From positions 1 through 31,658 of IMG/VR virus record IMGVR_UViG_3300050023_000028: a stretch of DNA of 31,658 bases; one strand, written 5' to 3'. The notes beneath the pieces are model-generated. The model ran no database searches, had not been told where the DNA came from, and saw only the letters and a program-made list of their open reading frames with translations. A program made the position numbers and the translations under genes. Positions within the stretch are counted from its first letter, which is position 1. The number at the start of each line of letters is the position of its first letter. The stretch is from a virus. Positions 1-31,658 of this stretch are shown piece after piece.

Positions 1-1
1 C

Positions 2-409
2 GATCAGATTCGCGCGAATGCCTTGGAGGCGCAAAAACAGAGGATTGCGAAGTATAGCGGACAGCCTTCTCAAGCCCCAGCTCCAGCTGCACCGAGTGCT
101 CCAGTTACTCCAGAGAATGCTCAGACTTCTCCAACAGCACCACAAGCTGGTTCAACTCCATCGGGTCCAGAAGTTCAGACAAGTCCTCCACCACCCGATC
201 AAAGTAGTGGTCTATCATTTCCTGAAGCTCAGGATAGAGGAAATGCTTTCGATTTGCGCGAAAAGGCAAAGAATGACGCAATAGCAGCTCAACGTGTAGA
301 AGACAAGTATCTGGCTACCAACCGCGACGAGGCAGCGTACAGGGATACGATTGCTCGGACGGCTGCTGAAAAGCCAAGCTTCCTATGTCGACCTTGTTTG
401 AGGATATGA
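2..409 (+). CDS. 5'-truncated virion-type protein, N-terminal part of a split gene
   Basis: The frame is open from the left edge, so the true start lies outside the window; a TTG at 23 is only the first possible start inside it. About 135 residues are visible. Residues roughly 15-75 are a Pro/Ala/Gln/Ser/Thr-rich linker, followed by a charged helical stretch ending in DTIARTAAEK. After that the frame runs through an unlikely tail (PSFLCRPCLRI) to a TGA. The next gene begins in the -1 frame without a ribosome site, and the two parts join smoothly if one base is added to the A-run at 369-372. I therefore read this as the front of an internal virion (ejection-type) protein. That role is inferred from layout and composition; no specific domain was recognised. 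Confidence 0.55.
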   Translation, partial: DQIRANALEAQKQRIAKYSGQPSQAPAPAAPSAPVTPENAQTSPTAPQAGSTPSGPEVQTSPPPPDQSSGLSFPEAQDRGNAFDLREKAKNDAIAAQRVEDKYLATNRDEAAYRDTIARTAAEKPSFLCRPCLRI

Positions 410-1470
410 GCGCGCCCCGTAGGTTAATGGCGGGGATAGCTCTTGCTGTTGGTGGATTTAGTTCTGGATTGAATGGGGGACCAAACCAAGCATTTGAAGT
501 TTTGAAGACAGCATCTGACATGGATTGGCGTCAAAAGATGGAGAAGATAAGCGCCAAGGTACAGGACATGCAGCAAGCTGGTGCGACGGCAGACCAACTG
601 AGGGCATTTACCCAGCAGGGGATAATGCATGCATTGGCGAGCCAGTCTGCGAAGAACATAAAGATTGAAGCGATGGGTATGAAGAGGCTAGCTCCCTATC
701 CACAAGCGCAGCTAGCTTTTCAAAAGGCTATGGCGATGCAGAAGCAGAAGACGGCTGAAGAGCAGGCGAAGTTCCAGGCACCGTATTCGAACAAAGAGAC
801 TACTACTACTACCAAAGGAGGTGTAGTGACTACAACTACTGGGAAAGCTGGCAGTGGAAGTTCGACGGGAGATAGACTGCCTGAGGCCAGGAAAATTGAA
901 GCTTTACATGGTGCGGCTACGAATTTGCGTGTGGCAGTGGAAAATTCGTCGAATGATCCAGCCCCAGCAAAGTATCTCAAAGTCATTGCAGAAAATTTCC
1001 AACAAATGAATGTGGCAGGCAAGTTAAAAACAGAAGGTTTGGAAGGAAGACTTTCTGCTGGAATTCTAGAAAGAGGGGGGTTATTTCCTGGATCGCTTGT
1101 AGAAGGTATTCCTACTCAATATAGAGATTACTCACGTAAGTGGTTAGCTCACACAATAGCTGGAGCAAACGCAGATGCAGGGAGAGCAGCACTTTCTCCA
1201 GAGGAGCTGAATGGAAGAGTCCTGGAGAAAGCCGACGACCGCCAAGGACTCTCTCCAACAGAGAACGCTAGTGAGGATAGACAAGAAATTACGAGTAGTA
1301 TGAAAGTTGCTAGTGAAGCAGGTAAAGCTGAAGAGCGCGCCAAGCATGAACCCCGTAAAGTTGACACAGCGCTCTATCAGAGCGCGGTGAAAAGTGTGAA
1401 AGCTGGAAAAGAAATTCCTGGCCAGAGACAATTCATAACCTGGTACGAGGGAAAGTATGGCAAACGATAA
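385..1470 (+). CDS. Probable internal virion (DNA-ejection type) protein, C-terminal part
   Basis: 361 residues from ATG 385. Near the N-terminus is the segment RRLMAGIALAVGGFSSGLNG, a Gly/Ala-rich hydrophobic stretch that resembles one I recall from phage internal virion proteins, where it follows a long helical N-terminal region. Here that region sits in the preceding gene in another frame. Residues about 40-130 are Gln/Ala/Lys-rich and likely helical. A short Thr/Val/Gly linker (TTTTTKGGVVTTTT) follows, then a polar C-terminal half. There is no Shine-Dalgarno sequence before ATG 385, which argues that this is not an independent start. The stop overlaps the next gene by 14 bases. Function is inferred; a separately translated protein remains possible. 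Confidence 0.6.
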   Translation: MSTLFEDMSAPRRLMAGIALAVGGFSSGLNGGPNQAFEVLKTASDMDWRQKMEKISAKVQDMQQAGATADQLRAFTQQGIMHALASQSAKNIKIEAMGMKRLAPYPQAQLAFQKAMAMQKQKTAEEQAKFQAPYSNKETTTTTKGGVVTTTTGKAGSGSSTGDRLPEARKIEALHGAATNLRVAVENSSNDPAPAKYLKVIAENFQQMNVAGKLKTEGLEGRLSAGILERGGLFPGSLVEGIPTQYRDYSRKWLAHTIAGANADAGRAALSPEELNGRVLEKADDRQGLSPTENASEDRQEITSSMKVASEAGKAEERAKHEPRKVDTALYQSAVKSVKAGKEIPGQRQFITWYEGKYGKR

Positions 1471-3244
1471 TCAATCTAACCTCTGGACTAGAAGATTAGG
1501 CCAACTAGGAGTTGATACTTCTACAACACCATTAACTCCACCACATCAACCTAAGGAAGTTGATTCTTGGACTAGAAGATTAGGCCAACTAGGAGTTGAT
1601 ACTTCTACAACACCATTAACTCCACCACATCAACCTAGGGCTGTGTTCACAGATCAACCAGGGAGTTCATATACAGCAGAGCAACTGAAAAACTTTCGGC
1701 CTGTGCCGGTCGACTATAAGACGGACACGGGTGAAGCGGCATTGTATGGGCTGGCTAGAGGGGGAACTCTAGGCGGCGTGGATAGACTAGTTGGATTAGG
1801 AAATTACTTGGGAGATCAAGTGGCATCCAGCGAGTCGTCTGGCCTAAAGCCAACACCAAATGTCTACAAGAATAGCCGCCAAGAATACTTAGACAACGAA
1901 GCGAAAGCAACAGAAGACCACGAATGGGCACACACTCTAGGAGAACTAGCTGGAGGACTTGTCCCTACTATCGCAACCGCAGGCGCGACTGGTCCAGTAA
2001 TACAAGCTGGTGTACTCGGAGGAGTTTCTGGTGCAATGAATAACCCCTCTGACGACCCAAAAGAACTAGCAAAGTCGGGAGCATGGGGAGCAGCTACTTC
2101 TGCTGTAGGACAGCACGTTCTTGGTAAGGTGCTCTCTCCATCAGAGGCGTTGCATAATCAAGCGCGCGGATTACCTGCCGCAATGGAAAGAGTAAATCCA
2201 ACAGCAGGAAAAGAAGCAGACGAAACATTGGCAGCAGCACGTCAACAGTTGAAGCTAGACAAAAAGTTTGCGGATGCTGCTAGAAATGACGCAGTTACTG
2301 CCAATAGGATGGCGACGGACAAACTCGATGCTTTGACTCCTGCACCTCCTGATGTGTATAGAACTTTAGATACAGTAAGACAGGTTTCGGCCGATGACTT
2401 TAGAAACGCGATAGATTCAACTGAACTGCCCGTGAATGCAAAGAGGGCCAAAGCCGTATTAGACGATTGGCTCAATGATCTTCGAGATAAAGACCTAATG
2501 GACACTGTCCCAACCTCAGAGACAGAAGTCGAAGACCGAATTCCTGCCGCAGAAGTCCATAAATTTGTGCGAAATACCAGACTTGACCCAGATAAAGCCC
2601 CAGCTGCTCCCATAGCCGAACAAGTTTGGAAAAATCATCTAAAGACTGTCGACGAAGCCGCTAGTTCTACAGCAAAAAAGATGCGGCAACAGGCTAGCCT
2701 AGCTCCTACACTGCCTAGCTCCACTCCTACTTCAGTCTTACGTAATCTACTTGCAGACAGAGCTGAAAAGGCTCCTGAAGCGGTAAATAGATTGCGCAAC
2801 GATGATGCCACTGATAGGGCACTTGTGACGATGCGTAAGGTGTTCCAAAACCGAGTGAACGCAGGAGAGCATCCTACTCCCACAGTCGGACATGGAATGG
2901 ATATCCCTATCCTAGGTGGGTTAGCTTCTTTAGCGGGCGGACATCCAGGCATAGCAGGATTAGCAGGATTGGCTCACGTGGCAAAAAAATACGGAGACGC
3001 CCCTTTGCACGCGCTAAACGATGTTGTTCTTGTTCCTATAATGCAAGCAATTGACAAAGGAAAACCCTGGGGGGAGATTTTACGTATAGCCCTAGAAAGA
3101 GGATTTCCACAAAGCATTGCTCGCGCCATGTATGAGAAAAAAGCATCACTAGATGCAGTACCGAAAGAGGTTGTCAAGGAGGGACGCGACCTCCTAGGTA
3201 TGCCTGGAACTCCTGCTGTTAACAGTCAAGGACAGAAGAAATGA
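1457..3244 (+). CDS. Probable internal virion / DNA-ejection protein with duplicated N-terminal segment
   Basis: 595 residues; ATG 1457 follows a GAGGG ribosome site and overlaps the upstream stop. The N-terminus carries two identical 23-residue copies (WTRRLGQLGVDTSTT and following) separated by five residues. Residues about 90-220 are Gly/Ala-rich and amphipathic (LARGGTLGGVDRLVGLG, LAGGLVPTIATAGATGPVI), of the kind found in ejection proteins that insert into the envelope. Residues about 250-480 are charged and helical, and about 485-520 is a second Gly/Ala-rich hydrophobic patch. Together with the preceding gene it probably forms the set of proteins packed inside the head and released on infection. 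This is inferred from composition and order; no enzymatic motif (lytic transglycosylase, peptidase) was found. Confidence 0.6.
   Translation: MANDNQSNLWTRRLGQLGVDTSTTPLTPPHQPKEVDSWTRRLGQLGVDTSTTPLTPPHQPRAVFTDQPGSSYTAEQLKNFRPVPVDYKTDTGEAALYGLARGGTLGGVDRLVGLGNYLGDQVASSESSGLKPTPNVYKNSRQEYLDNEAKATEDHEWAHTLGELAGGLVPTIATAGATGPVIQAGVLGGVSGAMNNPSDDPKELAKSGAWGAATSAVGQHVLGKVLSPSEALHNQARGLPAAMERVNPTAGKEADETLAAARQQLKLDKKFADAARNDAVTANRMATDKLDALTPAPPDVYRTLDTVRQVSADDFRNAIDSTELPVNAKRAKAVLDDWLNDLRDKDLMDTVPTSETEVEDRIPAAEVHKFVRNTRLDPDKAPAAPIAEQVWKNHLKTVDEAASSTAKKMRQQASLAPTLPSSTPTSVLRNLLADRAEKAPEAVNRLRNDDATDRALVTMRKVFQNRVNAGEHPTPTVGHGMDIPILGGLASLAGGHPGIAGLAGLAHVAKKYGDAPLHALNDVVLVPIMQAIDKGKPWGEILRIALERGFPQSIARAMYEKKASLDAVPKEVVKEGRDLLGMPGTPAVNSQGQKK
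1484..1636 (+). repeat. Exact 69-bp in-frame direct duplication
   Basis: Bases 1484-1552 and 1568-1636 are identical over 69 bp, with a repeat period of 84 bp (28 codons). The copies encode 23 identical residues rich in Thr/Pro/Leu near the start of the virion protein. Because synonymous positions have not drifted, the duplication is recent or is being homogenised. Confidence 0.95.
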
Positions 3245-3255
3245 AGGTAAGTAAT

Positions 3256-3307
3256 AAAGTTTACTTGCAATCTAAATTGGGCCTGGTAGTATGGATATAG
3301 GAGGAAC
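3256..3307 (+). promoter_or_regulatory. Promoter plus ribosome-site cassette, copy A
   Basis: Contains TTGCAA (3265-3270), a 16-bp spacer, then TGG-TAGTAT (-10 at 3287-3292) with a TG extended -10 element. About seven bases after the -10 lies AGGAGGAAC (3299-3307), so the predicted transcript would begin on the ribosome site itself. Nearly the whole block is repeated at 3380-3430. It serves the 19-residue peptide starting at 3313. Confidence 0.6.
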
Positions 3308-3312
3308 TGAAC

Positions 3313-3372
3313 ATGGATACGTTCATTGTGATTTTGTTGTTTATTGGGCTAATCGCATTTTTCGCACAATAG
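3313..3372 (+). CDS. 19-residue hydrophobic membrane peptide
   Basis: ATG 3313 lies five bases after AGGAGGAAC, an ideal ribosome site. The product, MDTFIVILLFIGLIAFFAQ, is one short transmembrane helix with an acidic N-terminal end and almost nothing else. It has its own promoter (copy A) and is followed directly by promoter copy B and a second membrane peptide. Phage peptides of this size with one helix include holin-like, antiholin and superinfection-exclusion peptides; nothing in the sequence discriminates among these. The strong cassette and its duplication are the main reasons to believe it is translated. Confidence 0.55.
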   Translation: MDTFIVILLFIGLIAFFAQ

Positions 3373-3379
3373 AAGGGTT

Positions 3380-3430
3380 AAAGTTTACTTGCAATCTAAT
3401 TTGGCCTGGTAGTATGGATATAGGAGGAAC
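3380..3430 (+). promoter_or_regulatory. Promoter plus ribosome-site cassette, copy B
   Basis: Near-identical to 3256-3307: TTGCAA at 3389-3394, 15-bp spacer, TGG-TAGTAT with the -10 at 3410-3415, then AGGAGGAAC ending at 3430. Relative to copy A it has one substitution and one missing G in the spacer, while the -35, extended -10, start region and ribosome site are unchanged. It drives the 38-residue membrane peptide starting at 3436 and probably the genes beyond it. Confidence 0.6.
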
Positions 3431-3435
3431 ACATC

Positions 3436-3552
3436 ATGCACCCAGTAGTCGCAATTTTTGCACTCCCGCTATTTTTGGTGGGCTACTACTGCCCAGTAAT
3501 TGGTTGGCTTGCCATAGGATACCTTGTAGGCAAATGGATTTTCAGAGGCTAA
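3436..3552 (+). CDS. 38-residue membrane peptide
   Basis: ATG 3436 follows AGGAGGAAC with a five-base gap. The 38-residue product begins MHPVVAIFALPLFLVG, continues through a turn with Cys-Pro, and ends GWLAIGYLVGKWIFRG. It reads as one long helix or a two-helix hairpin with a basic C-terminal end, which would place that end in the cytoplasm. It stands immediately before the next gene (stop 3552, next ATG 3554), so it is likely co-transcribed with it. No family was recognised. A lysis role (holin-type) is possible because no other holin or endolysin is visible in the window, but that is speculation. Confidence 0.6.
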   Translation: MHPVVAIFALPLFLVGYYCPVIGWLAIGYLVGKWIFRG

Positions 3553-3553
3553 C

Positions 3554-4312
3554 ATGATCGGAACTCTGCCAGCAGAAGCCCTTGTCCTGGTGACAGGCCT
3601 CTTTCCAAAGAAGCCTCCGTCTCCTGCCCATGTGCAGCAAGCTCTGAACATGCACGCAAGAGCCGCCTCTGCTATCAAAGCTTTTCTTAACGCAGAGAAG
3701 TCAGAAAAGGTCGAATGGGAAAAGCCTCCCGAACAAGAGGAACTCCACAAAGACCTTCTCGCGCCATTGGGAGATCAAAACTGGGCTGTAGACCATCTTC
3801 CAATGGAAATCGTCCCGCAATACTTGATCGTAATCAACCAGGCGCGAAAGTACTGTGCAGACAAATGGCCCATCTACGATGCATCGGGTCTACTCCCGAT
3901 GAACTACGCTCTATCCCAAGATGAACTAGGAGACATCTGGGAAATCATTCGCGCCTTGGATGGAATCAAGAACTTCTTTGACGACCTGAAAGCCCATTGT
4001 CTTACACCCCAAGAAGTTTTGGCTGTGAAGACGTGTTACCCCGACTGGTACGAGTCCCTAGACAAAATCGTATTTGACGAACTCACGACCTTTGCAGTGA
4101 AGAAGAGGCAGTTGACTTGGCAGCAGGAGGACCAGATAAGAGTTCTGAGAGGGCTACCTGACGAAGCACCGATTACGGTGAAGCAGAATGTAGTTCCTCC
4201 TCCTGCTGAGCCTAGGAAGGAGCGCGCGAAGAACAGGCTTGGGTCTGAGACCGCGAAAGAGTTGCAGACGAGGGGAGACAGCATTGACTCGCATGCTGAC
4301 AAGAATGGGTAA
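3554..4312 (+). CDS. Unassigned, probably virion-associated protein
   Basis: 252 residues. The sequence is acidic and helical with several Trp residues (NWAVDHLPMEIVPQYLIVIN; DKWPIYDASGLLPMNYALS; DIWEIIRALDGIKNFFDDL), then LTWQQEDQIRVLRGLPDEAP, and a basic, disordered C-terminal 40 residues. There is no signal peptide, membrane span or catalytic motif that I can see. It lies between the ejection-type proteins and the fibre cluster, so a virion or virion-assembly role is likely from context only. The start ATG follows the previous stop by one base, which suggests translational coupling with the membrane peptide upstream. Confidence 0.55.
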   Translation: MIGTLPAEALVLVTGLFPKKPPSPAHVQQALNMHARAASAIKAFLNAEKSEKVEWEKPPEQEELHKDLLAPLGDQNWAVDHLPMEIVPQYLIVINQARKYCADKWPIYDASGLLPMNYALSQDELGDIWEIIRALDGIKNFFDDLKAHCLTPQEVLAVKTCYPDWYESLDKIVFDELTTFAVKKRQLTWQQEDQIRVLRGLPDEAPITVKQNVVPPPAEPRKERAKNRLGSETAKELQTRGDSIDSHADKNG

Positions 4313-4317
4313 ATACC

Positions 4318-4881
4318 GTGTGGAATGCTGAGACGATAGTACGGAAGCAAGTTGAAGCCAATCGGGACAGGGCTATAGGGATAAGGAAGTACATTCGGGC
4401 ATTGTGCAGAGAAGGGGGAAAGAGTCCGAAGTATGAGGATTACGAAAGGCACGCTTCGATAGCGTTTCTCGCCAGGATGTGCACACGTCTTTCAGGGTTT
4501 GAGGTAACGAATGACGAGGTAGCATTAGCGGCTATGGACGTATTCCCGCACTGTCGGCCGATAAAGATGAATCGAAAGCACAAGAGTCGGGAGAGGGTCC
4601 TAGTTGGTATAGTAGTACGAGGGGGGATACACACAGTAGCCAAGAAATTGACGCACGAGCTTGCGAAGTTAAGTTGGTGTGGGGACGAGAGAAAGCTAGT
4701 GGAGTATCTTGCTGAGACTGACTGGAAGCAGTATCCTTATGGACACGAGGCGGTGTTCAAGCTTTGGGTATACGAGAGGGGCAGTGTAGTTAAGATCTCA
4801 AGTGACCTTGGGTTCGACAACGAGTTCTGTGCACGGGCAATTTCAGAGCATCGTGCGCGAGCAGGCATATCAATCAAGTAA
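4318..4881 (+). CDS. Hypothetical protein
   Basis: 187 residues from GTG 4318, five bases after the previous stop; the ribosome site is weak, so the start is uncertain, but the next in-frame ATG (4476) would remove 52 residues of good coding character. The protein is basic and probably helical throughout, with segments such as REGGKSPKYEDYERHASIAF and HTVAKKLTHELAKLSWCGD, which may form small helix-turn-helix-like elements. No family was recognised. Arg/Lys content and lack of membrane segments fit a cytoplasmic nucleic-acid-binding or assembly protein, but this is only a guess. Confidence 0.5.
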   Translation: MWNAETIVRKQVEANRDRAIGIRKYIRALCREGGKSPKYEDYERHASIAFLARMCTRLSGFEVTNDEVALAAMDVFPHCRPIKMNRKHKSRERVLVGIVVRGGIHTVAKKLTHELAKLSWCGDERKLVEYLAETDWKQYPYGHEAVFKLWVYERGSVVKISSDLGFDNEFCARAISEHRARAGISIK

Positions 4882-4892
4882 AGGAAAAAGTC

Positions 4893-5276
4893 ATGGGTGC
4901 ATATTCTCGCCGTCCACAAACTCCGATTGCGACTCCTACTGGTGCTAACGGTACAGTTTTGATCTATGATGACGCTTTCACGCGCCACGATCTCCAGTCG
5001 ACTGCAAAGGACGTGGTTTGGATTACTGTAGCGTGTTACTTGACTCAGGCATGTACATTGGTACATAAGTGGGCACCTAGGTCCGATTCTCCTGATGCGG
5101 CATTGCAGAACATCAGTTCTGCTGATACGTCATTCAATGTTAGTGCGAACTCCTTTTTCCAAAAGTCAGTTCGTCTTCGTCCAGGAAGGAATCAGATAAG
5201 TTTTGCAGTTGGCGCGACACCTCCTGCAGCGAACTGGCTAGCTGTTGAAATCGAGCATTACCCAGGGCTTCGGTAA
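4893..5276 (+). CDS. Small beta-rich protein, probably virion-associated
   Basis: 127 residues from ATG 4893, preceded by AAAGGAAAAA. The protein has a flexible Pro/Thr N-terminus, then alternating polar and hydrophobic strands (GTVLIYDDAF; DVVWITVACYLTQACTLVHKW; RNQISFAVGATPPAANWLAVEIEHY). The pattern suggests a single beta-sandwich, as in small phage decoration or fibre-attachment proteins. It precedes the collagen-like fibre by one gene. No enzymatic residues are evident; the assignment is from fold impression and neighbourhood only. Confidence 0.5.
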   Translation: MGAYSRRPQTPIATPTGANGTVLIYDDAFTRHDLQSTAKDVVWITVACYLTQACTLVHKWAPRSDSPDAALQNISSADTSFNVSANSFFQKSVRLRPGRNQISFAVGATPPAANWLAVEIEHYPGLR

Positions 5277-5286
5277 CAAGTTGAGG

Positions 5287-5302
5287 GCGTCCGCGCGGAC
5301 GC
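5287..5302. repeat. GC-rich palindrome, copy 1 (intergenic)
   Basis: A perfect 16-bp palindrome, GCGTCCGCGCGGACGC, fills most of the gap between two genes. It stands between a GAGG ribosome-like site (5283-5286) and the next start codons (GTG 5303, ATG 5309), so as RNA it could fold between the two. The same core recurs at 14003, 16416, 21186 and 28081. Confidence 0.85.
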
Positions 5303-5611
5303 GTGAAAATGCCTTTCCGATTTCCGCTAGTTCCTCCAAAGAGTCTACTGGAGTTATTCCAGTGGATCAGAGAGCTATTGCCTCAGCTAGAGCCGAAGGT
5401 CATATATGACATTCAGGTTCAGGCGACCGTCGACCAAGCTAATCCGGTCATCACGACAGTGTGCCATGGCTTGAGGAACCCTCCTAGTTTCGTGCGAGTT
5501 AGCCTTCCTGACTGTGAGTCTCTGGTGTGTTTTGCTAAGGAGGCGGATAGCAAGAACATCTACCTTCGTGCGTCGAATCTTTGTGTAGTCTCTGTGGAGA
5601 TAGTCCCATGA
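5303..5611 (+). CDS. Small hypothetical protein before the fibre gene
   Basis: 102 residues from GTG 5303, or 100 from ATG 5309. The start is uncertain because a 16-bp palindrome sits directly upstream. The protein begins with a Pro/Leu-rich helix (PKSLLELFQWIRELLPQLEP), then a beta-rich half (VIYDIQVQATVDQANPVITT; PPSFVRVSLPDCESLVCFAK) ending in VVSVEIVP. The stop overlaps the fibre start as ATGA, indicating coupled translation. A small adaptor or trimer-organising protein for the fibre would fit, but no homologous family was recognised. Confidence 0.5.
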   Translation: MKMPFRFPLVPPKSLLELFQWIRELLPQLEPKVIYDIQVQATVDQANPVITTVCHGLRNPPSFVRVSLPDCESLVCFAKEADSKNIYLRASNLCVVSVEIVP

Positions 5612-8600
5612 CGCCCATTTCTACAGTGCCTAGCAAGAAAGGATTCAACTATCCTGATTTCAAGGGAGGCGGAGGAAGTGGTGTACAAGGATTCCAAGGC
5701 CGGCAAGGTAAAGGGGGAACAGGAAATCAGGGTGCGGTAGGCTTTCAAGGCCCTCAAGGTTGGCAGGGGAACCAGGGGTTTCAAGGGAACCAGGGGTTCC
5801 AGGGGAACCAGGGGACTACTGGAACGACGGGTAATCCGGGTTCAGCTGGGAATCAAGGGAATCAAGGGAATCAGGGAAACCAGATACTCTATAACGGGGT
5901 GTACTACTTCAATCCTGCACCTACACCAACAGAAAGTTGGTCTCTTACACCGTTCGTTCCTCTAGGATCTGCTGAACCCGGAGCAAATATCTTTGGTGGC
6001 CCTTATCCTTCTGGAAATACGATAGAGTACTTTGATACTCAGCCAAACGACCCAACCCAGATTACTTGGCCAACTCAGACACTTACTTTCAATCTTTGGT
6101 CTAAAGCTCCAGCATTACCTGTTGGCCATGATTATGTACTGGTCGTCAGTGTCTATCGTGAGTCTGCAGATGGTTCGTCATCTGTTACGTGGTTGAGCTA
6201 TGCCCCCACGTACCCCCTGTTTTTCACAGACTGGGGGCTGACTCAGATAGTTGTTAGTGTGAGTGAACTTGATGGGCTTCCTTCTGACAGGATCAAAGTT
6301 AGGATTGCCGTATACGGGAATGTATCAGACACATTTCCTGTCTTTTTTGGCGTTGGTGGGGCACACGCTAGCTATTTTACGATCCAATTTCTCTCTCCGC
6401 CCGCAGGACTTCCAGGTACATCTGGTAACCAGGGGTATCAAGGAAATCAAGGGTTCCAAGGGAACCAGGGGTTCCAGGGTTGGCAGGGAACCCAAGGGAA
6501 CCAGGGGTTCCAGGGTTGGCAGGGTTGGCAGGGAAAACAGGGGTTCCAGGGATGGCAAGGGAACCAAGGGAACCAAGGGTTCCAGGGATGGCAGGGAAAC
6601 CAGGGGAACCAAGGGTTCCAGGGTTGGCAGGGAACCCAAGGGAACCAGGGGTTCCAGGGGTGGCAAGGGAATCAGGGGAACCAAGGGAACCAGGGTTGGC
6701 AGGGGAACCAAGGGAACCAGGGGTTCCAGGGGTGGCAGGGAACCCAAGGGAACCAGGGGTTCCAGGGTTGGCAGGGAAATCAAGGGAACCAGGGGTTCCA
6801 AGGAACAGCGGGAACGACAGGGTCAGCAGGTGTACAGGGGAACCAAGGGGTCCAAGGTTTGATTGGATTTCAGGGGTTTCAGGGCTTAGGCGCGACGGGT
6901 GTACAAGGTAACCAAGGGTTCCAGGGACTTCAGGGCTGGCAGGGACGCCAAGGGTTCCAGGGCTTCCAGGGCTTCCAAGGCTTCCAGGGATGGCAGGGGT
7001 TCCAAGGTTTGATCGGGTTCCAAGGGAGTCAGGGGTTCCAGGGTTGGCAGGGAACCCAAGGGAACCAGGGGTTCCAGGGGTGGCAGGGAACCCAAGGGAA
7101 CCAGGGGTTCCAGGGGTGGCAGGGAACCCAAGGGAACCAGGGGTTCCAGGGTTGGCAGGGAAATCAAGGGAACCAGGGGTTCCAGGGGTGGCAGGGGTTC
7201 CAAGGTCAGATCGGACTTCAAGGATTTCAGGGTGACAAAGGGTTCCAGGGGAACCAGGGATGGCAGGGGTTCCAGGGGAACCAAGGGTTCCAAGGCTGGC
7301 AGGGATTTCAGGGAATAGCGGGAACTACAGGAAATTCTGGTTCGACTGGAAGTCAAGGGAACCAGGGGTTCCAAGGATTCCAGGGGTGGCAGGGTTGGCA
7401 GGGTTGGCAGGGATGGCAAGGGAACGTGGGGAATCAAGGGTTCCAGGGGAACCAAGGGTTCCAAGGGTGGCAGGGATTCCAGGGAACCGGGATACAGGGA
7501 TACGGAGTTCAAGGTCCCCAGGGGTGGCAGGGTTTTCAAGGTTGGCAGGGCTGGCAAGGAGGGAGTGCTAATTACATCGCTCGTCGAACTATTTTACTTC
7601 CAGGTGCTGCCTCAACGTTCACTCTATTAAGTACCAGTTTGCCTGTCAGGCTCTATGGAGTAGGAGGTGGAGGAGGCGGAGGAGGTGTAGCTTCCACCCG
7701 CACCGGTGGTGGTGGTGGAGCGAGTGGGGGCTATTTTGAAGTTCTGTTGACAAGTCCTGGCGCGAATCTCACTGGAATAACAATTGGAACAGGAGGTCCA
7801 GGGGGGTCAACTTCTGGTGGTGTTGGAACAGCTGGTAACAATACAGTGGTTACTGTTGGGTCAACAACTTACACTGCAGGAGGAGGGGGTGGAGCAGATG
7901 GTGGAGCAACGTCCAATCTTCCTAAAGGAGGTTCTGGGGTAGCTGGATCTAATGGTGACATCAACGAACCAGGCCAGTTTGGACAAGCAGGTGGATCTTT
8001 CTATGGGGGTGGAGCGGGTGGAGGGTATGGAGGTGGAGCTTATAAGAGCACACAAGGAGATGGAAACCCTGGGGTTAAGGGTGGTGGGGGTAGTGGAGGT
8101 GCAAATTTAGCGTCAACTGGTCAACTTGGTGGAGCAGGTGGAGATGGTTACTTAATCATAGATGAGTACGCTGCCGGTATTGTTAGTACAGTGGGACCGC
8201 AAGGTCCGGGAAATGTTGGAACCCAGGGGTTCCAAGGCTTCCAGGGATACCAGGGACGGCAAGGTTGGCAAGGGTTTCAGGGTTTTCAGGGTTGGCAGGG
8301 GCCACAAGGGAATCAGGGTTGGCAAGGGTTTCAGGGTTTAGGGAATTTTGGCGCACAGGGACCTCAAGGAACAAATCCTGGTGTACAGGGTAGACAAGGA
8401 CCGCAAGGGTGGCAGGGATGGCAGGGGTTCCAAGGATGGCAGGGGTTGGGGAATTTTGGAGTACAGGGGTTTCAGGGCAGGCAAGGGCCTCAGGGATGGC
8501 AAGGGTTCCAGGGCTGGCAGGGACTAGGGAACTTCGGCGTTCAGGGATTCCAGGGCAGGCAAGGGCCTCAGGGATGGCAAGGGTTCCAGGGCTGGCAGGG

Positions 8601-9420
8601 ACTAGGGAACTTCGGCGTTCAGGGATTCCAGGGCAGGCAAGGGAATCAGGGGAACCAAGGGAACCAGGGGCCAAGCGCGCTTCCAGTTTTCGTAGCTGGT
8701 CATGTATTCACAACGTCTCAGACGTATACGATCACAAATCCCAACACGAACATAGTGTTCATAAAAGCTTCTGCAGGAGGAGGGGGTGGCGGAGGAGCAC
8801 TGTCTTTGTCTGGAGGGCTGAATGGATGTGTTGCGGCAGCGGGGGGAGGAGGCAGTGGCGCAAAGATAGAATATTGGCAGTCTGTTGTAACTAATGACGC
8901 GATAGTCATGACTATTGGGATTGGAGGATCGGGAGGAACTAATGCACCTACAGCAGGAACTGCTGGAGGGAACACAGTAATACAAACACCATATTCTACA
9001 GCTACGTTGGGTGGAGGTGGAGGAGGGCTACCAATGACGGCAACAATAGGAAGTTTGATACAGCAATTTGCAGCTGGAGGTGCTACTTCAACAGCTTCAG
9101 GAGTTAGTGGTATTGTGATAAATGAATCCGGAATGCCTGGAAGCCCCGGAATCCTTCTTGGTGCACTTCCTTATACATCCGCAGGATCAAGGGATATAGG
9201 AATTTCAGGTAACGGGGGTGGTCCTGGAGGAGGACCAGGAATAGTTGGAGGATTAACACCAGGCGGAGTCATAGGTGCGACCTCCAATGGAAATGGTGCC
9301 TCCAGCTATGGCGGAGGAGGAGGGGGAGGACTTACTCTATCTGCGGGAGGAACAAATGCGTTTGCTACCGGAGGGAGTGGATTCGGAGGATTTGTCGAAA
9401 TTATAGAGTACCATATGTGA
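5608..9420 (+). CDS. Giant collagen-like and glycine-rich tail fibre / adhesin
   Basis: 1270 residues from ATG 5608 (GGAG upstream; ATGA overlap). An in-frame TTG at 5581 has no good site. Layout: residues 1-25 N-terminus with GGGGS; 26-91 Gly-X-Y repeat; 92-270 globular, beta-rich; 270-652 a long Gly-X-Gln repeat with X mostly Phe, Trp, Asn or Thr; 653-861 glycine-rich domain ([14 protein letters not shown], then alternating strands and Gly runs, ending DGYLIIDEY); 862-1022 further Gly-X-Gln repeat; 1023-1270 a second glycine-rich domain ending [12 protein letters not shown]. The repeats should form trimeric collagen triple helices; the Gly-rich domains match the Gly_rich_2 type seen in phage adhesins. 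It is likely the receptor-binding fibre, followed by a glycosyltransferase and a second fibre. Gln in the Y position replaces the hydroxyproline used in animal collagen. Confidence 0.85.
6416..7563 (+). repeat. Collagen-like minisatellite in the fibre gene
   Basis: About 380 codons of nearly uninterrupted Gly-X-Gln triplets. The DNA is itself repetitive: four 36-bp units lie head to tail at 7034-7177 (12 residues each, [12 protein letters not shown]) with very few differences, and similar units occur at about 6470-6790. The tract should be prone to length change by recombination or slippage. Confidence 0.9.
8473..8643 (+). repeat. 78-bp tandem repeat (26 residues) in the fibre gene
   Basis: Bases 8473-8550 and 8551-8628 are identical, followed by the first 15 bp of a third copy; a diverged copy lies upstream at about 8395-8472. 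Each unit encodes several Gly-X-Gln triplets plus the interruption GLGNFGVQG, which breaks the triplet register. Confidence 0.9.
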
Positions 9421-10118
9421 TGCCAGACAGAAATTTCCCACTTGTTTCCTGCTTAGTTGCCACGATGCCTTCCAGGCGTAGGTTTTGGCCTATGATGTTC
9501 AAATGCTTCGAACATCAAGACTGGCCGAATAAGCGCATGGTTTTACTAGACGATGAAGAGACCGCTGAAAAGTTACCAAGAAACGTAGAGCACGTTGTAG
9601 TCAAGAGCGCTACAATTGGTCGGAAGCTGAATGTGGGGGTGGCTCAGTCTGTAGCGGACTTTTATCACAAGTGGGATGATGACGACTGGTATGCTTCTAA
9701 TTTCCTAGGCTCGATGGTTAACCCGATCAGGAATGTGGCCGGTGGAGTATCGGTTGTTTTGCGGCATTCGATATTTTTAGTGAGAGACTGGGAGTTATAT
9801 TCGATGTACCCTTGTATGGGTGGAGGATCTATTTGTTTTGACAAAGCCTCCTGGGAAGAGAAGAAATTTGAGGAGGTCAGTTTAGGAGAAGACCAAGATT
9901 TCATTCTGGGACGCACTCGATTTCAGACAGTCCTACCTCAATCAGACAACTACGTACTTGTACGCCATGGGGGTAACACATGGAAGCGTTGGTCACATGG
10001 CGCGACTGTTGAAACTGAGGCGAAATCGAGGGGTGTACCTATTCCTGGAGGACCCGAAGGATTTTTTTCTGCTGAAGATCTAAAGTTCTATCGTTCTCTT
10101 CGAGACCAACAAAGATGA
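9420..10118 (+). CDS. GT-A fold family 2-type glycosyltransferase
   Basis: 232 residues from ATG 9420, which overlaps the fibre stop (TGATG); GTG 9417 is an alternative. The N-terminal strand and loop LVSCLVATMPSRRRF resemble the nucleotide-sugar entry of GT2 enzymes. HKWDDDDWY (Asp 86-89) is the metal-binding DXD motif, and GEDQDFILG, about 70 residues later, matches the acidic ED region that normally holds the catalytic base. Length is short but typical of phage enzymes of this type. No membrane span is present, so it acts in the cytoplasm. Its place between two collagen-like fibre genes suggests it glycosylates a fibre or a host surface precursor; donor and acceptor cannot be deduced. Confidence 0.8.
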   Translation: MPDRNFPLVSCLVATMPSRRRFWPMMFKCFEHQDWPNKRMVLLDDEETAEKLPRNVEHVVVKSATIGRKLNVGVAQSVADFYHKWDDDDWYASNFLGSMVNPIRNVAGGVSVVLRHSIFLVRDWELYSMYPCMGGGSICFDKASWEEKKFEEVSLGEDQDFILGRTRFQTVLPQSDNYVLVRHGGNTWKRWSHGATVETEAKSRGVPIPGGPEGFFSAEDLKFYRSLRDQQR

Positions 10119-10177
10119 GTAGACAATTAAGATTGCAGATATAGAATACTTATGTGACCTACTGACGAGGTAAAAAC

Positions 10178-10699
10178 ATGGCATCCGATGATTTTCCCAA
10201 TGCGCCTTATTCCAACGACAATTTTCCTCCTATCCTTACTGTAGGAAATCAAGGGAACCAGGGAAACCAAGGATGGCAGGGGTTTCAAGGAATAGGGAAT
10301 TTTGGAGTACAGGGTCCACAGGGGCCGCAAGGGTGGCAGGGGTTCCAAGGGAACCAGGGGTGGCAGGGGTTCCAGGGTTGGCAGGGGTTTCAGGGGAACC
10401 AAGGATGGCAGGGGTTCCAAGGGTTCCAGGGTTGGCAGGGAAACCAAGGGAACCAGGGGTTCCAAGGGTGGCAAGGATTTCAGGGGAACCAAGGGTTCCA
10501 AGGGTTCCAAGGGTTCCAGGGGTTTCAAGGACTTGTAGGAACTCAGGGCTTCCAAGGTTTTCAAGACTTTACTGGGCAAGCCGCAGCTGGGGCTGTTGGA
10601 GTAGTTCTGTCTTCAGGCCCCACTGGATCTCACGTTGGTGTTCAAGGTTGGCTTACTGTCACAGTCAATAGCATCACTCGTTACGTGCCGTTTTGGTGA
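10178..10699 (+). CDS. Short collagen-like fibre protein
   Basis: 173 residues from ATG 10178, preceded by GAGGT. Residues 1-22 are a non-repetitive N-terminus with Pro/Asn/Asp. About 23-128 are Gly-X-Gln repeats of the same type as in the giant fibre, including the register break GIGNFGVQG. About 129-173 form a short C-terminal domain ([20 protein letters not shown] then [16 protein letters not shown]). The C-terminus probably nucleates the trimer or attaches it to the virion. The gene is separated from the giant fibre by the glycosyltransferase, and the shared interruption points to gene duplication or exchange between the two. A role as accessory fibre or capsid fibre is likely from the repeat type. 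Confidence 0.8.
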
Positions 10700-10740
10700 T
10701 CGACGAAAACGCAGTGAGCTTAGAAGTAGAGGTAGTACCA

Positions 10741-11079
10741 ATGGCTTACACATCAAACAAGACGCCGGGAACAGATCATATGTGGTCTTGTTGGGAAGAT
10801 CCTAGTGGTGCAGGATTTAGACTACGTCAGTCGATAGAGAAGAGTAACGCAGCTGTTCTTGCTAAGATCAACAAGCTAAACTTGCGTGTGTACTATCTTC
10901 TAGGGGGCATTGCAGCCATAGTAGTTCTTCTAAGCTACCTACATTTCCGCATAGGGAACTTTGAGGATGTAACAGCTGTTCGAGAAAGCAGTGCTGCAAA
11001 GTTCAGAGATCAGGAAACAAAGAAAGAAGTCAAGAAGTCTGAATTTGTGATTGGGTCTGCTCAAGCAGCTCCTAAATAG
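10741..11079 (+). CDS. Single-span membrane protein, possibly holin-like
   Basis: 112 residues from ATG 10741 (AGAGGT upstream). The frame is open back to a TTG at 10693, but that lies within the previous gene and lacks a ribosome site. The N-terminal 45 residues are polar with a helical stretch (LRQSIEKSNAAVLAKINKLN), followed by one transmembrane helix, YYLLGGIAAIVVLLSYLHF, and a charged tail rich in Lys/Glu ending SAQAAPK. The helix preceded by an amphipathic coil is reminiscent of XhlA-type lysis accessory proteins. No endolysin is adjacent, so a lysis role is tentative; a membrane anchor for another process is equally possible. Confidence 0.6.
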   Translation: MAYTSNKTPGTDHMWSCWEDPSGAGFRLRQSIEKSNAAVLAKINKLNLRVYYLLGGIAAIVVLLSYLHFRIGNFEDVTAVRESSAAKFRDQETKKEVKKSEFVIGSAQAAPK

Positions 11080-11089
11080 GCCGGCTAGT

Positions 11090-11111
11090 AGCTCCGCATT
11101 ATAGCGAAGCT
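11090..11111 (+). terminator. Hairpin between operons, possible weak terminator
   Basis: AGCTCCGC (11090-11097) pairs with GCGAAGCT (11104-11111) with one mismatch and a six-base loop. It follows the stop at 11079 and precedes a promoter at 11141. No clean T-run follows, so termination may be weak. Confidence 0.35.
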
Positions 11112-11140
11112 GTGGATAGATAAATTTGTATAAAAAGTAT

Positions 11141-11183
11141 TTGACACACACACAGCTAGTGGTACTCTAATTTCAGGAGGAAC
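11141..11183 (+). promoter_or_regulatory. Promoter with extended -10 for the 11.2-12.4 kb operon
   Basis: TTGACA (11141-11146), 16-bp spacer, then TGG-TACTCT with the -10 hexamer at 11163-11168. The predicted start falls about seven bases later, on AGGAGGAAC (11175-11183), leaving a leader of about 14 bases before ATG 11189. Spacing and the TGG element match the promoters at 3256, 3380 and 21394. Confidence 0.7.
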
Positions 11184-11188
11184 GGACG

Positions 11189-11407
11189 ATGAAAAAGAAA
11201 ACGGGAAGGCCTCTTCTTTTGAGAGAAGATCGAAGGCACAACATAGTAGCGATGTGTTTGAACGATTCGGAGAGGGGGAGGGTAGAGGCAGCCGCCACGA
11301 TGGTAGGTCAATCAATCAGCGAGTTTACGCGTTTGGCCGTAATACCTAAAGTAGATCGGGTGTTGAAGGAATGGGATCAGTCGGTCGACAGTGGAGTAAA
11401 GCCATGA
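11189..11407 (+). CDS. Ribbon-helix-helix-like DNA-binding protein
   Basis: 72 residues, the first gene after the promoter at 11141 and with an ideal ribosome site. The basic N-terminus (MKKKTGRPLLLREDRR) precedes NIVAMCLNDSERGRVEAAAT, then MVGQSISEFTRLAVIPKVD. This order (beta strand, helix, glycine turn, second helix with S-E-F) is that of ribbon-helix-helix repressors of the CopG/Arc class and of antitoxin-like proteins. It probably binds DNA as a dimer and may control its own promoter. The stop overlaps the next start as ATGA. No toxin partner is obvious. The assignment is by pattern, not by search. Confidence 0.6.
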   Translation: MKKKTGRPLLLREDRRHNIVAMCLNDSERGRVEAAATMVGQSISEFTRLAVIPKVDRVLKEWDQSVDSGVKP

Positions 11408-11715
11408 GTGGATGGGGAGGGGAGATTGGGGTTCACTACTGTTCGATATGTGGAAACCATTGCTACTGTTCTGAAGGTAATTGGGCAGTTTGTGATGGAT
11501 GTCCGACATGTCTAAGGCTACTGAGGGCAGCGCATGTACAGGAGGAACGCAATGGCAAGCACGCGGGAACTACGGGGGGCGATACGAAGGCTAAGGTTAC
11601 AGTTACGAAAGCCTCCCGGAACGATACAGAAGATCGAAGCAATCGTGCGATTAGAGGCAATTGCAGAGAGGGTAAAGGAGCTGGACCGGCTCCTTCCGCA
11701 AGTCTTGGCCGATGA
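11404..11715 (+). CDS. Cys-rich, possibly zinc-binding small protein with overlapping tail
   Basis: 103 residues if read to its stop, from ATG 11404 coupled by ATGA to the gene before. Residues about 10-45 hold a dense Cys/His cluster (HYCSICGNHCYCSEG, then VCDGCPTC) suited to one or two zinc sites. After residue 50 the composition changes to Thr/Lys/Gly-rich and overlaps the next gene by 164 bases in another frame. The next gene has the stronger ribosome site and better coding character, so the last half here may be a passive read-through tail. A small nucleic-acid-binding or regulatory protein is plausible; no family was recognised. Confidence 0.45.
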   Translation: MSGWGGEIGVHYCSICGNHCYCSEGNWAVCDGCPTCLRLLRAAHVQEERNGKHAGTTGGDTKAKVTVTKASRNDTEDRSNRAIRGNCREGKGAGPAPSASLGR

Positions 11716-11770
11716 GACTGAAGCCGAAACTTCATGGAGGCAGGACACAAAAAGCGAGCCCCGAACCTAA
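11552..11770 (+). CDS. Small helical (coiled-coil) hypothetical protein
   Basis: 72 residues. ATG 11552 follows AGGAGGAAC by three bases and is preferred over ATG 11534, which lies before the ribosome site. The protein is basic at the N-terminus (STRELRGAIRRLRLQLRKPP) and then strongly helical with heptad-like Leu/Ile/Val spacing (IEAIVRLEAIAERVKELDRL), so it is likely a short coiled coil that dimerises. It lies inside the 3' part of the Cys-rich frame upstream. The 3' end sits on a 9-bp inverted repeat. No family was recognised. Confidence 0.6.
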   Translation: MASTRELRGAIRRLRLQLRKPPGTIQKIEAIVRLEAIAERVKELDRLLPQVLADETEAETSWRQDTKSEPRT

Positions 11771-11801
11771 GTACGAATGCCTCATACCTAAATTCGGGGC
11801 T
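11757..11801 (+). other. Inverted repeat before the HNH gene
   Basis: AGCCCCGAA (11757-11765) pairs exactly with TTCGGGGCT (11793-11801), with a 27-base loop. It starts inside the end of the coiled-coil gene and ends 12 bases before the ribosome site of the HNH gene. It could be an attenuator or an RNA-processing or stability element; the long loop and the missing T-run argue against a simple terminator. Confidence 0.5.
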
Positions 11802-11826
11802 TTAGCACCACCGGAGGAACATCCAA

Positions 11827-12372
11827 ATGGCAAATCAGACATACCACAAAACGCACACGAAAGCATCCTTACTCGAACATTTCTACGATTTCGTAGTTGA
11901 GTCGGATACGGCTCATCCTGTTCTAGGGACGAGGTGTCATCTATGGATTGGGAGGTGTGGGACAGCGGGATATGGTCAGTTTCATAACGAGACAGGCCAT
12001 CCTGTAGAAGCAACTCGTTGGCTTTGGGAGCAGGGACACGGTCCCATTCCAGAGGGGCTGCTAGTGCTTCATAAGTGTGACATTCGATCTTGTGTCAATG
12101 GAGATCATCTTTTCCTAGGGAACTATGCCGATAATGCCGCAGATATGGTCAATAAAGGAAGATCAAACCACGGCCCTAAACATCCGAATGCAAAACTGTC
12201 TGCTGAAGACGCAGTAAGAATGAAAACGCTGATGAAAGAGGGCATGAGTCCAAAAGAGGCTGCGATCTTGTTCGGCCTAACTACAAGACACGCCTATAGC
12301 ATCCGTAATGGCTCTCGTTGGCAATGCTTGTCGACGGAAGGAAGAATAGGATTTCAAGGCGCCCAATTTTAG
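11827..12372 (+). CDS. HNH endonuclease (homing-type) with C-terminal helix-turn-helix
   Basis: 181 residues from ATG 11827 with GGAGGAAC upstream. The central segment matches phage HNH enzymes: RCHLWIGRCGTAGYGQF (residues 36-52), then ATRWLWEQGHGPIPEG and VLHKCDIRSCVNGDHLFLGN, in which His82, Asn91 and His94 are the expected HNH residues and Cys84/Cys89 may bind zinc. Residues about 124-165 (HPNAKLSAEDAVRMKTLMKE, then SPKEAAILFGLTTRHAYSI) form a helix-turn-helix-like DNA-binding module common behind such nucleases. It is probably a free-standing homing or mobile endonuclease and the last gene before the terminator at 12498. It could also nick DNA during replication or packaging. Confidence 0.85.
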   Translation: MANQTYHKTHTKASLLEHFYDFVVESDTAHPVLGTRCHLWIGRCGTAGYGQFHNETGHPVEATRWLWEQGHGPIPEGLLVLHKCDIRSCVNGDHLFLGNYADNAADMVNKGRSNHGPKHPNAKLSAEDAVRMKTLMKEGMSPKEAAILFGLTTRHAYSIRNGSRWQCLSTEGRIGFQGAQF

Positions 12373-12390
12373 ATCACACCAAGACGATTG

Positions 12391-12470
12391 CGTAACCCAA
12401 GGGGAATAGGTGAGCCAAGGAAGTTACGAAACCCAACGAAGTGGCGCGAGCCATCAGAAGAACGAAACCC
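12391..12470 (+). repeat. Degenerate 36-bp tandem repeat in the gene-free gap
   Basis: CGTAACCCA at 12391, CGAAACCCA at 12427 and CGAAACCCA at 12463 are spaced by exactly 36 bp. The first two full units agree at about 19 of 36 positions, including GAGCCA near their ends. The gap from 12373 to 12595 holds this repeat and the terminator, and otherwise nothing I recognise. Confidence 0.5.
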
Positions 12471-12497
12471 ATGTCGAGTGTGTGTTCTAGATACCAA

Positions 12498-12528
12498 AAA
12501 CCCCTCGTTCTCAAGGAGCGAGGGGTTT
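12498..12528. terminator. Hairpin terminator, possibly bidirectional
   Basis: AAACCCCTCG (12498-12507) pairs perfectly with CGAGGGGTTT (12519-12528) around an 11-base loop. On the minus strand the stem is followed by a run of five T; on the + strand by TTTAT. It separates the HNH operon from the initiator gene. Confidence 0.7.
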
Positions 12529-12595
12529 ATGATTGATGGGTTACGAGGCCATCAACGGGGAGAGTTACGCCACAGTCCCCCAAACAGGAGTTACG

Positions 12596-13672
12596 ATGAG
12601 ATACTCGCACGAGATCGTAGAAGAGTCAAGTTCTATCGGCATCAATCCGCTGAAAACTGGCAAGCAGTTCGCAATGATGCCCGTTCGACTTCTTGCGCTG
12701 CCTAATGCCAAGTTAGGACGCACTGCGAAGCTAGTCCTAGCTATCATAATGCAAGCGGCTAATGGGCACACAGCCTGGCTATCTGAGTTAGATATCGCCA
12801 AACGTCTAGGACTGACTGTAAAGCGCTCTATTATGAGAGCTTTGCAGGAACTAGCCACGTTCAGTGAAGAACGTGACGGGAAAGTTGTTCACTGTGGGTT
12901 GATTACCGTGGATAGGCGAGTAGGTAGGACAAATACATACTCCATCGTTCGCGACAGCCTGATCTCCGACCTAGTCGACGAAGGCCAGTTTGACCAGGTT
13001 GTAGACAACTCCTCTTCAGCAGAGTCCCCCTTCGTACAGCTCCCTAACTGGCTACTACGACGCCCTGAACTCTCTTTGGGCGCAAAGCTTACCTATTCTC
13101 AGTTGGCCTGGTTCTGTTGGAAAAAAGGCGAGTCCTACCCCAGAGTGAAAACGCTAATGCAACGTACAGGTATGGGAAGAGATACCATTTTTCAAGGAAT
13201 CGCTGAGTTGGTATCATACGGTTTAGTTAAGCGAACCCCGCGAAAAGACACATCAAATCAGTATGTATTCCTGCATCATCCGTGGATGGATATGTGTGAC
13301 AATCCTGTAGTGCCCCTGGTGGCTACCAAAGCCAAAAAACGCCGAGTCGGACTGGTATCAAAAGGGACAATTGGACTGGTGACAAAACCAGTACTGACTG
13401 GTGACAAAAACAGTACTGCGTTAGATTGGACTGGTGACAAAACCAGTAATTGGACTGGTGACAAAAACAGACTCAAGGTAGACCTAGAATACGTAGACCC
13501 ATCCGGAGAGAATACAGTAGACCCAAGTATCTACCAGGGCGCGAAGACGCACCCTGGCATAGAGACTCTTCAGACTTCAGACTCCGGCTCGGAAGAGAAT
13601 CCGGATAGTTCCGCCCATAACGCCGACTACCGAAGTCGACAAGGACTGGTGGGCTTTCAGGGGATGATGTGA
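12596..13672 (+). CDS. Probable replication initiator with two winged-helix domains
   Basis: 358 residues from ATG 12596 (AGGAG with a five-base gap). An upstream ATG at 12536, directly after the terminator, would add 20 residues. Residues about 25-117 form a winged helix (LGRTAKLVLAIIMQAANGHT; ELDIAKRLGLTVKRSIMRAL). Residues about 146-230 form a second one with the same plan (SLGAKLTYSQLAWFCW; TLMQRTGMGRDTIFQGIAEL). The remainder is basic then acidic and probably disordered. Tandem winged helices of this kind occur in plasmid and phage initiators, and the gene carries an iteron array at 13351-13474, as lambda O does. It probably binds those iterons and recruits host helicase. A transcription regulator is the main alternative. 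Confidence 0.7.
   Translation: MRYSHEIVEESSSIGINPLKTGKQFAMMPVRLLALPNAKLGRTAKLVLAIIMQAANGHTAWLSELDIAKRLGLTVKRSIMRALQELATFSEERDGKVVHCGLITVDRRVGRTNTYSIVRDSLISDLVDEGQFDQVVDNSSSAESPFVQLPNWLLRRPELSLGAKLTYSQLAWFCWKKGESYPRVKTLMQRTGMGRDTIFQGIAELVSYGLVKRTPRKDTSNQYVFLHHPWMDMCDNPVVPLVATKAKKRRVGLVSKGTIGLVTKPVLTGDKNSTALDWTGDKTSNWTGDKNRLKVDLEYVDPSGENTVDPSIYQGAKTHPGIETLQTSDSGSEENPDSSAHNADYRSRQGLVGFQGMM
13351..13474 (+). other. Iteron array, candidate replication origin inside the initiator gene
   Basis: Four close copies of ACTGGTGACAAAAMCAGTA start at 13375, 13397, 13430 and 13454, and a weaker copy (ACTGGTATCAAAAGGGAC) starts at 13351. Start-to-start distances are 24, 22, 33 and 24 bp. Copies 1 and 3 also contain the inverted repeat ACTGGT/ACCAGT. 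The copies fall in two different reading frames (LVTKP against TGDKN/TGDKT), so the conservation is at DNA level. A further repeat, GAATAC(A)GTAGACCCA, follows at 13487 and 13510. Confidence 0.75.
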
Positions 13673-13917
13673 GCTACGAACTTGACAAACATAATGAGTC
13701 CCATTATGTTTACGGTATGCCCAGCAAAGAAGACCGTCTTCCTTCTTCCGCCTTCAACGTGGTGGGGAGGACTAGGGTCCGGACTTTCAATTTGGAGGAG
13801 GACGTAGATATGAAACTACGTCTTCATGCTTCAAAGAGCGGTACTTCTGTCGCTAGTCTACTTCGCCACATCGTCGTAGGTTTTCTTCGTTCGGCTGAGG
13901 AGGAACATCATGTCTAA
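13669..13917 (+). CDS. Second ribbon-helix-helix-like protein
   Basis: 82 residues from GTG 13669, overlapping the initiator stop as GTGA. An ATG at 13717 would shorten it by 16 residues. The C-terminal half, VRTFNLEEDVDMKLRLHASK then SGTSVASLLRHIVVGFLRSA, follows the strand-helix-turn-helix plan of ribbon-helix-helix proteins, here with hydrophobic core spacing intact. It lies directly after the initiator, where a copy-control or partition-type DNA-binding protein would fit. A 7-bp inverted repeat (13690-13708) lies in its own 5' coding region and could be its operator. The assignment is by pattern. Confidence 0.55.
   Translation: MSYELDKHNESHYVYGMPSKEDRLPSSAFNVVGRTRVRTFNLEEDVDMKLRLHASKSGTSVASLLRHIVVGFLRSAEEEHHV
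13690..13708. promoter_or_regulatory. Inverted repeat, candidate operator
   Basis: CATAATG (13690-13696) and CATTATG (13702-13708) are exact inverted copies around a five-base spacer, centred near the 3' side of the initiator gene and preceded by TTGACA (13682-13687). The size suits a ribbon-helix-helix dimer pair. Confidence 0.4.
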
Positions 13918-14086
13918 TCGCGCGACAACTTCTGTCCTGAAGGAGTCTCTCAAGACTTGGAATGCTTTCTTGCTTGACCAGGAGGAACAACTCGTGAAGT
14001 CACGTCCGTGCGGACGCAATGAAGAAGACGAGATGCTTCAAGGTCTCTATCAGCACGCGGTGGATGTCTCTGGGGGGACTGCATAG
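13910..14086 (+). CDS. 58-residue helical hypothetical protein
   Basis: ATG 13910 follows AGGAGGAAC by three bases and overlaps the preceding gene by eight bases. The product has a helical, mixed-charge sequence (TSVLKESLKTWNAFLLDQEE; NEEDEMLQGLYQHAVDVSGG) with no membrane segment. A second AGGAGGAAC (13980-13988) followed by GTG 13994 lies inside the gene in the same frame and might give a 30-residue internal product. Copy 2 of the GC-rich palindrome (14003-14016) is also within it. No family was recognised. Confidence 0.55.
   Translation: MSNRATTSVLKESLKTWNAFLLDQEEQLVKSRPCGRNEEDEMLQGLYQHAVDVSGGTA
14003..14016. repeat. GC-rich palindrome, copy 2
   Basis: CGTCCGTGCGGACG, 6-bp arms with a TG centre. 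In the frame of the gene at 13910 it is read CGT-CCG-TGC-GGA-CG. It ends two bases before an ATG (14019) in another frame. Confidence 0.75.
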
Positions 14087-14088
14087 CC

Positions 14089-14205
14089 ATGGAAGCTCCT
14101 GGGAAGGCCACTTTAGGGGGGTTGACGGCGCTGGTGGTATCAGGAGGCCTGAAAGGCCTGAAATGCGTTCTAGGCGCGCTTCTGAAGGATTGGCGATGGC
14201 TATAA
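14089..14205 (+). CDS. Tentative 38-residue hydrophobic peptide
   Basis: ATG 14089 comes two bases after the previous stop. The product starts MEAPGKATLGGLTALVVSGG and continues with LKGLKCVLGALLKDWRWL, an amphipathic to hydrophobic sequence. It overlaps the following gene out of frame, and only a poor G-rich sequence precedes it. It may be a chance frame; it is listed because the spacing is typical of coupled genes. Confidence 0.25.
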   Translation: MEAPGKATLGGLTALVVSGGLKGLKCVLGALLKDWRWL

Positions 14206-14507
14206 CGCTTCTAGACCGTGCTTCAGCTCTTTTGGAGCGAAGAATCTCAGAGCTTGAGAAGAAGGATAGGCTTGAGGCCATCTCCAAGGGAGAGGCTGCG
14301 GCTGTTGGGGAGTTGGTGGATTTGGTAGAAGTCTCCAGGAAAATTGAGAAAGACAAGGCGGATTTGATGCTGAAAGCTATAGGACTTCGCGCGGCATCTC
14401 TTACTCCAGAGCAAGTTGCGAAGCTTCTTGAGAGCTACGAAGAGAATCCTTTCGCGTTACTTAGCGCGAATGGCCATCCCTGTGAGAAAGACGAGGGGAG
14501 TAGTTAA
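14164..14507 (+). CDS. Helical hypothetical protein, possible small packaging subunit
   Basis: 113 residues from ATG 14164 (AAAGG upstream). ATG 14196 with GAAGGA at the right distance is a good alternative start. The frame is open to ATG 14019, but the extra N-terminus looks non-coding and overlaps two other frames. The protein is strongly helical and charged: LLDRASALLERRISELEKKD, AAAVGELVDLVEVSRKIEKD, then a C-terminal LTPEQVAKLLESYEENPFAL. Small, helical, oligomer-forming proteins some distance before terL can be small terminase subunits, but nothing specific supports that here. Confidence 0.5.
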
Positions 14508-14508
14508 A

Positions 14509-14949
14509 GTGTCTCCGACGTCTTTTCAGGTGATAGAGACGATGGACTTCATCCAAGCGAAGCCCTGCCACGAGAATTTCATTATGAAATCCTTTACAAA
14601 AGGGCTTATTGGTAGTGGTTGGTCTCAAGTCCGCGAGGCAGAAAAGAAGCTTATAAACGCACTGCATGCGAACTTGGGAACTACGATCACAGCAGTCATT
14701 TCAAAAGACCCAGACTTGTTTACTGGATGGGCTCATGCCCAAGATGGCAAGCTTGTGTGGGTATATGTAGTTAAGTCTTTCAGAAAGCTAGGGATTGGTG
14801 CACATCTGATTTCCAAGGTTTTACCTGATGTTGCCCCAGTACCTTGCCTCTTCTGGTCTCATGACGCAGCATGTTTGGCGCGAAACGGTTTTCCACTATT
14901 TTTCAATGCACAGAAGCAACGGAGGAATCAATGGCACAACGAGTCGTAG
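14509..14949 (+). CDS. GNAT-fold protein of the phage type
   Basis: 146 residues from GTG 14509, two bases after the previous stop and with GAGGGGAG in front. ATG 14470 and ATG 14416 in the same frame lack ribosome sites. The N-terminal part (CHENFIMKSF) resembles a motif I recall from phage GNAT-like proteins near terminase genes. Then TAVISKDPDLFTGWAHAQDG and LVWVYVVKSFRKLGIGAHLI contain the acetyl-CoA pyrophosphate loop R-K-L-G-I-G-A. The C-terminal LFWSHDAACLARNGFPLFF completes the fold. It may acetylate a host or phage protein; the substrate is unknown, and some members of this type may have lost catalysis. Confidence 0.65.
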   Translation: MSPTSFQVIETMDFIQAKPCHENFIMKSFTKGLIGSGWSQVREAEKKLINALHANLGTTITAVISKDPDLFTGWAHAQDGKLVWVYVVKSFRKLGIGAHLISKVLPDVAPVPCLFWSHDAACLARNGFPLFFNAQKQRRNQWHNES

Positions 14950-15251
14950 CAGTAGTATTTAGCGGGGCAGAAGGAAAGCCTCGGTACATTCCTGGAATTG
15001 GGTCCAAGGGGAGCGTACACGTGGACCAACGCACTGCATCTGGCGCGTTAGTCTCAAGAATGGAGATGGACCCAACAGGCCAGAGTGTCTTGGTTTGGAT
15101 AGTCGACACAAATGGTCAACCGGTCAAGACGTTCGATAAGACGGCGGACTACTTTATGTTGCATGGTGACTTCCTAGGCATTCCGATTGGGAATGGGACA
15201 GTCATCTACGAGTACGATAAGCAGGCAGTCGAGAAGAAGGACAAGAAGTAA
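14931..15251 (+). CDS. Hypothetical beta-rich protein
   Basis: 106 residues. ATG 14931 follows GGAGGAATCA and overlaps the preceding gene by 19 bases; a TTG 60 bases upstream in the same frame is not preferred. The sequence alternates strands and turns (QRVVAVVFSGAEGKPRYIPG; VLVWIVDTNGQPVKTFDKTA; IGNGTVIYEYDKQAVEKKDK) with a basic end. It looks like a small soluble beta-barrel or sandwich. No family was recognised. It sits in the run of small genes between initiator and terminase, where host-takeover or DNA-associated genes are common. Confidence 0.5.
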   Translation: MAQRVVAVVFSGAEGKPRYIPGIGSKGSVHVDQRTASGALVSRMEMDPTGQSVLVWIVDTNGQPVKTFDKTADYFMLHGDFLGIPIGNGTVIYEYDKQAVEKKDKK

Positions 15252-15262
15252 GAGGAACAGTC

Positions 15263-15664
15263 ATGGAAGTTACAAAGGAATTTTTACTCAACGCAGACAC
15301 ACATGCTCTCCTAGAACTTCTGGACTCTGAGCGTCCGAACTTCGGAGATAGTTTCGGCTGCTTCCGTTGCGTGCTCTGCACGTACTGCAAGGACTGCAAG
15401 GACTGCACGAACTGCACGTACTGCACGTACTGCACGAACTGCACGAACTGCACGAACTGCACGTACTGCACGAACTGCACGTACTGCATGAACTGCAAGG
15501 ACTGCACGAACTGCACGTACGGCACGAACTGCACGAACTGCACGTACTGCACGAACTGCACGTACTGCAGGAACTGCACGGGCCTAACCGACAAAAAATA
15601 CGTCATCAAGAACGTACAACTTTCAGAGGAAGAGTATTTTCGGGTTCTGGCTAAATTTGAGTAG
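15263..15664 (+). CDS. Cys-triplet repeat protein (25 x C-x-x)
   Basis: 133 residues from ATG 15263 (AGAGGAAC upstream). Residues 1-32 form a helical cap (EVTKEFLLNADTHALLELLD). Residues 33-107 are 25 consecutive triplets of the form Cys-x-x, mostly C-T-N and C-T-Y; 24 of the 25 first positions are Cys and one is Gly (TGC to GGC). The last 26 residues (LTDKKYVIKNVQLSEEEYFR and on) form a normal helical end. A cysteine at every third residue would line one face of a solenoid and could form a disulfide ladder or bind many metal ions. Intact, non-repetitive caps on both sides and a good ribosome site argue for a real protein. Function is unknown. Confidence 0.7.
   Translation: MEVTKEFLLNADTHALLELLDSERPNFGDSFGCFRCVLCTYCKDCKDCTNCTYCTYCTNCTNCTNCTYCTNCTYCMNCKDCTNCTYGTNCTNCTYCTNCTYCRNCTGLTDKKYVIKNVQLSEEEYFRVLAKFE
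15359..15583 (+). repeat. 9-bp microsatellite coding for C-T-N / C-T-Y triplets
   Basis: 225 bp made from TGC-ACG-AAC and TGC-ACG-TAC units with a few AAG-GAC units. Codon choice is almost invariant (always TGC; Thr almost always ACG), so the array has expanded recently or is kept uniform by recombination or slippage. Confidence 0.9.
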
Positions 15665-15676
15665 GAGGAACAAATC

Positions 15677-15880
15677 ATGGCGCGAAGTACGTCTATCAAG
15701 TTGGAGATTTCAGGTGACTTCCTATCCCAGCTTTCTCCAAAAGCCCAGGAAGCGTATCTTCGCGCCTTGGTCCAAGGTGATGGAATCGTGAAAGTACAGA
15801 TTCTGAAATTGACTCCCAAAGCACTAAAGGAAGGAAAGAAGGCATGCCACTCGAAAAGTCAGCCAAGAAAGAAGCAGTAG
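15677..15880 (+). CDS. Small basic hypothetical protein
   Basis: 67 residues. ATG 15677 follows AGGAGGAAC by five bases. The sequence has a polar N-terminal strand (SIKLEISGDFLSQLSPKAQE), a helix, then VKVQILKLTPKALKEGKKAC and a very basic end (SKSQPRKKQ). The 3' end overlaps the next gene by 37 bases. The basic tail and size would suit a nucleic-acid-associated protein, but no family was recognised. Confidence 0.55.
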   Translation: MARSTSIKLEISGDFLSQLSPKAQEAYLRALVQGDGIVKVQILKLTPKALKEGKKACHSKSQPRKKQ

Positions 15881-15990
15881 GACGTAACATCGCGCGAGAA
15901 ATGAAGGCTGGGCGTCCAAGAGCGCAGGCAATTGCGATTGCCCTTAGCACACAGCGTGAGGCTAAGAAGAAGCGTGGGCAAAACAAGTAA
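15844..15990 (+). CDS. DUF6496-type small basic protein
   Basis: 48 residues from ATG 15844, with AAGGAAGGAAAG upstream. The product reads MPLEKSAKKEAVGRNIAREM, then KAGRPRAQAIAIALSTQREA and KKKRGQNK. The order (Lys-rich start, N-I-x-x-E-M/L, G-x-P-x-x-Q-A-x-A-I-A-L-S) is the hallmark of a widespread phage family annotated as DUF6496. It is thought to be a small helical, possibly DNA-binding or virion protein; its function is not established. It overlaps both neighbours, as is common in this block of small genes. Confidence 0.7.
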   Translation: MPLEKSAKKEAVGRNIAREMKAGRPRAQAIAIALSTQREAKKKRGQNK

Positions 15991-16258
15991 GCTAACCAAT
16001 ACCTACCGCGAGAGAATAGAGGCGGTTGAAGCTGAGGCCCAAAGGCTAAAGAACTGGATACCCACATGGTCGAATGGAACTCCTCTGACTCCCGAAGAAC
16101 GGGAAAAGGCCATCAGGATAGCTCCAGCCACCAGATTGCGCGATGAGCCAGTCCCGTATTGGTGGGAAAGAATCAGAACTACGATAGAGAGGGGAAAGAA
16201 GAGAGCGCCAGAGGAGTCCATCATCGACCTGAGCCTATTTGAACAGGTGAAGCAATGA
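15974..16258 (+). CDS. Small helical hypothetical protein
   Basis: 94 residues from GTG 15974 (AAGAAG upstream); the frame is open back to 15932 but those residues look like the antisense of the neighbour's coding. It overlaps the preceding gene by 17 bases and the next by four (ATGA). The sequence (TYRERIEAVEAEAQRLKNWI, EEREKAIRIAPATRLRDEP, YWWERIRTTIERGKKRAPEE) is helical and charged with a Trp-rich patch. No family was recognised. Confidence 0.5.
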   Translation: MGKTSKLTNTYRERIEAVEAEAQRLKNWIPTWSNGTPLTPEEREKAIRIAPATRLRDEPVPYWWERIRTTIERGKKRAPEESIIDLSLFEQVKQ

Positions 16259-16584
16259 CGCGCGAAGAGCGAATAGACAGAGTGGTCCTTGCCATCTGCA
16301 GCGCTGAGATTCCTACGCATGGCTCGCATTTGATGGCTTGTAGTGCTGACCTCAAAGCCGTGAGGAAGTGGGCGGAAGCGGCTTTGGATTCTGCCGATGA
16401 CAGCAGAGATAAGGAGTACGTCCGCGCGGACGTACCTAACGCTCCAGATGGACGAAGGCCTTGTACACACGGGCGTTTAAGTTGCGACTTATGTAGGTGG
16501 TCGAACGGTCGCGCGGTAGAGTACTGGGAAGGCCAGCGAAGAAGGCCAGTGAAAATGTTCCACGTGAAACATCGTGAGCCCTGA
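16255..16584 (+). CDS. Small protein carrying a palindrome and a parS site in its coding region
   Basis: 109 residues from ATG 16255, coupled by ATGA to the previous gene. Residues 1-48 are helical and resemble small phage helper proteins (TREERIDRVVLAICSAEIPT; LKAVRKWAEAALDSADDS). Residues about 53-60 (KEYVRADV) are encoded by the 20-bp palindrome, and CTHGRLSCDLC (residues 69-79) holds a possible zinc site. The C-terminal MFHVKH is encoded by the parS-like site. The stop overlaps terL as TGATG. No enzymatic function is visible. The C-terminus may be shaped by the DNA sites rather than by protein needs. Confidence 0.55.
   Translation: MTREERIDRVVLAICSAEIPTHGSHLMACSADLKAVRKWAEAALDSADDSRDKEYVRADVPNAPDGRRPCTHGRLSCDLCRWSNGRAVEYWEGQRRRPVKMFHVKHREP
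16416..16435. repeat. GC-rich palindrome, copy 3 (20-bp perfect)
   Basis: GTACGTCCGCGCGGACGTAC is its own reverse complement over 20 bp, the longest of the five copies. It lies 120 bp before the parS-like site and 148 bp before terL. It is read C-GTC-CGC-GCG-GAC-G, a different frame from copy 2. Confidence 0.9.
16556..16571 (+). promoter_or_regulatory. parS-like site (ParB-binding consensus)
   Basis: TGTTCCACGTGAAACA fits the chromosomal parS consensus TGTTNCACGTGAAACA at every defined position. It is the only such site found in the window; other CACGTG cores (2974, 15019, 24738, 30175) do not match. It ends 12 bases before the terL start codon and encodes FHVKH in the gene at 16255. No ParA or ParB gene is visible here, so a host protein would have to bind it. 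Confidence 0.65.
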
Positions 16585-17993
16585 TGTACGGTAGTTTCCT
16601 AGCCAAAGCCCAGCGTTCTCGCGTCCTTCATCACGCGAAGGAGATAACTCTAGCCGACAGTTTCCCCAAGCAATGGTCCTTCGTAATTGACGAATCTCGC
16701 GCCATTGCTCTGATGTGTTCTAGAAGGGCAGGGAAGACCGACGGACTCAAAATACGCACTGCATTTCGCGCGATAGCCAATTCTAGTCATAGGACCTTGT
16801 ACATCCACCACACCAGGATGTTGGGGAAGCAGCAGTTCTTCGAGCCCTACAGGGAGTTCTTGAAGTCCAAGGGTATTGAAGAGGAGAGTCACGACAAGAC
16901 AGAACTCTGGGTGAAGCTGAAGAATGGCTCTCTGACGCAGGTAGTTGGGTGCGATGACATAAAAGACGTAGGTAGGAAGTTGGGGTATCGGTGGGATGAC
17001 ATCATCATAGATGAGTGCCAGGAGTTCTCGAACGAGATTCTGACTTCCTTGGTGGACAAGACCATTCTGCCCACTCTGATTGACCGGGCGGGTTCGATAA
17101 CGCTATCTGGTACTCCTCCTCACCAAGAGGCTGGTCTTTGGTGGGACACAGTGACGAAGGAGTCAGAGAATCCCTTCAAGCCGATACGATGGACGCTCTT
17201 AGACAACCCGTTCATCGAAAGGCAGAAGATAATTGACACGATGAAGCTAAGAGGCTTCACCATTGACTTCGAGAACCCGACGAACAACGCGGTTCTGATT
17301 CAGCGCGAAATCTTTGGGCTGGCTATAGTCGACCCTCAGACGATGATGTACTGCTACAGGGCGGGGGAGAACAACTGGCCTGTCCAGGGTCCGCCGCTCA
17401 TAGATTCCCCGCAATGGCGCTACGCGATGGGGGTAGATATTGGTGGGGCCAGGGTAGGGAACGACAAAGACGCTCTAGTGGTTCTTGGGTGGATGATAGA
17501 CGACCCATTGCATCAGTTGTGGGAGAGGGAGTCTTGGGAAGCGCGGCAGGACTCGGAGGCATTTTGCGCGAGGGTACTTGATTCATTCAATAGATGGCGT
17601 CCGATGTCTTCCATTTGTGCTGACACAGGTGGAGCTGGCGCGAACAAGATGTTGGAGCATTTGAAGCCGAGGCTTGGGGGGTTAGAGTTCACTTTGAAGC
17701 CGACGAGTGTGGAGACATCGACGAGGCTTTTGAATGACGAGTTCAGGTCAGGGAGGTTGAAGATCAATCCTATCGGCCTAATCGCGCGAGATGCCAAGAT
17801 TTGCACGAATCCTGAAAGCTACCATAGCGACATCATGGCTGCTTTGCGTTACGCCCATCATGGCGCGTACAACTTCTTGAGCAAAGCCCCATTAAGTCTA
17901 GTTGAGACAGACGACCAACGGAGAAAACGACAATGGATACAAAAACAGGCGAAAAGAGCGAACCCTTGGAAGAGCGTAGGGTGGAGGTTGTGA
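16584..17993 (+). CDS. terL: Terminase large subunit
   Basis: 469 residues from ATG 16584 (TGATG overlap). This motor protein drives DNA into the prohead with ATP and cuts the concatemer. Walker A is CSRRAGKT (residues 45-52), Walker B is DIIIDE (139-144), and the coupling motif is SGTPP (about 175-180). The C-terminal RNase H-like nuclease has MGVDIGGARVGNDKDA with the first Asp, ICADTGGAG with the second, and YHSDIMAALRYAHH with the last, all in the expected order. Length is typical. It is followed by a Cys4 protein overlapping by 61 bases and then the portal gene. The ribosome site is poor, so translation may depend on coupling; the parS-like site is just upstream. Confidence 0.95.
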   Translation: MYGSFLAKAQRSRVLHHAKEITLADSFPKQWSFVIDESRAIALMCSRRAGKTDGLKIRTAFRAIANSSHRTLYIHHTRMLGKQQFFEPYREFLKSKGIEEESHDKTELWVKLKNGSLTQVVGCDDIKDVGRKLGYRWDDIIIDECQEFSNEILTSLVDKTILPTLIDRAGSITLSGTPPHQEAGLWWDTVTKESENPFKPIRWTLLDNPFIERQKIIDTMKLRGFTIDFENPTNNAVLIQREIFGLAIVDPQTMMYCYRAGENNWPVQGPPLIDSPQWRYAMGVDIGGARVGNDKDALVVLGWMIDDPLHQLWERESWEARQDSEAFCARVLDSFNRWRPMSSICADTGGAGANKMLEHLKPRLGGLEFTLKPTSVETSTRLLNDEFRSGRLKINPIGLIARDAKICTNPESYHSDIMAALRYAHHGAYNFLSKAPLSLVETDDQRRKRQWIQKQAKRANPWKSVGWRL

Positions 17994-18442
17994 AAGGCAC
18001 ATTCGCACTCCCTCCTTGTAGGTCATGTATGTCTACAGAGTACAAGTGGGTAATGGGCATCAATTGTAGCAATTGCTACGCAGACCAGGGACGCGCAGTT
18101 CCGCAGTCTGATATTAGAAGTAAGGAAGACGCGGAGATTGATGCGAAACTGAAAGAAGTCGAGCGTTCTGTTGCCGCTGAACAGGAGGCTCTTGAACAGG
18201 CCGTAACTCAAAGAACCAGAAGGATAGGAGGCCTCGGAAGCGTTTTGCGTGAGGCCGCTGAAGACGAGCCGCTGCCAGCAGACCTAAGTGCAATTAAGTC
18301 AGTTCCTGGCGCGATGCCTTTGACTGACTTGCAAATTCGCCTTAGACTTCTTAGAGATGCAGGTGCCAAGTACTACAAGGACGGAGTGATTGAGATTCAT
18401 CTCGAAGGCCGTCCTCAGAGACACACACCGGGAACGTTTTGA
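17933..18442 (+). CDS. Cys4 zinc-finger protein between terminase and portal
   Basis: 169 residues from ATG 17933, inside the end of terL (61-base overlap). Two Cys pairs, CRSC (29-32) and CSNC (45-48), should bind one zinc. A helical, acidic middle (DAEIDAKLKEVERSVAAEQE) and a more compact end (LTDLQIRLRLLRDAGAKYYK) follow. Such proteins between terL and portal in other phages are mostly uncharacterised; a DNA-end or packaging helper is possible. The start is supported by CGGAGA at suitable spacing. Confidence 0.65.
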   Translation: MDTKTGEKSEPLEERRVEVVKGTFALPPCRSCMSTEYKWVMGINCSNCYADQGRAVPQSDIRSKEDAEIDAKLKEVERSVAAEQEALEQAVTQRTRRIGGLGSVLREAAEDEPLPADLSAIKSVPGAMPLTDLQIRLRLLRDAGAKYYKDGVIEIHLEGRPQRHTPGTF

Positions 18443-18456
18443 TTTAGGAGTCTACA

Positions 18457-20292
18457 ATGCCCGATTTCACAAAGAGTGCTGCCGAGAGTTGGACCAAGAT
18501 TCCTGAGAATCTAGACAGAACTGTTCGAACTCTAGAGATTCAGCACGCGACAAGAATGGTCTTTACGCGATGCCTATTGCGCCAGTACTGGAATCGGCCA
18601 ATTGTCCTTAGGACGTATGGAGACTCAGACAACATCGAGTCTGAACGTATGGCTTCTGCGATTGAAGAAGTCATGTCTCAGATGGGGTGGAACGTAACGC
18701 GACAGATTGTAGATTCAGCAGCTGCTCGCATCTGTCGCCCTCTTGCCTGCAAAGTTGTGACTGTCGGAGGAGATTCGAAGCTTCAACAGCAATCTCTGAA
18801 GTTAACGCGTCTTATAGACGGCTTGAATGACGACATGGATACTCTAGGCCTTGCTCAGAGGGTATTCATTGACGCATGTACCTGTGAAGTTGGCGCGATT
18901 CTTCCATACTGGGATGATGGCGCCAAAGAGATACGCCAGAGACGAATCGACCCGATGGGGATTTTCTGGCACTACGAGGAAGGGGGGAACCCTTCCCATC
19001 TCTACACAGTAGAGGCAGTTTCGCGCGAACAGATGTGTGACTTGTATCGAAGTCAAGCAGACAAAATCATGAACGCGCCGAACTGGCATCGTCCCATTAT
19101 CCTGGGAGTAGAGGCTTCATCGGCTCAGACCACTTTGGATACTGTCAAGGTAACTTGTGGATGGAAGAGGGCTCAAGGCTCATCCAAGGGCAAGTATGTG
19201 ATGTGTGTGGGAAACATACCTCTGGAGTCTGAAGTCTACGACCATCCATATCATCAACTCGTACTATACCGATGGGCGCCAGACTTCCGAGGTGCTGGTG
19301 GTGTGGCTCTTGCTCGGGTTCTTTCACCGTATCATCGCTGGCAGAATCAGCTGGTCCAGATGTGCTACGCGTCACTTCGAGGGGCAGTTCCTCATGTGAT
19401 GCGCCATGAGAGCACCATGATTACGAACCTCTCGAACATGCCCTACCAAGATTTAACTTGGTCTGGTACTCAGGAACCGAAGATTGAAACTCCGAATCCT
19501 GTGAGCGAGCAGGTACTGCAGCAGATGCAAATTATTCCTAATCAGGCTGGTGTTGAGTCTGGGGTGAATGCGGCAGTAGGGGCGGGGCAGAAGCCAGTAG
19601 GAATCAATGGTGAAGGGGCTTTGCGCGAATACATCGACTTTGCTGACTCGCGTCTGGCTCTTCCTTTTGATGCTTGGAAGAAAGTATGGTCGGACCTGGC
19701 GAAGGTTTACATCGGACTTTGCGCGGAGAACTACAAGAACGAGTCGATTGTAGTGAAGGCTCCTGGTTCGGAGTTCCTTGAGGAAATCAAATGGAAAGAT
19801 GTGGATATGGAGAAGAACAAATACCGCATCCGCTTCCAAGTAACTTCGGGGCTCTCGAACACTGTATCTGGGAAGATGCAGCAAATGGACGACTTGAAGA
19901 GCCTAGGTCTTGGTGACGCAATAGATTATGCGCGAGTTCTGAAAGAGGACTTGCCTGACATCGCGGCATTTGCTGACCGTGTGACTGCGCCAAGAGACTT
20001 GGCCATTAGACTAGTAGAGAAGGCCTTGGATGGTGAATATTCACCACCAAGCCCTTTGATGGGTCCTGATGGGTTGAACGCCATCATGCTTGTTGGCACA
20101 CAGCAGTATTCCAAGGCGCTACTGGATGGTAACAGGTCACCTGAGCAAATGGAGTGCTTGAGAAAGCTGATTCGCGCGGCTCAGAGAAAGACCGCTCAGC
20201 CTGTTCCAACACCGCAACCTGTTGCGCCTCTCCCACCACTTCCCAATGCTAACGCAATTCAACAAGTAGGTACTGTCGTACCGCAAGGATAA
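18457..20292 (+). CDS. Portal protein
   Basis: 611 residues from ATG 18457 (AGGAG upstream). The position after terL, the length, and the sequence type support a dodecameric portal. An N-terminal helical region (VFTRCLLRQYWNRPIVLRTY) leads into VTRQIVDSAAARICRPLAC, a wing-like part with VFIDACTCEVGAILPYWD, and a stem-like helical part (VLSPYHRWQNQLVQMCYASL). The C-terminus is Pro/Gln-rich (TAQPVPTPQPVAPLPPLP), probably flexible inside the head. The portal forms the DNA gate at one capsid vertex and docks the terminase and later the connectors. The assignment rests on synteny and general sequence character; no single diagnostic motif exists. Confidence 0.8.
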   Translation: MPDFTKSAAESWTKIPENLDRTVRTLEIQHATRMVFTRCLLRQYWNRPIVLRTYGDSDNIESERMASAIEEVMSQMGWNVTRQIVDSAAARICRPLACKVVTVGGDSKLQQQSLKLTRLIDGLNDDMDTLGLAQRVFIDACTCEVGAILPYWDDGAKEIRQRRIDPMGIFWHYEEGGNPSHLYTVEAVSREQMCDLYRSQADKIMNAPNWHRPIILGVEASSAQTTLDTVKVTCGWKRAQGSSKGKYVMCVGNIPLESEVYDHPYHQLVLYRWAPDFRGAGGVALARVLSPYHRWQNQLVQMCYASLRGAVPHVMRHESTMITNLSNMPYQDLTWSGTQEPKIETPNPVSEQVLQQMQIIPNQAGVESGVNAAVGAGQKPVGINGEGALREYIDFADSRLALPFDAWKKVWSDLAKVYIGLCAENYKNESIVVKAPGSEFLEEIKWKDVDMEKNKYRIRFQVTSGLSNTVSGKMQQMDDLKSLGLGDAIDYARVLKEDLPDIAAFADRVTAPRDLAIRLVEKALDGEYSPPSPLMGPDGLNAIMLVGTQQYSKALLDGNRSPEQMECLRKLIRAAQRKTAQPVPTPQPVAPLPPLPNANAIQQVGTVVPQG

Positions 20293-20308
20293 TTGGAGGA
20301 ACCGAAAA

Positions 20309-21385
20309 ATGGCTACCGAAACCGAAACCACGACTACGACTACTGCACCTGTAACTGATACGACTGCCGCAACTACTGAAGCTGCTGTTGCGGCTACCGA
20401 AGAGGATAGTCCGAAAGGACTTGCTGCGAGGTGGGCTCCTGATTGGAAGGAGAAGCTTGCTGCAAAGACCAAAATCCCCATCAAGACTGAAGTCGGAAAA
20501 GCAGATGCCGATGTAGGTTCAGGTGCAGGTACAGGGGAAGCAGTAGCTACTACAACTACCGAGGCAAAGCCAGAGGATGAACTATCTGCAAGGCTGGCAG
20601 AGATTGCGCGAAAGAATAGAGTTGTCGCAAAGCGTGAAGCAGCGTTGAAAGACAAAGAAGCGCAACTTCTCCAGAGCACGAAGGCAGACACCGAACTGGC
20701 TTCCAGACTTCGCGCGGCAACATCTAGCGGAAAGCGAGTAGAGATTCTCAAGGCTGCGGGTATTACCGAGGAGGAGCTTCTTAGAGGAACTTGGGTTATT
20801 GACCTTCTAGAAGAACTTCAGCAAGCTGACGAAGGTGGACCTCCTGTTTCTGAAGCAAGGGCGCGTCAACTGATGGAGCAGAGGGCGCAGAACGAAGAGA
20901 AAATCAGGCGCGAGCAACTTCAAGCTCAAGAGGCCAAGCGAAACCAGGAACTTCTCAAGGGAGAAGAAGCTGCTCAGGCTACATACTTCCAAGGTGTAGG
21001 TAAGCTTGTAAAGGCCGGAAACTTTCCTTTGGTCAGTGCAGTTCGTCCGACCTATGGGGACTTGGACGCAGAGTACCGAAAGGAACTTGTAAAAACTGGA
21101 GTTCGCCTGAAGCCAGAGGAACTTCTCGCGCGATTCGAAGAAAGGTACAAGAAGGCTGGTATAGCTGTAGCGCAGCAACAGAGTACGTCCGCACGGACGG
21201 CTTCTTCAGTTAGTAGGTCTCCTCGAACGGTCACGAGTGAGATGGTCAACGATGCAGGAGGAAGGTCAGTACTTTTGTCAGAAGAGAAGAAGAAGAGCTA
21301 CTACGAGTTGACTCAAGACGCTAAAGCTGCAGTAAAGCGCAGGTATGGAAATACTTGGAACACTAGAGGGGTGAGGACTCCGTAG
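20309..21385 (+). CDS. Probable scaffolding protein
   Basis: 358 residues from ATG 20309 with GGAGGAAC upstream. It begins with a Thr/Ala/Glu-rich disordered tract (TETETTTTTTAPVTDTT), followed by long charged helices (LSARLAEIARKNRVVAKREA; QLMEQRAQNEEKIRREQLQA) likely to form a coiled coil, and a basic end (YYELTQDAKAAVKRRYGN). Position between portal and capsid genes, high helix content and low hydrophobicity are those of phage scaffolds, which line the prohead and leave before DNA entry. Copy 4 of the palindrome lies within it (STSARTAS). No protease motif was seen. Confidence 0.75.
   Translation: MATETETTTTTTAPVTDTTAATTEAAVAATEEDSPKGLAARWAPDWKEKLAAKTKIPIKTEVGKADADVGSGAGTGEAVATTTTEAKPEDELSARLAEIARKNRVVAKREAALKDKEAQLLQSTKADTELASRLRAATSSGKRVEILKAAGITEEELLRGTWVIDLLEELQQADEGGPPVSEARARQLMEQRAQNEEKIRREQLQAQEAKRNQELLKGEEAAQATYFQGVGKLVKAGNFPLVSAVRPTYGDLDAEYRKELVKTGVRLKPEELLARFEERYKKAGIAVAQQQSTSARTASSVSRSPRTVTSEMVNDAGGRSVLLSEEKKKSYYELTQDAKAAVKRRYGNTWNTRGVRTP
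21186..21199. repeat. GC-rich palindrome, copy 4
   Basis: CGTCCGCACGGACG, 6-bp arms with a CA centre, inside the scaffold gene. It is read A-CG|T-CC|G-CA|C-GG|A-CG, the third reading frame compared with copies 2 and 3. Confidence 0.75.
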
Positions 21386-21393
21386 AAATAGAG

Positions 21394-21421
21394 TTGACAC
21401 ACCAAACTACACTGGTAGACT
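21394..21421 (+). promoter_or_regulatory. Promoter for the capsid gene
   Basis: TTGACA (21394-21399), a 16-bp spacer, and TGG-TAGACT with the -10 at 21416-21421. It shares TTGACACAC and the TGG extended -10 with the promoter at 11141. It lies eight bases after the scaffold stop and should give extra transcription of the capsid gene. Confidence 0.7.
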
Positions 21422-21542
21422 TTCTTTATCGGCCCAAGCAGGGCAAAGCCACTGGACGCTAGCGAAGTCGCGTCACCTGAATAACTCCTTGGTTGTACAC
21501 GAGTGTTGTACGGCTGAATTCAACTGAAAAACAGGTGACAAG
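21422..21542 (+). other. Long structured leader before the capsid gene
   Basis: About 120 bases without a gene. Contains short inverted repeats, GACGC/GCGTC (21455-21459, 21470-21474) and GTACA/TGTAC (at about 21495-21511), then AAACAGGTGACAAG before ATG 21543. This contrasts with the about 14-base leaders predicted for the other three promoters. A stability or translation-control role for the abundant capsid mRNA is likely. Confidence 0.5.
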
Positions 21543-23078
21543 ATGGGCGCGACATTTGCTAATAGTTCGCTAAACGGTGTCTTCCAGATGGTGACTGAGC
21601 ACCAGGAGGCTATGATCCATCAGCTCTGGTATGAGACTGATGAGACTGTTGCTCCTCTGGCTGCTTCGGTTATGGCTCAGAGTGAATCGGACCCCGACGG
21701 TCGTGGGTTCATTACTCGTGTTGAGTACGCTACTGGTAGTTCGGCTGCCCCTATTTTCAGCATTGCCAGTGCAAAGGCACTTGGTAGCACGACTGGAAAT
21801 TCGGCACTTCGTAATCGTTGGATTTCGGCTTCCACTGTTTGTGATGCAGTTGCTCAGTGGGATCGAACTTCGCTTCTGCAGAGCTTTGCGAAGGGTCCTG
21901 ACGAAGTGTTTGACGTGGTCGAGTACGAAAGGAAGTCGAAGATCGAACTTTTGCGCCAGCGCATTTCGATCATGATGGTTGAAGACGGTTCCGGGCGTGT
22001 TTCTAGCGTTCTCCCTGGAAGCTACGCAGCTTTCTCGGTAGTTGCTGCCGGTATCAGCCAGGCGACTAACGGCACTACTCTCGGTTCTGGGATGTGGAAC
22101 AACTTCTATGCCACTCCTTCGACCATCAACCGTTTCCGCGTTGGTGACGACATTGTGTTCTTCCCGGCTGCTTCTACGGCTGGCGGGTCTCCTAGCATTG
22201 CTCAGCGCGGCGGGACTTCGAACGCCTGGAAGGGTGTTTGGACTGTGTCTGGCCTTGATACTGACAACGGAATCGTTACCATCGTTCCTGGTGACGGCTC
22301 TACAGTAGTTGCGGCTACCGATACTCTCTGGCCTGCCAACCCTGGTGGGGACGGGATTGCAGATGGTTCTGGTACCAGCATTGGTACCGCCGGGCGCACT
22401 GGTGTAGGCGATGACGTTGTGTGGAATGGCTACAGGTACCAGAGTACGTTCAGTACAGTAAACACCTACACGTCGCTGGGTTCGTACGCGGCAGCTGGCC
22501 CTCTTTGCATGCTTGGAATGAAGGCCTGGGTTCCTTTCTTGGCGCCTACTGGCTCTGTTTCGTTTCAGAACATCATCCGTGATGGTATTCCTGAACTTTC
22601 TGGTTTGCGTTACAATGCTACTGGCTCTGGTCTCGACCATGCTGGTATCTTTATCAACGCTACTCAGAAGGCTCATCAGTACGGGACGCATTTCGATGCC
22701 ATCTACACCAGCGTGCAAGACTACGGTATTTTGGTGCGCAACAAGGACGCGGTAAAGACCATCGAAATCAAGGTTGGTGAGTACAACATTGGGTTCGAGG
22801 GCGTCATGATTATGGGTGGACCGAAGGGTTCAGTGAAGATCGTACCTGATGCGACGATTGAACAAGGCAATGCCTACGGTGGTCCTTGGAACGACAAGCG
22901 CTTCCGGCCCATGCTGAAGCATGACGCGGAACTCATCAATACCGACAACTACGACGGTCTTGAATACTTGCGTGATTCGACGGGGACTTCCTACACGCAG
23001 CGTCTGTTTACCCGAGGTGCGTTCATTCTTTCTGCTCCTGGGAAGTTCATGGCAATCTCCGGTTTCCCGACTAGCTAA
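21543..23078 (+). CDS. Major capsid protein
   Basis: 511 residues from ATG 21543. Its place after portal and scaffold, its own promoter, a terminator behind it, and its composition (Gly/Ser/Thr/Ala-rich, few Lys) fit a HK97-fold capsid. The N-terminal arm (QMVTEHQEAMIHQLWYETDE) leads to a helix (SKIELLRQRISIMMVEDGSG), a large insertion of Gly/Ser/Thr/Asp-rich loops (about 190-300), and a C-terminal region with DAVKTIEIKVGEYNIGFEG. Codon use is distinct from its neighbours: CGT for Arg, AAC, ATC and TTC dominate, and the GCGCGA word common elsewhere is almost absent, as expected for a highly expressed gene. The specific fold is inferred from context. Confidence 0.8.
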   Translation: MGATFANSSLNGVFQMVTEHQEAMIHQLWYETDETVAPLAASVMAQSESDPDGRGFITRVEYATGSSAAPIFSIASAKALGSTTGNSALRNRWISASTVCDAVAQWDRTSLLQSFAKGPDEVFDVVEYERKSKIELLRQRISIMMVEDGSGRVSSVLPGSYAAFSVVAAGISQATNGTTLGSGMWNNFYATPSTINRFRVGDDIVFFPAASTAGGSPSIAQRGGTSNAWKGVWTVSGLDTDNGIVTIVPGDGSTVVAATDTLWPANPGGDGIADGSGTSIGTAGRTGVGDDVVWNGYRYQSTFSTVNTYTSLGSYAAAGPLCMLGMKAWVPFLAPTGSVSFQNIIRDGIPELSGLRYNATGSGLDHAGIFINATQKAHQYGTHFDAIYTSVQDYGILVRNKDAVKTIEIKVGEYNIGFEGVMIMGGPKGSVKIVPDATIEQGNAYGGPWNDKRFRPMLKHDAELINTDNYDGLEYLRDSTGTSYTQRLFTRGAFILSAPGKFMAISGFPTS

Positions 23079-23089
23079 TCCAACTTGTT

Positions 23090-23119
23090 GAATGGGGCTG
23101 GGGAAACCTGGCCCCATTC
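23090..23119 (+). terminator. Hairpin terminator after the capsid gene
   Basis: GAATGGGGC (23090-23098) pairs perfectly with GCCCCATTC (23111-23119) around a 12-base loop, 11 bases after the capsid stop. It is followed by a pyrimidine-rich stretch but no long T-run, so some read-through into the tail genes is expected. Confidence 0.65.
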
Positions 23120-23148
23120 TCCCGCTTCTTAAAAATTAGGAAATAAAC

Positions 23149-23484
23149 ATGTTGAACATGGCGAAGAGAATCGGCGATGAAGAAGAAAAAGACGATGGCG
23201 AAGAGGAAAAGCCAGGTCTTGTAGTAGCTATCTCACACAAACCTCCGAAGTTCGACCCGTACAAGAGTGTAGGTGAAGACGACGGTGAGGAAGCCAGTGG
23301 TGATGATGGGGACATGGACCCAGAAGAAATCATCAAGGAAGCTTCTGAAGGTTTGTGCAAAGAGTTGAATCTTTCTAAGCTGGCGGCTCCTCGTGTCGCT
23401 AACTATCTGAAGTCCATCTTTGACGCGTGCGATTCGATGCCGCACAAAGAGGGCGAACACGAGGGTGAAAAGGAAGAGGAGTAG
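23149..23484 (+). CDS. Small acidic protein after the capsid gene
   Basis: 111 residues from ATG 23149 (TAGGAAA upstream; ATG 23158 is an alternative). The first 60 residues are highly acidic (DEEEKDDGEEEKPG; EDDGEEASGDDGDMDPEE). The second half has one helical module (ELNLSKLAAPRVANYLKSIF), then HKEGEHEGEKEEE. An acidic protein right behind the capsid gene may be a decoration, head-completion or packaging-related protein. No family was recognised. Confidence 0.55.
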   Translation: MLNMAKRIGDEEEKDDGEEEKPGLVVAISHKPPKFDPYKSVGEDDGEEASGDDGDMDPEEIIKEASEGLCKELNLSKLAAPRVANYLKSIFDACDSMPHKEGEHEGEKEEE

Positions 23485-23489
23485 TCGTC

Positions 23490-24212
23490 ATGAGTACATT
23501 GACTAGAAAGAGCGTCATACATCCAACTAACACTGATGCTGACAATATACTGAACATCGACAAGGCTGCTGGCCCCGTAGTCCGATTCTCAAGCACGGGC
23601 TCTGGTAAGATTGGCAACCAAACTGCCACAGGTTGGGTTGGTGCTCAAGGTTACATAGGTCAGCAGGGTAGTAAGGTCTGGAGTGCGTCGGTTCCGACTG
23701 TTCTTGTTCCAGGCGAAGTTACTCTGTTGAACCTCAATCCTGCGAGCGCTATCGTGGTCCCAGGATGGACTGACCCTGTCTACGGTTGGTTTGGTAATCA
23801 AAGCATTGCGAACTCGGCTGGTAAAGCTACGGTAGATGCAGTAGCCTATTTGCCGGTTGGCCAATACGTAGGTCAACGGACGAAACTTCAGGTAGCTGTA
23901 GCTCCTGCAGCTGCCTATACGCTGACGGTCAAGGCACTGAATGCTCTCAGTCCTAGCCCGTTTGTGTACGCAACTGCGTTCAACGCTACTACGAACTCTT
24001 ACGGGCAGCCGAATAGTGCTGGCACGACTGTTGCTATCACTAGCGGTAGTCCTCCTTCGTACTCGTCTGTAGTGGTTGGTTTCTCATATCAGACTATCGT
24101 TTTCGGTTCTGCTGCTGCGGTAGGTGATTCCGTGACTCTGATGTGGGATGGTTTCTTCTGGGAAATCGAGAGTATCGGAAGCACTGCTTCGAACCACGTA
24201 ACAGCGTCCTAA
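23490..24212 (+). CDS. Possible head decoration or head-fibre protein
   Basis: 240 residues from ATG 23490 (GAGGAG upstream). Residues about 47-62 hold a short collagen-like tract (GWVGAQGYIGQQGS), preceded by a 46-residue head (KSVIHPTNTDADNILNIDKA) and followed by a beta-rich domain of about 170 residues (VLVPGEVTLLNLNPASAIVV; VSYSS-like strands; DSVTLMWDGFFWEIESIGST). The layout of anchor, short triplet stem and beta domain is that of small trimeric fibres on phage capsids. Position after the capsid gene supports a head-surface role. This is inferred; the protein could also be a tail-related fibre. Confidence 0.5.
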   Translation: MSTLTRKSVIHPTNTDADNILNIDKAAGPVVRFSSTGSGKIGNQTATGWVGAQGYIGQQGSKVWSASVPTVLVPGEVTLLNLNPASAIVVPGWTDPVYGWFGNQSIANSAGKATVDAVAYLPVGQYVGQRTKLQVAVAPAAAYTLTVKALNALSPSPFVYATAFNATTNSYGQPNSAGTTVAITSGSPPSYSSVVVGFSYQTIVFGSAAAVGDSVTLMWDGFFWEIESIGSTASNHVTAS

Positions 24213-24225
24213 ATCTAGGTGCGTC

Positions 24226-24897
24226 ATGCCTGTCGCACAAATGACTTTTGCAGAGGCCATCACTGCCGTAAGGTCAGCGACAGCGCATGACGTAGACCAG
24301 CAGATCACTGATACGCAACTCGCTGCTGAACTCGACCGAGAATATCGGAGGGTTCGGCGGCGAATTGCAATGTTTGCTCCTTCGATGTACCAAGTTGTTT
24401 TGGACAACATTGCTGTCCCTATGACAGCAATTCCCCCCATTCCATCGAACGCGATTGCCAAGCCCGATAATTTTGAGCGAGTTCTTACTCTTGAGAGGCA
24501 GCTAGGGAATCAGATTTACGCGCCTCTTTCGATGATGTCCCAGCTGAACGCTCAGGGTGGCAGACTGCAGAACGTCAGTGGAGTGTATCGACTGACGTAC
24601 ATCCGTAGGCCGATAGATCAAGACCTATCGACGCCAGCGGCACTTGCTGCAGCTACTTTCGACATTCCTGAAGGTGCAGAGGACATCATAACGCAGACAG
24701 TTTGCGGGTGGGTAAGGCAGAGGCACAATGAAGACCCCACGTGGCACATGGAGCGGGCGCAGATGTTGTTTGACGAACTACGCTCGAACTTTGTAATGCG
24801 GTATGGTATGCATCCTCGTTCACTGTTGCAGACTGCACCTTCTTGTTTCATGTACCTGACTTTTTTCGAGCAGGGTTCCAATCTGATCATTTTCTAA
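24226..24897 (+). CDS. Head-tail connector protein (gp4/gp11-adaptor type)
   Basis: 223 residues from ATG 24226. It starts with a helical bundle (MTFAEAITAVRSATAHDVDQ; LAAELDREYRRVRRRIAMF), passes through a loop with Pro/Ile, then NFERVLTLERQLGNQIYAPL and a C-terminal part with EGAEDIITQTVCGWVRQRHN. Its place between capsid and the large hub, its size and its helix-then-beta layout match the adaptor that sits under the portal of short-tailed phages. The assignment is from synteny and general character. Confidence 0.6.
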   Translation: MPVAQMTFAEAITAVRSATAHDVDQQITDTQLAAELDREYRRVRRRIAMFAPSMYQVVLDNIAVPMTAIPPIPSNAIAKPDNFERVLTLERQLGNQIYAPLSMMSQLNAQGGRLQNVSGVYRLTYIRRPIDQDLSTPAALAAATFDIPEGAEDIITQTVCGWVRQRHNEDPTWHMERAQMLFDELRSNFVMRYGMHPRSLLQTAPSCFMYLTFFEQGSNLIIF

Positions 24898-24906
24898 GGC
24901 TTACAC

Positions 24907-27900
24907 ATGCCACTGAGCAAGACGCCCATCACATTGTTCTATGGCGCGACAGATCAAGACACCAGTTCCAAGAAGGTACAGCTTGGGGACATGGTGCTAG
25001 CTGAGAACGTTGTTCAGATCAAAGGCGGAGAATTTTCCAAGCGGGCCGCTTTCGTTGCTGATGAAGTTCAGACCTACGAAGGGCAGGCAGGGCTTGATCC
25101 CGACTCCATCATCTCCCCTGATGGGACTCAAGTTCTTACGCGCGATGCGACTACAGACCATGTCTTCGCGCGAAGTGCGACAACCACGAGCAATCAAGAT
25201 CAAGGAAATGCGGATAGGTTCATTCCGTACGTGAATACGAGAATCCCTGCTCTTGGAAGTGGCCAACAGGAAGCGCCCAGAGCAAAACAGGCAGGAAACT
25301 ACATCGTATGGATGCTTGACGATCAGCACTTTCAGATTGCTCAGGTCAATCCCGTCATCGCAGCACAGCAGGGCTCTTCGACAGATGACGCGGAGACGAT
25401 TGTACAGACCAGTGAAGTTCTGTCTGTTCTAACCATCTCTGATGCGAGCAGTCTTCAGATCAAAAGCTTTGCAGTCATCGACCATCAGTTGTTTGATCCA
25501 AATAATCTCTACATCTTCTGGGTAGACTGGTCGTCTAACATTTGGGCGTACCAAGTTCCTCATTCGAATCTGAATACTGGAACGTTCAAACACGTAGGTA
25601 CGACAAACGTTTCAGGAGACGCTTGTCTTACTAGTATTTGCGCAGGGATGGTGAGTACGACGAACTTAAACCCACTCAACACGCTGTATCTTGGATCAGG
25701 AGGGACTCTCAATGTCCCCCCTCCAGGAGTTTCTGCTGTAGTATCTGAAGCGTTTACTGGAAGTGGTGGTGGTGAAGGGGCAGAAGGAGCGTCAGCTGTA
25801 ATTTTGTCATCCTACACTCCAGGACTTTCAACCTGGCAAGGTGGAGAAGTTCCAGTAACAATTTGGCTCCGCGTAACGAATGCTGGAAGCTACGACTATG
25901 TTGATCCATTTTCTCTTTCCATCCAGTTAGAGGAATGCGCAGAAGGAAATCCAGAAGACACTATTGCTTACTACGGCGCACTCTATAATTGTGCCGAAGT
26001 CACAACTTCTTGGCAGCAGTTCACTTTCAATGTTCCTGTAACCACTCTTGGAGTTAGTCCTACAGATCTTTTTGTCTTGAATGTGACTGTTGGTGGGGAT
26101 AACTCAGCCACAAGCACTGGAGTAGTTTTGGAGATGGGCATAGGGACAAGTATGCCTAGCTCTATTACTCTTTTTCCAGGTGGGTCACCTGGAGCCACTG
26201 TCAGAGACTATCTAGCTGTTTCCGTTTGCGGTGTTCTTTCTTTTCATGGATTCAGAAAGGGTGTATCTGGACTAACAAACAACACGGCAGTAACGACTTC
26301 CGCTCACTGCTATATCGACCCAACTCAATCAAACTACCTCGCTGCAGGAACAATTATCTATCAGTACATAGGCAACACTGGAGCGATGACTGCCGCTGCT
26401 TGTACGATTGCAAGTGCACGCAACTTTCAGAACGACCCGACGACTTGGTTCTATTGTTTCATAGGAAATGGAGCTACAGGAAATCCTACAGTAATTCTAG
26501 TTCCGGTCAAAGGACCAAGTTTTTCTATTCAGAGTGTCTTGGACGTAAATCTTTCGCAGTTTGCTCCAGCCTTACCAGGACTTCCTGCTGATTGGTCTGC
26601 AGACAACTTCACGACTTTTGGTTGGTTCTTCGATGGGCAACTTGCTGCAAAAGAATCCCTAATTTCTTCTCAGTTTGGCGTAGACATTGCAGCAACGTTC
26701 ATTCCGTATTATTTGAACAACGTGGAGGAGTTTGTCGCATACAACTCCGACTATCTTCAGACCTATTGTTTGGCATACGTTGTGCCTACTACAGGGATTA
26801 CTGTGAAATGGACCAAACTCGGATGCTGCATTGCACTTGGTTGGTTCCTTTTGCACGACTACACAGAGTCGTCTCAGACTGTCGGAAAAGACTACTTGAT
26901 GACGACTTGGGTAGACAAGACTGCTTTGCAAAATTGCTACCACGTAAGGGAATGGGATACAGGGAACATTATTGCTGAGATTGCTTACGGACAGGCGTCG
27001 TTTGTAGGGCATTGCGCTACAAAGGACTACCAAGTAAGTGGCTATTATTCGGATGTTCAGCATCCGATGCTATATGGAGTGAATCAGTACAATGGGCTAC
27101 CTCCCGTTCTAGTTGTTGGTTTGCAGTCTTCAGATCAAAACTCCTGTGTAGACATTGCTACAGTTCTTCTTCAGAACTGGGATTTCTCTAAAGTCGGAAG
27201 AGAGTTCTTAGAACCTTTTGCAAACAGCTGGGCATCTACAGGTAGTTTGGCGACAGCAAGAGGGGATGGGAAAGCTTTCACGTTAGGAAATGGGACTGTT
27301 ATTGTTGTAGGTGGGCAGGGTAATAATGACGCGACTACGCTAGCTACCTGTGAAGTTTGGGACCCTGGGACTGGTCTGTTTACCCCAACTGGAAGTATGA
27401 ATGGGGCGCGAAAGTTCTTTGCTGGAGCCTCTCTTCATGGAGGGGCTGTTCTTGTTGCAAGCGGTGCAGTTGGTTCTAGTTATGATCCACTTCTTACTGC
27501 CGAGACATACGATAGACTTACTGGAACGTGGACACCAACAGGACCAGTTGTGTTTGGAAGCGTTGCACCTTCCTGTGTTGTTCTTCAGAATGGTCAGGTC
27601 CTGATTGTAGGCGGCGGTGTTGCTAATTCTAACGCATCTGTAACTCAGAACGTGGCGACCAATGCTGCACAACTTTATGACCCTGTAACGAGGACGTTTT
27701 CGTCAGTTGGTCCTATGACTGAGGCCAGGATTCTTCCAACTTTGACGCGAATTAGTCCAAATGAGATTTTCACCTTCGGGGCAGTTCTTATTACAGGAGG
27801 GTCGAATAACGGAGTTCCATCCAATACGATGGAACTGTACTTGATCCAAAATGTGGCGACTGGAGCAGGTATATTCGTTAAGGCAGGAACTCTTGCAACA

Positions 27901-30900
27901 GCAAGAGTCGAACATCAGGCAGTAGCTTTGAACGATGGCCGAATTTTGATTGTCGGTGGATGGGATGGAGTAAAGACGACGTTGACTAGCTGCGAAATCA
28001 TCGACCCTTCGATTGCCAATTCGAATCCTAATGGAGTAGTTGACGTAAACTTCGGCACATCCCTGAATTCAACTTTTGTGGCGTCCATGCGGACGCCTAG
28101 GTTTTCGAGTTTTGTCTGTACGCGACTCACAGATGGCACGATATTAGTGGCAGGAGGAAACTCATCTTCAACTTTCAATCAGGCAATTTTGCCGACCAAT
28201 ACAGTAGAACTCTTTGATCCTACGACTGAAAGTTGGCAGCAGACTGACAGTATGGTAGTTGGTCGAGGAAATTTTTTTTGGGCAATTCTGAATGATGGAC
28301 GAGTGTTCATCACAGGAGGAAAAAGTTCTTTGTATCCGGGAGGTGAAATCACTGCGGACCTAGCGACTTCAGAGATTTATACTTACGCGACACTCCCTGA
28401 GGTTCACAAGCCGATTTGGACTGACATGGTCAATGCCTTCGGCTTTGCTCTTTCTCCAGGTCCGATTCCAACAGTATTCAACGGTTTCCAGAAATTGCGC
28501 GAAGCAGGGCCTTTGGTCTACCCATCTGAACCTGAGACATATGTCATTCCTTCGCAGTTATTTGCAACTACGCAACCAGACTACGTTGCAACTAACAACT
28601 ATGACCTTCAAGTCTATCAGTTTTCATATACAGCTCCTCTTGAAACAAGCCCAAGTGTTGTCACAGTTACAGAACCTTACATAGGACTTCCTTTGCCTCA
28701 CGCGAAGTTCTTGTTCGGTTTTGAACCAAACAAAGCAGATTGGGCAGCAGGAGTAGCTAGTATTTCCTTGTACATTAAGGGTGGAACTGATTCCCTTCCT
28801 GTTTATACGGCTAGAGTACATCTCTATCGAGGGTCGGCTCCATTTACTTGGGCACAGTACGATACTGTCGTAGATCCAGGGTCGACTTTCGTCGTAGGTA
28901 CGGCTTTCAACCTCTTCACTTTCACAATGCCTGTTCAGGCGCTATCTGGACCTGCCACTGACTTCTTATATATGTATGTGGGTATCGTAGCTAGTATCGC
29001 CACTAGCGCGGAAGCTGAAATAGGCTACGACGGTGTATCAAATTTCACCGCGTTGACTGTTCCTTTCACACTCTCAACTTCCGAACCAGATACATCTCTT
29101 GCAGTGTGCTACCGACTTACAGATTCCGATGGTAGAATCTGGCGGTCGTCGCCTTACATTTTTCCTAACAGCCTTGTGTGGGATGCCGAACCTGTAGTTG
29201 TTATTCCAGTAGTTCCGATAACTCCTACATCTCCGACTTTGCTTTTCATAACAGTAACTCCCAACGCAACTACTATTTCTACAGGAGAATACTCTGTTGG
29301 GGGTTCTATGGTGTTCACTGCTATTGGAACGTATTCCGATGGCTCTACTGCCGATATAACTGCACAAGCTGATTGGAGTGTGGAAAATCCTGCTTTATTG
29401 CGATTCGTCGACTATTTTGACCCATTCGAAAAAGTAGTCATTGCAATTCCTCCGGCGTCTCCTCCCGCTCCTATTTCTACTACTACGTTACGAGTTGCAC
29501 TTAATGGGATAACTACAATAGTTCCAATCGTAATAAACGCCGACAACGTCGTCAGTATGGCATTCTCAGCTCCTCCAACAGGACTAAGTCTCCTTCCTGA
29601 AGAAACTGTTCAGCTGAAAGTAGCTGGAACCTACGTGAGCAGTGGTGTTCAGGATGTTACGTGGAGCGTCGGGACATGGGGAATTTCACCTAGCGATGTA
29701 GTTGGTGGAACGGGGTTGTGTGCAACAATTGATGCAAATGGTCTCCTTACAGTCTCTTTGGAAATGACCGGCTATTCACAAACAGTGTCGATTACTGCAA
29801 CTAGTCCTAGTATAGTGGGTCCGGGAGGACAGGTAACTACTTCTCCTATAGCTCTAGTACTAGATGGAATTGCAAGCCTTTCTAGTATCGTCATAACGCC
29901 ATCTACCTACAACATTGAAGTCGGTTCAGCTCTAGCTTTAAGTGCCACTGCAAACTTCACAAATTCTTTTCCTTCTCGGGATGTTACTAAGAAAGCTACT
30001 TGGACTTCTAGTAATGAGGCAGTCGCTGTCGTAGATGATTCGGGTAATGTGACTGCAGTCTCATCTGGAACTGTAACAATCACAGCAACATGGTCGCCCA
30101 TAATAGGTTCACCCCAGAGCGGAACTGCCAATCTGATTGTTTATACAGTCGCATCGCAAGTCATCCCTACTTCACACGTGGTTAGAATTCCAACTTTGCG
30201 TCATCTGATGGAGAATACGATAGCTGAAATCGAGTTCTACTTTGGCCAAGTGGACTTGCAGCTTTACGCAGTCTATCCAAATGACCCGACTGTACCATAT
30301 CTGGAAGTTTACCCTAATGCGACATATCCTGGTATTTCGAATACAGGACTTCAGAAAACTCTCAGAGAACAAGTCGCTACGTATGGCCCCGGAGAAGCGC
30401 TTTACACCACTGGAGGCGCTCTAGAAAATGCCAATCCTCCGATTGCCAGATGTGCAGCAGTTTGGAGAAATCGCGCATTTGTTTGTAATGGCAATACGAT
30501 TTGTCCGTCTCAAGAATTCGCCGACGGGCTTGGAATTCAGTGGAATGAGGTAACCTATATTCAATGGACAGATGGAACTGGAGACATTCTAGCTTGTGCT
30601 CCGACTGACTGGAACTACTTAGTCTTTTTCAAGAAAGACGCGGTTGGTGTTATCAATGGTCCTGGTCCAGATGGAGCTGGGAATGGGAATTACATAGTTC
30701 AGACACTTGCTACCAAGGTAGGATGCAGTAACGTCAAGTCCATTGTTACAGCTGCGGATGGTGTGTACTTCCAGGATTCTCAGACTGGTAGGCTAATGTG
30801 TCTCACCACAAGTCTTGGCGCGCCAACTGAATGTGCACCTGGCGTGTTCAATCTTTTGGACACGGCTTCGAACTCTCCGACAGGGGCATATCCTTCTCCC

Positions 30901-31536
30901 ATTACTTGCGCACTGCATGTAGAAAAGGACAGACAGGTTTGGTTTTTTGTTGGTGGGCATGTGAAGTCCTTAGTTGTGTTGGACTACAAGCACAGGACTG
31001 AGAGGTGTCCTGCGGGTTCGGTATACACGTGGCCGCTTAGTGCATCAGTTGGCGCGATGTGCATTAGCCAAGGTTTTCCTATGCTAGTCATGAAAGACGG
31101 CAGTATGGCTTTTCAATCTCCTGGAATCTGGGTTGACCAGTTAAATCCCGCTACGGGGCAGGGAGATCAGATTACGATGCATGTAAAGTCGGCCGATCAC
31201 AGCCCCCTGGGACTTCAACGCCAGTTTGACCTTTCGCGTGTCGCCTTTATCGGGGAGTTTCTGACGCCTCATGGATTGACACTTATAGTCAATCCTGATT
31301 TCGGAATCGCCGGAATTCCGACTTCCATTACGATTTCAGGTCCTCCCGAGCAGGTGATTTTGCGTCCAGCTAGGTGCATGAGAATCCAAGCAGTAAGTTT
31401 CGATGTTCAAGAGACAATCACTTTGGATACTGAGAACAACCCAATAGTCGGGCCAGGCTTCAAGTTCGTTGGTTTTGCTCTTGAAGTGCAAGATTACGGA
31501 AAAATTGCTATGCTATCTACAGGGAGACTCGCCTAG
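24907..31536 (+). CDS. Giant tail-hub protein with Kelch-type propeller and Ig-like inserts
   Basis: 2209 residues from ATG 24907. The N-terminus (KKVQLGDMVLAENVVQIKGG then EFSKRAAF) resembles tubular tail hubs of short-tailed phages (P22 gp10 / T7 gp12-like), and the C-terminal 450 residues return to that style, ending GFKFVGFALEVQDYGKIAML. Between them: residues about 280-435 jelly-roll-like; about 773-1161 seven repeats with a GG doublet each (VIVVGG, VLVASG, VLIVGG, VLITGG, ILIVGG, ILVAGG, VFITGG) and Y/W-D-P loops, a Kelch-type propeller; about 1260-1390 a second jelly-roll-like part; about 1438-1744 Ig-like units, the last a clear Big_2 (VITPSTYNIEVGSALALSAT; WTSSNEAVAVVDDSGNVTAV). Such inserts likely bind carbohydrates on the cell surface. 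It directly follows the connector gene. Confidence 0.7.
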   Translation: MPLSKTPITLFYGATDQDTSSKKVQLGDMVLAENVVQIKGGEFSKRAAFVADEVQTYEGQAGLDPDSIISPDGTQVLTRDATTDHVFARSATTTSNQDQGNADRFIPYVNTRIPALGSGQQEAPRAKQAGNYIVWMLDDQHFQIAQVNPVIAAQQGSSTDDAETIVQTSEVLSVLTISDASSLQIKSFAVIDHQLFDPNNLYIFWVDWSSNIWAYQVPHSNLNTGTFKHVGTTNVSGDACLTSICAGMVSTTNLNPLNTLYLGSGGTLNVPPPGVSAVVSEAFTGSGGGEGAEGASAVILSSYTPGLSTWQGGEVPVTIWLRVTNAGSYDYVDPFSLSIQLEECAEGNPEDTIAYYGALYNCAEVTTSWQQFTFNVPVTTLGVSPTDLFVLNVTVGGDNSATSTGVVLEMGIGTSMPSSITLFPGGSPGATVRDYLAVSVCGVLSFHGFRKGVSGLTNNTAVTTSAHCYIDPTQSNYLAAGTIIYQYIGNTGAMTAAACTIASARNFQNDPTTWFYCFIGNGATGNPTVILVPVKGPSFSIQSVLDVNLSQFAPALPGLPADWSADNFTTFGWFFDGQLAAKESLISSQFGVDIAATFIPYYLNNVEEFVAYNSDYLQTYCLAYVVPTTGITVKWTKLGCCIALGWFLLHDYTESSQTVGKDYLMTTWVDKTALQNCYHVREWDTGNIIAEIAYGQASFVGHCATKDYQVSGYYSDVQHPMLYGVNQYNGLPPVLVVGLQSSDQNSCVDIATVLLQNWDFSKVGREFLEPFANSWASTGSLATARGDGKAFTLGNGTVIVVGGQGNNDATTLATCEVWDPGTGLFTPTGSMNGARKFFAGASLHGGAVLVASGAVGSSYDPLLTAETYDRLTGTWTPTGPVVFGSVAPSCVVLQNGQVLIVGGGVANSNASVTQNVATNAAQLYDPVTRTFSSVGPMTEARILPTLTRISPNEIFTFGAVLITGGSNNGVPSNTMELYLIQNVATGAGIFVKAGTLATARVEHQAVALNDGRILIVGGWDGVKTTLTSCEIIDPSIANSNPNGVVDVNFGTSLNSTFVASMRTPRFSSFVCTRLTDGTILVAGGNSSSTFNQAILPTNTVELFDPTTESWQQTDSMVVGRGNFFWAILNDGRVFITGGKSSLYPGGEITADLATSEIYTYATLPEVHKPIWTDMVNAFGFALSPGPIPTVFNGFQKLREAGPLVYPSEPETYVIPSQLFATTQPDYVATNNYDLQVYQFSYTAPLETSPSVVTVTEPYIGLPLPHAKFLFGFEPNKADWAAGVASISLYIKGGTDSLPVYTARVHLYRGSAPFTWAQYDTVVDPGSTFVVGTAFNLFTFTMPVQALSGPATDFLYMYVGIVASIATSAEAEIGYDGVSNFTALTVPFTLSTSEPDTSLAVCYRLTDSDGRIWRSSPYIFPNSLVWDAEPVVVIPVVPITPTSPTLLFITVTPNATTISTGEYSVGGSMVFTAIGTYSDGSTADITAQADWSVENPALLRFVDYFDPFEKVVIAIPPASPPAPISTTTLRVALNGITTIVPIVINADNVVSMAFSAPPTGLSLLPEETVQLKVAGTYVSSGVQDVTWSVGTWGISPSDVVGGTGLCATIDANGLLTVSLEMTGYSQTVSITATSPSIVGPGGQVTTSPIALVLDGIASLSSIVITPSTYNIEVGSALALSATANFTNSFPSRDVTKKATWTSSNEAVAVVDDSGNVTAVSSGTVTITATWSPIIGSPQSGTANLIVYTVASQVIPTSHVVRIPTLRHLMENTIAEIEFYFGQVDLQLYAVYPNDPTVPYLEVYPNATYPGISNTGLQKTLREQVATYGPGEALYTTGGALENANPPIARCAAVWRNRAFVCNGNTICPSQEFADGLGIQWNEVTYIQWTDGTGDILACAPTDWNYLVFFKKDAVGVINGPGPDGAGNGNYIVQTLATKVGCSNVKSIVTAADGVYFQDSQTGRLMCLTTSLGAPTECAPGVFNLLDTASNSPTGAYPSPITCALHVEKDRQVWFFVGGHVKSLVVLDYKHRTERCPAGSVYTWPLSASVGAMCISQGFPMLVMKDGSMAFQSPGIWVDQLNPATGQGDQITMHVKSADHSPLGLQRQFDLSRVAFIGEFLTPHGLTLIVNPDFGIAGIPTSITISGPPEQVILRPARCMRIQAVSFDVQETITLDTENNPIVGPGFKFVGFALEVQDYGKIAMLSTGRLA
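28081..28096. repeat. GC-rich palindrome, copy 5 (imperfect)
   Basis: GCGTCC-ATGC-GGACGC inside the hub gene (Kelch region, ASMRTP). Arms match copy 1 exactly; the four-base centre is ATGC. It is in the same frame register as copy 4. Confidence 0.6.
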
Positions 31537-31658
31537 TGACGACTCTGTCAGCTAAAGCAGACAGCTTCTCGGACCAGAGCAGGGTTGCTCTTAAGATCCG
31601 TTGGCCCCGTCCGGGCCAAGAGAGCGCGTGCGAGGATATTCTTCGCGGCGTTCTCGTC
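31536..31658 (+). CDS. 3'-truncated gene after the tail hub
   Basis: GTG 31536 overlaps the hub stop (TAGTG) with GGGAG upstream; the frame is open to the window edge (41 codons). The visible part reads VTTLSAKADSFSDQSRVALK and on to WPRPGQESACEDILRGVLV. It contains a 7-bp inverted repeat, TTGGCCC/GGGCCAA (31601-31607, 31613-31619). Too short to assign; in similar phages an internal virion or tail protein follows here, which would connect with the genes at the left end of this window if the genome is circularly permuted. Confidence 0.45.
   Translation, partial: MTTLSAKADSFSDQSRVALKIRWPRPGQESACEDILRGVLV

Follow-up and report, generated by a model that had tools for sequence, protein, structure and literature searches.

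A phage protein of Cys-x-x triplets between conserved caps, a candidate beta-solenoid with a three-residue unit

Is a 9-bp repeat in which nearly every third codon specifies Cys a gene and, if so, what kind of protein could it encode? This question is raised by an open reading frame (ORF) of the window, the whole stretch of 31,658 nucleotides analysed here (positions 1 to 31,658 of IMG/VR record IMGVR_UViG_3300050023_000028). The window is from a phage, as indicated by a terminase large subunit gene at 16584 (phrog_2, 9.2e-21) and a replication-initiation protein gene at 12533. The ORF (15263–15664, plus strand, as are all its parts) starts with ATG and encodes 133 amino acids followed by a stop. 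Direct reading of the DNA revealed a Shine-Dalgarno-like AGAGGA (15251–15256, plus strand) 6 nt upstream of the ATG, which bears out the ribosome site noted in an earlier, sequence-only reading, and the downstream ORF begins 12 nt past the stop. Residues 1–32 (15263–15358), delimited by alignment, form an N-terminal cap with two predicted helices (model pLDDT 83, 76 for residues 1–20), residues 33–107 (15359–15583) form the array, and residues 108–133 (15584–15661), LTDKKYVIKNVQLSEEEYFRVLAKFE, form a C-terminal cap defined by cap HMM matches and a register count.

The array was delimited with the help of TRF, which reported a period of 9 and 22.8 copies (15376–15580, score 291), and by counting triplets. 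There are 25 of them, and 24 start with Cys, exactly as had been claimed; the single exception is GTN at triplet 19 (GGC codon, 15521–15529). The triplet kinds named earlier, CTN, CTY and CKD, do occur, but the list was incomplete, as CFR, CVL, CMN, CRN and CTG are present as well. All 24 Cys codons are TGC, and the array contains just 9 distinct 9-mers. The proposal that it is young or homogenised therefore holds for the window copy, which appears to be a recently homogenised array, but not for the arrays of its relatives, which are old and diverged, with Cys kept. In a near-identical phage (L001, 99.7–99.8% identity over 4.1 and 6.3 kb), the caps are the same, GTN is present too, and the array has 32 triplets, the additional 63 bp repeating a seven-triplet block that lies at 15449–15511 in the window (plus strand; limits approximate, from triplet strings). 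The anticipated variation in length between strains is thus real as far as 25 and 32 triplets can be read from assemblies, in which 9-bp repeats this long can be mis-assembled.

Both caps, in frame with the triplets, were found by an alignment-based scan and its follow-up in about ten distant phage genes (L033, with two copies, L246, L247, L251, L252, L253, L256, L258 and L259). As far as aligned sequences can tell, they demonstrate the coding frame, the caps, the conservation of Cys and the variation of length in triplet steps. The same caps enclose different repeat numbers, 15–29 triplets in these distant relatives and 32 in L001; among the members counted, the lengths are not quantised as multiples of 9, 12 or 15 residues. 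An N-cap opening of the [TK]-[KR]-E-x-[IL]-L type is common to the window protein and its relatives, and the C-cap follows the consensus [KR]YxIxNVQ[FL][TS]E[ED]EY, so that the window protein belongs to the family by its N-cap, its in-frame triplets and its C-cap. The C-cap HMM gave values of 1e-9 to 1e-16 across the both-cap genes, most of which were in its training set. In 14 of 16 members, the C-cap carries on the register of the triplets, with its slots shifting to L, V or M; in the window protein these slots are L, K and V. Additionally, cap-only paralogues that have no array lie beside the L247 gene (5668–5919) and the L258 gene (5527–5814), indicating that the caps can do without the array and that the latter is an insert that lengthens a small capped domain.

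The relatives also allow the coding frame to be judged. The Cys frame is free of stops in 11/11 members, and the remaining frames carry stops in most of them; apart from the window and L001, where it is open, the antisense −1 frame is closed in all nine members. Coding on the reverse strand was rejected on account of these stops. Moreover, all or nearly all 9-mers differ within an array (19 distinct in 19 triplets of L246, 15 in 15 of L258 and 21 in 22 of L247), and L246 and L258 use TGC and TGT about equally, yet every slot is Cys. Divergence of the 9-mers and mixing of TGC with TGT, seen in L247 too, with Cys kept, argue that selection at the protein level maintains the Cys at each third residue. 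One could still suppose that there is no such protein and that we deal with a simple DNA repeat, or with an antisense gene and a Cys frame that just happens to be open: a 9-bp repeat leaves several frames open, the antisense frame of the window among them, and the array of an isolated phage, FL-1, is annotated in another frame. This seems hardly credible to us, as diverged relatives keep the caps and the Cys frame with the other frames mostly closed, and as a ribosome site is present. Judging by these comparisons, the ORF at 15263–15664 encodes a real protein with non-repetitive caps, as had been claimed; missing caps, a missing frame or frequent frameshifts, any of which would have spoken against it, were not encountered in these 11 members.

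Cys-x-x arrays form a wider class, in which the caps differ. A scan of IMG/VR that was blind to caps and required twelve TGY codons, nine bases apart (the frequency obtained is a lower bound), revealed at least dozens of capped arrays in phages after the removal of microsatellites and antisense collagen repeats, which made many raw pattern matches false. In a curated set of 68 arrays, some of them cellular, 1737 of 1764 slots (98.5%) are occupied by Cys, position 2 is rich in S/T/R/K, and position 3 in D/N/G/S/Y. The codon positions of the Cys slot have entropies of 0.10/0.18/1.03 bits in a diverse set, as compared with 1.5–1.95 bits elsewhere. Among the matches listed, the arrays span 11–77 triplets with an unbroken period of exactly three, and the most frequent alternative N-cap is W-x-D-x-x-[GN]-N ... 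E-A ... L-x-x-C. Two to four paralogues lie close together in L017, L045, L258 and L259.

The window array matches PHROG 15341, to which no function is assigned (E 1.8e-10, residues 32–107, the array only). Cys-x-x arrays have thus been clustered before; the N-terminal part of this PHROG represents another cap type than that of the window protein. Scans of the window protein found 0 families in Pfam, the pentapeptide family PF00805 being absent too, and 0 in NCBIfam at E≤10, and a tblastn search of INPHARED gave no match; there the low-complexity filter probably masks the array. The isolated Flavobacterium phage FL-1 (L272, 979–1807) encodes a Cys-triplet protein, for which the record annotates another frame (APZ82901.1); its C-terminal domain lies in a different frame, which is a frameshift or a sequencing error. 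In three further phages (L101, L119 and L122), an in-frame TGA stands between the Cys-array ORF and a C-cap-like motif, 'YQQPKYRVFNVQLTEEEY', which suggests that TGA may be read as an amino acid, that is, as a possible sense codon, in these phages. A genome of about 1.1 Mb (L243) has ten or so loci for proteins with Cys/Ser triplet slots and CVGLRHKRYHIFNKEY-like ends. Visual comparison and the full profile both suggested a kinship of the window C-cap to such proteins ('CVGLRHKRYHIFNKEYSKENY'), which was dropped because an HMM of the cap alone gave no match at E≤1; the resemblance appears to be one of motif level only.

Could such arrays fold as a solenoid, as the sequence-only reading had proposed? 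The best match to a solved structure by sequence is the beetle antifreeze protein TmAFP (1EZG/1L1I; E 0.008 with the profile, 0.02 with the single sequence), and 1EZG is also the best PDB match in a Foldseek search with the window model (TM 0.53 by target length, E 0.9); these scores are weak, none is significant alone, and Cys composition could drive the sequence match. In TmAFP, the inward residues are C2, S5, C8 and A11, that is, every third (PMC8038014). The window array is similar in its spacing of three, with a residue at each third position that would face inward and T/N/D/K that would face outward, and in the variable number of its tandem repeats. However, TmAFP has Cys in half of its inward slots, within a 12-residue C-S-C-A repeat, whereas practically all slots of the phage arrays are Cys. 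Moreover, TmAFP has a Thr-Cys-Thr ice face, whereas Thr seldom stands before Cys in the curated arrays, where it occupies the third position 14 times in about 1,670; in the window array Thr is absent from this position, which N, Y, D, G, R or L occupy, and the beetle TCT motif (TCTxSxNCxxAx) is absent. We do not claim homology to TmAFP.

A second line of evidence comes from domain architectures. In L067 and L114, the part in front of the phrog_20532 C-terminal domain consists of Cys triplets; in EBPR siphovirus 1 gp3 (L274, PF00805 2.3e-31) it consists of pentapeptide repeats, and in Ruminococcus phage phiRM10 gp34 (L275, PF18836 1.5e-41) of a YdcK/bactofilin-like solenoid. Likewise, phrog_31265 groups the C-domain found in a Cys-triplet protein with a pentapeptide protein. 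Like the Cys arrays, these phage solenoids sit before shared C-terminal domains; unlike them, they have units of 5 or 6 residues and a core of Leu/Phe or Val/Ala. In two architectures other than that of the window protein, such arrays thus change places with known beta-solenoids, the swaps being seen with other caps and none with the window's own.

The third line is the register in five chromosomal proteins of Mycobacterium (L162, L171, L205, L208 and L233), where S-T-S-V slots with a period of exactly 12 residues pass in register into 12–14 Cys slots. This indicates that Cys and small residues can stand in for each other in these proteins and makes four slots per coil the natural reading. In these proteins, AGSVATAGS repeats and Cys triplets are followed by CSGLRNAVGLRDVHA. 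The model of the mycobacterial relatives (pLDDT 41.1) shows bridges at every third residue of the Cys part. The solenoid proposal is thus favoured, indirectly but by independent lines, by the TmAFP match, the domain swaps, the mycobacterial register and, as a fourth line, the C-cap that stays in register with the triplets, but not by structure prediction, which is of low confidence: the AlphaFold model of the window protein has a pLDDT of 59.8 and a pTM of 0.40, with 42–65 in the array and strands predicted in parts of it. No significant match came up in a fold search of BFVD. The outward residues of the phage arrays share no 12-residue period and indicate no clean coil length; their strongest lag, of 5 triplets, is explicable by tandem duplication alone.

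We consider it fairly probable that the protein is a beta-solenoid of three-residue units between caps, with Cys facing inward, and a member of a diverse phage class. The solenoid would be held by its caps, helical at the N-terminus and strand-helix at the C-terminus; every third residue, nearly always Cys, would face the core, and the Thr/Ser/Lys and then Asn/Asp/Tyr residues that follow would face outward. The nearest geometry would be that of TmAFP, with 12 residues per coil and four inward slots, all filled with Cys in place of C-S-C-A. We infer this fold, the 12-residue coil and a core in which thiols or disulfides are stacked. As all sides of such a solenoid are equivalent, its length could change by one triplet without breaking the fold, and repeat slippage or recombination would add or remove single triplets with the fold intact. 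That the tube is cytosolic and carries an uninterrupted ladder of Cys thiols, four per coil, for single-file loading of metal or sulfur clusters or as a disulfide lock, with its length tuned by triplets, is a bolder and improbable extension. If the proposed fold is true, we deal with a beta-solenoid whose unit is very short and whose core is almost purely Cys, a new repeat type next to the pentapeptide and hexapeptide solenoids; it would account for a set of phage families of unknown function, offer a simple designable rod and raise the question of how dozens of packed cytosolic thiols are kept reduced, metal-loaded or bonded. The class occurs in many phages, is not in Pfam and is apparently undescribed: a literature search conducted mostly outside subscription journals found no description of it, the closest being that of Haft 2009.

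The Cys residues may instead serve chemistry rather than architecture, with CxxCxxC binding Zn, Cu, Fe-S or similar, or providing a thiol reservoir in infection, so that the spacing just supplies ligands. The 24 Cys at CxxC spacing with no evident signal peptide, the weak sequence matches in the PDB to CXXC domains that bind zinc and the much stricter conservation of Cys than of other residues are in line with this, which we nevertheless hold to be unlikely. Same-register slots of relatives hold S/T/V/A/L/G and arrays swap with Cys-free solenoids, which together favour a structural role, and the matches listed keep a spacing of exactly three for as many as 77 triplets, with no clusters of ligands. 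Redox or metal chemistry is possible, and no result obtained here needs it; the metal store or redox sink proposed in the sequence-only reading is so far unsupported. A three-residue period would also suit a polyproline-II helix, and thus a bundle of the snow-flea antifreeze type (Gly-x-x), or the array may be a disordered Cys-rich linker, as the low model confidence would allow. These are decidedly unlikely, since the period is unbroken over 11–77 triplets in the matches listed, leaving no room for bundle turns, strands are predicted in array parts, and arrays swap with pentapeptide and YdcK solenoids.

Very unlikely indeed is a RiPP (thiazole/oxazole microcin) precursor in which Cys would be converted to thiazoles, even though heterocycloanthracin precursors also have repeated Cys-Xaa-Xaa with indels of whole units (Haft 2009, PMC2674419), and even though the same DNA pattern scan yielded a genuine precursor, L201 (TIGR03601 bacteriocin precursor, 1.4e-16), which served as a positive control for the NCBIfam scan. 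Unlike it, the window protein remains without an NCBIfam match at a threshold as loose as E 10. In heterocycloanthracin and sonorensin precursors, the core is C-terminal, behind a leader, and a cyclodehydratase is required, whereas the window array is internal and followed by a conserved 26-residue C-cap, and YcaO was found in 0/10 phage records (the window and nine related ones, some of them fragments; a host-encoded enzyme is conceivable). L170 and L127 resemble L201, and all three are from Bacillus/Paenibacillus.

As to the role of the putative solenoid, packaging or head genes are neighbours of the Cys-triplet gene in 6/8 cases examined, a small sample. TerL lies 0.9 kb downstream in the window, TerS/TerL are near the gene in L256 and TerS in L258, a head maturation protease is directly beside it in L246, and the major head protein is within 2.5 kb of it in L251 and L253. 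Our guess, of moderate weight, is that the protein may serve as a rigid rod or as a surface for binding, produced together with the late packaging and head genes. In L251, an ORF adjoining the Cys-triplet gene (5219–5641) has NIDAxDINA repeats of a pentapeptide-like solenoid.

Elsewhere in the window, two ORFs (5581–9420 and 10178–10699) contain long collagen-like G-x-Q repeats and glycine-rich blocks and likely encode fibre or tail proteins, and a perfect 84-bp tandem duplication (1484–1637) lies within the ORF at 1457–3244.
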